Part shown: one piece after another, positions 1 to 64,000 of the stretch
Position numbering within the stretch: the stretch's first letter is position 1
How the letters are laid out: every line of letters begins with the position of its first letter
Assembly: GCA_950054485.1 (NCBI GenBank)
Contig: CATLPD010000001.1
Location: 310,001 to 374,000, forward strand
Length of the DNA stretch: 64,000 bases
Direction: 5' to 3'
From: an uncultured Alphaproteobacteria bacterium
GTDB taxonomy: Bacteria > Pseudomonadota > Alphaproteobacteria > Micavibrionales > CSBR16-224
Translations under genes and position numbers: made by a program
The notes under the pieces: model-generated
What the model was told of the DNA's origin: nothing
The model's input: only the letters and a program-made list of their open reading frames with translations
Databases searched by the model: none

Positions 1-387
1 CTGCATACAGGTGATGTCGGATTTATGGATGAAAAAGGCTATGTCACATTGGTTGATCGTATCAAAGATCTGATTTTGGTGCGCGGGTATAATGTCTACC
101 CGTCACAGGTGGAAGATGCGATTTACAAACACCCATCGGTCGAGGAAACCATCGTCGCCGGCGTGCCCGATGAAGAACGCGGCGAAACCGTCTGGGCATG
201 GGTCAAACCCCGCGAAGGGCGCAGCCTGTCGGCAGATGATCTGAAAACATTCCTGAAAGAGCATGTATCCCCGATCGAGCTGCCCCGCAAAATCATTATT
301 CGCGACGAGCCACTGCCGAAAACAAATGTCGGCAAATTGTCACGCAAAATGCTGCTGGAAGAAGAAGGCATTAAAAAGCCCGTTTAA
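1..387 (+). CDS. Acyl-CoA synthetase / AMP-binding ligase, C-terminal part (5' truncated by window edge)
   Basis: Frame open from base 1; LHTGDVGFMDEKGYVTLVDRIKDLILVRGYNVYPSQVEDAI and C-terminal PLPKTNVGKLSRKML are typical of AMP-binding enzymes. Confidence 0.9.
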   Translation: MHTGDVGFMDEKGYVTLVDRIKDLILVRGYNVYPSQVEDAIYKHPSVEETIVAGVPDEERGETVWAWVKPREGRSLSADDLKTFLKEHVSPIELPRKIIIRDEPLPKTNVGKLSRKMLLEEEGIKKPV

Positions 388-396
388 AGGCTTTTT
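373..396 (+). terminator. Hairpin terminator AAAAAGCC-N8-GGCTTTTT spanning the stop codon of the acyl-CoA ligase
   Basis: 8-bp perfect inverted repeat ending in a T run; stop codon TAA lies in the loop. Confidence 0.6.
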
Positions 397-398
397 GG

Positions 399-427
399 TT
401 GACATAATAAATAGATTCAACTATAGT
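399..427 (+). promoter_or_regulatory. Sigma70-like promoter TTGACA-17-TATAGT
   Basis: TTGACA at 399-404, 17-bp spacer, TATAGT at 422-427, upstream of the ATG at 463. Confidence 0.7.
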
Positions 428-462
428 TTTTGGAAATTCAGCATTTCCAAAAGGATCAAGCC

Positions 463-963
463 ATGTCAGTCAAACGCAGCGTGTCGAAAAAAATTAACCA
501 GTTTCGTGCAAATAATCGCACACTTATCCTGAATACCGGTACGGCAGCAACTGCGGGCGGCGTACTTGGCGGTTTGGTTCTGGCCGGTGTAATGCCCCCC
601 CTAGGTTTACTTGGTCTGGTCGTGGTTCCACCGGCTTTAATGACGGTATCCAGCAATAACAAGCGGGACTGCTTTTACTTTTTCAAAGAGGACTCTATCA
701 AAAAAGATCTATATCCAATGTGCGCGTTAAAAGATTGGGAAAAAAAAGAATATGAGGGCTATGCCCGCGTAAAGGTTTCACATCACCAGTCAACATCGAT
801 TTACATCAGCCTCGATAAAACCAGAAACCTTAAGGCGCAATTCAATCAAACAAAATCAGCCAAAAAGAAGGCAAAAATCCAGAAAAAGCTGGATCGTCAG
901 GTCCGCTATCGCAACGATATTCTGACATCAAAAACTGTGGTTGCCGCACCACGCCAAAACTAG
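463..963 (+). CDS. Hypothetical protein with Gly/Leu-rich hydrophobic segment
   Basis: ORF; likely start MSVKRSVSKK at 463; hydrophobic TAATAGGVLGGLVLAGVMPPLGLLGLVVV. Confidence 0.6.
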   Translation: MSVKRSVSKKINQFRANNRTLILNTGTAATAGGVLGGLVLAGVMPPLGLLGLVVVPPALMTVSSNNKRDCFYFFKEDSIKKDLYPMCALKDWEKKEYEGYARVKVSHHQSTSIYISLDKTRNLKAQFNQTKSAKKKAKIQKKLDRQVRYRNDILTSKTVVAAPRQN

Positions 964-3377
964 GCGCGCAGCTGACCACCCGTTTTTGCATTCACGTTAT
1001 CAATGATTTTCTGACTGACGGCTTCAATGTCTTTATCCGTCAGGGTTTCCGATTTCGGCTGTAACACAACATTTACCGCGACAGATTTCTTGCCGTCTTC
1101 AACGCCTTTACCCTGATAAATATCAAACACATCGACATTAACGATCAGGTTTTTATCGGCCGAAGCTGTGGCACGCACCAGATCCGCGGCGCTGACACTA
1201 TCATCCACCAAAAAGGCAAAATCGCGCCCGACCGGCTGCAAAGCATGCAATTCAATCATTTTAAAGGCGTTTGATTTATTTTTCGGTACCGGAATTTCCT
1301 CGACAAACAGCTCGAAACCGACCGCCTTGGTTTTGACACCCAGTTTTTGCAGGACTTCGGGATGTAATTCACCGAAATAGGCCAAGACGTTGCGGCCCAA
1401 ACGTAGCGCCGCAGAACGACCGGGGTGATACCATTCTGGCGTATCATCCGATAACGGCATACGTTCTGCATCCAGACCAAAGGCTGCACATACAGCAAAA
1501 ACATCCGCCTTCACATCGTAAAAATCAACCGTACGTGCCTCGCCGGCCCAATGACGGGCACTGGCATTTGATACACGTACACCCGAAGCCAGCAGGGTCT
1601 GATCCTCGGCTTTTTGAGAATGATAGACATGGCCGATTTCAAAAAATGCCGCATCAGCCAGCGCCTTATCCGTATTTTTCTGGGCTGCCGTCAACAGGTT
1701 CGGCAACGTCGACGGGCGCATTTGCTCCAATTCCAATGAAATGGGGTTCGTCAAACGTAATTGGCTGGCTGCCTGTTTATCATTCGCCCCAAAAAGCATG
1801 GCGGTATCATGATCCATAAATGACCATGTTACCGTTTCATTCAAACCGCGGCCTGCCAAAAGACGACGCAGCTTTGCCGCGCGCTGCTGCGTAACGGTCA
1901 AAGGTGTGACAGATGTAACTGACGGGCGATCCAGCGATACAGCCTCGATATGATCATAGCCATAGACGCGCAGAATTTCTTCGACCAGATCGGCACTACC
2001 ATCCATATCAATATCCGGGCGCCATGAGGGAGCCGTCACATGCCATTCCTGATCCGATTTTTTGTCTATTTCAAAGCCAAGCGCTTTTAGAATGTCAGCC
2101 TGAACCGCAGGATCGATATCAATACCGCCCAATTGCTTGACACGTACAGGGTCAAAAACAACACATACGCCTTCATGTTGACCGTCACCTGCCTGTATGA
2201 CGCTGCCGGCTTCACCGCCGCAAAGGTCAAGTATCATGCGGGTTGCGAACTCCATACCTTCAAACGTAAAGACCGGGTCAATGCCGCGCTCGAAACGATA
2301 GCGCGCGTCACTATTCAAATTCAGCGCACGTCCTGTTTTGGCGATTGATACCGGATTAAAATAGGCACATTCCAGATAAACATCGGTCGTGTTTTCATCA
2401 ACAGATGATCCTTCACCGCCGATGATACCGCCCAAACCCAGCAGATTTTTTGAATCGTAAATTCCAACAGCGCCTGCCGGAATATCCTCATAGGTTTTAT
2501 CATTCAAAGCTTCAAGGCGCTCGCCGCCTTTTGTCAGTTTTACCTGAATGTCGCCATCCAGCTTTGATATATCATAGACATGCAGCGGACGCGCAAAGGC
2601 CAGCGTCATGAAATTCGTGATATCGACCAGTACTGAAATCGGACGCAGCCCCACAGCCGTCAAACGGTCTTTTAGCCATTTCGGGCTTTCGCCGTTTTTG
2701 ACGCCTTTGATCGTACGTCCCAAAAACAGCGGGCAGCCGTCAATCGCTCCGGCATCAATCATGACATTCGTTTTGCTGTCAAAGGCCGCAGGCACGGCTG
2801 AAAAATCAGGTGTTTTCAACTTTCCAAGGCCGCTGGCGGCCAAATCGCGAGCAATCCCGTATATGCCACATGTATCTGGGCGGTTCGGAGTCACTTCAAT
2901 TTCAATCACAGGCTCGTCTAGACCCAGAACTTTTGCCGCAGGTGCGCCGATTTCGGCATCTTCCGGCAGTTCAATAATACCATTATGCTCGTCTGAAATG
3001 CATAGCTCGGATTCTGAGCAAAGCATTCCGTTTGATTCAACGCCGCGAATGCTGGCCTTTTTCAACGTCACATCCAGACCCGGTACGTACGCCCCTGATG
3101 GCGCGAAAACGCCCTTGATGCCTTGACGGCAATTCGGTGCACCACAGACAACCTGCAGTTTTTCAGATCCCGTATCAACCGTTGTCACATTCAGTTTGTC
3201 GGCATCGGGGTGTTTTTCACAAGTTTCGACATATCCGACGACATAACCTTCAAAGTCTTTCGATCGGTCGATCACCTTTTCAACCTCGATCCCCAGTGAT
3301 GTCAGGCGATCGGTGATTTCATTCAGACCCGCATCCGTATCCAGATATTCCTTGAGCCATCCAAGTGTAAATTTCAT
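960..3377 (-). CDS. pheT: Phenylalanyl-tRNA synthetase beta subunit
   Basis: 805 aa; MKFTLGWLKEYLDTDAGLNEITDRLTSLGIEVE, EVTPNRPDTCGIYGIARDLAA; adjacent to pheS. Confidence 0.97.
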   Translation of the reverse strand: MKFTLGWLKEYLDTDAGLNEITDRLTSLGIEVEKVIDRSKDFEGYVVGYVETCEKHPDADKLNVTTVDTGSEKLQVVCGAPNCRQGIKGVFAPSGAYVPGLDVTLKKASIRGVESNGMLCSESELCISDEHNGIIELPEDAEIGAPAAKVLGLDEPVIEIEVTPNRPDTCGIYGIARDLAASGLGKLKTPDFSAVPAAFDSKTNVMIDAGAIDGCPLFLGRTIKGVKNGESPKWLKDRLTAVGLRPISVLVDITNFMTLAFARPLHVYDISKLDGDIQVKLTKGGERLEALNDKTYEDIPAGAVGIYDSKNLLGLGGIIGGEGSSVDENTTDVYLECAYFNPVSIAKTGRALNLNSDARYRFERGIDPVFTFEGMEFATRMILDLCGGEAGSVIQAGDGQHEGVCVVFDPVRVKQLGGIDIDPAVQADILKALGFEIDKKSDQEWHVTAPSWRPDIDMDGSADLVEEILRVYGYDHIEAVSLDRPSVTSVTPLTVTQQRAAKLRRLLAGRGLNETVTWSFMDHDTAMLFGANDKQAASQLRLTNPISLELEQMRPSTLPNLLTAAQKNTDKALADAAFFEIGHVYHSQKAEDQTLLASGVRVSNASARHWAGEARTVDFYDVKADVFAVCAAFGLDAERMPLSDDTPEWYHPGRSAALRLGRNVLAYFGELHPEVLQKLGVKTKAVGFELFVEEIPVPKNKSNAFKMIELHALQPVGRDFAFLVDDSVSAADLVRATASADKNLIVNVDVFDIYQGKGVEDGKKSVAVNVVLQPKSETLTDKDIEAVSQKIIDNVNAKTGGQLRA

Positions 3378-3382
3378 CTGTC

Positions 3383-4465
3383 TTATCCTTTAAATGTTCT
3401 GTTCGGCTGATCGTACGGGCCAAAACTGTAATGCTGCAGCCAGCGCAGATCAGGTTCAAAGAATGTCCGTAAATCAGGTATGCCGTATTTCAGCATCGCC
3501 AAACGGTCCAGCCCCGCACCAAAGGCAAAGCCCTGATATTCGTCAGGATTAATGCCGCAGTTTTTCAAGACATTCGGGTGCACCATGCCGCAGCCCAGAA
3601 TTTCCAGCCAATCATTACCCTCGCCCATCACCAGTTTACCGCCGCTGCGGTCACAACCGATATCCATTTCCGCTGATGGTTCGGTAAAAGGGAAATAATG
3701 CGGGCGGAAACGCACCGGAAAATCATCCAGCCCGAAAAACGCCTTGATAAAGTCAATCAGGCAGCCCTTTAAGTGCCCCATATGAATGTTTTTATCTATG
3801 ACCAGCCCCTCGATCTGGTGGAACATCGGGGTATGTGTCGCATCATAATCACTGCGGTAAACCTTGCCCAACATGATCGATTTGATCGGCGGCTTTGTTT
3901 CCTGCATGACGTGAATTTGCACGGTCGATGTGTGGGTACGCAACAAACGACGAGCTTCATCGCCGTCTTGACCCTCATGGTCGGGCAAATAGAATGTGTC
4001 ATGCATCTGGCGTGCCGGGTGGTTCGGCGGGAAGTTCAAGGCATCAAAATTGTGAAATTCATCTTCGATGTCCGGACCTTCGGCCACGGAAAAGCCCATA
4101 TCGGCAAAAATGGCCGTAATCTCTTCGATAGCCTGTGAAAGGGGGTGTACGCTGCCGCGACGTTCGAACCGGGGGGACAATGTGATGTCGATTTTTTCGG
4201 TCTTAAGGCGTGCATCCAGCTCTTTTTTCTTCAGCTCTTCGGCCTTATTGTCAATGACATTCGCGATTTCGGTTTTTAAAAGGTTCAGGGTCTGGCCCAT
4301 TTCCTTGCGCTGCTCAGGCTCCATCCCGCCCAGCGTTTTCATGATGCCTGTCACGCTGCCTTTTTTTCCTAAGGCCCGTACGCGTACATCTTCCAATGCG
4401 TTCATATCATTGGCGGCGGCCACTTCCTGTGTGATTTCCTGTTTCAGATTGTCCAGATTCTGCAT
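3383..4465 (-). CDS. pheS: Phenylalanyl-tRNA synthetase alpha subunit
   Basis: GPDIEDEFHNFDALNFPPNHPARQMHDTFYL, class II aaRS motifs, GFAFGAGLDRLAMLKYGIPDLR. Confidence 0.97.
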   Translation of the reverse strand: MQNLDNLKQEITQEVAAANDMNALEDVRVRALGKKGSVTGIMKTLGGMEPEQRKEMGQTLNLLKTEIANVIDNKAEELKKKELDARLKTEKIDITLSPRFERRGSVHPLSQAIEEITAIFADMGFSVAEGPDIEDEFHNFDALNFPPNHPARQMHDTFYLPDHEGQDGDEARRLLRTHTSTVQIHVMQETKPPIKSIMLGKVYRSDYDATHTPMFHQIEGLVIDKNIHMGHLKGCLIDFIKAFFGLDDFPVRFRPHYFPFTEPSAEMDIGCDRSGGKLVMGEGNDWLEILGCGMVHPNVLKNCGINPDEYQGFAFGAGLDRLAMLKYGIPDLRTFFEPDLRWLQHYSFGPYDQPNRTFKG

Positions 4466-4538
4466 ATCTAACCCTGTTTGTCTTTATATTTCCTATTCTT
4501 TTACACGGATTCCCCACGGTTTTAAAGAAAAACCACGC

Positions 4539-4868
4539 CTATTCCGTCCCCGGCGCAAGTGTGACCTCAAGACCTTTCAAATCACTATGCATCAAAATCT
4601 GGCAAGACAGGCGCGAATTATCTTCAACTTCAAAAGCCTCGTCCAGCATTTCAACCTCTTCTTCGCCGGGCGGCGGGATTTTATCGAGCCATTGGGGCGC
4701 TACATAAACATGGCATGTCGCGCACGAACAACAGCCGCCGCATTCAGCCTTAATCGGCAATTCGTTATCGCGGATGATTTCCATGATGCGCCAGCCCGAC
4801 AGGGCGTCGACCTTTTGTTTATGGCCTTCGCGGTCTGTTACATAGATATAAAGATCATCATCGCTCAT
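4539..4868 (-). CDS. 2Fe-2S ferredoxin
   Basis: KAECGGCCSCATCHVYV plant/adrenodoxin-type 2Fe-2S cysteine motif. Confidence 0.9.
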   Translation of the reverse strand: MSDDDLYIYVTDREGHKQKVDALSGWRIMEIIRDNELPIKAECGGCCSCATCHVYVAPQWLDKIPPPGEEEVEMLDEAFEVEDNSRLSCQILMHSDLKGLEVTLAPGTE

Positions 4869-5665
4869 TTTTTTGTTCCTTTATAAAGTTGTCTTAAGAC
4901 ATCGACCAGCGCCGCGTTCAAAACGGTGATAACCGCCCAGCTCATGATTGTTCCGATAGCATATAGGCCAAAGCGCGCGGTTGTTTGCAGGTCATCGCCC
5001 GTTGCGGCAGGCGCCACCAGTGAAAGCGCAAACATAAAAATCAGCAAGACAGGCAGCGTCGAAACAAACCCGACGCCAATCAAAAGAAAAGAAAACCAAG
5101 ACCCCTGCACGCGTTTTAAATAGCCCTTGATACTGCCGCCAACAGCTGTCACAAGGTGTAACAAACCATATTTTAACATCCAGAACATAATAATCAGACC
5201 TGCCGTGACGATAATCATCTGGTCAGGCGATACATTTTCTCGTCCTTCCGGCATTTCAAGGCGTTGGGATAGACCGAAAGTAATCAGCGCCATTGCCATC
5301 TGAAACAGGATATAGCAGCAAATTGATGCTTTCATATCATCCCGGCGCTGATCCGCATAATGATCATCCAATGGCAATTGGCCGGCAAATTCACCCATCA
5401 CCTGCAGGCGTGTCTGCACAAAAACATACCAGGCAAAGGTAGCTGTGGCCGGCAAGCCATATAAAAACGTATTCAGGCGGTTATCACCGACCTCTTGCCA
5501 ATCAATGACGATATAACTGAAAAACCCCAGAACAATCGGCACAACAGCCCATTTCAGCAGGGTGTGGTAATGACTTTTTACAAAGACATATGCGTTGGCC
5601 GTTGCCTCCATCATACTGATGTCGGGCCGTGCTTGGGGCTGTTTTTGCGGTGTGAAGTCGTTCAT
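4865..5665 (-). CDS. Multi-TM membrane protein of unknown function
   Basis: 266-aa ORF with several hydrophobic segments; overlaps the ferredoxin start by 4 nt. Confidence 0.7.
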   Translation of the reverse strand: MNDFTPQKQPQARPDISMMEATANAYVFVKSHYHTLLKWAVVPIVLGFFSYIVIDWQEVGDNRLNTFLYGLPATATFAWYVFVQTRLQVMGEFAGQLPLDDHYADQRRDDMKASICCYILFQMAMALITFGLSQRLEMPEGRENVSPDQMIIVTAGLIIMFWMLKYGLLHLVTAVGGSIKGYLKRVQGSWFSFLLIGVGFVSTLPVLLIFMFALSLVAPAATGDDLQTTARFGLYAIGTIMSWAVITVLNAALVDVLRQLYKGTKK

Positions 5666-5686
5666 GCTAGAAAATTAGCACCGTTT

Positions 5687-6736
<1,050 letters not shown>

Positions 6737-7702
6737 CTATAACGAAATCAATTTCTGTTTTTTACCGGTCGTTCGTGTCAGGCTGTTCAGGTTTCTCGAC
6801 ACAGCCACGTCATTGAATTCCGAAAGGATACTGCGTATCTTGTCATCAGATACATCGGTATAAAGTTTTTTCATTGTGAACTTACCGTTTTTATCCAGCA
6901 GGTAATTCGTATCGTCAAGCTCGCCAACCGTGGAGCCGCCCAACAACGTCAGATGCTTTTCCTTTAGGATATTCAGGTGATCTTTCAGGAATTCTTCGTC
7001 TTCGCCAATTGGCTCGGGCCCTGCTTTCGAATTAAAGACTTCTGACAATGCATTGCGCAAGTATTCGCGCCCCTTGGCACTGCCGAAATTCACCGCGCTG
7101 AAATCATAATCCTGCATTGTGCCGCTGTTAAAAAAGGCCTCGAACGCCGTTTTACGGTGTAATTGTAAATCGGGTTTGTCCGTTTTCAAGCTGGCCAGAT
7201 CGAAATCCAGTTTTTCCAAGGTCATATAGGTGACTTCGTCAAAATCAACGTTCAAGGTTTCAAAGGGGAAATTATCTGCCGCAAAATAGGCCGCAATATA
7301 ATCCAGCATAAACGTATATTGAAAAGAAAAAGCGTCAGCTTCGATAAATCTGGTGAAAACACATTTTGCCCAGGGGTTCATCAAAAAATATGAATTCAGC
7401 TGCAGTTCTTCCAGCCCCTCACATTCAGAGAATTGGCGCGCCTGCCACAGGTGGCGGGTTTCATGTGCGATTGTAAATAAAAGGCCGAGGTCGTCCATTT
7501 TGGGATTCAGGACAAGATGGTCATAGGGCTCACTGGTGTTTCCGGCTTGCGTTTTGGGCAGGCTATTGTCGAATTCGATATTGATATTCTCACGATCCAG
7601 CCAATCAATAATATCAGCGCCCATCGGCGAACAGCGCATATTTTCAACCAAACGCTGCAAACGCAGATAATTACATTCATTATTTTGATTGGCTTTACCC
7701 AT
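6737..7702 (-). CDS. Putative metallopeptidase-like protein (DUF6782-like)
   Basis: Zincin-like HETRH motif in LFTIAHETRHLWQARQ. Confidence 0.55.
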   Translation of the reverse strand: MGKANQNNECNYLRLQRLVENMRCSPMGADIIDWLDRENINIEFDNSLPKTQAGNTSEPYDHLVLNPKMDDLGLLFTIAHETRHLWQARQFSECEGLEELQLNSYFLMNPWAKCVFTRFIEADAFSFQYTFMLDYIAAYFAADNFPFETLNVDFDEVTYMTLEKLDFDLASLKTDKPDLQLHRKTAFEAFFNSGTMQDYDFSAVNFGSAKGREYLRNALSEVFNSKAGPEPIGEDEEFLKDHLNILKEKHLTLLGGSTVGELDDTNYLLDKNGKFTMKKLYTDVSDDKIRSILSEFNDVAVSRNLNSLTRTTGKKQKLISL

Positions 7703-7806
7703 AGCACCCGACTTTCTTATTATGATAACTAATTTGCCCGACTCGCAAGGTTATGTCAATATTTTTCATGATTTTATTCTTAAATATTACATGCTAGGCT
7801 TTGCGC

Positions 7807-8664
7807 ATGACAGAAAACAGCACATATCACATTCACCTTTTATCTGATTCAACCGGCGGCACGCTGAATGCGATTATCAAGGCTTGTTTGGCGCAGTTCA
7901 ATGATATGGAGCCGACCGAACATCTTTGGAACCTTGTGCGTAACGACCGCCAGCTGAAACGGGCGATTGACGGTATTCGCGCCAACCCGGGGCCTGTGTT
8001 TTACACTTTGGTGGATGAAACCCTGTCGGCACAGCTGATCAAAACCTGCGAAGCGCTGAACCTGCCCTGTACGGCGATTATGCAGCCGGTCTTATCGGTG
8101 TTCAGTTCATGGTTCGGCCTGGAAAGCAAGGACGAACCCGGCCTGCAGCATAAATTGAACGAAGCCTATTTCCACCGTATGGATGCGGTTGATTATGCCC
8201 TACACCATGATGACGGGCAGAAAACCGGAAGATCGCTGGAGGAAGCCGACGTTATTCTGGTCGGGGTATCCCGCACATCGAAAACACCGACCTGCATTTA
8301 TCTGGCAAACCGCGGGGTCAAGGCCGCGAACATCCCGTACGTGCCCGGTATTCCACTGCCCGATGTGATCAAAACCCTGAAAAAGCCGATGTTTGTCGGG
8401 CTGACGGAAACGCCTGACCGTCTAATTGAAATCCGCCGCAATCGTCTGCGTCAGATTGGCCAGAACACGGAAACTGATTATCTGGACCGCGAAAAGGTCG
8501 AGGACGAGGTCCGCACCGCGCGTAAATTATATACCCAGATGGGCTGGCCCGTAATTGATGTCACCCGTCGATCGATCGAGGAAACAGCTGCCGAAATCCT
8601 GTCGCTTTTGAACCGTAAACGCGAAAACGAACAGGAAAAACGTAATAAGGACGCCGCATCATGA
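7807..8664 (+). CDS. ppsR: Pyruvate,phosphate dikinase / PEP synthase regulatory protein (DUF299)
   Basis: YHIHLLSDSTGGTLNAI, DVILVGVSRTSKTPTCIYLANRGVKAANIPYVPG. Confidence 0.92.
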   Translation: MTENSTYHIHLLSDSTGGTLNAIIKACLAQFNDMEPTEHLWNLVRNDRQLKRAIDGIRANPGPVFYTLVDETLSAQLIKTCEALNLPCTAIMQPVLSVFSSWFGLESKDEPGLQHKLNEAYFHRMDAVDYALHHDDGQKTGRSLEEADVILVGVSRTSKTPTCIYLANRGVKAANIPYVPGIPLPDVIKTLKKPMFVGLTETPDRLIEIRRNRLRQIGQNTETDYLDREKVEDEVRTARKLYTQMGWPVIDVTRRSIEETAAEILSLLNRKRENEQEKRNKDAAS

Positions 8665-9506
8665 TCCGCGCAGGTGTGATCGGCTGGCCTGTCGCCCATT
8701 CCCTATCCCCGCAATTGCACGGATACTGGCTGGAGAAATACGGTATCACAGGGCGCTATGACGCCATCCCCATTGAGCCCGATAAATTCGAGCCATCCGT
8801 TCGCAAACTGTTTGATGAGGGTATTGCCGGCTTTAATGTCACACTGCCCTTCAAAAGCCGTATTATGCCCCTTTTGGATGATATTACTCCACGTGCGGAT
8901 GCAATCGGGGCCGTAAATACTGTCGTTGCCATGCAGGGCGGCGGTATTTTAGGTGATAATACCGATGCCTATGGATATATCCAAAGTCTGAATCATCAAC
9001 AGCCCGACTGGCACAACAGGGTTAAAAATGTCTGCATTCTTGGCGGTGGGGGTGCTGCCAAAGCCATTGCTTATGCTCTTTTGGAAGAAAACATACCTGA
9101 AATCAGTATTTATAACCGCACACTGGAAAAAGCACTTAATATCATCGATCATTTCAAACCGCTAAAAACGGAAAGCCAGCTGTACGCGTACAGAGACCTT
9201 GATCTTGAAGATGACCTGGGTAAATGCGATCTTTTGATCAATACGACACCATTGGGGATGACAGGCCAACACCCTTTAATAATTGATTTATCCCCCTGTT
9301 CCGATCATACGATCGTATCAGATATTATTTATGCTCCCCGAAAAACCGACCTGCTGTTACAGGCTGAAAAACGCGGCTTAAAAACCGTTGAGGGCCTACC
9401 GATGCTGTTGTATCAGGCCGTACCCGGTTTTGAATATTGGTTCAATAAACACCCTGAAGTCGATAGCGGGTTAATCGAAATGATGCAAAAGGCAGCTGCA
9501 CAATGA
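8661..9506 (+). CDS. aroE: Shikimate dehydrogenase
   Basis: GVIGWPVAHSLSPQLHGYWLEKYGI, GFNVTLPFKSRIM, GDNTDAYG. Confidence 0.95.
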   Translation: MIRAGVIGWPVAHSLSPQLHGYWLEKYGITGRYDAIPIEPDKFEPSVRKLFDEGIAGFNVTLPFKSRIMPLLDDITPRADAIGAVNTVVAMQGGGILGDNTDAYGYIQSLNHQQPDWHNRVKNVCILGGGGAAKAIAYALLEENIPEISIYNRTLEKALNIIDHFKPLKTESQLYAYRDLDLEDDLGKCDLLINTTPLGMTGQHPLIIDLSPCSDHTIVSDIIYAPRKTDLLLQAEKRGLKTVEGLPMLLYQAVPGFEYWFNKHPEVDSGLIEMMQKAAAQ

Positions 9507-10117
9507 TTATTATCGGCCTGACAGGATCAATCGGCATGGGCAAATCAACGGTCGCCCGCATGCTGGAAGATATGGGTATCCCCTTTCATGATGCCGATGC
9601 CGCAGTCCACAAGGCGCTTGGTCCGCACGGGGCGGCGATTGAACCGATATCAAGGATTTTTCCGGACGTCATCGATCATGCCCCCGATACGAACGCCCCC
9701 TTTATTGATCGCCAGAAACTGGGGCAAATCGTTTTCAACGATGATGAAAAAATGAAACAACTGGAAGATATTTTGCACCCGATCGCCCGCGCATCCAGCG
9801 ATGTATTTCTGGATGAGTGCCGCGATCAAAAGCTTGATTTTGCGGTGCTGGACATTCCGCTTTTGTTTGAAACCGGCAGTGAAAATCGGGTTGATGTTAC
9901 ATTCTGTGTATCGGCCGACCCTGACGTACAAAAGGCACGCGTGATGGCCCGCCCGCATATGACTGAGGAAAAATTCCACCAGATTCTGGCCCGCCAGATG
10001 CCGGACCGCGAGAAACGCCGCCGCGCAGATCATGTCATTCACACGGATGTGTCGCTTGATGAAACGCGAAATCAGCTTATATCGATCCTTGACAGTTTAA
10101 AGGAGATTAAGACATGA
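9503..10117 (+). CDS. coaE: Dephospho-CoA kinase
   Basis: IIIGLTGSIGMGKSTVARMLEDMGIPFHDADAAVH. Confidence 0.95.
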   Translation: MIIIGLTGSIGMGKSTVARMLEDMGIPFHDADAAVHKALGPHGAAIEPISRIFPDVIDHAPDTNAPFIDRQKLGQIVFNDDEKMKQLEDILHPIARASSDVFLDECRDQKLDFAVLDIPLLFETGSENRVDVTFCVSADPDVQKARVMARPHMTEEKFHQILARQMPDREKRRRADHVIHTDVSLDETRNQLISILDSLKEIKT

Positions 10118-10725
10118 ATAAATTCACCCTATTGGCGACAGCCATTTTGCTATCTGTTACGCCCGCGATCGCCCAGAACATGGATGACGACGAAGTTCTG
10201 GTCGACGGCGACACGCGCGCTGTAATTGAAAGTGATGTTCTAGTCGACGAGAATACGGAAGTCATTATAAATAATGACGAAGCGCCGGAGAAACCCGTTG
10301 CAGTCATTGTCGAAAAATCCGACTGGGAAGATATGCAGGGCATGCGCAACCTGTCCGATTTTAATGATGCTATGCTTTCGACCGATCTGTACCGTCTATT
10401 GGAAACGGGCGAGCCCTATACCATTTTCGCACCGACCAATTCCGCATTCGGGCGTATGGGACTGACCAAGAAAAAACGTCTTCAGGACCCTGAAAAGCTT
10501 GATATCTTGCGCAAAACCATTGCCTATCACATCGCCCCCGGCCTCTACATGGCTGAAGATTTGAAAAACGGTCAATATATTTCAACCCTTGAAGGGGCTA
10601 AGATTAAAATCAGGGCCGGTGCCAATAATATCTATGCCGAAGAAGGTCAATTGCGCAAAAAAGACATCGAACTTGACCATATTATCATTCACACAATCGA
10701 CGAAGTACTAACACAGGCGCAATAA
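10114..10725 (+). CDS. Secreted fasciclin-domain protein
   Basis: Signal peptide plus YTIFAPTNSAFGRMG ... IAYHIAPGLYMAEDL fasciclin motifs. Confidence 0.85.
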   Translation: MNKFTLLATAILLSVTPAIAQNMDDDEVLVDGDTRAVIESDVLVDENTEVIINNDEAPEKPVAVIVEKSDWEDMQGMRNLSDFNDAMLSTDLYRLLETGEPYTIFAPTNSAFGRMGLTKKKRLQDPEKLDILRKTIAYHIAPGLYMAEDLKNGQYISTLEGAKIKIRAGANNIYAEEGQLRKKDIELDHIIIHTIDEVLTQAQ

Positions 10726-10728
10726 ACT

Positions 10729-11760
10729 ATGGAAGAAATCGAAATATCTACAAATGAAAATGCCGTTGCAACAGGCCTTGAACTGACCGTTGCAAAATTG
10801 GGCGACTGGACTGCCGAATTCTACCAGATGCTGCCGAATATCATTGTCGGTATCTGCATATTGGCGTTGTTTCTTCTGGTATCCCTTGGTATACGACGCG
10901 GATTGAAAAAATACTTCATTCGCACCCAGCGCCTCGATTTGGGACGTTTGATGTCCGTTTTCGCCTTTTGGGCCCTGATGTCGGTCGGCTTTCTGATTTT
11001 TCTAACGATTATCATCCCGTCCTTAAAACCTGTTGATCTTCTCGCCAGCCTGGGTTTCGGGTCGATTGCATTCGGTTTTGCCTTTAAGGATATCCTATCG
11101 AACACCTTGGCAGGTTTCTTGATTTTATTGCGACAGCCCTTTCGCCGCGGCGACCAGATATCGGTTGACGGAATGGAGGGCACCGTGCAGGCTATCGAAC
11201 CCCGCGCCACGATTATCCGCACCTATGACGGCAGTGATGTCATTATCCCGAATACGACGATCTATACCAGTAATGTTATTGTGCATACATCGCACGCCAT
11301 GCGCCGCACAGAAATCGAGCTGACGATCGGCTATGTCTATAATATCCGCAAGATCACCAAACTGATACAGGATGCGCTGGCCCCGATCGAAGAAATCAAA
11401 AAAGACCCCGGCCCGCAGGTTTTATGTTGGGAGCTGGGCTCGACATCCCTTGCCATTCGTGTGCGCTGGTGGATTGATTCCGACCGGGCATCACAGAATA
11501 TATCGCGATCCCGCGCTGTGCAGGCGATTAAGGAAGCCTTTGATGCCAATGACATCGACCCGACCGACCCACAGCTGATTTATTATCAGCAAAGCAGCCC
11601 TTTTGCGCCTGAAGGCGGCGACAAGATTGATAAAGATGTTATTAAAACCAATGATGCCGATTTCGGCCCGCCGCCCGAATTGATCGTCTCCAAAAATGAT
11701 CCGGAAGCCCATAAAATCAAGCTCGATTCAAAGGAAGAAACCCTGCTGCCCGAAAACTGA
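10729..11760 (+). CDS. Small-conductance mechanosensitive channel (MscS family)
   Basis: LLASLGFGSIAFGFAFKDILSNTLAGFLILLRQPFRRGDQI. Confidence 0.93.
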   Translation: MEEIEISTNENAVATGLELTVAKLGDWTAEFYQMLPNIIVGICILALFLLVSLGIRRGLKKYFIRTQRLDLGRLMSVFAFWALMSVGFLIFLTIIIPSLKPVDLLASLGFGSIAFGFAFKDILSNTLAGFLILLRQPFRRGDQISVDGMEGTVQAIEPRATIIRTYDGSDVIIPNTTIYTSNVIVHTSHAMRRTEIELTIGYVYNIRKITKLIQDALAPIEEIKKDPGPQVLCWELGSTSLAIRVRWWIDSDRASQNISRSRAVQAIKEAFDANDIDPTDPQLIYYQQSSPFAPEGGDKIDKDVIKTNDADFGPPPELIVSKNDPEAHKIKLDSKEETLLPEN

Positions 11761-11762
11761 TA

Positions 11763-12638
11763 TCAAGCCTGCAATCTTATCCCCAGGCTTGCCACATCAA
11801 CAGCATCCAGACCGATATCAAAATTCAGCGCACTGTGGGTCAGGGCTCCAATAGAAATGACATCAACCCCGCTGGCCGCAATATTCTGAATGGTGTTCAG
11901 ATTGACGTTACCCGAGGCCTCCAGAACAGTTTTTCCTGCATTTAACCGGACAGCTTCGGCCATATCACGCGGGTCCATATTATCCAGCATGATGATATCG
12001 GCCAATTCGGTTTCTAAAACCCGTCTAAATTGAGCCAATGTATCGACCTCGATTTCAATTTTAACGGTATGCCCGACATAGGCGCGCGCTTTTTTCAATG
12101 TTTTAACGACATCACCGCAATTGGCCGCAATATGGTTGTCTTTAATCATCACACAATCATCAAGGCGCATACGGTGCGGGAAACCGCCACCACAACGCAC
12201 CGCATATTTTTCAACCGCGCGCAGCAACGGCGTTGTTTTACGGCTGCAGGCGATTTTCGGGCTATGCGGTTTTGCCGCCTGAACCATTTTATCGGTCAGA
12301 CTGGCAATTCCCGACAGACGGCCCATAAAATTTAACGCGACGCGTTCCGCCATTAAAATAGATGCCGTCTTGCCGGAAACACTGGCAATCAGATCGCCTT
12401 TTTTGATCTTATCGCCATCTTTTATGTTGGCTTTAAAATCCAGCCTGTCATCAATCAGCCCAAAAGCTGTACGTGCCAGATCCAGCCCGCACAAGATACC
12501 TTCCTGCCGGCTGACAAAATGATATGTGGATTGATGGTCCGCCTCAATTGTTGCCTGCGTCGTCAGGTCGCCGCCCAGACCCAAATCTTCCTCAAGGGCG
12601 CGTTCGACCAGATTTTTCATTGTAATTTTATTCATCAT
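11763..12638 (-). CDS. nadC: Nicotinate-nucleotide pyrophosphorylase (carboxylating)
   Basis: CSRKTTPLLRAVEKYAVRCGGGFPHRMRLDDCVMIKDNHI. Confidence 0.96.
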   Translation of the reverse strand: MMNKITMKNLVERALEEDLGLGGDLTTQATIEADHQSTYHFVSRQEGILCGLDLARTAFGLIDDRLDFKANIKDGDKIKKGDLIASVSGKTASILMAERVALNFMGRLSGIASLTDKMVQAAKPHSPKIACSRKTTPLLRAVEKYAVRCGGGFPHRMRLDDCVMIKDNHIAANCGDVVKTLKKARAYVGHTVKIEIEVDTLAQFRRVLETELADIIMLDNMDPRDMAEAVRLNAGKTVLEASGNVNLNTIQNIAASGVDVISIGALTHSALNFDIGLDAVDVASLGIRLQA

Positions 12639-14194
12639 GCCGATACCTCCTGCACCATTGGCAATTTATGACTGACAAGACTGCGGTGTTTCCATTCATT
12701 GTGCCTTTCGGGATAATCGGTGCGATAATGCCCGCCGCGGCTTTCCGTACGGGTGCGCGCCGCCTTGGTGATCAGCAGGCACACACGCGCCATATCCTCG
12801 ATCTCTGTATCCAGACCACTATATTCGGCAAGAATGCTGTCAAAGAAATATTCTGCATCTGCCAGATCATATTCATTGCGCAAAATACCGACATATTCTG
12901 TCATGGTCCGGCGCATCGCATTGATTACCTTCGCTTTTAAAACAGGGTTTAAATAGGCCGTACGTTTTTGGCGTACGTGTGGCAAAACTTGACCGTCCTT
13001 GCCCGACAGAACTTTCCATTTTTGTTTAATGTCCCGTGCCGATGCACGGCCCATGATGACCGCCTCCAGAACCGAATTGCTGGCCAGACGATTTGCGCCG
13101 TGGAAACCTGTCGATGCAGCCTCGCCGATCACCCAAAGGCCCGCTGTAGATGATCTGCCATTGCGGTCTGTTGCAACGCCGCCCATGTGATAATGGGCGG
13201 CTGGCGTAACCGGTAACAGATCCCGTGCAGGGTCCAGATCCAGAGATTTTGATGTTTTCTGCAATGTATAGAATTCGGATGTATCGATGTGGCGACAATC
13301 CAGATAAACCTCGCGCCCCATGCGCTGCTGACCCAATATGGCACGCGCAACGATATCACGTGGCGCCAGTTCAGCCATCGGGTGTACGTCTGTCATGAAA
13401 CGTACGCCTTTATCATTCACCAGCGTTGCGCCGTGGCCACGCAGAGCCTCTGTCATCAGCGGCAGTGATCCAGCCTTGTCGCATTTCAGGGCGGTTGGGT
13501 GGAACTGCATAAATTCCAAATCAGCCAGATCCGCACCGGCCTTTTCGGCCAACGTAATCGCCTGTCCGGTATTGGTAACAGGGTTTGTCGTCTCCGAATA
13601 AAGCCCTGCCGCACCGCCTGTCGCCAGTATAACAGCAGGCGCGCGAAGTGTGTACGTGCTCGCACGCCCTTGCTTTTCAAAGACGACCCCGCCTACGCCG
13701 CCATCTTTATATTTCAACAACTCGATAACCTTGGCCTGATCAATAATATCGATATAGGGGGCAGATTTTATCTTGTCCCACAGAACGGGCATTAAGGCAC
13801 GGCCAAAGCCGTCACCTGAATCCGCTTTTAAAACGCGGTGCGCATCGTGTCCGCCTTCGCACGATAGAATATAGTTAAATCCATCATCTTCGACCGAAAA
13901 CTGAACACCGTTCATTTCTAAATATCCGACAATCGATCTGGCCGTAGCGGTATAGTGTTTTGCAACTTTTTCATCGACAACTTCTGCGCCGGCCTTGACT
14001 GTATCGCGCGCATGGGCGGCAGGTGTATCGTCGGGCCCAACGGCGGCAGCCAAACCGCCCTGCGTCCAAAGGCTGGAACAATCCCCGCCGATTTTGCCCG
14101 TCGTGACCAGCGCAACCTTTAAAGGGGCGGCAGACAACGCGGCGACACATCCAGCGGCACCACTTCCGACAATAATGACATCATAATCTTTCAT
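12635..14194 (-). CDS. nadB: L-aspartate oxidase
   Basis: DVIIVGSGAAGCVAALSAA, SLWTQGGLAAAVGPDDTPAAHARDTVKAG, PAAHYHMGGVATD. Confidence 0.96.
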   Translation of the reverse strand: MKDYDVIIVGSGAAGCVAALSAAPLKVALVTTGKIGGDCSSLWTQGGLAAAVGPDDTPAAHARDTVKAGAEVVDEKVAKHYTATARSIVGYLEMNGVQFSVEDDGFNYILSCEGGHDAHRVLKADSGDGFGRALMPVLWDKIKSAPYIDIIDQAKVIELLKYKDGGVGGVVFEKQGRASTYTLRAPAVILATGGAAGLYSETTNPVTNTGQAITLAEKAGADLADLEFMQFHPTALKCDKAGSLPLMTEALRGHGATLVNDKGVRFMTDVHPMAELAPRDIVARAILGQQRMGREVYLDCRHIDTSEFYTLQKTSKSLDLDPARDLLPVTPAAHYHMGGVATDRNGRSSTAGLWVIGEAASTGFHGANRLASNSVLEAVIMGRASARDIKQKWKVLSGKDGQVLPHVRQKRTAYLNPVLKAKVINAMRRTMTEYVGILRNEYDLADAEYFFDSILAEYSGLDTEIEDMARVCLLITKAARTRTESRGGHYRTDYPERHNEWKHRSLVSHKLPMVQEVSA

Positions 14195-14208
14195 TTTTGT
14201 TTCTCCTT

Positions 14209-15228
14209 TTACACAGGGACCGCCAGCATGCGTTCAACGGCTGCGCGGGCACGCTCGGCAATGGCTGGGTCAACCGTAACTTCGGTTTGCCGGGTTTGAA
14301 GGGTTTTTAAAATTTTCGGCAATGTAATCCGCTTCATATGCGGGCATAGATTGCACGGGCGTACAAATTCGACATTCGGGTTTTGCACCGCGACATTATC
14401 CGACATCGAACATTCGGTAATCATGACAACGCGGGCAGGCTGTTTATTCTGTACGTAATCCGCCATCGCCTTGGTCGAGCCCGAGAAATCAGCCTCGTCC
14501 ACCACTTCGGGCGGGCATTCGGGGTGCGCCAAAACAACGGCATCCGGCCAGGCCTTGCGGTATGCGCGGATATTTTCGGGTGTGAAACGTTCGTGCACCT
14601 CGCAGCTGCCGGCATAGGTCAGAATTTTCTTTTTTGTCTGGCGCGCAATATTTTTCGCCAGATACTGATCGGGGATCATCAAGACCGTATCGCTGTCAAA
14701 ACTTTCGACAATCGCGAGCGCATTGGAAGACGTACAGCAAATATCGCTTTCGGCTTTGACCTCGGCGGAGGTATTCACGTAGGTCACGATCGGCACACCC
14801 GGATATTTTTCACGCAGCAGACGTACGTCCGCCGCTGTAATGGAGGATGCCAGTGAACAGCCCGCCTTCATATCAGGGATCAGAACCGTTTTTTCAGGTG
14901 AAAGGATTTTGGATGTTTCCGCCATAAAATGTACGCCCGCCTGAACAATAATATCCGCATCGGTTTTGGCAGCCTGCTGGGCCAGTTGCAATGAATCACC
15001 TGCAAAATCGGCAACGCAATTGAAAATTTCAGGGGTCATATAGTTATGCGCCAGAATAACAGCGCCCATTTCTTTTTTCAGGCGGTTGATCGCATAGATA
15101 TAGGGGGCATGTTCGCACCATTCCATTTCAGAAATAACTTTACGTACAGGCTCGTAAAGATCTGCCGTCTGTCGTGCAACCTCTGCTGTAAATTGTAAAA
15201 CCTGTGGTCTTTCTATTGTATCTAGCAT
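14209..15228 (-). CDS. nadA: Quinolinate synthase A
   Basis: [32 protein letters not shown]; conserved Fe-S cysteines; operon with nadB and nadC. Confidence 0.96.
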
Positions 15229-15246
15229 TTTATCACTCCGATTCTT

Positions 15247-15267
15247 TTATGCTCATTTAGAGTATAA
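15247..15267. promoter_or_regulatory. Operator 1 of the nadABC promoter: TTATGCTC-ATTTA-GAGTATAA
   Basis: Inverted repeat, 7/8 arm match; near-identical to a second copy 28 bp away. Confidence 0.7.
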
Positions 15268-15271
15268 TTAA

Positions 15272-15300
15272 AATATATGCTCTTTTTGAGTATAAGTCAA
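15272..15300 (-). promoter_or_regulatory. nadABC promoter TTGACT-17-TATATT with operator 2 (15275-15295) in its spacer
   Basis: Minus strand TTGACT (15300-15295), 17-bp spacer, TATATT (15277-15272); operator ATATGCTC-TTTTT-GAGTATAA overlaps it. Confidence 0.7.
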
Positions 15301-15370
15301 GAGGTGTTGAAAATATTTTTCTAGATCATTTGATAAACTCGCTTTACCCTTGCCTTAAGGAGAGACCAAT

Positions 15371-16171
15371 ATGCGCACACTTATCGTTATACCCGCCCGT
15401 TACGGATCAACACGGCTGCCCGGCAAACCGCTGGCTATGATTGCGGGTAAAACCATGCTGCAGCGTGTATACGAGCTGGCACAATCCTCAACAGCGGATT
15501 TTAAAAATGTGGATGTATTGGTGGCAACAGATGATACGCGCATCATGGATCATGCAGCCGAAATCGGCGCCCCAGCGGTCATGACGCCCGAATCCTGCCC
15601 GACGGGTACCGACCGCGCCTTCGAAGCTGTTAAAGCATCAGGCCTGTCGCCCGATGTTGTTTTGAATTTGCAGGGCGACGCGCCATTAACACCGCCCCAC
15701 TTCATTCGCCAGATGATCCGTGCGTTTGATGTAACGCCCGTTCCTGATGTCGTCACGCCTGCCTATCAGCTGACATGGGACCAACTAGACGACATGCGAA
15801 ATAGTAAAAGACAGACCCCTTTTTCCGGCACCAGCGTGATCTGCGGGCCTGACGGCTATGCCTTATGGTTTTCAAAAAACATCATCCCCGCCATCCGCAA
15901 GGAAGATAAACTGCGCGTATCAGATGGTTTATCGCCCGTTATTCGCCATATTGGCCTTTACGCCTATCATTATCCGGCATTGGAAAAATATGTGACCCTG
16001 GACCAGAGCCGATACGAGCAACTGGAAGGTCTGGAACAATTACGCCTGCTGGAAAACGGCATGCGCATTAAAATCGAGATCATTGATCCGAAAGGCGAGC
16101 CCATTCACGGCGGCGTCGATTCACCTGAAGATATAGAACGTGTGGAACGCGTCCTGGCCGCGAAGCATTAA
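15371..16171 (+). CDS. kdsB: 3-deoxy-manno-octulosonate cytidylyltransferase
   Basis: VIPARYGSTRLPGKPLAMIAGKTMLQRVYE, VLNLQGDAPL, GLYAYHYPALEKYV. Confidence 0.94.
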   Translation: MRTLIVIPARYGSTRLPGKPLAMIAGKTMLQRVYELAQSSTADFKNVDVLVATDDTRIMDHAAEIGAPAVMTPESCPTGTDRAFEAVKASGLSPDVVLNLQGDAPLTPPHFIRQMIRAFDVTPVPDVVTPAYQLTWDQLDDMRNSKRQTPFSGTSVICGPDGYALWFSKNIIPAIRKEDKLRVSDGLSPVIRHIGLYAYHYPALEKYVTLDQSRYEQLEGLEQLRLLENGMRIKIEIIDPKGEPIHGGVDSPEDIERVERVLAAKH

Positions 16172-16204
16172 TACTTAAAATTACAATTTTATGGAGCAGA
16201 TAAA

Positions 16205-16855
16205 ATGACGACAAAATTGATTATAGCCAGACACGGCAATACGTTCGAACCTGATGAAACACCGCGCCGCGTTGGCGCGCGCACCGATTTGGAATTGGTG
16301 GAAAAAGGTATTGTGCAGGCAACGCAGCTTGGCACATGGTTGCAAATGCAGGATTTAAACCCGCAGCGTATCATCGCCGGGCCGTTGAAACGTACTCGCC
16401 GCATGGCGGAAATCGCACGTGGCGTCATGTATCACGATGACAGCGAAAAACCGAATGTGGAAATTGACGAGCGGCTGCGTGAAATTGACTATGGCCCTGA
16501 CGAAGACCTGCGTGAGGAAGAAGTCGTAAACCGCATCGGCGCGGATGCTATCGCAAAATGGGATCAGGACGCAATCGTGCCCGAAGGATGGAATGTCGAC
16601 CCGGACGAGTTGCAAAAACACTGGCAGGACATTGCAAATGACATTACGCAGAATAACGAAAATGAAATCGTTCTGGTTGTTACCAGCAATGGTGTTGCCC
16701 GTTTTGCCCCCTATCTGACAGGTAATTTTGCAGGTTTCAAATCTAAATTTTCGCTGAAACTGGCAACCGGTGCCGTCGGCATTCTGAACTTTGACGGTAA
16801 AGACTGGCAGGTCGAGGACTGGAACATCCGCCCGCATAAAGAATTAGAAGAGTAA
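16205..16855 (+). CDS. Histidine phosphatase family protein
   Basis: KLIIARHGNTFEPDETPRRVGARTDLELVEKG; RHG catalytic motif. Confidence 0.85.
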   Translation: MTTKLIIARHGNTFEPDETPRRVGARTDLELVEKGIVQATQLGTWLQMQDLNPQRIIAGPLKRTRRMAEIARGVMYHDDSEKPNVEIDERLREIDYGPDEDLREEEVVNRIGADAIAKWDQDAIVPEGWNVDPDELQKHWQDIANDITQNNENEIVLVVTSNGVARFAPYLTGNFAGFKSKFSLKLATGAVGILNFDGKDWQVEDWNIRPHKELEE

Positions 16856-16862
16856 AAATAAA

Positions 16863-16896
16863 AAAAGCCCCCCGTTTCCGGAGGGCTTTAATTTTT
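16863..16896. terminator. Terminator between convergent genes
   Basis: AAAAGCCCCCCGTTTCCGGAGGGCTTTAATTTTT hairpin followed by a T-rich stretch. Confidence 0.8.
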
Positions 16897-16908
16897 ATAG
16901 CAGCGCTA

Positions 16909-17721
16909 TTACTTAGGCTTGTTACCACCGAACTTGAAGCCACCGTTACCGCCACCACGCTTTGGCGTGTTGTCGTTGTCGGCTTTCTTTGGTGATGTGC
17001 CCATCAATGCGGCATATGCCTGACCCGCTTCTTGCGGTGTTGGCAATGAAGCAGCTGCGCTCATCAAAAGCTGGCTAACAGCTTCTGGGCTCATGCTGGC
17101 TGTGATGCCGTACAATGTCTGGCTGATCATTGTTGTCGGGATTTCATCTGCAAAGCCCATAACAGCGTTTGCGATTTCATCTTCTGACATGTGTTTCGCG
17201 TTGTCCAGGAATGAACCGAAACGGTCAGCTTGCATTTCTACCATCATTTTGAATGGCTCTGGCAGTGGCAATTGGCTTGCCGCAGCAGAAAGGGCCGCAC
17301 CCATGTCATCCTGACCAGGCTGGTTCAAAGACTGCTTCAGACCTTGTGCAATTTGCATCGCAACTTGTGGGTCTTTCAGGCTTGATACCAGGCTTTCGAT
17401 TGTTTGATCCATTTCAGATGCATCGAAAGAGCTCAGCAACAGAGAAATACCTGTGCTTGTTTTTTCGCCGGCCAACAGTTCCTGTACGTCAGCAACGATG
17501 TTTTCAACGTCGTCTTGTGTCAAAGCGTCTACAAGAGCGCCTTTGATTACAGCTTCCAGTTCTTCAGGGCTTGGGTTACCGCTTTGTACCAAAGCTTCGA
17601 TTTCAGCCTGAACGCCTTCCAGACCGATAAGTGTTTTTTCGATTGTCGCTGTTTGTTTTGCAGCAAATTCGTTGAACGCTTCTTTAAGCAGTTTAATGCC
17701 TTCGTTACCGTCAAATTTCAT
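16909..17721 (-). CDS. Hypothetical protein, alpha-helical with Gly-rich C-terminus
   Basis: 270 aa; C-term KKADNDNTPKRGGGNGGFKFGGNKPK; distinct codon usage. Confidence 0.7.
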   Translation of the reverse strand: MKFDGNEGIKLLKEAFNEFAAKQTATIEKTLIGLEGVQAEIEALVQSGNPSPEELEAVIKGALVDALTQDDVENIVADVQELLAGEKTSTGISLLLSSFDASEMDQTIESLVSSLKDPQVAMQIAQGLKQSLNQPGQDDMGAALSAAASQLPLPEPFKMMVEMQADRFGSFLDNAKHMSEDEIANAVMGFADEIPTTMISQTLYGITASMSPEAVSQLLMSAAASLPTPQEAGQAYAALMGTSPKKADNDNTPKRGGGNGGFKFGGNKPK

Positions 17722-17813
17722 AGTATGTACTCCTTATCGCTATAGTTTCTGCGCAGAACAAAATTCATCCTTCCGAACGCAGAGAATCATCATTGAATGA
17801 ACTATCCCTATCT

Positions 17814-17839
17814 TTAAAGGAGCGATTCGGTTATGTCAA
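17814..17839 (-). promoter_or_regulatory. Sigma70-like promoter with TTGACATAA -35 region
   Basis: TTGACATAA on minus strand (17839-17831) about 110 nt upstream of the start at 17721; the -10 (TAAAGA at a 17-bp spacing) is weak. Confidence 0.4.
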
Positions 17840-17877
17840 GATTGTTTATGAAAAGATTTTATGGGAGTCGAATATGG

Positions 17878-18255
17878 TCAAGCAAGAACATCCAGCAGTG
17901 AATCCTGCATTTCATCGGCTGTTTTAATCACGCTGACATTTGCTTTATAGGCGATCTCTGCCGTCAGCAAATTTACCGCCTCTTCTTCCAGCGAAATATT
18001 CGGCACGGAGACATAGCCGTCATTATCTGCCAGTGCAGAATCCGGGCTGTAGGTTTTAAAAGTCGGATTTTGACGCGTCTGAACCGATACCTCGACGCCC
18101 GTACCGTTTGATGATAAAACAGCATCTTTGGCCTCGTAATTCGAGCTGGAGACATTGGCAATATTTTCGGCAGAAACTGCCGTTTTCGCGCTTTGCCCGC
18201 GCAGACCTGATAATGCAATGGATATTGCGTCCAAATTCTTCTCCACCTCTCCCAT
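17878..18255 (-). CDS. Flagellar basal-body rod-like protein (FlgB/FlgC family)
   Basis: LDAISIALSGLRGQSAKTAVSAENIANVSSSNYEAKDAV ... LEEEAVNLLTAEIAYKANVSVIKTADEMQ. Confidence 0.7.
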   Translation of the reverse strand: MGEVEKNLDAISIALSGLRGQSAKTAVSAENIANVSSSNYEAKDAVLSSNGTGVEVSVQTRQNPTFKTYSPDSALADNDGYVSVPNISLEEEAVNLLTAEIAYKANVSVIKTADEMQDSLLDVLA

Positions 18256-18317
18256 TATTACATTAACAAAAAAGCCCTAAATTTCTGTTAAGTCTTGATG
18301 CTTTTGAAAGGCAATGT

Positions 18318-18860
18318 ATGATAATAGACATGAAATATGCAGCGATAATCATTACCTGTCTTATATTTATACTGGCACATGGTCAGGCAAATGCCTATGA
18401 AAGCCGTACTGCCAGCCAGTACGAAGACCGCACAGCCAGCCACAGCATTGAATACAAATGTTCTGAATGGGGCTTTTGGAACCACGGCTACAGATTTGGC
18501 CGTCAATATATAGACACACGCACCCCGCTGGAATTCGACCAGAAATCACAATGGGAAAATACGCGCTGGGATCCTGAAATCTGGGAAAAAGAATACGGCA
18601 CATATTGGAACGGCGAAAAGGTCCTGGCCGCCCTGTTCAAAGGCGGATATTTCACGGGACAATATATGCACTGTGATACGCCATATGTCCGAATTGGCGA
18701 GCCGTTTTTCGATCTGGGCGAAGCGGATCAGCTACGCGCGCTGCATCTTTTAGCTGAACAGACCGGCGTTTTTAATAAATACCGCAGCTTTAAAATCTAT
18801 TCACCAGAACATCGAAAAGTGATCGGCAGCTATTCGAACGCGGGATTACACCTTTATTAA
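18318..18860 (+). CDS. Hypothetical exported protein
   Basis: Signal-peptide-like N-terminus IITCLIFILAHGQANA; 180 aa. Confidence 0.6.
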   Translation: MIIDMKYAAIIITCLIFILAHGQANAYESRTASQYEDRTASHSIEYKCSEWGFWNHGYRFGRQYIDTRTPLEFDQKSQWENTRWDPEIWEKEYGTYWNGEKVLAALFKGGYFTGQYMHCDTPYVRIGEPFFDLGEADQLRALHLLAEQTGVFNKYRSFKIYSPEHRKVIGSYSNAGLHLY

Positions 18861-18889
18861 GCGTAAAGACCCTGCAAGAGGATAAAAAC

Positions 18890-20224
18890 ATGCCGTTCCG
18901 TTTTAAAATTATGCTGGCGCTGATGTGCGCTTTTTTGATCGCCGCGCCCACAAAAACCCTGTCAGCACAGGGCATTCCAACCATTATCCGCGATGCGGAA
19001 ATCGAAGAAACGCTGTTTCGTCTGACGGCCCCTGTTTTTGATGCAGCGGGGATCGGCCGCAATGATGTGCGTCTGATTTTGGTGCAGGACCATGACCTGA
19101 ACGCCTTTGTTGCAGGCGGAATGAATATCTTTCTTTATACGGGTGTGATCCTGACGGCGGAAAACCCGGGTGAATTGGTGGGCGTTCTGGCGCACGAAAC
19201 CGGTCATATTGCAGGGGCGCATCTGGTGCGTACAGCCGAAGTCATCGAACAGGCCAGCTTTCAATCGATCCTCGCCAGTATTCTGGCAGCAGCCACAGCC
19301 GTCGGTACGGGCAACGGCGGGGCGGCGACAGCCGTTTTCGGCGGCGGGCAGACATTTGCCCAACAGGGGTTCCTCAGCCATTCGCGCACGCAGGAGGCAT
19401 CTGCCGATCAGGCCGCCATCAAATACCTCAGCGATGCAGGGTATAATGCGAAGGGGCTTTTGACCTTCCTTGAAAAATTACGTGGGCAGGAGGTTTTACC
19501 CTCTTCCCAGCAAACCGAATATCTGCGTACGCACCCTCTGACAACAAACCGTATATCGTACCTTGAAAATAATGTCGCTAAAACGGCATCAAAAGCATCC
19601 TATTCACCCGAAACGGTTGAACTGTTCGATCGGATGCAGGCGAAACTGACCGGCTATATTTATCCCGATCAGGCGCTGCGTTACAGTGACGACACCATCG
19701 CCCATAAATATGCCAAGGCTATTGCCTATCATCGCCAGAATAATTTTGACAAGGCGCTGGCCGCTGCCGATGCACTGATCGCGGCTGAACCACGCAACCC
19801 CTATTTCTATGAATTAAAGGCCCAGATGTATTACGAGTCCGGCCAAATTGCAAAATCGCTGCCTTTATACCAAAAAGCATCCGACCTTGTGCCGAATTCG
19901 GGACTGATCCGTGCCGCATATGGGCAGGCTTTGCTGGCCGATGCCGACAATGCACCGGATTATAAAGCGGCCATTGAACAGCTGGAGCGATCCTTGCGGA
20001 ACGAGCCACGGTCAACCCTGACACACCGCCTGCTGGCTACCGCATATGGCCGTATTGATGATAAGGGCTCGGCCCGTATCCACCTGGCCGAAGAAGCCAT
20101 GCTACAAAGAAAATATGATGATGCCCGCCGTCAGGTCGGCCTTGCCGAACAATATGTCGAAAAATCAGACCGCAAATGGCTGCGCCTGCAAGACATCAAA
20201 AACCAACTGGAAAACATCAAATAA
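18890..20224 (+). CDS. Periplasmic M48-family metalloprotease with TPR region (BepA-like)
   Basis: VLAHETGHIAGAHL (HExxH), SHSRTQEASADQAAIKYL, C-terminal TPR-like repeats. Confidence 0.92.
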   Translation: MPFRFKIMLALMCAFLIAAPTKTLSAQGIPTIIRDAEIEETLFRLTAPVFDAAGIGRNDVRLILVQDHDLNAFVAGGMNIFLYTGVILTAENPGELVGVLAHETGHIAGAHLVRTAEVIEQASFQSILASILAAATAVGTGNGGAATAVFGGGQTFAQQGFLSHSRTQEASADQAAIKYLSDAGYNAKGLLTFLEKLRGQEVLPSSQQTEYLRTHPLTTNRISYLENNVAKTASKASYSPETVELFDRMQAKLTGYIYPDQALRYSDDTIAHKYAKAIAYHRQNNFDKALAAADALIAAEPRNPYFYELKAQMYYESGQIAKSLPLYQKASDLVPNSGLIRAAYGQALLADADNAPDYKAAIEQLERSLRNEPRSTLTHRLLATAYGRIDDKGSARIHLAEEAMLQRKYDDARRQVGLAEQYVEKSDRKWLRLQDIKNQLENIK

Positions 20225-20329
20225 CAGGGGAAAACCTGCATATAGGCGTAAGTTATTAAAAGACCATTCACTTTTGACCTATATACTGTAGACTTGAATA
20301 AGAATTTAAACCAAAAGGGGACTAAACAT

Positions 20330-21055
20330 ATGAAACGCATTCTATCTGTCATCGCTTTGTCAGCCGTTATCGGTGTTGCCGGCGTATCCGGCGCTGCCGC
20401 TGAAATGACAAAAACCGATATCGAGAAAATTGTCGAAGATTATCTTCTGAACAATCCGGAAATCATTCTGAAATCGGTTAATGATTACCAGACCAAAGGC
20501 GTTGCTGAACAACAGGCCAAAGCGCTTGAGACAAATTCACGCAAGCTGTTTGACGATGAAAACACACCATATGCCGGAAACAAAGATGGCGATGTTAAGG
20601 TTGTCGAGTTTTTCGATTACAACTGCGGTTACTGTAAACGTGTCATTGGTGATGTGAATAAACTGATTGACGAAGATGAAAACGTGAAGGTGATCTTTAA
20701 AGATTATCCGATCCTGGGCCCGACATCTGTTACAGCCGCGCATTGGGCGCTGGCCGCTGACAAACAGGGCAAATATCTTGAATATCACACAGCCCTTTTG
20801 AACAACCAGGGCCGCATGGACGAAGCCACACTTGAAGCCAAAGCCAAAGAGGTTGGACTTGATGTCGAAAAACTGAAAGCCGATGCCGAAAGTGACGAGG
20901 TCAAAGCCCAAATTCAGGAAAATCTGGAGCTGGCACAAAGTATGAATATCAGTGGAACGCCTGCTTTTATTATCGGAGAGCAAGTCTTTCCGGGCGCCAT
21001 TCCATACGAGGCCATGACAAATGCCGTCAAAGATGCCCGTGCTGATTCGGAATAA
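20330..21055 (+). CDS. DsbA-family thiol:disulfide oxidoreductase
   Basis: Signal peptide; VVEFFDYNCGYCKRVI (CGYC) and SGTPAFIIGEQVFPGAIPYE. Confidence 0.92.
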   Translation: MKRILSVIALSAVIGVAGVSGAAAEMTKTDIEKIVEDYLLNNPEIILKSVNDYQTKGVAEQQAKALETNSRKLFDDENTPYAGNKDGDVKVVEFFDYNCGYCKRVIGDVNKLIDEDENVKVIFKDYPILGPTSVTAAHWALAADKQGKYLEYHTALLNNQGRMDEATLEAKAKEVGLDVEKLKADAESDEVKAQIQENLELAQSMNISGTPAFIIGEQVFPGAIPYEAMTNAVKDARADSE

Positions 21056-21085
21056 AATCTAAAAACTACAATTAAATAAAATTCA

Positions 21086-21114
21086 GGGCGGTCCCTTTGG
21101 GGGCCGCTTTTTTT
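21086..21114 (+). terminator. Rho-independent terminator
   Basis: GGGCGGTCCCTTTGGGGGCCGCTTTTTTT. Confidence 0.8.
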
Positions 21115-21201
21115 ATGGGGCAATTAAGGGGGCGCAAAGAAAACTATGGCGAAACATTATTACCCAAATGCAAAAAAGTTAAGAATAATTTAACATAACA
21201 C

Positions 21202-21230
21202 TTGACAAATATTCTGGAAAATGGTTTACT
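21202..21230 (+). promoter_or_regulatory. Sigma70-like promoter TTGACA-17-TTTACT
   Basis: TTGACA 21202-21207, 17-bp spacer, TTTACT 21225-21230, upstream of the response regulator gene. Confidence 0.6.
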
Positions 21231-21264
21231 AAATATTAAGGGAGATAAACAAAATGTTAACCAG

Positions 21265-21302
21265 CACAAAATCCCGGGGCGAAAGTCGCAAAAGATTTTG
21301 TG
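21265..21302 (+). promoter_or_regulatory. Structured 5' leader element (perfect 9-bp outer stem with nested hairpin)
   Basis: CACAAAATC-ccggggcgaaagtcgcaaaa-GATTTTGTG; inner GCGA-AAG-TCGC or GGC-GAAA-GTC hairpin. Confidence 0.5.
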
Positions 21303-21338
21303 AATAACATTAAAGAAACAGACATAAAGGGGATTAAA

Positions 21339-21794
21339 ATGTCACGTATTCTTATCGCAGAACATAACCAGGAAGTTTCGAAATTTATTAAGAAACAATT
21401 TCGCGGTTCGCACTATCAACTGGACATGAAAACACAAAGCATCGACGCATGGCGCGCCATCGGAAACGAAGATTACGATGTGCTGATGATCGACATCATG
21501 ATGCCTGGAATTGACGGCTTCGTATTGGCGCAAAAAGCGCTGAAACTAAATCCTGGTATGACCATTATCTTTATCACAGGATTTGCGGCTGTCGCCATGG
21601 ACACATATAACACACCGACATATGCACCGCGCCCGATGACATCAAAGCCATTCCATCTGCGCGACATCATGGGACGCATCCGCTTTTACATGGGCGAAGC
21701 CGACCTGCCGTTTGACAGCATCTATGCCCACCAGCACCGCGATGCAGTCGCACAGGATAACGTTATCTATGCACAATTCGGACAGACAAACTAA
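21339..21794 (+). CDS. cpdR: CpdR-like single-domain response regulator
   Basis: SRILIAEHNQEVSKFI, VLMIDIMMPGIDGF, TIIFITGFAAVAMDTYN ... SKPFHLRDIM resembles alphaproteobacterial CpdR. Confidence 0.7.
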   Translation: MSRILIAEHNQEVSKFIKKQFRGSHYQLDMKTQSIDAWRAIGNEDYDVLMIDIMMPGIDGFVLAQKALKLNPGMTIIFITGFAAVAMDTYNTPTYAPRPMTSKPFHLRDIMGRIRFYMGEADLPFDSIYAHQHRDAVAQDNVIYAQFGQTN

Positions 21795-21799
21795 AAGGA

Positions 21800-21833
21800 A
21801 TTTTGCCAAAGAGATTTTGCCAAAGAAATTTTG
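21800..21833. repeat. Short tandem repeat, 14-bp unit ATTTTGCCAAAGAR, about 2.4 copies
   Basis: ATTTTGCCAAAGAG ATTTTGCCAAAGAA ATTTTG directly after the cpdR-like stop. Confidence 0.75.
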
Positions 21834-21939
21834 TTAGCCACAAAATAACACAGCCAGCTTTAAGCGAAGCGGTAATAAAAAAAATAACGATGTGGGTTCC
21901 TCGCTTATATCCCCAACTTTAGAAGACCCACACAATCTT

Positions 21940-21968
21940 GAGGCCTCCCCACGGAGGCCTCTTTTTTT
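21940..21968 (+). terminator. Rho-independent terminator
   Basis: GAGGCCTCC-CCAC-GGAGGCCTC-TTTTTTT, perfect 9-bp stem. Confidence 0.92.
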
Positions 21969-22548
21969 ATCTTCTTCTATGCAAGATACCCCGAACGTTT
22001 GAAATTGTTTCGGGCGAAGGGCGCCAAAACATGGTCCCGCATACAGCCTCGATATCTTTGGTCGAATCTTTATAACGACTATCATTCAAGGCATTTGGCA
22101 AATCTTTCAGAAAAAACTGTATATCACTGGGATTAAATTCATCCCCGACCCCCATAATCGCATGATATAACGGAGTATAATAAGGGCTTTGATAATAGGA
22201 AGCATCAAGGTCGATATCATTTAATACAGCGTTTAATCCGCATATGCCTGACCACACCTGTTCCAACAAATTTTGATAGGTTTCTTGCGGCAGATTACCG
22301 CTGCGCGCCAGAAACAGCGCGCACATTGCAAAATCCTGCAATAAATCGACATCAACACCTTCGGGCAATTCATATCCGCCCAGAATACAGCTCATATCAT
22401 TTTCTTGCGCGAAATCGATGGCGGGGTGTGAATGAACGCCTAAACGAAAAGACACGTCGTTAAACGCTATTTTCAAGCCGCCAAAAAGTTTTTCACTGCC
22501 CAGTTTTTCAACAGCATGGTCAATGGTGTTTTGTAAGGTATCTCTCAT
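21967..22548 (-). CDS. Hypothetical protein
   Basis: ORF; likely start MRDTLQNTIDHAVEKLG; no recognised family. Confidence 0.6.
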   Translation of the reverse strand: MRDTLQNTIDHAVEKLGSEKLFGGLKIAFNDVSFRLGVHSHPAIDFAQENDMSCILGGYELPEGVDVDLLQDFAMCALFLARSGNLPQETYQNLLEQVWSGICGLNAVLNDIDLDASYYQSPYYTPLYHAIMGVGDEFNPSDIQFFLKDLPNALNDSRYKDSTKDIEAVCGTMFWRPSPETISNVRGILHRRR

Positions 22549-22587
22549 AGGGCACCCTAACATATAATTTACGTTATGAAAAGTTTA

Positions 22588-23502
22588 TTATTTAGGGCTC
22601 GGGATTTTACCCGATGGCCTTTTAACCACGCCGTCTAGCGGATTGGGTGGACCGGACTGTCCATAGGTCACGAAATCATCCAACAGATTTTTCAAACTAT
22701 ATTGCGCATTATATCCAATCAGTTTTTCAGCATCATCACTGCCCAGAATGCTGGGGCAGCGTTCGATATTGATTCCTGCGTCCTTGGCCTTTTTGACAAT
22801 ATCCCCGCCATATGTGTGGGCCGGCACGTTATCAGACCAGTTTTCAATATCCTGCACGCTATATTCATAGGCCCCGTCGATGGTTAAAATTTGTGCGGGC
22901 TCGTCCGGTTTATGTGTTTTCAGGAAATTGACCGCTTTCAAGGTCGCATCACACACATCAAAAATATGTACAGCCCCTTTGACGAACCAATTCGCCCAGC
23001 CGGTGAAATCATCATATACGCTGCGATTCCACGGTGGAATAAAACCGCGCGGACGCAGTGTTAAAATATCCATATCATGTCGGTGCGCATAGGCGCGGGC
23101 CATTTCTTCATTCAAAATCTTGGTATGCCCATAGGTATCATATCGGTTGGATGTACTGGTGCTGGAAATCAAAACCACCTTTTTAACGCCCGCATCTGCG
23201 GCGGCCTGAAAGACATTCAGGGTTCCGGTCACATTCAGATCATGGAAATCATAGGCTGTTTTCCCCTGTTCTTCGTGGATACCGTGAAAGGCGGCAATAT
23301 GGACGACGCAATCAATATCATGCATCGCGCGCTTTACGGTATCACGGTCGGTGATTGATCCTTTGATGAAATCGACTTTATTTTTCAGTGTTACGTGCGG
23401 TACCGCCAAATCAAGGATAACAACATCGTCACCCTGTTTTAAAAGGTCGCGGGCCAATATACCGCCCATGTCGCCGGACCCGCCCGTTAAAATAACCCGC
23501 AT
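22588..23502 (-). CDS. NAD-dependent epimerase/dehydratase (extended SDR)
   Basis: MRVILTGGSGDMGGILARDLLKQGDDVVILDL, YGHTKILNEEMARAYA. Confidence 0.88.
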   Translation of the reverse strand: MRVILTGGSGDMGGILARDLLKQGDDVVILDLAVPHVTLKNKVDFIKGSITDRDTVKRAMHDIDCVVHIAAFHGIHEEQGKTAYDFHDLNVTGTLNVFQAAADAGVKKVVLISSTSTSNRYDTYGHTKILNEEMARAYAHRHDMDILTLRPRGFIPPWNRSVYDDFTGWANWFVKGAVHIFDVCDATLKAVNFLKTHKPDEPAQILTIDGAYEYSVQDIENWSDNVPAHTYGGDIVKKAKDAGINIERCPSILGSDDAEKLIGYNAQYSLKNLLDDFVTYGQSGPPNPLDGVVKRPSGKIPSPK

Positions 23503-23586
23503 GTTTTTCTCCTTATTTTGCGTCTGTATATTGACAGATATGCTGTGGTTTTGTAAATACTAACGACTCTTACCATTTTCGGTTAG

Positions 23587-23661
23587 GGGCGTATAGCTCA
23601 GCGGGAGAGCGCTGCCTTGACATGGCAGAGGTCACAAGTTCAATCCTTGTTACGCCCACCA
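23587..23661 (+). tRNA. tRNA-Val(GAC), CCA encoded
   Basis: GGGCGTA/TACGCCC acceptor, D-arm GCTC..GAGC, anticodon loop CTGCC-TTGACAT-GGCAG, T-arm, 3' ACCA. Confidence 0.95.
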
Positions 23662-23713
23662 TTTTCTTGTACCTTGTACCTTATATCTTTAAGTTATAAG
23701 GGATTTATAAAAA

Positions 23714-23902
23714 ATGGTTAGACTCGCATTTGTTCTCTTAATATTTACATTATCTGCCTGCAGTCACGTCAATCTTACCCCTGAAGCACGTGAACAGCAG
23801 TGTCTTGACTACGGCTTTGAAAAAGGAACACCGGAATATGCGGAATGTGACCAGAAGGAACGCCAATTGGCGCAAGATTTTCTTTGGGGTGATGATGACT
23901 AG
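23714..23902 (+). CDS. Small putative lipoprotein
   Basis: MVRLAFVLLIFTLSACSHVNLTPEAREQQCLDYG; lipobox LSAC. Confidence 0.7.
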   Translation: MVRLAFVLLIFTLSACSHVNLTPEAREQQCLDYGFEKGTPEYAECDQKERQLAQDFLWGDDD

Positions 23903-24539
23903 AGAAATAATATTTGTTTTTTTTGTCGCTGTTCTCGTCATTGCAAATGCAACTGTTGCCGATGCCCGCCCGGTATCCTACCCCGGCGGGTGGACGATGA
24001 TGTTCATGAACAACGGGGATGCGAATACCGCGCACCTGCATTATTCGCCTACTGCGAAATATTCGGTCGGCTACAAGTTCGAGCATTGGCGCGACCGCGG
24101 CTTTAATTTAAACGCCGCGCAATTGAATGGTCTGGTCAAGCGCTGGAACGAAAAAGACAGTCAGGCCAATTTTTACGTCAAGGGTGGCATCGGTATTGCC
24201 AGCGAACGCGGCACTTCAAACGACGATATGGCCGGCTTTGCAGGTATTTCAACCGATTGGGAAAACCGCCGCCTGTTTTTCCAATACGAAAACCGCTATA
24301 CCGAAGCCGGCAACATTGATGATTTCTTTGGGCAATCCGCGCGCGTCGGCTGGGCCCCCTATGAGGGGGATTACGGCGATTTGCACACATGGCTGATGGT
24401 CGAGGTCGATCACAGCCCCGAAAGCGAGGATAGTTTCACCGTCACCCCGCTGATGCGTTTTTTCAAAGGCGTCCACTTGGTCGAGGCCGGAATGAGCAAT
24501 CAGGGGGAAGCCCTATTCAACTACGTATTAAGATACTGA
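23892..24539 (+). CDS. Exported protein, probable outer-membrane beta-barrel
   Basis: Start MMTREIIFVFFVAVLVIANATVADA signal peptide; alternating aromatic strands ending in LFNYVLRY. Confidence 0.6.
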   Translation: MMTREIIFVFFVAVLVIANATVADARPVSYPGGWTMMFMNNGDANTAHLHYSPTAKYSVGYKFEHWRDRGFNLNAAQLNGLVKRWNEKDSQANFYVKGGIGIASERGTSNDDMAGFAGISTDWENRRLFFQYENRYTEAGNIDDFFGQSARVGWAPYEGDYGDLHTWLMVEVDHSPESEDSFTVTPLMRFFKGVHLVEAGMSNQGEALFNYVLRY

Positions 24540-24555
24540 GAGAAAGGATAAAAAG

Positions 24556-24948
24556 ATGAAAAAAATAATTTTTATGTTTACAGCCCTGATGGTCAGCTTT
24601 GCCATTTCGGCACAAGCCCAAAGCATGACGGGCACACATGCCGAACACGGCGATCATGACAATCACGCCCATGTCGAACAGCCATTGGTTCAAGGCGCTC
24701 AAGACGATAAAACCGTCGCGGGTGATGTTCATGTCAGCGTCAAAGGTCTGGTCTGCGATTTCTGTGCCCGTGCGCTTGAAAAGGTTTTCGGCAAACAGGA
24801 AGCTGTAAATGACATCGATGTTGATCTGGACAACAAACTGATCACGATTGATTTTAAAGACGGCCAAAGCCTGAATGATGACACGATCCGCGCCCTGATT
24901 CAGGATTCAGGATATAACGTCGAGAATATCCACCGTGTCACAGAATAA
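24556..24948 (+). CDS. Periplasmic heavy-metal-associated (HMA) domain protein
   Basis: VHVSVKGLVCDFCARALEKVFGKQEAVNDIDVDLDNKLITIDFKDG with CxxC; His-rich N-terminal segment. Confidence 0.8.
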   Translation: MKKIIFMFTALMVSFAISAQAQSMTGTHAEHGDHDNHAHVEQPLVQGAQDDKTVAGDVHVSVKGLVCDFCARALEKVFGKQEAVNDIDVDLDNKLITIDFKDGQSLNDDTIRALIQDSGYNVENIHRVTE

Positions 24949-25333
24949 AAAACCGGTATCCTGGACGGATACGATTGCCCCGACGCTCAGCCTTTTTACC
25001 AGTGCGGGCACATTAATTTGTTGTGCCCTGCCTGCGCTGTTGGTCACATTGGGCATGGGGGCGGCCCTCGCCGGATTTGTCAGTGCGGTGCCCTGGATTA
25101 CAGCCGTTTCTGAATATAAGGAATGGGTTTTCGCCATTGCCGGTGTTATGCTGACGCTGTCGGCTATTCTGCAATGGCGCGGCCGCAATGCGCCGTGCCC
25201 CGCCGACCCCGTCAAGGCCAAGGCCTGTATGCGCCTCAGGCGCGTCAGCTGGGTCATTTTGATTGTATCCGCCCTGATCTATCTGACAGGTTTCTTTTTC
25301 GCCTTTCTGGCCGCCGACATCTTTTACGGTTAG
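24935..25333 (+). CDS. MerT-like small membrane transporter
   Basis: SLFTSAGTLICCALPALLVTLGMGAALAGF: vicinal CC in the first TM helix. Confidence 0.65.
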   Translation: MSQNKKPVSWTDTIAPTLSLFTSAGTLICCALPALLVTLGMGAALAGFVSAVPWITAVSEYKEWVFAIAGVMLTLSAILQWRGRNAPCPADPVKAKACMRLRRVSWVILIVSALIYLTGFFFAFLAADIFYG

Positions 25334-25380
25334 GGAACTTTAGCCTGCGCCTTCCGTATAATAGTTAAAGGGAGGCCGAA

Positions 25381-25887
25381 ATGGGATATTCAAGATTTTT
25401 CGCCATGATCGTAACATCTACAATCGTGATGTTCGCTCTGATGTATTTAAATACCTATGCCTTGGACCACGTTTTTTTCAGCGAAACACGTACCTACATG
25501 GCGATTTACATGGGCAGTGCCATGGCCATCATCATGCTGGCTTTTATGCTGGGCATGTATAAAAAAAACAAACTCAACATCATGATTTTCATCCTCAGTA
25601 CCGCCGTTTTTGCCGGGTCATTATTTCTGGTGCGATCGCAAACGACCATTCAGGATCAATCATGGATGAGCGCCATGATCCCCCACCATTCCATCGCCAT
25701 CCTGACCAGTGAACGCGCCAATATTACAGATGTACGTGTCAAAAAACTGGCGGACGAAATTATAAAAGCCCAACGCCGCGAGATTAAAGAAATGCAGTGG
25801 CTGCTGGAAGATATCAGTGAAAACGGCGAAGCCGGCGATGTCGCCACCGCAGAAATGCGCCCCGTTCCCGATTTCAGCGCAAATTAA
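25381..25887 (+). CDS. DUF305-domain membrane protein
   Basis: SAMIPHHSIAILTSERANITDVRVKKLADEIIKAQRREIKEMQWLL. Confidence 0.85.
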   Translation: MGYSRFFAMIVTSTIVMFALMYLNTYALDHVFFSETRTYMAIYMGSAMAIIMLAFMLGMYKKNKLNIMIFILSTAVFAGSLFLVRSQTTIQDQSWMSAMIPHHSIAILTSERANITDVRVKKLADEIIKAQRREIKEMQWLLEDISENGEAGDVATAEMRPVPDFSAN

Positions 25888-25974
25888 TGCGCCTTGCAAA
25901 GAACATGCATTCCATCTATCGTGATATATAAATTAACGAATATGCTTTAAGCACGTGAAGATCTATAGGTTGCT

Positions 25975-26343
25975 ATGCAAAAAACACTTTTCGAGCGTAT
26001 CGGCGGCCAAAGCGCCGTCGAAGCGACTGTCACCAAACTGTATGAAAAGCTTTTGAACGACCCGGCGTTGGCGCCGTTTTTTTCAGACGCCAATATGGCG
26101 GAACTGCATCGCAGCCAATCCGCTTTTGTCACGATGGCCTTTGGCGGCCCCCATCATTATAAATCACTCGATCTGCGCGCAGTGCATTTGGACGCACGCC
26201 TGAACGGTCTGGGTCATGCGCATTTTGATGCCACATTGGCACATTTGCAGAATGCCATGCGCGAATTGGATGTACCCGAGGACATGATCCTTGAAGCCAG
26301 TGAAATTGTTGAAAGCACACGCCGGGACGTATTAAATCTGTAG
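25975..26343 (+). CDS. Group 1 truncated hemoglobin
   Basis: TLFERIGGQSAVEATVTKLYEKLLNDPALAPFF ... HLDARLNGLGHAHFDATLAHL. Confidence 0.92.
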   Translation: MQKTLFERIGGQSAVEATVTKLYEKLLNDPALAPFFSDANMAELHRSQSAFVTMAFGGPHHYKSLDLRAVHLDARLNGLGHAHFDATLAHLQNAMRELDVPEDMILEASEIVESTRRDVLNL

Positions 26344-26351
26344 GAAACTTC

Positions 26352-27194
26352 ATGACAAAAAAAATATCATATCAGGGACAACCCGGCGCCTATTCCGATC
26401 TGGCCTGCGGGCAGGCCTGCCCGAATTTTGAACCCTTGCCGTGCCCGACTTTTCAGGATGCGATCAATGCCACGCGCGATGCCAATGCTGATCTGGCAAT
26501 GATCCCGATTGATAATTCGCTGGCGGGCCGTGTTGCCGATATTCACCGTCTGCTGCCCGAAAGCGGCCTTTATATTATCGGTGAACATTATCTGCCGATC
26601 CATCATTGTCTGATGTCCGTATCATCCGCGGATATTCAATCTATTACCGAAGTTTACAGCCATGTTCATGCCTTGCCGCAATGTGAAAAGCTGATTAAAG
26701 AGCTCGGCCTGAAACCGATTGTCTACGGCGATACGGCCCTGTCGGCAAAGTTTGTCGCAGAGAAAGACGAGCCGCACCGCGCCGCCATTGCATCGCCTGT
26801 GGCCGCTGAAATTTACGGGCTTAAGGTTTTGCGCGAAAACGTCGAAGATCTGGAGAATAACACAACACGCTTTGTGATCCTGAGCCGTGAAGCCGATATC
26901 CCGAAATATGATCCGTCCAAATCCTATGTGACATCGATGATTTTCCGTCTGCGCAGTTTGCCTGCGGTTTTATACAAATGCCTGGGTGGCTTTGCCACAA
27001 ACGGTATTAACCTGACCAAGCTGGAAAGCTATATGGTCGAAGGGCAGTTCGACAAGGTTGAATTTTATTGCGATGTCGAGGCCCATATTGATGATCCGCG
27101 TATGGGATACGCCCTTGAGGAATTATCATTTTATACCGACGATATCCGCAATCTTGGCACCTATCCGGCCAACGCCTTCCGTCTGGCGGGCTGA
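26352..27194 (+). CDS. pheA: Prephenate dehydratase
   Basis: ISYQGQPGAYSDLACGQACP, PIDNSLAGRVADIHRLL, NTTRFVILSR, C-terminal ACT domain. Confidence 0.95.
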   Translation: MTKKISYQGQPGAYSDLACGQACPNFEPLPCPTFQDAINATRDANADLAMIPIDNSLAGRVADIHRLLPESGLYIIGEHYLPIHHCLMSVSSADIQSITEVYSHVHALPQCEKLIKELGLKPIVYGDTALSAKFVAEKDEPHRAAIASPVAAEIYGLKVLRENVEDLENNTTRFVILSREADIPKYDPSKSYVTSMIFRLRSLPAVLYKCLGGFATNGINLTKLESYMVEGQFDKVEFYCDVEAHIDDPRMGYALEELSFYTDDIRNLGTYPANAFRLAG

Positions 27195-27265
27195 AATTAA
27201 GCGCTGGATATAGGAAAAGTCCTATGTTAGCCTTAAGGCAGAGAAATTTACAAAGGATCAAACCC

Positions 27266-27460
27266 ATGGCAACACATGCAGAACTGGCCGCAAAACTTCT
27301 ACGCGACGCCGCAAATTTTTTCAGAAATGTCGGCGAACAAAACCCGCCGCTAAAAGACCAGATGTCGGATAATGCCGATGTTTATGATCAAGTCGCAGCT
27401 CTGGTTGAAACAAACCCGACGGGCGAACTTGAAATGCAGGACGCCCCCGAAGAAAAATAA
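27266..27460 (+). CDS. Small hypothetical protein
   Basis: MATHAELAAKLLRDAANFFRNVGEQNPPLKDQM; RBS-like AAAGGA upstream. Confidence 0.65.
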   Translation: MATHAELAAKLLRDAANFFRNVGEQNPPLKDQMSDNADVYDQVAALVETNPTGELEMQDAPEEK

Positions 27461-27559
27461 ACAAAATCTGGCGCGCAGGCTTTATTTCTGCTAGACTATA
27501 TCTGTTCAAACGTCGCATTTCCGCGGCACCTATCTGATATTCAGGGATACCATAGCGTC

Positions 27560-29947
27560 ATGAGCCAAAACGCCCGTTCTGCGTCGTCCAGACGTAATTC
27601 AAAAAAGAAACAACCGTTATTTCCACCTGCCGTACACCAATTTCTGGCACGCCGCCTGACCGATGGCATCGGCGCCTTGCATATTCTGGTTGGCGGCTTT
27701 ATTTTACTGGCACTGGGCAGTTATAACCCGTCCGACATTTCCATGAATGCAATCGGTAGCGCGCCTGAAACGCAGAACCTGATGGGCGATACGGGGGCTT
27801 TTACCGCTGACCTTTTACTGCAAAGCTTTGGTTTTGCCGCACTTTTTATTCCCGTTTTAATCGGATTCTGGGGACTTCGCATTTTACGCCGCACACCCCA
27901 AACGCGCCTTGCCGTTCGTCTAACGGGGATGTTACTGGGTGTTTTATTTCTATCGATTGCCCTCGCGTTTTTTAACACGCCGTCTGTCTGGCAGGCGACC
28001 GCGCATATCGCGGGCAGTGCCGGCGTTTTACTGTTCAACAAACTGACCAGCCTGATACACGGCATCATACCCGATTACGCAGCCCTCAGCATATTTCTGA
28101 CGACATTCCTGTTCGCAATTACAGCGCTGATGGCAGGTTTCGGCCTGAATATCGGCGAATGGAAAACCGTTAAGGCCAATACAGCAAACGCCCTTCAGGC
28201 GACATCCTATTTTATCAAATCGAATTTCTATCGCCTGATGCGCTGGCACGAACATTATGAAGCGCTGGAAGATGCGCATGACGACGAAGATGCCGCACCG
28301 CGCCGTAAGGCCCCCGTGATATCAACACCAAGCCCGGCAAAACAAACCGTTGCCAAAATGAAAATCGAGGCGCCCAAGAAAACCGCCAGTGGCAAGCGCG
28401 AAGCGGTTGAAAAACAGCCGAAATTGCGCCTGTCTGATGATACGGATTGGGAATTGCCCCCGATCAGCCTGCTACAAGAAGTTCCCGCCGAAGAACGCCA
28501 GAACATTGACGAAAAAGCCCTGCAACAAAATGCGGAGCTGCTGGCCAGCGTCCTGAATGACTTTAATATCGAAGGCGAGATCATCAAGGTCAACCCCGGC
28601 CCGATCGTGACATTGTATGAATTCGAGCCCGCCCCCGGCACCAAATCATCCCGCATCATTAATCTGGCCGATGATATTGCACGGTCCATGTCGGCAACAT
28701 CTGTACGTGTGGCGGTTATCCCGGGTAAAAATGCGCTGGGTATTGAAATGCCGAACCTGACGCGCGAGACGATTTATATGCGCGAAATGCTGGATTCCCG
28801 TGCCTATGAAATGACATCTGCGAAACTGCCGTTGATCCTGGGTAAAGATATCGGGGGCGAACCTGTGATTGCGGATCTGGCGCGTATGCCGCACCTGTTG
28901 GTTGCGGGTACGACGGGTTCAGGTAAATCGGTTTCGATCAATACGATGTTATTATCATTGTTATATCGTTATTCGCCCGAACAATGCCGCCTTATCATGA
29001 TTGACCCCAAAATGCTGGAATTGTCAGTCTATGATGATATTCCACATCTGTTAACGCCTGTTGTAACCGAACCGCACAAGGCGATTACAGCGTTGAAATG
29101 GGCGGTACATGAAATGGAAGACCGCTATCGTGCGATGTCCAAACTGGGTGTACGTAACATTGACGGCTATAACAAACGCATCCGCGAGGCCCAGAAAACC
29201 GGCGAGATCATTATGCACAAGGTGCAAACAGGATTTGATCCTGAAACGGGCAAACCGATGTTTGAAGAACAGCCGATCAACCTGATCGAGCTGCCGTTTA
29301 TTGTTATGATCGTTGATGAATTTGCCGATCTGATGCTGGTGGCGGGGAAAGAAGTTGAAAACGCAATTCAGCGTCTGGCACAAATGGCGCGTGCGGCCGG
29401 AATTCATTTGATTTTGGCAACCCAGCGCCCGTCGGTGGATGTGATTACAGGTGTGATCAAGGCAAACTTTCCAACCCGCATTTCGTTCTCGGTGACATCG
29501 AAAATCGACTCCCGCACCATTTTAGGTGACGGCGGTGCCGAACAGCTCTTGGGTATGGGGGATATGCTGTATATGGCATCCGGTGGCAAGATCAAACGTG
29601 TCCACGGCCCATTTGTAGATGACGACGAGGTTGAACAGGTTGTATCTTTCCTGCAGGATCAGGGCGAACCCGAATATATCGACAGTGTTACACACGATAA
29701 CGACGGCGGATTTGATTCCATCAGCGGGATTTCCAGCGGCGATCGTGACGGATACGACGAATTATATGACGAAGCCGTTCAGATTGTGATCACTGAAAAA
29801 AAGGCCTCGACCAGTTATATCCAGCGCCGTCTGCAAATCGGTTATAACCGCGCCGCGCGTATCATCGAACAGATGGAGGCTGACGGCTTGATCAGCGCCG
29901 CCAACCACGTCGGTAAACGCGACATCTTGCTGGAGACGGTGGAATAG
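27560..29947 (+). CDS. ftsK: DNA translocase FtsK
   Basis: Four-TM N-terminus, HLLVAGTTGSGKSVSINTMLLSLLYR, C-terminal gamma domain. Confidence 0.97.
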   Translation: MSQNARSASSRRNSKKKQPLFPPAVHQFLARRLTDGIGALHILVGGFILLALGSYNPSDISMNAIGSAPETQNLMGDTGAFTADLLLQSFGFAALFIPVLIGFWGLRILRRTPQTRLAVRLTGMLLGVLFLSIALAFFNTPSVWQATAHIAGSAGVLLFNKLTSLIHGIIPDYAALSIFLTTFLFAITALMAGFGLNIGEWKTVKANTANALQATSYFIKSNFYRLMRWHEHYEALEDAHDDEDAAPRRKAPVISTPSPAKQTVAKMKIEAPKKTASGKREAVEKQPKLRLSDDTDWELPPISLLQEVPAEERQNIDEKALQQNAELLASVLNDFNIEGEIIKVNPGPIVTLYEFEPAPGTKSSRIINLADDIARSMSATSVRVAVIPGKNALGIEMPNLTRETIYMREMLDSRAYEMTSAKLPLILGKDIGGEPVIADLARMPHLLVAGTTGSGKSVSINTMLLSLLYRYSPEQCRLIMIDPKMLELSVYDDIPHLLTPVVTEPHKAITALKWAVHEMEDRYRAMSKLGVRNIDGYNKRIREAQKTGEIIMHKVQTGFDPETGKPMFEEQPINLIELPFIVMIVDEFADLMLVAGKEVENAIQRLAQMARAAGIHLILATQRPSVDVITGVIKANFPTRISFSVTSKIDSRTILGDGGAEQLLGMGDMLYMASGGKIKRVHGPFVDDDEVEQVVSFLQDQGEPEYIDSVTHDNDGGFDSISGISSGDRDGYDELYDEAVQIVITEKKASTSYIQRRLQIGYNRAARIIEQMEADGLISAANHVGKRDILLETVE

Positions 29948-29961
29948 TCTAAGCTCTTTGG

Positions 29962-31026
29962 ATGAGAAAAGAACATCTGGGCATCGTTGAAGGCTATTTC
30001 GGCACACCATGGACATGGACAGCGCGGAAAAAAGTTGTCAGCGCCTTATCTGAAAAGGGATATGGGTTTTTTATTTATGCGCCCAAGGCTGACCAACATC
30101 TCCGCAAAAAATGGGATAAACCCTATCCTGCCAAAAAACAGCGCGAATTACAGGGTTTTGTCGGCCATTGCAAAAAACACGGCGTGCAGCCCGGCATCGG
30201 CCTCAGCCCATATGAAGCCTATATGGACTTTAATGAGGATAAGAAAAAGGCCTTGAAGGCACGCATCGATATGTTCAATAAAATGGGCATCGAGCGCCTT
30301 GCGATTTTATTTGATGATATGAAAGGTGATTTACCCGATCTTGCCGCCCGTCAGGCCGAAATCATGGATTTTGTGCGCCAGCATTCCACGGCGGAAAATA
30401 TCATGATGTGTCCCAGTTATTATTCGGACGACCCGATCCTGGATAAGGTTTTCGGTGCGCGTTCCGACAATTATCTTGAAGATCTGGGTAAATTGCTGGA
30501 CCCCGCTATTGATATTTTTTGGACGGGTGAAAAAGTCTGCTCGGCATCATATTCCCCGACCCATCTGAAAGTGACGGCAAAAAAGCTAGGGCGTAAACCC
30601 TTTATCTGGGATAATTACCCCGTCAATGATGGCCCGAAAATGTCAAATTTTCTGCACATCAAGGCCTTTAACAATTCCGCCGCCGCTCTGGAGAAATATG
30701 CCAATGGTCATGCCGTTAATCCCGCGTTGCAGCCCATTCTGACCTTGATTCCGGCTCTGACGCTCAGCGATTTCTACGAGGCCGATACAGATACACAAAA
30801 GGCCTTTAAAAGGGCTGTTTCGGATATTGTTGATAATAACGCCCTGTCCAAACTGATTATACGGGACAAGGACATCTTTCAGGATGGCGGACTGTCAAGC
30901 CTGACAAAAGCCGAAAAAGCAAAATTGCGCGCGGAATATGCGGCATTCAATAACCCGGCCGCCCGTGAAATCCTGAAATGGCTGGATGGTAAATACCAGC
31001 AAGGACCCGAGGTTCTCACTCAATAA
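29962..31026 (+). CDS. GH84-type beta-N-acetylglucosaminidase (O-GlcNAcase/hyaluronidase-like)
   Basis: IVEGYFGTPWTWTARKK, FFIYAPKADQHLRKKWDKPYP, LAILFDDMKGDLP (DD pair), IFWTGEKVCS, FIWDNYPVND. Confidence 0.88.
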   Translation: MRKEHLGIVEGYFGTPWTWTARKKVVSALSEKGYGFFIYAPKADQHLRKKWDKPYPAKKQRELQGFVGHCKKHGVQPGIGLSPYEAYMDFNEDKKKALKARIDMFNKMGIERLAILFDDMKGDLPDLAARQAEIMDFVRQHSTAENIMMCPSYYSDDPILDKVFGARSDNYLEDLGKLLDPAIDIFWTGEKVCSASYSPTHLKVTAKKLGRKPFIWDNYPVNDGPKMSNFLHIKAFNNSAAALEKYANGHAVNPALQPILTLIPALTLSDFYEADTDTQKAFKRAVSDIVDNNALSKLIIRDKDIFQDGGLSSLTKAEKAKLRAEYAAFNNPAAREILKWLDGKYQQGPEVLTQ

Positions 31027-31093
31027 ACTTGCCGAATCCCCGATCGCGAATTATCTTGCAGGGGATTGATAACCCTGAAACGTAGAATTGGAC

Positions 31094-31717
31094 ATGAAAC
31101 AAATGAAACGATTTTTAGCCGTACTTGTTATAGGCTTTTCCATGGTTGCCGGTGCTGCTTTTGCCGCTGTCGACCAAAGTGATGTTCAAAAGATTGAGAA
31201 ATATCTGCAGTCTATCCGCACCTTAAAGGCTGATTTCACGCAGACCGCTTATGACGGATCACAAGTGACAGGCACGTTCTTTTTAAACCGACCCGGCCGC
31301 CTGCGTTTCGAATATAACGAGGTTGATGATTTCATCGTCGCGGACGGACAGTTTATTTATTATTACGATTCTGAAATGAAACAGCAGTCCAATACGCAGA
31401 TCAGCAATTCACTGGCCGATTTTCTGCTGCGTCCCGAAATCAAGCTGGGCGGTGATATCAAGGTTGTTGAAACCCGCCGTGTTAACGGACTTTTGGATAC
31501 AACGCTTGTCATGGCAGACGAGCCCAGTGCGGGCAGCCTCACCCTCGGTTTTGTTGATCTGGGCCGTGGGCGATTACAGCTAAAGCGCTGGACAGTCACA
31601 GATTCGCAAAACCTGACGACATCTGTTGTTTTAAAGAACATCAAAACAGGCGAACGGTTCGACAAGAATCTATTTTATTACATCGATCCGGAGCGCCTCC
31701 GTCCCCAGTATAACTAG
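31094..31717 (+). CDS. lolA: Outer-membrane lipoprotein carrier protein LolA
   Basis: Signal peptide; QSIRTLKADFTQTAYDGSQVTGTFFLNRPGRLRFEYN. Confidence 0.92.
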   Translation: MKQMKRFLAVLVIGFSMVAGAAFAAVDQSDVQKIEKYLQSIRTLKADFTQTAYDGSQVTGTFFLNRPGRLRFEYNEVDDFIVADGQFIYYYDSEMKQQSNTQISNSLADFLLRPEIKLGGDIKVVETRRVNGLLDTTLVMADEPSAGSLTLGFVDLGRGRLQLKRWTVTDSQNLTTSVVLKNIKTGERFDKNLFYYIDPERLRPQYN

Positions 31718-31746
31718 AAAAATCGGTTGCTGATATTAACCGTTTC

Positions 31747-31775
31747 TTGACAAAATTATGTCAATATCTTATACT
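31747..31775 (+). promoter_or_regulatory. Sigma70-like promoter TTGACA-17-TATACT with embedded palindrome TTGACA-N6-TGTCAA
   Basis: TTGACA 31747-31752, TATACT 31770-31775; inverted repeat 31747-31764. Confidence 0.75.
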
Positions 31776-31809
31776 ATATAAGAACGTCAAATAAGTTTAG
31801 GGCACTGAA

Positions 31810-33294
31810 ATGACAGAAGATAAAAATCCAGATCAGAATCTTGTAGACCAACCGGAACAAACACAAAACCCGTCCAAAGATGATGCGGTTAAAACGGATG
31901 TTTCCGAGGATTCCCACAAAAAGAAAAAATGGGAAGATGAAGAGGTGCTTGAAACATCTGCCGATCCGTCTGACGAGCCTGTTGAGCTGACCAGTGGAAT
32001 TTATCACCAGATGCTGAGATTACTGCAGGAAATGGAAGAAGAGAAAAAGAAAAATGAAGAAGAACAAAATAAGAAAAGACTGGCCGACTGGCAAAAACAA
32101 TTAGAAGATATGCAAAAAGAGGCCGAAGAACGTGCGCAAGGATTGTCTTCGGCGCAACAGCAGATTCTGGGTTTTGTTCGGGGCCGCCGCGGTGAAGACG
32201 TTTTTCAAGGCGGTGAAAATGCTTATAAAGTGACTCTGTTTGAAGAATTGAACCAGTCGGGCTTTTTTGAGCGCCTTAAAAGCGGCGGTCGTGAAATTGA
32301 AATCGACGATAAAACTGGCGCGATGAAAATTCATTATGCCGATGGCGGGCATATGAAAATCTGCCAAAACGAACAGGGTAAACTTACCATCAGCCTGCAC
32401 GGCACAAAAATGGATGATCAAAAGGCACACGACAATGTCTTTATGCAACGCATGTGCGGTTCAGGCTCCTTGACGATTAAAGGCCCAAAGAAAGGGGCGC
32501 GCCTTCTGTGGAAAGCTGCGCAGGAACAAGGTTTGGTAACGAACGATCATACAAAAGGCGCCTTTAAACCTTCAAATGGTGATGTTGCTTGGGCCAATAG
32601 CCTTAAAAAGCAACGCAACGACATAAGCGAGCAACAGCAAAAAATGGCAGATGATGGTATGCTGGATCTGGCATCCATGTCACAGCAAAAATTTCAAGGC
32701 GTTCAAATCGATGCGATGCAGGGTAAAATTCCACACGAGGAATTTATGCAAACAGTGCACTCATTCGGACGCCTGCAAAACTTGATTGGCTATGACTTGG
32801 ACCACGATGGTCAGGTGAAATATATGGGCACCGATTTGTCCGAAGATGACATCAAGGAAATTAGGGAAGATCTGGAGCACGATTTTTCGCCTGAAATGAT
32901 GGAAAACATCATTGATGATCTGAACCAAGATCAAAAAGAGCTTAAGTCTCTATTGATGCCGGCCACCCTTGAACAACAAGAATTGCAACTCAACGCAATG
33001 GAGAAATCCAAAAAAGGCTGGCGCGGCGTCGTGATGAAGGTTCTGGCAAACAAAGAGGCGAAAGAAAATTTCGAACAGCAAAAAGAAGGTTTGCGTGCTG
33101 CAATCGAAGACAGCCGCAGCCGCTTTATGCGCAAAAGCCATGATTTGGATCAAGATCAGTCCCCATCAAATTCTGCTGACAAGCTAAAAGATATGGGCAG
33201 CGCTTTCGGAGCAACACCTGCGGAACAAGAGAAGCCGGCGGCCAGAAAACTGCCCGCATTTATTGGTCATTCCGCAAAGCCAAATAAACCATAA
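31810..33294 (+). CDS. Hypothetical 494-aa charged/coiled-coil protein with EF-hand-like motif
   Basis: EMEEEKKKNEEEQNKKRLADWQKQLEDMQKEAEERAQG coiled coil; DLDHDGQVKYMG acidic loop. Confidence 0.75.
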   Translation: MTEDKNPDQNLVDQPEQTQNPSKDDAVKTDVSEDSHKKKKWEDEEVLETSADPSDEPVELTSGIYHQMLRLLQEMEEEKKKNEEEQNKKRLADWQKQLEDMQKEAEERAQGLSSAQQQILGFVRGRRGEDVFQGGENAYKVTLFEELNQSGFFERLKSGGREIEIDDKTGAMKIHYADGGHMKICQNEQGKLTISLHGTKMDDQKAHDNVFMQRMCGSGSLTIKGPKKGARLLWKAAQEQGLVTNDHTKGAFKPSNGDVAWANSLKKQRNDISEQQQKMADDGMLDLASMSQQKFQGVQIDAMQGKIPHEEFMQTVHSFGRLQNLIGYDLDHDGQVKYMGTDLSEDDIKEIREDLEHDFSPEMMENIIDDLNQDQKELKSLLMPATLEQQELQLNAMEKSKKGWRGVVMKVLANKEAKENFEQQKEGLRAAIEDSRSRFMRKSHDLDQDQSPSNSADKLKDMGSAFGATPAEQEKPAARKLPAFIGHSAKPNKP

Positions 33295-33333
33295 TCCGTT
33301 GACTTTCAAACATATACGGCATAGGGTGCGGGC

Positions 33334-34044
33334 ATGAACCAAATGCCCGTACAGAATGTCATTTGCCGCATTAAATCGCGCGAAATTTTCACTGACCGCA
33401 TTTTTGCCTTAAGGGTTAAGGCGAAAGACGGGTGCATTTTTGACCATGCGCCAGGCCAATATGCCATTATATCGTTGCCATCTGACGACAGCCATGATCC
33501 GCGCCCCTATTCAATCGCCAGCATGCCCGACACGAACGAGTTGGTCTTTCACATTAAAGATGTCGGCCGGGGCCTCAGCCACGCCCTGATGAATGCGCCC
33601 GAAGGAACCGAAGTGGCGCTGGAATATCCCCTTGGCAGTGCTGTATACCGCCCAAAAAAGAGCCCCATCATAGCAATCGGCGGCGGTCTGGGACTGGCCC
33701 CGATATTGCCTATTATTCGCACGGCACTGAAAGATGATCCGTCACACGATGTTTTTCTTTATCACGGGGCTGCGAAAGAATCAGATCTGTATCTGGATGA
33801 AAAACTAAAATCAATGTGCAAAACCTATCCCCATCTTGAATATAAAGGTGTTATAGAGGATATTGACGGAACCGTTGGCGCTATAGCCGCCGCGGCGCAT
33901 GATGATCTATCAAATTTCAACGCCTATCTATCCGGTGCGCCCGCCATGGTTATTGCCTGTTTCAAAGCACTGGAAGAAAAAGGCCTTGATATCAAAAATA
34001 CCATCAGCGATGCCCTATCGGGCGAGATTAAGGATTTTGTTTAA
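33334..34044 (+). CDS. FAD/NAD(P)-binding ferredoxin-reductase-like protein
   Basis: HAPGQYAIISLPSDDSHDPRPYSIAS, IIAIGGGLGLAPILPIIRTAL. Confidence 0.85.
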   Translation: MNQMPVQNVICRIKSREIFTDRIFALRVKAKDGCIFDHAPGQYAIISLPSDDSHDPRPYSIASMPDTNELVFHIKDVGRGLSHALMNAPEGTEVALEYPLGSAVYRPKKSPIIAIGGGLGLAPILPIIRTALKDDPSHDVFLYHGAAKESDLYLDEKLKSMCKTYPHLEYKGVIEDIDGTVGAIAAAAHDDLSNFNAYLSGAPAMVIACFKALEEKGLDIKNTISDALSGEIKDFV

Positions 34045-34070
34045 GTCGCAAACAGGCTATATTAAAGGCC

Positions 34071-34664
34071 ATGTTAGGACCCGATTTCGAAAATATCGTC
34101 AGATTACTTTCCCGCATGCCGGGGATCGGCAGCCGTTCGGCCCGCCGCATTGTCCTGCACATGCTGGATAATAAAGACAATATGATGCTGCCGCTGGCAG
34201 AATCCCTGCAAAAAGCCGCCATTGACATTCAAAACTGTCAGGATTGCCATACACTTGATACATCATCCCCCTGCCATATCTGCGCCGCAATGACGCGTGA
34301 CCGCAGTCTTTTATGTATCGTTGAAAACGTCGCTGATCTGTGGGCCCTTGAACGTACAGGTAGCTATAAGGGTTTATATCACGTTCTGGGCGGTACATTA
34401 TCAGCCCTTGACGGGGTCAGCCCCGATGATTTGCACATTCCGCATCTGATAACCCGTCTGGATGAATTACAGACGCAGGAATTGATTATCGCCCTAAACG
34501 CCACAGTCGAGGGGCAAACAACAGCCCATTACATCACAGACTGCGTCAAGGGCCGCGATATTAAAATCACGCGTCTGGCGCGTGGTGTGCCTATCGGCAG
34601 TGCCCTTGATTATCTGGATGACAATACACTTGTCACCGCCCTTGATTCCCGTTCCGCAATGTAA
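34071..34664 (+). CDS. recR: Recombination protein RecR
   Basis: LLSRMPGIGSRSARRIVLHML, Cys4 zinc motif, YKGLYHVLGGTLSALDG. Confidence 0.96.
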   Translation: MLGPDFENIVRLLSRMPGIGSRSARRIVLHMLDNKDNMMLPLAESLQKAAIDIQNCQDCHTLDTSSPCHICAAMTRDRSLLCIVENVADLWALERTGSYKGLYHVLGGTLSALDGVSPDDLHIPHLITRLDELQTQELIIALNATVEGQTTAHYITDCVKGRDIKITRLARGVPIGSALDYLDDNTLVTALDSRSAM

Positions 34665-34673
34665 GGAGAAACC

Positions 34674-35504
34674 ATGCAGGACCTACAAAAGAAAATCGAA
34701 CAGATCTGGGACAACCGCGATAACTTGAACGATCTGGATGTTTTTGAGGATGCCAAAACCCATGTGAACGAAGTTCTAAGCCTTTTGGATAGTGGAAAAT
34801 TACGGGTGGCCGAGCCCAAAAATAGTGGCTGGCACGTCAATGAATGGGCGAAAAAAGCAGCCCTGATGTCCTTTCGTCTGAATGATAATGAAATTATTCC
34901 GCATGGCCCCGGGGCCAAAGGCGTCTGGTATGACAAGGTTCCGTCAAAATTTGACGGCTGGGATCGTGAAGATTTTAAAAAGGCGGCCATACGCGCCATC
35001 CCGCCGGCGGCAGCGCGTAAAGGATCATACATCGGTAAAAACGTCATTCTGATGCCCTCGATGGTCAATATCGGCGCATATGTCGATGACGGCACAATGG
35101 TCGATACATGGGCTACAATCGGCAGCTGTGCCCAGATTGGCAAGAACTGTCACATATCCGGCGGCGCCGGCATCGGCGGCGTTATGGAGCCCCTTCAGGC
35201 CGCACCCGTCATTATCGAAGACAATTGTTTTATCGGCGCGCGTAGTGAAGTCGCCGAAGGCGTAATCGTACGCGAAGGATCAGTTTTATCAATGGGCGTT
35301 TTTATCGGTGCATCAACCCGTATTATTGACCGCGAAACAGGTGACGTCCTGTATGGCGAGGTACCGCCCTATTCCGTTATCGTCCCCGGCAGCATGCCTG
35401 GCAAATCAGGTGGGCCGAACCTTTATTGCGCAGTCATCGTCAAAAAAGTTGATGAAAAAACGCGTTCCAAAACAGGCATCAACGAATTACTGCGCGGAGT
35501 ATAA
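34674..35504 (+). CDS. dapD: 2,3,4,5-tetrahydropyridine-2,6-dicarboxylate N-succinyltransferase
   Basis: [48 protein letters not shown]. Confidence 0.97.
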
Positions 35505-35508
35505 CCCC

Positions 35509-36654
35509 ATGAGCGAAACCGCCCTGAAACTGGCACAGGATTTGATCCGCTGCCCCAGTGTGACCCCGAAAACCGAAGGCGTCTATGATGTTTTGAAATC
35601 AGCGCTGGAGCCGATGGGCTTTGACTGCCATGTCCTGACATTTAAAGGGTTTGAAGGCGCCGAAATTACAAATCTTTTTGCGCGTAAGGGTACAGGAGCA
35701 CCCCATTTCTGTTTCGCGGGACACGTCGATGTTGTGCCTGTCGGGGATGATGCGGCGTGGACATCGCCGCCCTTTGCTGCGGAAATCAAAGATGATCGCC
35801 TTTACGGGCGCGGCACATCGGATATGAAGGGGGCTGTTGCCGCTTTTATTGCGGCCGTGCAGGATTTTCTGAATCAAAATGCCGAATTTGACGGCTCGAT
35901 AAGCTTGCTGATCGCCGGTGATGAGGAGGGTACAGGCGCTGTCGGTACGAAAGACACCCTGAAATGGCTGGAGGCACGGGACGAAATTCCCGATATGTGT
36001 CTGGTCGGCGAACCCACAAATCCAAACCTTCTGGGTGAAATGATAAAAATCGGCCGCCGCGGCAGCATTACAGGCCGCCTGAAAGTTACCGGAACGCAGG
36101 GCCACGCGGCATATCCGCATCTGGCAGATAACCCCGTTCCCAAGATGATTGATTTACTGGGCGCCATGAAATCGATTGAATTTGATCAAGGGTCCGAGTT
36201 TTTTCAGGCCACCAACCTTGAAATCGTATCGGTTGATGTCGGCAATACTGCCGATAATGTTATTCCGGCACACGCAAGTGCGCTGTTTAACGTCCGCTTT
36301 AACGATTTGCATTCCAGTCAGGATATTATCGAGGCGATTGACGCCGCACTAAAACCTTTAAAACATCCCCATTCGATTGCCTGGCACTGCAGCGGCGAAA
36401 GCTTTCTGACCCAGCCCGGTTTTTTATCCGACACCGTATCAAAGGCCGTTGCCGAAGCAACAGGCCGTACGCCTGATCTGACCACAACAGGCGGCACATC
36501 AGATGCCCGCTTTATCAGCCAATATTGTCCCGTTGTGGAATTTGGTGGCGTGGGCCAGACCATGCACAAGGTTGATGAAAATATTTTACTGGATGACCTT
36601 GATGCCCTGACTGACATCTATGGTCATATCCTGAAAACCATCTTCAATTCATAA
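35509..36654 (+). CDS. dapE: Succinyl-diaminopimelate desuccinylase
   Basis: FAGHVDVVPVGDDAAWTSPPFAAEIKDDRLYGRGTSDMKGAVAAF; start MSETALKLAQDL. Confidence 0.96.
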   Translation: MSETALKLAQDLIRCPSVTPKTEGVYDVLKSALEPMGFDCHVLTFKGFEGAEITNLFARKGTGAPHFCFAGHVDVVPVGDDAAWTSPPFAAEIKDDRLYGRGTSDMKGAVAAFIAAVQDFLNQNAEFDGSISLLIAGDEEGTGAVGTKDTLKWLEARDEIPDMCLVGEPTNPNLLGEMIKIGRRGSITGRLKVTGTQGHAAYPHLADNPVPKMIDLLGAMKSIEFDQGSEFFQATNLEIVSVDVGNTADNVIPAHASALFNVRFNDLHSSQDIIEAIDAALKPLKHPHSIAWHCSGESFLTQPGFLSDTVSKAVAEATGRTPDLTTTGGTSDARFISQYCPVVEFGGVGQTMHKVDENILLDDLDALTDIYGHILKTIFNS

Positions 36655-36673
36655 AAATCCTGCATAAAAAAAA

Positions 36674-36698
36674 CAGCCCCGTCCAAAGGACAGGGCTG
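36674..36698. terminator. Terminator hairpin between convergent dapE and prepilin gene
   Basis: CAGCCCCGTCC-AAA-GGACAGGGCTG; on the minus strand it is followed by a T run. Confidence 0.75.
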
Positions 36699-36720
36699 CT
36701 TTGCAATTATATGTTTGCGA

Positions 36721-37488
36721 TTAGTTGTTCATTGTGAACGCCAGACCGCAATCTTTGTTTGCAGATGTTTCGTTATAGCTGTTACCTGCTGGACCACCCT
36801 GGTGGCAGCTAGCGGGCAAGCCATAAGCTTTCAAAGAACCTGATGTTGACAGACCGTCATCCATCTTACGATCGATCTGGGCTGCACGTAGGGGGGACAG
36901 AACCTGAACACCTGGTGTGGCGTTCGGAACCTGTGTAACCTGCTGAACCAGAACAAAGTTGTTTCCGATCGGCTGGGTTGTACCCCATGTACCGGCTGTA
37001 GCAGCACCTGTACCGTACGCAACGATAAAGCCGCCACCGATGCTGGCTGATGGGTGTGTTTCACCCCATGCAGGCGTACCACCTGTCATGGCCGCTTCGG
37101 TCACGCCGGAAATCATGTTGGCTTTTGCCAGGTGCAGCCAGAACTTTGTGGGCTCCGTGCCAACAGCGTTCTGTGTCGCTGTCATACCTGTCGAGTTTGA
37201 ACCGATAACCTGATCACCCAATGTACCTGTTGTCGCTGTACAGTTTGCAGCACAGTTTTGCAGACGTGTTTGCGCCGCTGGCATATCGCCCGGCAATGAA
37301 CTAAAGGTATCACGGAACGTTGTAACCGCACCTTCATATCCACGCACCTGCGCAATTGTTGATGTTACACGGGCATTCTCCATCAGTTCCTGCCCTTTCA
37401 AAATACCACCGATCAAAAGACCGATGATGGTCATCACGATGGCCAATTCCACCAGCGTAAAGCCCTGTTGTGTTTTTAAATGTTTCAT
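36721..37488 (-). CDS. Type IV prepilin
   Basis: MKHLKTQQGFTLVELAIVMTIIGLLIGGILKGQELMENARV: G/FTLVE prepilin cleavage site. Confidence 0.92.
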   Translation of the reverse strand: MKHLKTQQGFTLVELAIVMTIIGLLIGGILKGQELMENARVTSTIAQVRGYEGAVTTFRDTFSSLPGDMPAAQTRLQNCAANCTATTGTLGDQVIGSNSTGMTATQNAVGTEPTKFWLHLAKANMISGVTEAAMTGGTPAWGETHPSASIGGGFIVAYGTGAATAGTWGTTQPIGNNFVLVQQVTQVPNATPGVQVLSPLRAAQIDRKMDDGLSTSGSLKAYGLPASCHQGGPAGNSYNETSANKDCGLAFTMNN

Positions 37489-37642
37489 TGTTTCTCCCTT
37501 TCATTACCTTGAATATATGTTTAGATAAATTATGAAACCCTGTAGGGTCAGAATAACCCTGCTATCATTTTGTACGATGATTCCCCCAGTATCAACAAAA
37601 AAGTGATATTTATTAATTTATAGTATTTTTATTAAAATCCAA

Positions 37643-38335
37643 TTAATTCTGCGACTGACGGTCCAGATAATTCATCATAAAATTGATTTCATTGGGATGC
37701 AGATCTTTTGCGGATCCTAAAATCACCTTTAGCAATTCGTCCGCTGCCTCGTCCTCGCCCAGATCAGCCAGAATAAAGGGGGCCATATGCAGTGTCCAGA
37801 CCGGCATTTCCGGTTTTTCCAGACGCAATTCGGCCAGTTTTTTCGCTAGCTCAAGCGCGCGGTCCGTATCTTTTTCACGATAACGGGCAAGATAAACCGC
37901 ATGAACCAGCCAGCGCCATTTTTCGCCATATGTCGAATAACCGACATCTTCCAGAAAATCAACGACCTTGGTGACATCTTCGCTATCTTGTGATGCCCCG
38001 AAATAAAAGGCGGCCAGCATCGGCACGAAATCCGATCGTGAGTCAAGGCCATAGAGCGTACGAAACCATTTGGACAGCTCGTCATAATCGTAAGCATTTA
38101 GCGGTACGACACGCCCACCCGTATCGCCCATGGTTTGCAGGGATAGTCCCGCCTGACGATAGGCAAGCTGCGCATCACCCAAAGCCGATATTTTCAGCCC
38201 GGTCGGCGTCGGCGCCGGGGGGACATTATACCAACTTGAACGCACGTCATGCGTGACGAACCATATTGCACTGATAACGATAACTGCCAGCGCAAGTGAT
38301 ATTTTACAAGATTTTGAGGCCGAGGAGAGTTTCAC
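37643..38335 (-). CDS. Membrane-anchored helical/TPR-like protein in the pilus locus
   Basis: Single N-terminal TM, repeat-like helices; adjacent to ABC permease. Confidence 0.55.
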   Translation of the reverse strand: MKLSSASKSCKISLALAVIVISAIWFVTHDVRSSWYNVPPAPTPTGLKISALGDAQLAYRQAGLSLQTMGDTGGRVVPLNAYDYDELSKWFRTLYGLDSRSDFVPMLAAFYFGASQDSEDVTKVVDFLEDVGYSTYGEKWRWLVHAVYLARYREKDTDRALELAKKLAELRLEKPEMPVWTLHMAPFILADLGEDEAADELLKVILGSAKDLHPNEINFMMNYLDRQSQN

Positions 38336-38347
38336 CCTATCCCCTTC

Positions 38348-39157
38348 TTAAAACTGTTTGCGGGAAAAATCAAAGACAGAGGCTGTAATCACCAGAAAGC
38401 TGAAACCTACTGCCTGCAAATAAATAAACCAGCTGAGGCCGATGGATTTCGCAGCATCCGATGATGCCCATCTGTCAATTTCAAATCCGCCTGTCTGGCT
38501 TGTACCGTAAACCAGCCATTCCGACTGCCCCATAAGATCAAAGCGCGGTACAATAATTGAAATAACTTCCATCAGCTTACCCAGAGCCATCATAAGGTCA
38601 TTATCAGCCGGCATACTTGATATCCCCAACAAAACCCCGATCATTCGCGCCAATGCATAAAAAGCAAAGCAAATCAGCGCCGCGCCTGCCGCACTGGGTA
38701 CCACCAGAGCGAAAAACATCGCAATCAGACTCATAAGGGCGAATTCAATAACAAGACTGTATGACCACATCATCCAACCTCCGGTATCAGGTGATGCCGT
38801 AAAGAAAATAATCAGCGCAATTAAGGCCGCCAGGACAGCCGCAATCAAGGCAAAGGCGGCAGAATGGCTTAAAATATATTGCAGACGTGTGAGTGGGCGG
38901 GTCAAAAGATATTCGACTTCTTTGGTATCAAAAGCACGGCGCACGTAAAAACAGACAAATAAAACAAGACTGATAATACCGGCCATGCGAAGGCCGCCGC
39001 CTTTATAAACCAACGCAAAATCAGGCTGTTCGGTTACAAGGGCCGATCCGAAAAAGCCGGATAGACTGGCAATAATCAGAATAATAGCAAAAAAGGTCAC
39101 GAGTATCTTGTCGCGAAGCGCTGCAAGACTGACAAATTTTATGATCGGCAAAGACAT
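38348..39157 (-). CDS. ABC-2-type transporter permease
   Basis: About six TM segments; VEYLLTRPLTRLQYILSH motif typical of ABC-2 permeases. Confidence 0.7.
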   Translation of the reverse strand: MSLPIIKFVSLAALRDKILVTFFAIILIIASLSGFFGSALVTEQPDFALVYKGGGLRMAGIISLVLFVCFYVRRAFDTKEVEYLLTRPLTRLQYILSHSAAFALIAAVLAALIALIIFFTASPDTGGWMMWSYSLVIEFALMSLIAMFFALVVPSAAGAALICFAFYALARMIGVLLGISSMPADNDLMMALGKLMEVISIIVPRFDLMGQSEWLVYGTSQTGGFEIDRWASSDAAKSIGLSWFIYLQAVGFSFLVITASVFDFSRKQF

Positions 39158-39166
39158 ACTGGAGGC

Positions 39167-41026
39167 CTACATTTTAAATGGGCGACGGTCCTGACTGAAT
39201 TTGTTATAAAGCTCGCGGTCCGTTTGGTGCAAATTGGTTCCGGGGATCAAAGTTGCTTTCAAAAAGATCACAAGTTCTGTCTTCTCAATCAAATCCGTCT
39301 TGTTTTTGAAAAGGTTACCCAGATACGGAACGTCAGATATCACAGGCACGCCCGATTCACTGACCTGATTTCGATCGCGCATCAGACCCCCCATAACGAT
39401 AATCTGACCCGACTGCATTTTTACAATTGAATCAATTTCCTGTACGGCCAATTCGGGGACCTGGTTCGTTAAGTCATCCAAAAGGTCTTCTGCCCCGTCC
39501 GCAAGGCCAGATACCAAAACAGCCAAACGTGGGGTCGGATCTTCGACCGTATCAACAACGGTTGTAACCGTCGGACGCAATGCCATCGTAATCAGGCCCG
39601 TTTCAACATCAATTGACGGTAATACACTGATCACAAGACCTTCGGGAACCGAACGAATTTCGGTTTCAATTTCGATCGAGTCATCATCCCCTGCTTCATC
39701 CGCGCGTTCGATTTCAACGCCGAATTCAAAGAAAACACGGTTTTCAACAACGTTCAGAACAGCCGCCTGATGGTTCAAAACAGTCAGGCGTGGGCTGGAT
39801 AACGCACGCACAGTCCCGAAACGGTTAATTGCATCAACAACCAAGTTCAGATCGCTTCCGGGTGCCAATGTTGCCGAAAATCCGTCACCCGCCGTAATGG
39901 GCGGGGTTAAACCGGGCAAGGCAAAATCAGCGTCAAAATAGGAAAGACCTGTGATATTGACTGAATCTGTCAAAGCACCCCAATTAATACCGGCTGCAAA
40001 TTCGTCGGTCAGCGATACTTCAAGAATCTTAGCTTCTATCAAGACCTGTGATGTAATGCTGGCCTTCAATCTTTCCAGATATTCTTGCAGCTCGTTATGC
40101 TGGCGATGCGATGCATAGGCTGAAATCATGCCTGATTGACGGTTGACCGAATAAGTGGCCGGAACATTCGGCAAAGCCGGCTCTTCAGGAGATGTCGGAA
40201 ATTGTACCGCAAGTGTGGCGCCCTGATCTATATTCACTGGGTTACCCTGCGCATCATATTGCAATGGCAAAGTTGGCGGCACCGGCTGAACTTCGGGGTT
40301 TGACAATGTTGCAAGAGATACAAAGTTATCCGAAGACGTCAGGATCTGTTCGATATTCGCTGAAAGTTCTGTCCAGAAATCCGCCTCGGTTGATGTCTCA
40401 ATTGACGCGCCGGACCCGACATCCGCACCATCACCCGAAACTACAGAAACATCAAGGGAGATACTGCTCTCCAGCGAACGCACAACGTTCACGTAGTCCA
40501 GCTTGTAATTCTTGTGGTACGGGCGGTCAAGCTGCACCCGCAAAAGACCGTCCGCCAACTTATATCGCAGGCCCGCCATATCGGCAATGCGGTCAATAAC
40601 CTCATCAAAAGGGCGGTTGCGTGCGGTCAGAATGATCGAGCCCTGAATTTGCGGGTCCATTTCAATATCAAAACCGGCCTGATCCGCCAGTTCAAACAAC
40701 AGATCGCGCAACGGTACCGTCTGGTTTACCGAGATCGAAACCATCGGCATCGGCTCATCAAGCTCCATAGGTGTTGCTGAAAACGGTTGCAGGGCAGGGA
40801 TTGCTGCGTTGTTCATCGCGTTCATATCGACAGCAGGACGCGATGACAGGGCTTCGCGGTAATCATCGCGTTCCATTTCGGCTGCACGGTCGTATTTCAA
40901 TACGTTTTCCGCATCGCTACATCCCGTTAAAACCAGAAAACTACCGATTAATAAACAAATAAAAACAAAAGCCTGTCCGCGTACCAGACGCGTAAAATGT
41001 GCTGAAAACTGCATAAAAGCCGCCAT
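39167..41026 (-). CDS. Type IV pilus/MSHA-type secretin (PilQ/MshL-like lipoprotein)
   Basis: Lipobox LTGC; LLFELADQAGFDIEMDPQIQGSIILTARN; IVMGGLMRDRNQVSESGVPVISDVPYLGNLFKNK. Confidence 0.93.
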   Translation of the reverse strand: MAAFMQFSAHFTRLVRGQAFVFICLLIGSFLVLTGCSDAENVLKYDRAAEMERDDYREALSSRPAVDMNAMNNAAIPALQPFSATPMELDEPMPMVSISVNQTVPLRDLLFELADQAGFDIEMDPQIQGSIILTARNRPFDEVIDRIADMAGLRYKLADGLLRVQLDRPYHKNYKLDYVNVVRSLESSISLDVSVVSGDGADVGSGASIETSTEADFWTELSANIEQILTSSDNFVSLATLSNPEVQPVPPTLPLQYDAQGNPVNIDQGATLAVQFPTSPEEPALPNVPATYSVNRQSGMISAYASHRQHNELQEYLERLKASITSQVLIEAKILEVSLTDEFAAGINWGALTDSVNITGLSYFDADFALPGLTPPITAGDGFSATLAPGSDLNLVVDAINRFGTVRALSSPRLTVLNHQAAVLNVVENRVFFEFGVEIERADEAGDDDSIEIETEIRSVPEGLVISVLPSIDVETGLITMALRPTVTTVVDTVEDPTPRLAVLVSGLADGAEDLLDDLTNQVPELAVQEIDSIVKMQSGQIIVMGGLMRDRNQVSESGVPVISDVPYLGNLFKNKTDLIEKTELVIFLKATLIPGTNLHQTDRELYNKFSQDRRPFKM

Positions 41027-41059
41027 AATAATTATGTGGTAACTACCCAGTCTTTATTT

Positions 41060-42217
41060 TTACAGGCTAAGCTTGGTGATGTCAATCTGCGAGAGTGTAC
41101 CGACGGCGCCTTTTTTCTCGCCGCTGTCAGAGCTGCTTGAACCGAAGTTACGGCTTTGCAGACGCATACGCATATCGCCGGGCACGTCGGATTCCATGAT
41201 GGCCGTTTCCTCGGTGATTTCGCCCTTTTGATAAAGTTCGAACAACGACTGGTCAAACGTCTTCATATCAACCGGCTCGTTTTTGACCAGAACCTCGCGG
41301 ATCTTGTGTGTTTGCCCGTTCATGATCAGCTCGCGCACAAAGGCTTCGTTCAACAGAACCTCTAGCGCCAAAGTCAGTCCGCCGCCCTTCTTTTTCACAA
41401 GACGTTGTCCGATAACGGCCCGCAAATTCATAGCCAGGGCCAAACGGACCTGTTGTTGACGCTCTTTCGGAAAGAAATTGATAATACGCTCGATGGCCTG
41501 ACTGGTATTATTGGTATGCAACGTCGCAAGGCATAAATGACCCGTTTCGGCCGCACTCAGGGCTTGCTCCATCACATCAGGATCACGGATCTCACCAATC
41601 AGAATAACATCAGGCTTTTGCCGCAAGGCATTTTTCAAGGCAATATTATAAGATGCCGTATCGATGCCGACTTCGCGCTGTGTGACAATACTTGTTTTGT
41701 GCTTGTGATAATATTCGACCGGATCTTCAATGGTGATAATATGCCCGGGTGATGATGCATTTCTATAATCAATCATCGATGCCAGGCTGGTCGATTTACC
41801 AGACGACGTCACCCCACAAACCAGAATAAGCCCGCGTTTATTCATCGCGAGTTTTTGCATTAACGGTGGCAGGTTCAACTCTTCCAGCGTTGGAATTTCC
41901 GACGTAATCCGGCGGATAACCATAGCGTTATGCTGGCGCTGGCGCAGGATATTAATACGAAAACGCCCCTCCTCACCCATATCAAAGGCGATATTCAGCT
42001 CGAGGGTATTTTCAAAATCGCGCCTTTGGCGGTTCGTCAGAACCTCGCCCATCATATGTTCGATATCTTCATCTGTCAGATTGATTTCAGATAATGAAAT
42101 AAATTCGTTATTACTGCGCATTGTCGGCGGAACACCGACTGTCAAATAAAGGTCACTGGCCCTTTTTTCGGCCATTTGCTTTAGATAGTCATAGATAACG
42201 CTTTTTTCTTCTGACAT
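41060..42217 (-). CDS. pilU: Type IV pilus retraction ATPase, PilU-like
   Basis: ILVCGVTSSGKSTSLASMIDYRN, QREVGIDTASYNIALKNALRQKPDVILIGEIRD. Confidence 0.88.
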   Translation of the reverse strand: MSEEKSVIYDYLKQMAEKRASDLYLTVGVPPTMRSNNEFISLSEINLTDEDIEHMMGEVLTNRQRRDFENTLELNIAFDMGEEGRFRINILRQRQHNAMVIRRITSEIPTLEELNLPPLMQKLAMNKRGLILVCGVTSSGKSTSLASMIDYRNASSPGHIITIEDPVEYYHKHKTSIVTQREVGIDTASYNIALKNALRQKPDVILIGEIRDPDVMEQALSAAETGHLCLATLHTNNTSQAIERIINFFPKERQQQVRLALAMNLRAVIGQRLVKKKGGGLTLALEVLLNEAFVRELIMNGQTHKIREVLVKNEPVDMKTFDQSLFELYQKGEITEETAIMESDVPGDMRMRLQSRNFGSSSSDSGEKKGAVGTLSQIDITKLSL

Positions 42218-43416
42218 CAGAACGAATATCCTTCATCTTGGTCTGCCCCTGCGGGTTGCGCGCCTGACGGTTCGACCCCAAGATTATTACTCTTTTGACC
42301 TACGGGTGGCACCTGGCGCATTGTCGCCGGCTTTGAATCTTCGTTCATACTGCTCATATCAGTTGCGCCTTCGAATTCGCTTTGATCATCTGCGCAATCA
42401 CGCAAGGCTTCCTTGGCAATTTCTTCTGTGATCAGACCTGACTGGAACAAATCATTTACCGAATCTTCCATGGTCTGCATGCCGTATCGCGATCCGGTCT
42501 GGATCATCGAATAAATTTGTGCCAGCTGGTTTTCACGGATCAGGTTACGCACAGCACTGGTCCCGACCATAATTTCATGTGCCGCAACACGTCCGCCGCC
42601 AGCGCGTTTTAATAGTTGCTGGGCGACAACGCCCTGAATTGAACTGGACAACATTGCACGTACCATTTCTTTTTCCGCAGCAGGGAAAACATCGATGATA
42701 CGGTCAATGGTTTTGGCAGCCGAGTTCGAGTGCAATGTTCCGAAAACCAAGTGACCGGTTTCCGCCGCTGTCAGCGCCAGTGAGATTGTTTCATAGTCAC
42801 GCATCTCCCCCACCAGAATAACATCCGGATCTTCACGCAGCGCACTTTTCAGGGCGCGCGCGAAAGAAACCGTATCGTTATTCAATTCACGGTGGTTCAC
42901 CAGACTCTTTTGCGATGTATGAAAGAATTCCACAGGATCCTCGACTGTCAGAATATGTTTCTGATAGGTCTTGTTGATATGGTTGATCATGGAGGCCAGG
43001 GTCGTCGATTTACCGGAACCGGTCGGACCGGTCACCAGAACCAGGCCGTTTTCCAGCTCGGACAGGCGCCGCAAAACTTTCGGCAAATCCAGATCTTCCA
43101 TTGTCGGAATCTTTGTCGGAATAACACGAAAAACGGAAGCCATACCCTTACGGTTTGTAAAAGCATTCACACGAAAACGGGCATCTTCACCCAGCGAGAT
43201 CGCAAAATCGATCTCTTTCTCGCGCTCGAATTCGGCGCGCTGGTCTTCGCTCATGACCGAATAAACCATCCGTTTGATTTCATCAGCCGTCAGTGCGTCG
43301 GTTTTAATGCGCTGTAATTTGCCGTCAATACGAACGATCGGCTGGTTTTCCGCGCTCAGGTGCATATCCGATGCGCCATTGTCCAGCGTAAATTTTAAAA
43401 GCTCTGTAATTTCCAC
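42217..43416 (-). CDS. pilT: Type IV pilus twitching motility ATPase PilT (GTG start)
   Basis: LVTGPTGSGKSTTLASMINHIN, ALREDPDVILVGEMRDYETISLALTAAETGHLVFGTLH. Confidence 0.92.
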   Translation of the reverse strand: MEITELLKFTLDNGASDMHLSAENQPIVRIDGKLQRIKTDALTADEIKRMVYSVMSEDQRAEFEREKEIDFAISLGEDARFRVNAFTNRKGMASVFRVIPTKIPTMEDLDLPKVLRRLSELENGLVLVTGPTGSGKSTTLASMINHINKTYQKHILTVEDPVEFFHTSQKSLVNHRELNNDTVSFARALKSALREDPDVILVGEMRDYETISLALTAAETGHLVFGTLHSNSAAKTIDRIIDVFPAAEKEMVRAMLSSSIQGVVAQQLLKRAGGGRVAAHEIMVGTSAVRNLIRENQLAQIYSMIQTGSRYGMQTMEDSVNDLFQSGLITEEIAKEALRDCADDQSEFEGATDMSSMNEDSKPATMRQVPPVGQKSNNLGVEPSGAQPAGADQDEGYSF

Positions 43417-43437
43417 GATTTACCCCCAGTATACTTT

Positions 43438-43550
43438 TGTTCAACCCTTTAAAGTCGGTTGAGACTTGAAAAACACCTGTTCAACTCTCCTAAAGTCGGT
43501 TGAGACTTGAAAAAACACCTGTTCAACTCTCCTAAAGTCGGTTGAGACTT
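43438..43550. repeat. Three tandem ~40-bp repeats with palindromic core AAGTC-GGTTGA-GACTT
   Basis: Units start at 43438, 43478 and 43520: TGTTCAACTCTCCTAAAGTCGGTTGAGACTTGAAAAA(A)CACC. Confidence 0.93.
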
Positions 43551-43578
43551 AATCCACCATCAGGATACAGAAAAAGTC

Positions 43579-44376
43579 CTACAATAAGGTTAAAAAAACG
43601 GTTTTCTTCATCAGCAGACAGATTATAAAAGCCACAATTAATGCAGGACCGAACGGAAAATATTCCCGCCCCGTGATTTTACGTGATATCAGGCCAAATA
43701 TCACGCCAAGCCCGCCTGACAACATCATAAAAAGCGGCAAAACCATTGGTCCCAGCCATAGACCTGCTGCGGCAAAGAACTTGATATCTCCGCCCCCCAT
43801 CGCCTGCTTTTTCAACAACGCCGACATACCCCAGGTCAGAAGATAGGCCAGAACAAAAAAGATTGCCGCCCCTGCCAGCGCCTGTTGCCATATGCCCTGC
43901 ACCATATAGCCCGTAGCATCAAAAGAAACCAGAATTAATGCCAATATCCCCAGCCCGCCCAATGCCAGATTCAAAACATCCGGAATAATCATATGACGCC
44001 AATCGATAAAAAACATCGCTGTGATGACGGGGGCGGATAAGATCAAAGCCGGCGTATAAGGCTGATATCCGAAAATCAGAAAGAACGAAACCGCCAATGC
44101 CAGCGTAAAAACCTCGATCACGATATAATCAGATGATACCGCCTTGCCGCAATGGCGACATTTTCCACGGTTATACAACCAGGAAAAGACCGGAATCAGA
44201 TCCGCCGCCCTTAATGTCTGTTCGCAGTCTGTACAGGCCGATCGCCTGCGGCCGGTGATTTTGATATTGCGGGGTAAACGCCACGCCAGCGCACCGGCAA
44301 AACTGCCCAGGGCCAACCCCGACAGCCCAACGACAATCAGCCAGAAGATATGAAATTCAGGTAAAAAAATGCCCAC
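43579..44376 (-). CDS. pilD: Prepilin peptidase (A24 family)
   Basis: GSFAGALAWRLPR, two CxxC pairs (CTDC, CRHC), FIDWRHMIIPDVLN, AMGGGDIKFFAAAGLWLG. Confidence 0.93.
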   Translation of the reverse strand: MGIFLPEFHIFWLIVVGLSGLALGSFAGALAWRLPRNIKITGRRRSACTDCEQTLRAADLIPVFSWLYNRGKCRHCGKAVSSDYIVIEVFTLALAVSFFLIFGYQPYTPALILSAPVITAMFFIDWRHMIIPDVLNLALGGLGILALILVSFDATGYMVQGIWQQALAGAAIFFVLAYLLTWGMSALLKKQAMGGGDIKFFAAAGLWLGPMVLPLFMMLSGGLGVIFGLISRKITGREYFPFGPALIVAFIICLLMKKTVFLTLL

Positions 44377-44382
44377 GGTCTT

Positions 44383-45891
44383 TTACTGATGGATCAATGC
44401 CAGACGGTTTTGAATCGCCTCGACCGGAATAGCGCCGCGGTATCCGCTATCGCGTTCCAGCATCAGGGAACGACGGTAATACATCGCTGCATTAACGCGG
44501 TCACCGACACGGTCATGCATGACTGCCAGATTATAGGCGATCGTCGGGTTCGTCGGCTCCAAATTTTGTGCCGATGTTAACAAGGCAATCGCTTCACGCG
44601 GATAATTCATTGCACCATAGGCCAGCGCCAACTGAACCTTAACCCCCGCATTTGCAGGATAGCTGGCGTGCAATCTTTGCAGCTTATCAACCGAATAGGC
44701 CGGGTTTTGAACTGACAAAATCCCAAGCATATTTGTCAAAGCTTCCAGGTTTTCAGGGTTCTCGCGCAAAACCTGTTCGTAAAGACTGATCGCCTCGGTA
44801 TATCTGCCCAAACGCTGCAATGCTACAGAACGGCCCAGCATAACGCGGGTATCATTCGGATTTGCTTCGTAAAGTGCATTAAACATCTCGAGTGCACGGC
44901 CGTTCCGTCCCTCGTTCAGGGCACGTTTTGCCGTCATCAGTTCCCGGTTCAATTCAACAGGTGCCGTTTCAGGCCTGATGATATAATATTTTTCAGGGGT
45001 CGGACGCACATATGCATTGGCTTCAATACGGCTGGTATCACCCAATTGCGCGGGTATACCGTCCTGAATTGCCTGATCCATTGAATTGATCAGCGCCTCT
45101 TCTGCTGCAAGACTGTCATCGGCCGATACCGGGGCATTATCCGCTGTATTTGATGTCAGGCTGGCAATCAGCTCTTCCTCGAGCTTTTGGTCAATTTCAT
45201 CCTGCGCCGCATTATCAGCATCTACCATCATTGCGGTTTGTGTTTCAATCATCGCATCATTATCCGCAATTTCATCCGGCATAGATGGCGCATCAACAGG
45301 CATTACAGGATCCGCCATTGCAGGGTCCATCGGCGGGCTTTGCGTATCCGGCGCAGCGACAATACCGATATCTTCACCGCTTTCAACGTCCGTGACGTCA
45401 ATTCCCGATACGTCCATATCCCCGTCAGCACTCATGTCACTTTCAGGCATCGGTGGAAAATCAGCTTCATCACCCATTACTTCACCTTCAGGCGCGGGCA
45501 TACCCATATCATCTGCCGGATCAATCAGGCTGTTCAGATCAATATTTTCAACAACCTCTATCGGGGCTTCGCCGCCATCAGCCGGCATATCATCCAGCGG
45601 GGCCGGCTGCGCCATCGGATCATTCATCGGATCAACTTGCGGTGATGGCTGCATTGCCGCCAATGTCGCCGGTGTTACAGGCGCCGGTCCCGATTGTGTT
45701 TCCATCCAGTAAAATCCGCCTGCGCCCAGCGCAACAAGAACGGCCAAAAGGCCCGCATATTTAACCACCTTACCGGATTTCTTGCGCGGCGCGCCATCCA
45801 ACGGAACCTCGGTATCATCAAATACGACGTCATCCCAATCATCGTCGGAGTCAGGTGTACTTGAAATCGGTGGATCGTTATTTTCAGTCAT
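44383..45891 (-). CDS. TPR protein with N-terminal TM and acidic Pro/Met/Asp-rich linker (MshN-like)
   Basis: YAGLLAVLVALGAGGFYWME; low-complexity linker; C-terminal TPRs ALEMFNALYEANPNDTRVMLGRSVALQRLGRYTEAISLYEQVL. Confidence 0.75.
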   Translation of the reverse strand: MTENNDPPISSTPDSDDDWDDVVFDDTEVPLDGAPRKKSGKVVKYAGLLAVLVALGAGGFYWMETQSGPAPVTPATLAAMQPSPQVDPMNDPMAQPAPLDDMPADGGEAPIEVVENIDLNSLIDPADDMGMPAPEGEVMGDEADFPPMPESDMSADGDMDVSGIDVTDVESGEDIGIVAAPDTQSPPMDPAMADPVMPVDAPSMPDEIADNDAMIETQTAMMVDADNAAQDEIDQKLEEELIASLTSNTADNAPVSADDSLAAEEALINSMDQAIQDGIPAQLGDTSRIEANAYVRPTPEKYYIIRPETAPVELNRELMTAKRALNEGRNGRALEMFNALYEANPNDTRVMLGRSVALQRLGRYTEAISLYEQVLRENPENLEALTNMLGILSVQNPAYSVDKLQRLHASYPANAGVKVQLALAYGAMNYPREAIALLTSAQNLEPTNPTIAYNLAVMHDRVGDRVNAAMYYRRSLMLERDSGYRGAIPVEAIQNRLALIHQ

Positions 45892-45925
45892 ATGTCTGTC
45901 CTTTGTCTGGCCTGAAGGCGGCCTG

Positions 45926-46630
45926 TTATTTTATAATACTTAAAAATGCGCGTTCGAGATAGTCTTCTTTTCCTTGTTTCTTAAGGGCTTTCGGGGTGCC
46001 CGTAAATTTAACAACGCCTTGATCGATAACAGCGATCGTATCGCAGATTTCATCCATATCCGCCAGAATGTGCGAGCTGAGAAAAACCGTACGTCCGGCT
46101 TTGCGGCATTCCAGAATTTTATCTTTCACGCACGCACGCGCCAGCGGGTCAAGCCCGCTCATCGGTTCATCCAGAATGATTACGGGTGCGGGACTCATAA
46201 AGGCTGACATCAAGCCGATTTTCTGCTTCATCCCCTTAGAATAGGTGTTACAGCGCCGTGATAAAGCCTCAAGCTGAAGGGCAAGCTGGCCTGCATTATC
46301 CTTGATATCATCATCAGATGCGCTCTTGTTATAAAACGACAGTGCAAAGCGCAAAAATTCATATCCGCTTAGAAAGGCGGGCGGTTCGAATTTTTCAGGC
46401 AGATAAACCACCTCGCCATCTGTCAGAATGCTTCCCTTATCCGCCTTTAAAAGATCCAGTACCGTTTTGATAAATGTTGTTTTACCGGCGCCATTCAAAC
46501 CGATCAGACCGAAAATCTTGCCTTTCGGAATCTCAAGATTGATGTTGCGGATCGCGGGATCATCCCCATATCCTGCGGTGATATTCTTCGCCAGAATTGA
46601 CGTTTTTTTATTTAAACTGGTTTTTACCAT
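45926..46630 (-). CDS. ABC transporter ATP-binding protein
   Basis: IFGLIGLNGAGKTTFIKTVLDLL (Walker A), YSKGMKQKIGLMSAFMSPAPVIILDEPMSGLDPLAR. Confidence 0.93.
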   Translation of the reverse strand: MVKTSLNKKTSILAKNITAGYGDDPAIRNINLEIPKGKIFGLIGLNGAGKTTFIKTVLDLLKADKGSILTDGEVVYLPEKFEPPAFLSGYEFLRFALSFYNKSASDDDIKDNAGQLALQLEALSRRCNTYSKGMKQKIGLMSAFMSPAPVIILDEPMSGLDPLARACVKDKILECRKAGRTVFLSSHILADMDEICDTIAVIDQGVVKFTGTPKALKKQGKEDYLERAFLSIIK

Positions 46631-46633
46631 TTT

Positions 46634-47158
46634 CTACCCCGGTATTAAAACACCCGTACGAATTTCATAGGCCTGATTTGGTTTCAGCCTGATTTTAATA
46701 ATTTTGCGCAGCAATTCGTCAAACCATTTCAGATCAATATAATTTTTCTGAACCGAAATATCGACGATTTGCGGCAACATATTGCGCGGTGTCACACGTT
46801 GACCGTTCAACCAGATCATCCAGCGGTCATCGCCGCTGTAGGCAATACCGCCCAAACGAATATACCTGTTTTCAGGAACACTGATTTCGGTCTCTGTCGG
46901 ATCTTCCGTGCTGACATCGTCAATCGCCTCGTTCTGGATACCTGCCAGAGCTGCCTCGATTTTTAAAATTTCACTGCGGCTGAACATCAAAGACTGGTCA
47001 AAATAGTCATATGGTGATTCAAAACGTATAGGGGGCGGTTCAGGCGCATCTTCCACCTGCGCGGTCGGTACAGCAGGTGCAACCATTGCATCCTGTGCCA
47101 AAACTGCAAAAGGCAGGCACAGCATAATGGCAAGACATGAAACAAATAATCGTATCAT
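46634..47158 (-). CDS. Exported pilus-assembly accessory protein (PilP/MshK-like)
   Basis: Signal peptide; position after the PilO-like gene; GGIAYSGDDRWMIWLNGQRVTP. Confidence 0.5.
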   Translation of the reverse strand: MIRLFVSCLAIMLCLPFAVLAQDAMVAPAVPTAQVEDAPEPPPIRFESPYDYFDQSLMFSRSEILKIEAALAGIQNEAIDDVSTEDPTETEISVPENRYIRLGGIAYSGDDRWMIWLNGQRVTPRNMLPQIVDISVQKNYIDLKWFDELLRKIIKIRLKPNQAYEIRTGVLIPG

Positions 47159-47814
47159 TAATATGCCCCCTCAATGCCCGGCACTTCTTCAGCCGGCTTT
47201 TCCAGCATCGTATACCATTCGAATTCTGCCGTTCCGGTTACAAACCCGATATTCCGTTCAAGATCAGACAATGCATCCAGACTTTCCTGTGTAATCACCA
47301 GCGGACGTTCAAGTTTAAGGGATTTCAAACGTGTATGTCCGCTGAAATTATTATTGATCATATACAGTAATTTATAGACTTCGATATCATTAAAAGCCTG
47401 CAGGTTTTTAACCTCCACCGGGCTCATGACCAGGCGGTGCCCTGCCTGTTCGGCAAGTGGCTCGTTAATATCAACCAGCTCGCCGATCGAAAAAGATGCC
47501 GATCTGACACCACTGGTATTCTGGATATTCTGAATGACACGCTCAGCTTCGAAACGATCCTGATTATCAAAAAACCCGATATCTGCCAGTCTGTCATAGT
47601 ATGGCATGTGCTCTTGCGTTTTCTGGATCTGTTCCTTAATGGTTGTAATATCTGTTTGCAATGTTCCGATCTGACCATTCAAACCGTTTAACTGGTTTTC
47701 AGCATTATCGCGCGACGGTATAACCCAAAGCATCAGGGCTGCCAGAAGAACGACATTCACCATGGCCAGCGCCACCAGAATTGTAAATCTTTTACGACCG
47801 ATCAGCTTAATCAT
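47158..47814 (-). CDS. PilO/MshJ-like pilus assembly protein
   Basis: Single N-terminal TM, coiled coil QIGTLQTDITTIKEQIQKTQ; gene context. Confidence 0.6.
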   Translation of the reverse strand: MIKLIGRKRFTILVALAMVNVVLLAALMLWVIPSRDNAENQLNGLNGQIGTLQTDITTIKEQIQKTQEHMPYYDRLADIGFFDNQDRFEAERVIQNIQNTSGVRSASFSIGELVDINEPLAEQAGHRLVMSPVEVKNLQAFNDIEVYKLLYMINNNFSGHTRLKSLKLERPLVITQESLDALSDLERNIGFVTGTAEFEWYTMLEKPAEEVPGIEGAY

Positions 47815-49487
47815 AACGGCGGCCCCTCTATTTTAAATTCGGCGGTCAAATCCTGCGCACCGACAATTTGCTCGCCACCCGGCTGTTGTTGCTCGACCGA
47901 AAAAGACCCTGTACGCGTAATTCCGCCGAATTGTCTGACGATTTCAACGTCATGGTTCGGAAGCGACAGCTTAAGACTTTCCAAAAGCCCTTCGGCACGT
48001 GCGACTTTTTGTTCCAACGGCAGGTTGGCTTCTGTCAGACTGACAGTGAATTCGATAACCAGCGTGCCCTTGTCATTTTCCAGGCCGCCGATGGCCACAA
48101 CAGGCGGCGGTGCATATCCGCCGGTATTGTTACTTGATACGCCCGGTTCGGCAAAAGATACGTCCTCTGCCGGCGTATGATCTATAGAAATATCTTGCAG
48201 CAAAAATGAATTCGCAAAGACTTGCTGCAAGTCCAGCAGAATCGGTGTCAGGTCAATCGAGTTATCCTGCAACAATTTTTTAACCGCCAGCACCCCTTCA
48301 ACTGTTGGCGGTGAAACCGGCAAAGCATTAAAAGTCAATGTTTCCTGTTCATATTCACGCTGCAGGGCCGCCTGCTGTGTCGTTTTATATTCGATCAAAT
48401 TCATACGGTCGGCATAAACGCTGTAACCGTCATAGTTAAAATATATTAAGCCCAAAACACCCAAAGCCAGCAAACCACTGGCACCTGCAGCCGCCTTACG
48501 CGGCATCGATACACGGTCCAGTTCGGCCATTTTCATCGGCATGGTCAGTTTGTTTTTACTGGCCGCCCATAAAACATACAGCGCATCTGCATATGTACGT
48601 GTCGCCTCGCCGGCATATTGGCCGCCCAGAACATTCAAGGCATCCGGCAGGTCCAAAAGGCAAAGGTTGGTAATCGGCATATTGGCCGCATTCAAAGCCT
48701 CGTGACTTTCGCGCGGGGCGATGACAATAACATCCAGCCCCTCTTTTTCGTTATAACCGAAACGTGCGATGTAGCTGAGGGTCGCCTTGAATTCACGCGC
48801 CAGTTCTGCGGCAAAGGCTGCCGGTGTCAGATTATCCGGGACAGGCGTAATACGGCGCATCGCCAGATTGCCGTCTTTAACCACGATTTGATGTAAACCG
48901 CCGGTTTCATTCTGGCCGATCATAATGCTCCATTTTGAACGGATGCCGCCTTTTTCCTCGACACAGCGTCCGGCCAGATCATCAACCAGCCCCACACTTT
49001 CAACGGGCAAAAGCCCCATACCGGCAATCCCGACTTCAGCCACGTACAAGGCCGCCGTGATACGGGTCAGTATTTCCGATTTTGGTAAGGCGGCAAATAA
49101 ATATTCAGGCTTTTCGTTGGACTTTTTAAGCGCCATGCCCTTTTTACCGGGCTGCTTGATTTCTAAGGCCGCTTTAATCGTCAAATTCGGAAAGGCCAGA
49201 TTCAGTTTGCGCTCTAAAACCTTTTTCTTATCGGCAATCCCGACAGGTGGAATACGGTCTTTACGGTAATGCTGTTCAACGGCATCGTATAAGATCATAA
49301 CAGGTCCACTGTAACCGCTTTTCAGCGCAGATATCAGTTTCTCGTTAAAATTCTGCGCATCCCAGGGCAGCGATAAAACACGAATGGCTTTCTTTTTTTC
49401 GACGGCGTATAAAACAGCGCCGTCATCGCCGATCATAAGAACGCGGCGGTTTTTAGAACCCAATGGTGATTTTTTTCTTCTGGCCAC
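47811..49487 (-). CDS. PilM-PilN-like fused pilus assembly protein (MshI/GspL-like)
   Basis: N-terminal region of about 330 aa, one TM (AAAGASGLLALGVLGLIYF), then PilN-like coiled coil and periplasmic domain. Confidence 0.6.
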   Translation of the reverse strand: MARRKKSPLGSKNRRVLMIGDDGAVLYAVEKKKAIRVLSLPWDAQNFNEKLISALKSGYSGPVMILYDAVEQHYRKDRIPPVGIADKKKVLERKLNLAFPNLTIKAALEIKQPGKKGMALKKSNEKPEYLFAALPKSEILTRITAALYVAEVGIAGMGLLPVESVGLVDDLAGRCVEEKGGIRSKWSIMIGQNETGGLHQIVVKDGNLAMRRITPVPDNLTPAAFAAELAREFKATLSYIARFGYNEKEGLDVIVIAPRESHEALNAANMPITNLCLLDLPDALNVLGGQYAGEATRTYADALYVLWAASKNKLTMPMKMAELDRVSMPRKAAAGASGLLALGVLGLIYFNYDGYSVYADRMNLIEYKTTQQAALQREYEQETLTFNALPVSPPTVEGVLAVKKLLQDNSIDLTPILLDLQQVFANSFLLQDISIDHTPAEDVSFAEPGVSSNNTGGYAPPPVVAIGGLENDKGTLVIEFTVSLTEANLPLEQKVARAEGLLESLKLSLPNHDVEIVRQFGGITRTGSFSVEQQQPGGEQIVGAQDLTAEFKIEGPPL

Positions 49488-49492
49488 GTCTT

Positions 49493-50716
49493 TTAAATCC
49501 CCATATCACCAAAGCTGTTATAAATCGGCCCGAATACACCGGCTGCAATCCACAGCATCAATCCACCCAAAATAACCGTTAAGGCCGGTTCAATCATCGT
49601 GATCATTGCATCAATCGATTCATTCACATCCTGATCATAGAATTCCGCAACCTGATTTAAAACCCCTGACAGGTTACCGGATTCCTCACCGATACGAACC
49701 ATACGCAAAACCAATGTCGGAAATTCACCCGTTTGTTCCATTGATTTTGAAATCGGATTACCCTCGCGCACATTTTCACGCACTGAATTCAGCGCGTCGC
49801 GCAAAACCATATTATTTGATGTACGGGCCGCAGCCTCCAGACACTTTAGAACCTCAAGACCACTGGTGAACAAAACCGCAAAGGTTTGACAAAAAATTGA
49901 AAGCGATATTTTTTGGATCAGCGGACCGATAACCGGAACACGTAAAACCAGATAATCCGTGTGATAGCGGAACGGTTCGGAATATTTCCTGAGGATTTTA
50001 AAAGCAAAATAAACCCCGACTATTACTATAACCATATAAAGAATATAATTGGTAAAGAAATCGGATGTTGCAATCAGCGCTCGCGTCACAGGCGGCAGTT
50101 CCTGGCCAATGTTCGCCAAAAATCCCGTCACTTCAGGGACAACATATGTCATCATGACCCCGACGACAACGAAAACGACAAACAGCAGAATTTTCGGATA
50201 GCGCATCGCCTTCTTTTTCTTGGTATTCATCGCATCTGCCCATTTCAGATGGCGAATAACCTGGGAAAAAGATTGCATCAGGTTACCTGTTTCTTCACCT
50301 GCCGCAATCAACGATACAAAGATATTTTCAAAAACGTTCGGATATTTGCCCATGGCTTCGGACAAACTGGCCCCTTCGGAAACTTCGCGGTGCAGTTCGG
50401 TCAGGATATCACGTAATTTCGGAGATTCAGACGTATCGCGGATATCGGCCAAACTCTCCAAAAGCGGCACACCCGCCTTTTGCAGTTGTTCAAGGTGGAC
50501 GAAAAGCTGGATTTTATCGCGCGTTTTGACACCGCCGCTGAAAATCTCGCGGATCATGCCCGCACCCTTGCTCTCGCCGCCGACTGTTTTACAGTCAATC
50601 AGCTCGAAACCGCCGGCCTGCAATTGCTGAAACAGGTCTGTTTCATTTGCTGCCGTCAGGCTTCCGCGGACCGGGCGTCCGTTTTTATTCAGTGCACGAT
50701 AATTATATTTAGCCAT
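49493..50716 (-). CDS. pilC: Type II secretion/type IV pilus inner-membrane platform protein (PilC/GspF)
   Basis: KYNYRALNKNGRPVRGSLTAANE, LAKxGVPLLESL-like AGVPLLESLADI, GEESGNLSGVLNQVAEFYDQDV. Confidence 0.92.
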   Translation of the reverse strand: MAKYNYRALNKNGRPVRGSLTAANETDLFQQLQAGGFELIDCKTVGGESKGAGMIREIFSGGVKTRDKIQLFVHLEQLQKAGVPLLESLADIRDTSESPKLRDILTELHREVSEGASLSEAMGKYPNVFENIFVSLIAAGEETGNLMQSFSQVIRHLKWADAMNTKKKKAMRYPKILLFVVFVVVGVMMTYVVPEVTGFLANIGQELPPVTRALIATSDFFTNYILYMVIVIVGVYFAFKILRKYSEPFRYHTDYLVLRVPVIGPLIQKISLSIFCQTFAVLFTSGLEVLKCLEAAARTSNNMVLRDALNSVRENVREGNPISKSMEQTGEFPTLVLRMVRIGEESGNLSGVLNQVAEFYDQDVNESIDAMITMIEPALTVILGGLMLWIAAGVFGPIYNSFGDMGI

Positions 50717-50804
50717 TTTTTATTTTAAAATTAAGAGGTGAAACCGCCAGTTTATAATACTAGCATAATAAACCCCCAGCGCAACCACAAGAGATAAAGC
50801 TCTC

Positions 50805-53060
50805 TTACAGCCTCTCGGAAAAATCGACGGACTTCATCAGGGCCTCTATTGATGTGTGTCCTTTCAGGATTTTATCAATACCATCGTCCAGCATTGATTT
50901 AAATCCGTGTTCACGGGCAACTTTCTTTAATTGCGATTTATGTCCGCCCTCAGCAATCACATCATTCAGCGCTTCATTTAAAAACAGAATTTCAACAACC
51001 GCCGTACGGCCTTTATATCCGGAATCCATACATTTCGGACAGCCCTTGGCATGGCCGATTTCAGGCGGGTTTGATGCATCAATCCCCAGCAGGCGGCATT
51101 CTTCCTCTGTCGCTGTTTTCATTTCCTTGCAATCGCACAGGCGACGCACAAGACGCTGTGCGAACGAGGCGATAATCGCCCCGGCCAACATACCGGGTTG
51201 TAGTCCCAAATCCAGCAAACGCGGGATCGCACCGAAACAGTCATTGGTGTGAAGCGATGTATAAACCTGGTGACCTGTCATCGCGGCCTTTAGGGCCTGT
51301 TCGGCGGTCACGGCATCACGCACCTCACCCACGAAGATGATGTCCGGATCCTGACGTAGCAAAGCTTTAACACCGTCGGCAAAGGTCAGGCCCGCGCCGG
51401 CCTTAACATGTGTCTGGCGGATCATCGGCAGCGAATATTCCACCGGATCTTCCAGCGTCATAATATTCACATCCGGCGTATTTACGGCATTCAACATCGA
51501 ATAAAGCGATGTGGTTTTACCGGAACCGGTCGGTCCCGTCACAATAATAATACCTTCGGGACGCGCCTGTGATTTTTTAATCAGGTTCATGTTGTGATCG
51601 CTAAAGCCCAGATTCTCAAGCGGCATAATACCGCTTTGCTTATCCAGAACACGCAAAACAAAGTTTTCACCATTTACCGTCGGCAGAGATGACACACGGA
51701 AATCGGCTTCACGTCCCCCGACAGACAGAAAGAAACGCCCATCTTGCGGCAGCATTTTATCCGCAATATTCATACCCGACATAATTTTCAAACGCTGTGC
51801 GATCGCCTGCCAGTATTCCTTGTGCAAGGTTTGTACGGTATGCAAAATACCATCAATACGATAGCGCAAGCGCACAAAGTTTTCTTCGGGTTCAAAGTGC
51901 AAATCCGATGCACCCATTTTCACGGCATCAATCACCAAGGCGTTCACAAGACGCACAATCGGATGCGAATAGGCGTTATCTTCGGTCAGTCCCTCGATAC
52001 CTTCCAGGTCGATTTGCTTACCCCCCAGCTCCGACATAATGTCTTTTGTCGAACTGGCATATCCGTACGCGCGGTCAATTGCGGTGTTCAATGTGGCGGG
52101 CGGTCCGATCATCGGACGAATAGCAAGACCGCGCGGTAGAATCTGGCGCAATCTATCCAGCGTCATAACATCATAGGGGTCAACCATCGCGATATGGATG
52201 GTCTGGTCCTTAACCGATACCGGCAGAATCTGGAAACGCGCTGCCGTTGCCTTATCAATCAAGGCAATCGCTTCGGGGTCCAGAATGGCATCTTTCGGAT
52301 CGAATTCCTCGTAACCCGTACTTTCGGCCAGAATTCCGGCCAGAACATCCGGCGTAATGAAGCCCAATTCGACCAGAACCTCACCCAAAAGGCCGCCGGA
52401 TCTGTTTTTCTCGTGCAGGGCCACTTCCAGCTGATCTTGATCAATAAAACCTTCGGCGATCAGGCGGTCACCCAGTCGCATGTTCTTTACATTATCTTCT
52501 TCGCTCTTTTTATGGGTTTCAGCATCTACGGAAGGCGCCTTAGGTGGGGCATTTTCTTCAATACCCTGTTCTTCAGCTTCGTCAATCGCATTTTCTGTTT
52601 GCAACGACAGGTCATCATCGGCCTGCATATTTCCAGCGGATGGGCCCGGGCTCATTGATAGCCCCTCATCCTCGTCGGCTGCGGCATTCGGCGCATCCAT
52701 CACCAATTCTGTTTCCTGTGGCGGTTGCGGCGCGGGTGAATTAACATTCATCTCCAGCCCACCATCTTCATCTTCTGTCTGCAAAGACGGCGATGGCCCG
52801 CTTTCAAGGCTCAGGCCCGACATATCCATATCACCATCATTATTATCAGCGTTTTGTTCTGCATGTGATGGCTGCGGCGCGTCTTCCTCGCTCGTCTTTT
52901 GATCGTCCTCTTCAAAGAAATTGCTGCCGCCGCGCGGATTCAGAATTTCACCCTGATGGGACGAAGGCTGAGCCCCATCAGCATCCGGAGACATCGAAAA
53001 ACCGCCGTCGATTTCCAAATCATTATCTGTATTCTCTATATCGCCTGAATCTTTCATCAA
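50805..53060 (-). CDS. pilB: Pilus assembly ATPase (PilB/GspE)
   Basis: IIIVTGPTGSGKTTSLYSMLNAVN, TLEDPVEYSLPMIRQTHVKAGAGLTFADGVKALLRQDPDIIFVGEVRD; C-terminal Cys4 (CDC..CPKC). Confidence 0.93.
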   Translation of the reverse strand: MMKDSGDIENTDNDLEIDGGFSMSPDADGAQPSSHQGEILNPRGGSNFFEEDDQKTSEEDAPQPSHAEQNADNNDGDMDMSGLSLESGPSPSLQTEDEDGGLEMNVNSPAPQPPQETELVMDAPNAAADEDEGLSMSPGPSAGNMQADDDLSLQTENAIDEAEEQGIEENAPPKAPSVDAETHKKSEEDNVKNMRLGDRLIAEGFIDQDQLEVALHEKNRSGGLLGEVLVELGFITPDVLAGILAESTGYEEFDPKDAILDPEAIALIDKATAARFQILPVSVKDQTIHIAMVDPYDVMTLDRLRQILPRGLAIRPMIGPPATLNTAIDRAYGYASSTKDIMSELGGKQIDLEGIEGLTEDNAYSHPIVRLVNALVIDAVKMGASDLHFEPEENFVRLRYRIDGILHTVQTLHKEYWQAIAQRLKIMSGMNIADKMLPQDGRFFLSVGGREADFRVSSLPTVNGENFVLRVLDKQSGIMPLENLGFSDHNMNLIKKSQARPEGIIIVTGPTGSGKTTSLYSMLNAVNTPDVNIMTLEDPVEYSLPMIRQTHVKAGAGLTFADGVKALLRQDPDIIFVGEVRDAVTAEQALKAAMTGHQVYTSLHTNDCFGAIPRLLDLGLQPGMLAGAIIASFAQRLVRRLCDCKEMKTATEEECRLLGIDASNPPEIGHAKGCPKCMDSGYKGRTAVVEILFLNEALNDVIAEGGHKSQLKKVAREHGFKSMLDDGIDKILKGHTSIEALMKSVDFSERL

Positions 53061-53260
53061 TACACACGTTCCCTATTAACCCTATTGCAGAATGCCACAA
53101 AAACGTTAACAAAGGCTGATTTTCATAACAATTACAATATCCTTGAAAACAAGATAGTGTGTTTTTATTGATCGTCTAGAGTGATGTTCGTTCATGCCAA
53201 TCATGCCGCCCGTAGAAATTTTGGGGGATATGGACGAAAAACGGTTCGGGGTTTAAAGAT

Positions 53261-53929
53261 CTATTCTTTATCTTTGCCCTTATCGTCATCCTTTTTCTTT
53301 TTGGATGTTTTTTTGGCCGGCTTTTTCGCAGAAGGTTTCTTATCGGACGATTTCTTGGATGTTTTTTTCGAAGACTTCTTTTTATCTTCTTTTTCATCAT
53401 CCTCGTCGTTATCGCCTTTTTTCGGCATTTTCTTCTTTTTGGATTTTTTCGAGTCCTGATTATCCTGCCTGAATTGATCCAGCGATATCACCTCGCCTGT
53501 GCTGCCTTCATCCCCGTCATCGACATCCAGTTCATCATCACCGTAATCGATGTCTTCATCTTCTTCGGACAGGGGTTGGAATTGCAGCGCAAAATTAACA
53601 GACGGATCTGTGAAAATCGTGATCGCCGTCAGCGGAATTTGTAGGCGTTCGGGCACGTTATTGAATTTCAGCATAACCGTAAAGCGCTTGTCATTTACCT
53701 CCAGATCATAAAACTGGTGCTGCAATACGATTGTCATTTCACCGGGATAGCGTTCACGCAGGTAATCTGGAATTTCAACGCCGGCATGATCCGTGCGAAA
53801 TGTAATATAGAAGTGATGGTCATCGAACAGGCCTTTTTCTATAACCTCTTCCAAGGCCGATTTCACAACCCCCCTGAGGGCAGCTTCCACCATCTTGTCA
53901 TAGCGATAGGATTCTAGGTCTTCGGCCAT
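53261..53929 (-). CDS. sspB: SspB-family ClpXP adaptor with Lys-rich C-terminal tail
   Basis: YDKMVEAALRGVVKSALEEVIEKGLFDDHHFYITFRTDHAGVEIPDYLRERYPGEMTIVLQHQFYDLEV. Confidence 0.93.
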   Translation of the reverse strand: MAEDLESYRYDKMVEAALRGVVKSALEEVIEKGLFDDHHFYITFRTDHAGVEIPDYLRERYPGEMTIVLQHQFYDLEVNDKRFTVMLKFNNVPERLQIPLTAITIFTDPSVNFALQFQPLSEEDEDIDYGDDELDVDDGDEGSTGEVISLDQFRQDNQDSKKSKKKKMPKKGDNDEDDEKEDKKKSSKKTSKKSSDKKPSAKKPAKKTSKKKKDDDKGKDKE

Positions 53930-54090
53930 TTTAACCTTCTTTTTTATTGTTTACCTATCGTCAGTTTATCGACTGAACGGGGTCCTGTCTATGGTCAAAA
54001 TAGACAAAATTCTTGACAATCGGATCAGAAAATATCATTTTTCACATAGTTTCTAAAATATATGAATAAATACCAAAAGAGGACATTTCC

Positions 54091-55588
54091 ATGAAAATCC
54101 GTTTTTCTGCCAAATCGTCGGCCACACGCGACGCCGTTGTTGTCACGACATTAAATGATGCCAAACTTCTGGCCACAGCCAAAAAAATCGATGACAAAAC
54201 AGCCGGCGCCCTGACCCGCGCTGTAAAGGCGACCGGATTTACGGGGAAATTCTACGAAAATGTGCATATTCCCGGCCCCGCCAATGAAAACGCCAAACAT
54301 GTTTTTGTTAAGGGCCTCGGCACCAAGGGCGATATGCACCCGCTGGATGCCGAAAATATCGGCCGCAGCCTGACTGATATTTTTAACGAACACAGCGCGC
54401 ATAGAATTGATGTCGAACTGGAGGCGCACAGCCCCGCTGAAACAGCCGCCAATATGGCCTTTGGCGCGATGCTGAACAGCTACAGCTTTGATGTCTATAA
54501 ATCAGATGCCAAGGCCGGCGATACACGTGAAATAAACTTCGTAGTCGACGACCCTGCCGCCGCGCGCAAAGCCTTTGAAAAACTGCAAAAAATTGCCGGC
54601 GGTGAAAAGCTGGCGCGCGATCTGGGCCAGACCCCGCCAAATGATCTTTATCCCGAAAGCTTTGCAGAAAAGATTAAAAACGAATTCGCAAATTCGAATG
54701 TCAAAGTCCGCGTTCTCGATGAAAAGGAAATGGCAAAACTGGGCATGGGCTCGATGCTGGCTGTGGGGCAGGGCTCAATCCGCCCGCCACGTCTGGTGGT
54801 CATGGAATATATGGGCGGCGCAAAAGATGCCAGCCCGCTGGCTTTTGGTCGGTAAAGGAATTACATTCGATTCAGGCGGGCTTTCGATTAAATCGAATGG
54901 CGGTCTGGGCATGAAATACGATATGTCGGGTGCCGGATCTGTCGTCGGCGCAATGAAGGCGATATCGGACCGCGGGGCCAAAACAAATGTTGTCGCAGTT
55001 GTGGCACTGGCGGAAAATATGCCGTCTGACCGGTCATACCGCCCGGATGATGTTGTCAAATCCATGTCAGGCAAAACGATTGAAATCATTAATACCGATG
55101 CCGAAGGGCGCTTGGTCTTGAACGATGCATTGACGTACGTACAACGTTTTTACAAACCTGATACGGTGATCAACCTTGCCACCCTGACGGGCGCAATTTT
55201 TGCTGCACTGGGGGATGAATATGCGGGATTGTTTTCAAATGACGATGATCTGACGCAAGATCTGTTATTGGCCGGTATGCGTACAGACCAAAAGCTGTGG
55301 AATATGCCTGTTGGCGGGTCCTTCAAAAACAGCCTATCCTCACCGATTGCCGATCTGAAACACACGGGTGGACGCCCCGGGGCGTCAGTTGCCGCGACAT
55401 TCTTGCAGCAATTTATTGAGGATGGTGTCAAATGGGCGCATCTGGATATCGCGGGCGTATCAAATAAATTCGGTATGTCGACAGGTTATGGTGTACGTCT
55501 GCTGGATAATTACGTTGCAGAGACCCGTGAAAGCCTGCATGCGCAGATTAAAAAACACAAACGCCCTGCACCGAAAAGCGGGAAATAA
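54091..55588 (+). pseudogene. pepA: Leucyl aminopeptidase, interrupted by one frameshift near 54843-54846
   Basis: N-terminal half in frame 54091-54855; catalytic half (LVGKGITFDSGGLSIK, NTDAEGRLVLNDALTY) in the +1 frame to 55588. Confidence 0.9.
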
Positions 55589-55595
55589 AAATGGC

Positions 55596-55632
55596 CAAAA
55601 AAATGGGATCATCCTGTTGCTAGGCTGATCCC
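55596..55632 (-). terminator. Terminator of ssrA (minus strand)
   Basis: Minus strand GGGATCA-N14-TGATCCC followed by ATTTTTTT. Confidence 0.8.
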
Positions 55633-55955
55633 GAGCCCCACCTTAACAGAGTCTATCTGCTAAGGGATTAGAATTTATGAAAATTCAGCTATTATGCAAC
55701 AGCTTTCAATTCAAAAGACTCAACATTATCGTTGGCATCTATATAGTTTTTGAACCGATAACGGTGGTATCTCACCGAACGAAAGCCAATATCTTTACTG
55801 CGCACGTCGATCCTGTTTCGCCCCCGCCGCTGACCACGAAGAGAGTTTATCCTCAAGGTCGTGGCCAGTGGTGGAGGCGCCGGGTACTGCCCCCGGGTCC
55901 GTAGACGCCTATTCCATAGGGCGTTTATCGTCATAGTCAGAGATAATTCCCTGAC
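55633..55955 (-). ncRNA. ssrA: Circularly permuted two-piece tmRNA precursor (approximate ends)
   Basis: Minus strand: acceptor piece ...CGGACCCGGGGGCAGTACCCGGCGCCTCCACCA ending at 55869; hairpin intervening segment 55826-55868; coding piece from 55825 GGGGGCGAAACAGGATCGACG; tag ORF ANDNVESFELKAVA with TAATAG. Confidence 0.93.
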
Positions 55956-55961
55956 ACTATT

Positions 55962-55990
55962 AATATAGCCCGAAATGGTTAAAAAGTCGA
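55962..55990 (-). promoter_or_regulatory. Putative ssrA promoter TCGACT-17-TATATT
   Basis: -10 TATATT on minus strand at 55967-55962, 4/6 -35 match at 17-bp spacing. Confidence 0.5.
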
Positions 55991-55992
55991 GT

Positions 55993-56361
55993 CTAGCGCT
56001 TCAAAGGTTTCATATAGTCTAGGTTCTCGATGGCCGAAAGTAGTTTAGTATAATTGCGATAACTTCTATACTGATGTCTTATGGCCCTGAACGATATAAA
56101 ATCCAGGAATGGATCATATATCCACTCTTTGTTTCTATCTGACTTTTCATGCTTTTTGTACGCGTTAAACATTTTAGACAATTGTCCTTTTTGTAAGTCA
56201 TGCGTAGTACGCTCCAACAATTTTTTAATCGTTTCCAGTTGTTCCAGATCCTGAGCTGTTGGATTCTTTATATACAGTTTATCTAGTGGGTAATCTTTTT
56301 CAGCTATCTCAAGAGCAACTATAGCCAAACTAAACGCATCAGCATTTTTTGATATTTTCAT
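55993..56361 (-). CDS. Hypothetical protein
   Basis: 122-aa AT-rich ORF; TTGACATAA element upstream at 56415-56407. Confidence 0.55.
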   Translation of the reverse strand: MKISKNADAFSLAIVALEIAEKDYPLDKLYIKNPTAQDLEQLETIKKLLERTTHDLQKGQLSKMFNAYKKHEKSDRNKEWIYDPFLDFISFRAIRHQYRSYRNYTKLLSAIENLDYMKPLKR

Positions 56362-56494
56362 TTTTAAACTCCTTGCGAATAAGGCCAGACTATAAAAAAC
56401 AGAACCTTATGTCAATATAAGTCCGCTGAAATAATTGCCCTCAGGCAAGGACGATGATAAAATAAATTCATTAAACAGAAACGGGGAGAGCACG

Positions 56495-57289
56495 ATGGAA
56501 CAATATCTGAATTTAATGCAGCATGTACTGGATCATGGTGTACGCAAGGACGACCGCACGGGCACAGGCACGATCTCAACATTCGGCTATCAGACACGAT
56601 ATGACCTTTCCGAGGGCTTTCCGATGGTCACGACCAAAAAACTGCATTTGCGCTCGATCATTCACGAACTGTTGTGGTTCCTGAAAGGGGACACCAATAT
56701 CGGTTACCTGAAAGACCATAAGGTCCGTATATGGGATGAATGGGCCGATGAAAAAGGCGATCTGGGCCCCGTTTACGGCAAACAATGGCGATCTTGGGCC
56801 GCCGCTGATGGCACAACGGTCGATCAGATTGAAAAAGCCATTCATGATATCAAAAACAATCCTGATTCCCGCCGCATCATCGTTAATGCCTGGAATGTCG
56901 GAGAAATTGATAAAATGGCGCTTGCGCCCTGTCACTGCCTGTTCCAGTTCTACGTTGCCGACGGGAAACTCTCCTGCCAGCTGTATCAGCGCAGCGCCGA
57001 TGTTTTTCTGGGTGTGCCGTTCAATATCGCCTCATATGCGCTTTTGACCATGATGATGGCGCAGGTTTGCGGATTAAAACCAGGTGAATTTATTCACTCC
57101 TTCGGTGATCTGCATATCTATACCAATCATCTGGAGCAGGTGCGCGAACAGCTCACCCGCGATCCGAAACCTTTGCCGACGATGGAATTAAACCCGTTGG
57201 TCACAAATATCTTTGATTTCAAATATGAAGATTTCGAGCTGCTGAACTATGAATCACACCCGCATATTGCAGGTAAAGTCGCTGTATAA
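56495..57289 (+). CDS. thyA: Thymidylate synthase
   Basis: [62 protein letters not shown]. Confidence 0.98.
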
Positions 57290-57792
57290 TGCCTGACGCC
57301 AAGATCATCATCGTTGCCGCCCATTCTGAAAATCGCTTTATCGGCAAGGGCGGCACCATCCCATGGCGCGTTAAACGCGATTTTAAATTCTGGCAGGATA
57401 TATCCCGTGGCAAACCCGTCATTATGGGCCGTAAAACGTTCGAGGATATGCCCCCGTCATTTAAAAAACGCGATAAAATCATTGTTGTGACACGCGATAC
57501 ATCATACACGTACGATGGTGTACGTGTCGTTCATTCGATGGATGATGCTTTTAATGCCGCGCACGAGTATAAAAGTGCCGAGATCATTATCGGCGGCGGT
57601 GCGCAGATATACAAACAGGCGCTTTCACAAGCACATGAAATGTTTTTATCAACCATTCATACCAAGATTGATGGTGATGCGGCCTTTCCTGAATATGATC
57701 CCGATGAATGGATGGAAGTGACCTCTCAGGATTTCAAGGCCGAAGAGGGCGACACCTGCGGCTTTACGCTCAGAAAATATATACGAAAATAA
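57289..57792 (+). CDS. folA: Dihydrofolate reductase
   Basis: IIVAAHSENRFIGKGGTIPWRVKRDFKFWQDISRGKPVIMGRKTFEDMP. Confidence 0.95.
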   Translation: MPDAKIIIVAAHSENRFIGKGGTIPWRVKRDFKFWQDISRGKPVIMGRKTFEDMPPSFKKRDKIIVVTRDTSYTYDGVRVVHSMDDAFNAAHEYKSAEIIIGGGAQIYKQALSQAHEMFLSTIHTKIDGDAAFPEYDPDEWMEVTSQDFKAEEGDTCGFTLRKYIRK

Positions 57793-57802
57793 CCCTCTAG
57801 GC

Positions 57803-58927
57803 TTACAGCGAGTCTTTACCGACCAATCTTGTAGGGGCCGCATACCCCTTGATATCGCCCTTGGCCTTAATGAGTTTTTGGCTAGCCTGATCAATTTTAT
57901 CGTCATTGCCGAAATCATCAAAATCACATCTATGCTGAAAATGTAGCGTGCCATCTGCTATTTGCTGATAACGTTCGACCTTGCGCGCCGCAAAATCGAA
58001 TAAATCACGCAGACGCTGGCCATTGCCTTCGGCGGGCAAATTGTGCCAAATGGATGTTTCTTCGTATTTTTGCCAGTCAGAATCTTTGGCCTTAACCGGG
58101 GATTGCTTTTCTTTTTTGATTTTACGCGCGCCCGTGATGTTCTTTTCGATCCATTCATCCGCCAAGGCAATTGGCAGGGTCAAACCCCTTTTTACATCCC
58201 GTGCATGTTTTTCATGGCACAGTATTTCAAATATATCAGGTTTTTTTGCATTCGCTGCGATGTAAAATACATCCTCATTGTTTAGGTCTTTGCAATGTGG
58301 CAGAAGCAGTTTAACCGCTGAAAGATTGTCTTTTTGCACCGCAAAAGACAGTAAATCATCTATATCAGAGGTATTTTTGTTAATCTCCACCCATCTTTCC
58401 AAATGGACATATTTATCATTTTTTATCAGTTCTTTGGCTAATCTATGATTATAGTTTTCGAACCAGAATTTCTTTTCGGATAACAATACCGCCGAATCGT
58501 AATCCCCGTCATGATCCACAATCACAAAATAAACTCTACTACAGCTTAATTGTTCTGGTAACTTGCCGATATCCAAGAACATGTCTAACATCTGCAGTAT
58601 TTTCGACCGCGAAGATGGCTTTCGTTCAGCGTTATTCAGGATCATTATAAAGACATTGGCAAAATGGAAAGTACCCTTTTCCAGATCAAACCTCTGCTCC
58701 TTCGGCATCCCGTCGCGTTCTTCTAGAATTGTTGCAATGCGCCAGACATCGCCGGACATGCAATATTTATGAAAGGCCTTAAACAACGCGCGTTTGGATT
58801 TTTTCTGCTTATGCCACCATTCGCGGTCTTCCTGTGTTGGCTCTGGAATCCCTTCGATTTCCCAAATAGGATGACGTTGCACCAGATGGCGGGATATCGT
58901 CAGATCTGAAGCGCCCGCTCCGCCCAT
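57803..58927 (-). CDS. Hypothetical ankyrin-like repeat protein
   Basis: DIDDLLSFAVQKDNLSAVKLLLPHCKDLNNEDVFYIAANAKKPDIFEILC repeat-like helices. Confidence 0.55.
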   Translation of the reverse strand: MGGAGASDLTISRHLVQRHPIWEIEGIPEPTQEDREWWHKQKKSKRALFKAFHKYCMSGDVWRIATILEERDGMPKEQRFDLEKGTFHFANVFIMILNNAERKPSSRSKILQMLDMFLDIGKLPEQLSCSRVYFVIVDHDGDYDSAVLLSEKKFWFENYNHRLAKELIKNDKYVHLERWVEINKNTSDIDDLLSFAVQKDNLSAVKLLLPHCKDLNNEDVFYIAANAKKPDIFEILCHEKHARDVKRGLTLPIALADEWIEKNITGARKIKKEKQSPVKAKDSDWQKYEETSIWHNLPAEGNGQRLRDLFDFAARKVERYQQIADGTLHFQHRCDFDDFGNDDKIDQASQKLIKAKGDIKGYAAPTRLVGKDSL

Positions 58928-58962
58928 TTTCTTACCTCTTAAGCATTATTTACAATAGCAAT

Positions 58963-58991
58963 ACCATACCATTATTATTGCGTTATGTCAA
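58963..58991 (-). promoter_or_regulatory. Sigma70-like promoter TTGACA-17-TATGGT
   Basis: Minus strand TTGACA (58991-58986), 17-bp spacer, TATGGT (58968-58963). Confidence 0.65.
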
Positions 58992-59073
58992 ATATTTAAC
59001 CTGTATTGAGCTTAAAAAACATTCGAACAGAATAAATCTTATTTTTATCAAAATTTTGGATTATATTAGAAAC

Positions 59074-59760
59074 ATGAAAAATGAAAACGGTAACGCCCTT
59101 TTCCTGATTTTGATTGCAGTCGCGCTTTTTGCGGCCCTTTCTTATGCGCTCACAACATCCGGGCGGGGCAGCGGCGGCATTGATAGGGAACAGGCTGAAA
59201 TCGCATCCGCACAGATTTTTAATTATTCGGCCGCCATGCATAACACACATCAAAGATTGAAAATCGCAAGCGGTTATGATCAAGTTCACTTAAATTTCGT
59301 CGCCGAGAACGCTGCCGGAACCTGCTACAGTGGGGCCACAACATATACATGCCGATCAATCGGTATGTTTAACAGCGAGACCGGGTTGGTGCCTCCTGAT
59401 ATCGAAAAGCTTTTTGATACCGCTGTCTCAGACAACAGGTCAGCGACTTGGATTTCCGCACGCGTTACGGACGGCACCAATGATTACGGCACATCCGCGC
59501 CAGATACTTTCGTAGCATACAGGTCCTTACGTGATGAAATCTGCGCCGCAATAAACCAAAAAGCGACCGGCAGCTCTGCAATACCTGCTGTTGTCACGGG
59601 AACAGATGCTCAGGGCCAGGCGGCAAATCACCTGCAAACTGACGATACGGCAACAGCTATCGGGACAGCTCCTAACCTCAGTTACGAAATTCCAACTGAT
59701 AATAGTTGCTATGATTTTGGCGGGGCCAATCTTTTTGTCACAATTCTCGAGACGAATTAA
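59074..59760 (+). CDS. Pilin-like secreted protein with N-terminal TM
   Basis: MKNENGNALFLILIAVALFAALSYALTTSGRGSGGIDREQAEIASAQIFNY: pseudopilin-like hydrophobic helix. Confidence 0.6.
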   Translation: MKNENGNALFLILIAVALFAALSYALTTSGRGSGGIDREQAEIASAQIFNYSAAMHNTHQRLKIASGYDQVHLNFVAENAAGTCYSGATTYTCRSIGMFNSETGLVPPDIEKLFDTAVSDNRSATWISARVTDGTNDYGTSAPDTFVAYRSLRDEICAAINQKATGSSAIPAVVTGTDAQGQAANHLQTDDTATAIGTAPNLSYEIPTDNSCYDFGGANLFVTILETN

Positions 59761-60745
59761 AAGCGGATATAATCCGATCAAATTTTTCCGCCAAAGCTGT
59801 ATCATTCAATACGATCGGATCACCCGCATCCGCCTGCATCCGAATATTAATGTCCAGCGGCAGGGCGCCTAAAAACGAAATATCAAGGCGCTTGGCTTCG
59901 GCCTCGGCCCCGCCGTGACCGAAAATTTCTTCGGTATGGCCGCAGTTCGAACAGGTATGCAGGCTCATATTTTCGATCAACCCCAAAATCGGCACATCCA
60001 TTTTCTTGAACATGTTGATCGCCTTGCGCGCATCAATCAGCGCAATATCCTGCGGGGTCGAAACGATAATCGCGCCCGTCAGTGGAATTTTCTGCGCCAT
60101 GGTCATCTGTACGTCGCCTGTTCCGGGCGGTAGATCAACGATCAAAGTATCCACATCACCCCAGACGACATCACGAAAAAACTGGATTACTGCGGTTTGC
60201 ACCATCGGTCCGCGCCAGATGGTCGGGGCGTCTTCATCTGTCAGGGAACCCATCGAAATAAACTTTAACCCGTGTGCATCCAACGGGGTCAGGCGGCGGT
60301 CGCCCGTGCCCTGTACGCGTACACCTGACAGGCCCATCATACGGTGCTGTGACGGGCCATAGATATCGGCATCCACCAGCCCGATCTTATGACCCTGCTG
60401 CGCCATTGAAACCGCAAGATTGGCAGCAACGGTCGATTTACCGACACCGCCTTTACCCGATCCGATCGCGATAATATTCTTGATTCCTTCCGCAAGCGGG
60501 CGGGCCAGAACCTCCTGATCGGAAATTTTCGCTTTTGATTCGGCGGTCAAAACAACGCTGACCTTTTCGAAATCAAGCTTTTGATCGATTGCGCGTTCAA
60601 CCGCCTGACGCATATCTTCCAGCTTTGGTCCCTGTTTCGGGTCAACGCGCAACGTCACCATCGCGTGGCCATCTTTGACGATCACCTCTTCCAGCTCGGC
60701 TGTGACTTTCAACTGGTCTAATATATCCTGCACGTCTTTTTTCAT
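59738..60745 (-). CDS. mrp: Mrp/ApbC-family iron-sulfur carrier ATPase
   Basis: IAIGSGKGGVGKSTVAANLAVSMAQQGHKIGLVDADIYGPS; CSNCGH. Confidence 0.95.
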   Translation of the reverse strand: MKKDVQDILDQLKVTAELEEVIVKDGHAMVTLRVDPKQGPKLEDMRQAVERAIDQKLDFEKVSVVLTAESKAKISDQEVLARPLAEGIKNIIAIGSGKGGVGKSTVAANLAVSMAQQGHKIGLVDADIYGPSQHRMMGLSGVRVQGTGDRRLTPLDAHGLKFISMGSLTDEDAPTIWRGPMVQTAVIQFFRDVVWGDVDTLIVDLPPGTGDVQMTMAQKIPLTGAIIVSTPQDIALIDARKAINMFKKMDVPILGLIENMSLHTCSNCGHTEEIFGHGGAEAEAKRLDISFLGALPLDINIRMQADAGDPIVLNDTALAEKFDRIISAFNSSREL

Positions 60746-60820
60746 CAGGCCTTGTATCTGTTCTAATTGTCGTTAAACTGTTCGTGTTGTAACAAATTCC
60801 AGATTAAAAGGGAATATCAG

Positions 60821-61984
60821 ATGTCAGATCGTAAAAGTCCATGGGGTGACAAGCCCGGTAAAAAACGGCCACAATCAGACCAAAACGGCAGCGGCAAGCG
60901 CGGCCAAAAAGGCCCCGGCCAGGATCCGGACATTGATGAAATGTTGCGCCGCGCACAGGAACGTCTGGGCGGTATGTTCGGCGGCGGCAATGGTGGGGGA
61001 AACCGCGGCGGCAGACGCCCCGGCGGCGAGGACCTGCCGATCGGCAAAATTCTGATGGGACTGGTTTTGATCTGGGCGCTCAGCGGGTTTTACCGCGTTC
61101 TGCCCGAAGAACACGTTGTCATCAAGACATTCGGTGAATGGACACGTACACAGGAAACACCGGGTTTGGGCTATCACATTCCATGGCCCGTCCAAACCGT
61201 CGAGAAAGTCAACGTCACCTTTGAACGCCGCATCGAAATCGGTTTTCGCGGTGATGCGCCGCGCCGCAGTGGCCCGTCACGCAGCAATTCCGGTGATATC
61301 CCCAGCGAAAGCCTGATGCTGACAGGTGACGAAAATATTATCGATATTGATTTCGTTGTTTTATGGCGCGTGAATGATGCGGGCAAGTTCCTCTATGAAA
61401 TTCGCGATCCGGAAAACACGATTAAAAAGGTCGCCGAAAGCGCGATGCGCGAAATTATCGGCCGCACCAAAATTCAACAGGCCCTGACCGAGGCCCGCGC
61501 TCAAATCGAACAAGACACCAAGGCCCTAATGCAGCAGATGCTGGATGATTATGAATCAGGTATCGCGATTAATGATGTGCAGTTACAGCAGGTTGACCCG
61601 CCATCACCAGTCGTTGATGCCTTTGATGATGTACAGCGCGCCCGTGCGGATAAAGAACGCCTGCGCAACGAGGCTGAAGCCTACCGAAATGACATCTTGC
61701 CCCGCGCACGCGGTGAATCTGAAAAAGTCATTCAGGAGGCCGAAGCCTATCGCGAGGAAGTTATCAACCGCGCAACCGGTGATGCCGACCGTTTCAGCGC
61801 TGTTTACAAGGCCTATGCCGCCGACAAGGATGTGACAGCGAAACGTATTTATATCGAAACGCTTGAAGGCATCCTGAAAAATACGCAAAAAATCATCATT
61901 GATGGCGACGGGGCGGGCAATGTATTGCCTTATCTGCCGCTGAATGAACTGACCAAAAACAAATCGAAAACAGGACAGGAGTAA
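60821..61984 (+). CDS. hflK: FtsH protease modulator HflK
   Basis: Gly-rich N-terminus, GFYRVLPEEHVVIKTFGEWTRTQETPGLGYHIPWPVQTV. Confidence 0.95.
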   Translation: MSDRKSPWGDKPGKKRPQSDQNGSGKRGQKGPGQDPDIDEMLRRAQERLGGMFGGGNGGGNRGGRRPGGEDLPIGKILMGLVLIWALSGFYRVLPEEHVVIKTFGEWTRTQETPGLGYHIPWPVQTVEKVNVTFERRIEIGFRGDAPRRSGPSRSNSGDIPSESLMLTGDENIIDIDFVVLWRVNDAGKFLYEIRDPENTIKKVAESAMREIIGRTKIQQALTEARAQIEQDTKALMQQMLDDYESGIAINDVQLQQVDPPSPVVDAFDDVQRARADKERLRNEAEAYRNDILPRARGESEKVIQEAEAYREEVINRATGDADRFSAVYKAYAADKDVTAKRIYIETLEGILKNTQKIIIDGDGAGNVLPYLPLNELTKNKSKTGQE

Positions 61985-61989
61985 TTATC

Positions 61990-62853
61990 ATGTCAAAATC
62001 CGCCACAGCCCTATTGGTATTTCTGGCCGTACTGGTCGTGATTATTTCACAATCCCTGTTTATCGTTCCTGAACGCGAACAGGCCTTGGTCTTGCGCTTC
62101 GGTGATCCCGTTCGGATATATCCGGAACCCGGCCTGAAATGGAAGGTGCCGCTGCTGGAACAGGTCAAATCGTTCGATTCCCGTGTTCTGGATGCCGATC
62201 CCCCCCCGGAAGAAGTTATTCTGGCTGACCAGAAACGTCTGGTGATTGATACATTCGCCCGTTACAAAATTACCGATATGCTATTGTTCTATCAAACATT
62301 GAACACTGAAAACCAGGCGGTAACACGTCTTTCGAACCTGATTAACTCGCAGGTGCGATCACGCCTTGGTAATGTCAGCTTGAATGATATTTTGTCTGAA
62401 AACCGCGCGACGATCATGAAAACGATCAGCGACCGCGTGAATGAAGAAGTTCAACGCTTCGGCATTCAAATCGTTGATGTCCGCATCGGCCGCGCCGATC
62501 TGCCCGAACAAACATCGCAGGCAATTTATGCCCGTATGCGTTCGGAACGCGAACAGGAGGCCGCAGAATTCCGCGCGCAAGGTCAGGAACTGGCCCAGCA
62601 AATTCGCGCCCGCGCTGACAAGGAACGCATCGTTCTGATTTCCGAAGCAAACAAAACTGCCCAAGGTTTGCGCGGGGAAGGCGATGAACAAGCGATTAAA
62701 ATCTATGCTGATGCCTATAGCGCCGACCCGGATTTTTATGCTTTCTATCGTTCGCTGAATGCCTATAAAACGGCATTGGATGGTGAAAATTCGACCTTGG
62801 TATTGTCACCTGACAGTGAATTTTTCAAATTCTTTCAGAACAGCAGCCCATAA
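61990..62853 (+). CDS. hflC: FtsH protease modulator HflC
   Basis: QSLFIVPEREQALVLRFGDPVRIYPEPGLKWKVPLLEQV. Confidence 0.95.
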   Translation: MSKSATALLVFLAVLVVIISQSLFIVPEREQALVLRFGDPVRIYPEPGLKWKVPLLEQVKSFDSRVLDADPPPEEVILADQKRLVIDTFARYKITDMLLFYQTLNTENQAVTRLSNLINSQVRSRLGNVSLNDILSENRATIMKTISDRVNEEVQRFGIQIVDVRIGRADLPEQTSQAIYARMRSEREQEAAEFRAQGQELAQQIRARADKERIVLISEANKTAQGLRGEGDEQAIKIYADAYSADPDFYAFYRSLNAYKTALDGENSTLVLSPDSEFFKFFQNSSP

Positions 62854-62859
62854 GGCCCG

Positions 62860-63051
62860 ATGATTGAAACGGACACCATATGGATTGCCTTGTGCCTGAT
62901 GCTGGTATTCGAAGGTCTGATTTACGGTTTATTTCCGAAGACCATGAAAAAAATGGTGTTACAAATTCTGGCAATGCCTGAACAAACCCTGCAGAACTTC
63001 GGGCTTGGTATCGCCGCATTCGGCGTGGCGTGTCTGTATGCTATTTTTTAG
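62860..63051 (+). CDS. DUF2065 small membrane protein
   Basis: IWIALCLMLVFEGLIYGLFPKTMKKM immediately after hflC. Confidence 0.9.
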   Translation: MIETDTIWIALCLMLVFEGLIYGLFPKTMKKMVLQILAMPEQTLQNFGLGIAAFGVACLYAIF

Positions 63052-63307
63052 GGCCCGGTTTTTTATCCAGCCATTCCTTCAACAGATCAGGCCCCGTACC
63101 ATTTTTATGAATAGTGATACCTTCTGCGCTGTCAGTTACAAATCTTTTTGCACGTTCCTCTGACATAGACTTTGGTTTGGTCGGGTCTTTAAAATTCAGC
63201 AAGTCATCTGGAAATACGATAATATTATCGATTTTATCGCTTATTTTTCTTGATGCTTTTTGAAACGCCGACTGGGTTGCATTTATTGCTTTTCTGATAA
63301 ACTTCAT
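63041..63307 (-). CDS. Small hypothetical protein (tandem paralogue 1)
   Basis: MKFIRKAINATQSAFQKASRKISDKIDNIIVFPDDLLNF. Confidence 0.6.
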   Translation of the reverse strand: MKFIRKAINATQSAFQKASRKISDKIDNIIVFPDDLLNFKDPTKPKSMSEERAKRFVTDSAEGITIHKNGTGPDLLKEWLDKKPGPKK

Positions 63308-63317
63308 CTTGTGATTC

Positions 63318-63488
63318 CTATTTTCTGTTTTGACCGCGCAATGGCGCCAGTTTATTCAATTCGGCCTCGTTCAAATGAATCAGATCATCGGGAAGACCAA
63401 TCACTTCGTTCCATTTTTTATCACAGACTGCGCGGGCGTTATTAAATTCAGCTTGTGCTTTTTGTTTTGCTTTTTTTATAAAAGTCAT
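63318..63488 (-). CDS. Small hypothetical protein (tandem paralogue 2)
   Basis: MTFIKKAKQKAQAEFNNARAVCDKKWNEVIGLPDDLIHL; likely start at 63488 rather than ORF start 63560. Confidence 0.55.
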   Translation of the reverse strand: MTFIKKAKQKAQAEFNNARAVCDKKWNEVIGLPDDLIHLNEAELNKLAPLRGQNRK

Positions 63489-63501
63489 GGTTTTTCCTTT
63501 C

Positions 63502-64000
63502 CTAGGCGCTTGCGGCCGGCTTTTTCTGTTTTTTAGGGGATTGTGCGGGGGCTTTGGCATTCAAAGGCAGGGCCTCTTTGGCCAATGTTACCCAATATTT
63601 GATTCCGTGGGGAATGACCGCATCATTAAAATCATAGCGCGGGCTGTGCAGCCCCTCGTTGTGGTCGGCATCCGCCTGACCCAGTGCAATATAAACGCCC
63701 GGCTTTTTCTGCAGCATGAAGGCGAAATCTTCCGATCCCATCGTCGGACGGAAATTCAGGACATTCTTTTCGCCGACCGTTTTAGCGGCAACCTTCTTAA
63801 TAAACTCAACCTTGTCTTCTGTATTTACGACAGATGGATAATTGCGGGTGTATTCAACTTCGGCCACGGCGCCGTATCCAAGGGCAATACCCTGGGCGAC
63901 TTTCTGGATTTGCTCCTCCAGCGCCAGGCGGGTTTCAGGGTTAAAGCATCTGACAGTCCCCTCCAGTTCAACAACCTCAGGCATCGCATTGGTCGAAACC
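63502..64000 (-). CDS. M20-family amidohydrolase/peptidase, C-terminal part (5' end beyond window)
   Basis: VRCFNPETRLALEEQIQKVAQGIALGYGAVAEVEYTRNYPSVVN, PTMGSEDFAFMLQKKPGVYIALG; frame open to window end. Confidence 0.88.
   Translation of the reverse strand, partial: VSTNAMPEVVELEGTVRCFNPETRLALEEQIQKVAQGIALGYGAVAEVEYTRNYPSVVNTEDKVEFIKKVAAKTVGEKNVLNFRPTMGSEDFAFMLQKKPGVYIALGQADADHNEGLHSPRYDFNDAVIPHGIKYWVTLAKEALPLNAKAPAQSPKKQKKPAASA

What the first reader, a model, noticed from the sequence alone, without database searches (positions are those of the whole stretch)
55633..55955. Circularly permuted two-piece tmRNA gene with an unusual degradation tag (ANDNVESFELKAVA)
Seen directly on the minus strand: a 3' acceptor segment (CGCCTCC-A-CCA ending at 55869) precedes a 43-nt intervening segment that folds on itself (CTGACCACGA / TCGTGGCCAG). 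This is followed by the tmRNA 5' signature GGGGGCGAAACAGGATCGACG from 55825. GGGGGCG pairs with CGCCTCC over 7 bp with one G-U. The tag GCC AAC GAT AAT GTT GAG TCT TTT GAA TTG AAA GCT GTT GCA TAA TAG (55736-55692 to the first stop) reads ANDNVESFELKAVA followed by two stops. Permuted ssrA is established for Alphaproteobacteria. The C-terminal KAVA differs from the usual (A)LAA/VAA end read by ClpX, so tag recognition may have shifted. ORF callers will miss this gene and may report the spurious 80-aa ORF 55692-55934.
Basis: partly seen in the sequence, partly recalled or inferred. Interest (0 to 1): 0.72.

Follow-up and report, generated by a model that had tools for sequence, protein, structure and literature searches.

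The report
Ordinary two-piece tmRNA, unusual tag end
This is a genuine alphaproteobacterial ribosome-rescue RNA gene of a well-known split kind; its degradation tag ends in -AVA instead of -AA, but close relatives end in -LVA and the known tag-binding residues of the protease are unchanged, so a changed recognition is unlikely.

Summary
The minus strand carries a single-copy, circularly permuted ssrA gene: RF01849 231 bits (E 1e-65), RF04321 126.6 bits, and ARAGORN reads the same tag, ANDNVESFELKAVA, followed by TAA TAG. The acceptor halves flank a 43-nt hairpin spacer and covary across 150 relatives, with a constant G3·U70 and encoded ACCA. SmpB, ClpX and ClpP are encoded elsewhere in the genome, and the ClpXP adaptor SspB lies 1.7 kb away in the window. 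"Permuted two-piece tmRNA" is therefore supported at sequence level; RNA processing was not tested.

"Tag recognition may have shifted" is not supported. In the window's family and its sister family, 16 of 24 tags end in -VA (15 -LVA, and this one -AVA), against 0 of 148 other tags read. The ssrA-contacting loops of ClpX are identical in 23 of 23 genomes with either ending. The synthetic -LVA tag is the fastest-degraded of three variants compared in Salmonella. The tag is a lineage variant of an ordinary degron.

More unusual, outside the window: tags in neighbouring families carry two AANDN motifs (78 of 79 in one family, 4 of 7 in another, 0 of 61 elsewhere in the class), possibly a doubled SspB dock.

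The parts
55962..55990 (-). Promoter-like site TCGACT-17-TATATT upstream of ssrA
   Evidence: 9 of 12 matches; consensus match only; the stretch is included in the RF01849 match
55869..55955 (-). Acceptor (tRNA-3'-half) RNA piece, ending CGCCTCC-ACCA; the 5' end near 55955 is inferred from the -10 box
   Evidence: predicted 87 nt, compared with the 82-nt piece of S. meliloti (PMC2245857)
55826..55868 (-). 43-nt intervening spacer, 10-bp hairpin, expected to be cut out
   Evidence: z -4.2; no shuffle folds as well
55602..55825 (-). Coding (mRNA-like) RNA piece starting GGGGGCGAAACAGGATCGACG
   Evidence: about 220 nt, compared with the 204-nt piece of S. meliloti (PMC2245857)
55692..55736 (-). 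Tag reading frame ANDNVESFELKAVA + TAA (a second stop, TAG, follows at 55691-55689)
55602..55635 (-). 3' hairpin GGGATCA...TGATCCC followed by a T-run; likely 3' end / terminator
   Evidence: z -4.7; not listed by the simple terminator scan
53261..53929 (-). sspB (SspB-alpha type), the ClpXP adaptor for tmRNA-tagged proteins; same strand as ssrA, 1.7 kb downstream of it
   Evidence: PF04386 6e-41; best PDB relatives 2qas, and 2qaz 'SspB Protein'

Best explanation
A functional, single-copy, circularly permuted ssrA gene. Its transcript is expected to be cut at the spacer into an acceptor piece (about 87 nt, ending in encoded CCA) and a coding piece (about 220 nt), held together by the 7-bp acceptor stem and neighbouring pairs. 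AlaRS charges it through the G3-U70 pair, SmpB brings it to stalled ribosomes, and the product receives A + ANDNVESFELKAVA. SspB is expected to dock on the AANDN start and ClpX to grip the -AVA end. The -VA end is a lineage variant that is probably still read by ClpXP. Shown here: gene anatomy, covariation, presence of the partner genes, phylogenetic spread of the tag ends. Inferred: processing, charging, tagging and degradation.
For: RF01849/RF04321 hits; ARAGORN; single copy; SmpB 177 bits, ClpX 661 bits, ClpP and SspB in the same genome; acceptor halves compensate across the spacer in relatives (CGGCTCC/GGGGCCG 67, CGCCTCC/GGGGGCG 36, CAGCTCC/GGGGCTG 23, CGACTCC/GGGGTCG 9, and others) with G-U at pair 3 and ACCA in 150 of 150; -VA ends in 16 of 24 genomes of the window's and sister families; ClpX loops GYVG, SITRDVSGEGVQQ and GGRKHPQQ identical in 23 genomes with -VA or -AA tags.
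Against: No RNA or degradation data. Mutating the last two alanines of the E. coli tag raises KM for ClpXP (PMC7652416), so -AVA could be read more weakly. -AVA itself is seen only in this genome; relatives carry -LVA.
Confidence: 0.95

Rival explanations
1. The tmRNA is functional but the -AVA tag is no longer an efficient ClpX degron; tagged proteins depend on SspB docking or are handled by another protease (Lon, FtsH, ClpAP).
For: The tag end differs from -AA, and the ultimate/penultimate alanines matter for KM in E. coli (PMC7652416); the -LVA tag is partly degraded without ClpXP in Salmonella (PMC11003136).
Against: ClpX contact loops unchanged; 15 relatives carry -LVA, which behaves as a strong degron in enterobacteria (PMC11003136); SspB retained.
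Confidence: 0.12
2. A decayed or pseudogenised ssrA copy, with the functional one elsewhere.
For: None beyond the unusual tag end.
Against: Only copy in a genome rated 99.99% complete; full-length 231-bit model match; intact compensated acceptor stem and spacer hairpin.
Confidence: 0.01
3. The 80-aa ORF 55692-55934 is a real protein gene and the RNA likeness is incidental.
For: The frame is open.
Against: It runs through the spacer and both tRNA halves; the constraint seen is RNA base pairing; E 1e-65 RNA model match.
Confidence: 0.005

Closest known systems
Alphaproteobacterial permuted (two-piece) tmRNA, Rfam RF01849 / RF04321; Caulobacter and Sinorhizobium ssrA
   Same: Full-length model match, permuted order, spacer, G3-U70, encoded CCA, ANDN tag start
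   Different: Tag ends -AVA, where every alphaproteobacterial tag read here outside the window's and sister families ends -AA; acceptor fifth pair is G-C where the sampled relatives in the window's own and sister families have C-G or A-U
Synthetic ssrA-LVA degron (AANDENYALVA)
   Same: Penultimate valine with terminal alanine
   Different: Here natural, with A rather than L at the third position from the end and a different middle; -LVA itself is natural in 15 relatives
SspB-alpha adaptor (PDB 2qas, 2qaz)
   Same: PF04386 domain; similarity over residues 8-145 of the window protein
   Different: The Lys-rich tail of the window protein (beyond about residue 156) is not aligned to any solved chain

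Membership tests
Permuted tmRNA (RF01849/RF04321) | Covariance-model match above the gathering score | tested here: met
   231 vs 50 and 126.6 vs 47 bits
Permuted tmRNA (RF01849/RF04321) | Acceptor half upstream of coding half, with spacer and 7-bp acceptor stem | tested here: met
Permuted tmRNA (RF01849/RF04321) | G3-U70 alanine identity pair and CCA end | tested here: met
Permuted tmRNA (RF01849/RF04321) | Tag reading frame with resume codon and stop | tested here: met
Permuted tmRNA (RF01849/RF04321) | SmpB partner in the genome | tested here: met
Permuted tmRNA (RF01849/RF04321) | Two mature RNA pieces in the cell | not testable with these tools
   needs Northern blot or RNA-seq
ClpXP ssrA degron | Small hydrophobic C-terminus read by conserved ClpX loops | tested here: inconclusive
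   Loops conserved; the end is -AVA instead of -AA; degradation not measured
SspB-dependent tagging | SspB-alpha adaptor encoded | tested here: met

The most novel reading that the evidence does not exclude
In this alphaproteobacterial order the tmRNA tag has been reshaped at both of its reading points: -AA replaced by -VA in two sister families, and the AANDN adaptor motif doubled in neighbouring families. This would imply an altered balance between ClpX and SspB recognition of rescued proteins.
Probability: 0.2. Interest if true: 0.5.

Novelty: new member of a known kind. Interest (0 to 1): 0.27.

Why it matters
It corrects annotation of a gene that protein-gene callers miss. It also shows that the -LVA ending made popular by reporter engineering exists as a natural tmRNA tag end in a bacterial lineage. 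The neighbouring families' double-AANDN tags offer a natural test of adaptor docking.

Tried and rejected
Recognition shift through ClpX change: rejected at the known contact loops, which are identical. Tag end unique to this genome: rejected for -VA, true only for the exact -AVA. A literature search for duplicated or long alphaproteobacterial tags found only the 2025 tmRNA database paper; the passages shown by the keyword look-up give 10 aa as the commonest tag length, and no double-AANDN tag appeared in them, but the whole paper was not read. A search for Micavibrio plus tmRNA gave nothing useful; the order was not named by any tool. My strict acceptor pattern first missed nearly all relatives in the order and was loosened.

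Full report
Observation. Rfam gives alpha_tmRNA (RF01849) at 55994-55602 with 231 bits, E 1e-65, over the whole model, and the newer merged model RF04321 at 55932-55692 with 126.6 bits. ARAGORN independently calls a permuted tmRNA with tag ANDNVESFELKAVA**. It is the only copy in a 2.28-Mb genome rated 99.99% complete. Two corrections: the hairpin arms were written in plus-strand orientation, and the gene is longer than 55633-55955, with a promoter-like TCGACT-17-TATATT at 55990-55962 and a 3' hairpin at about 55632-55605.

Structure. The 43-nt spacer folds with z = -4.2, and acceptor plus spacer with z = -7.9; no shuffle folds as well in either case. In 150 relatives where both halves could be cut out, the 7-nt arms change together across the spacer (CGGCTCC/GGGGCCG, CGCCTCC/GGGGGCG, CAGCTCC/GGGGCTG, CGACTCC/GGGGTCG, CACCTCC/GGGGGTG, CGTCTCC/GGGGACG); the third pair is G-U throughout these types, and ACCA is encoded in all 150. 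These relatives were picked with a pattern that already required part of the stem and the CCA, so the constant positions are partly by construction; the changing ones are not. A few of the 150 (about five) came out with mis-cut arms. The predicted pieces (about 87 and 220 nt) resemble the measured 82- and 204-nt pieces of S. meliloti tmRNA (PMC2245857).

Partners. The genome encodes SmpB, one clear ClpX and ClpP. The window itself encodes SspB at 53261-53929 on the same strand (PF04386 E 6e-41; best PDB relatives 2qas, and 2qaz named SspB Protein). In 61 of 80 named alphaproteobacterial sspB loci a tmRNA lies directly upstream of sspB on the same strand. The 80 are the best matches to the window protein, so this is not a random sample of the class. 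In the window, pepA lies between the two genes on the other strand.

Tag end. Of the tags that could be read, 16 of 24 in the window's family (f1) and a second family (f3) end in -VA, against 0 of 79 in f4, 0 of 7 in f7, 0 of 1 in f5 and 0 of 61 elsewhere in the class. By last three residues these are 15 -LVA and one -AVA, the window. A ClpX tree puts f1 and f3 together (99/97), and the VA/AA label needs at least 5 changes on it, so the end has probably switched more than once, though several forks are weakly supported. The window's ending ELKAVA is a variant of its relatives' ELRLVA and ELALVA.

Recognition. The E. coli ClpX residues shown to contact the tag or to affect its recognition (T199, V202, R228, H230; PMC7652416) lie in loops that are identical in all 23 relatives examined, whether their tags end -VA or -AA. 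In Salmonella the -LVA tag gave the strongest and fastest degradation of three variants (PMC11003136). That comparison did not include -LAA, and -AVA was not among the variants in the passages read. The mutation data in PMC7652416 say that changes at the last two alanines raise KM, so weaker binding stays possible. I conclude that a shift in recognition is not supported, not that it is excluded.

Outside the window. Tags in f4 (78 of 79) and f7 (4 of 7) carry a second NDN motif, mostly AANDN, usually 9 residues after the first; 0 of 61 tags elsewhere in the class do. ARAGORN shows the same in the two f2 genomes. The two copies' codons differ at wobble sites in 70 of 81 cases, which argues against a recent DNA duplication and for upkeep at the protein level. 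The second copy repeats the A-ANDN that the charged alanine plus the tag normally makes, so a doubled SspB dock is a natural guess; it is untested. The one paper found on tag lengths, the 2025 tmRNA database paper, was searched by keyword only; the passages shown do not mention such tags, and I do not know whether they have been described elsewhere.

Verdict. A sound annotation of an ordinary two-piece tmRNA, with a lineage-specific tag end; new member of a known kind, low to moderate interest.

Noticed in passing
L042, L008, L010, L015 and other f4/f7 loci: tmRNA tags with two in-frame AANDN motifs, for example ANDNFAFVAANDNSVVEGEGRIAA; 78 of 79 in one family, 4 of 7 in another, 0 of 61 elsewhere in the class. 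L034 (G003, window's family) has a possible decayed second copy, VAANGG.
   Followed up: partly
54091-55588 (+): pepA (leucyl aminopeptidase, M17) is split into two overlapping frames near 54846; a frameshift, by mutation or assembly error.
   Followed up: no
53261-53929 and 55602-55994: ssrA and sspB are neighbours on one strand, here and in 61 of 80 named alphaproteobacterial sspB loci: tag writer next to tag reader.
   Followed up: partly
55993-56361 (-): 122-aa ORF with no Pfam or NCBIfam match, ending at the ssrA promoter-like site.
   Followed up: no
G000:C1:505269-505769 and G000:C2:409738-411221 (whole genome, outside the window): Three ClpP-family matches in the window's genome, one strong and two weaker.
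   Followed up: no
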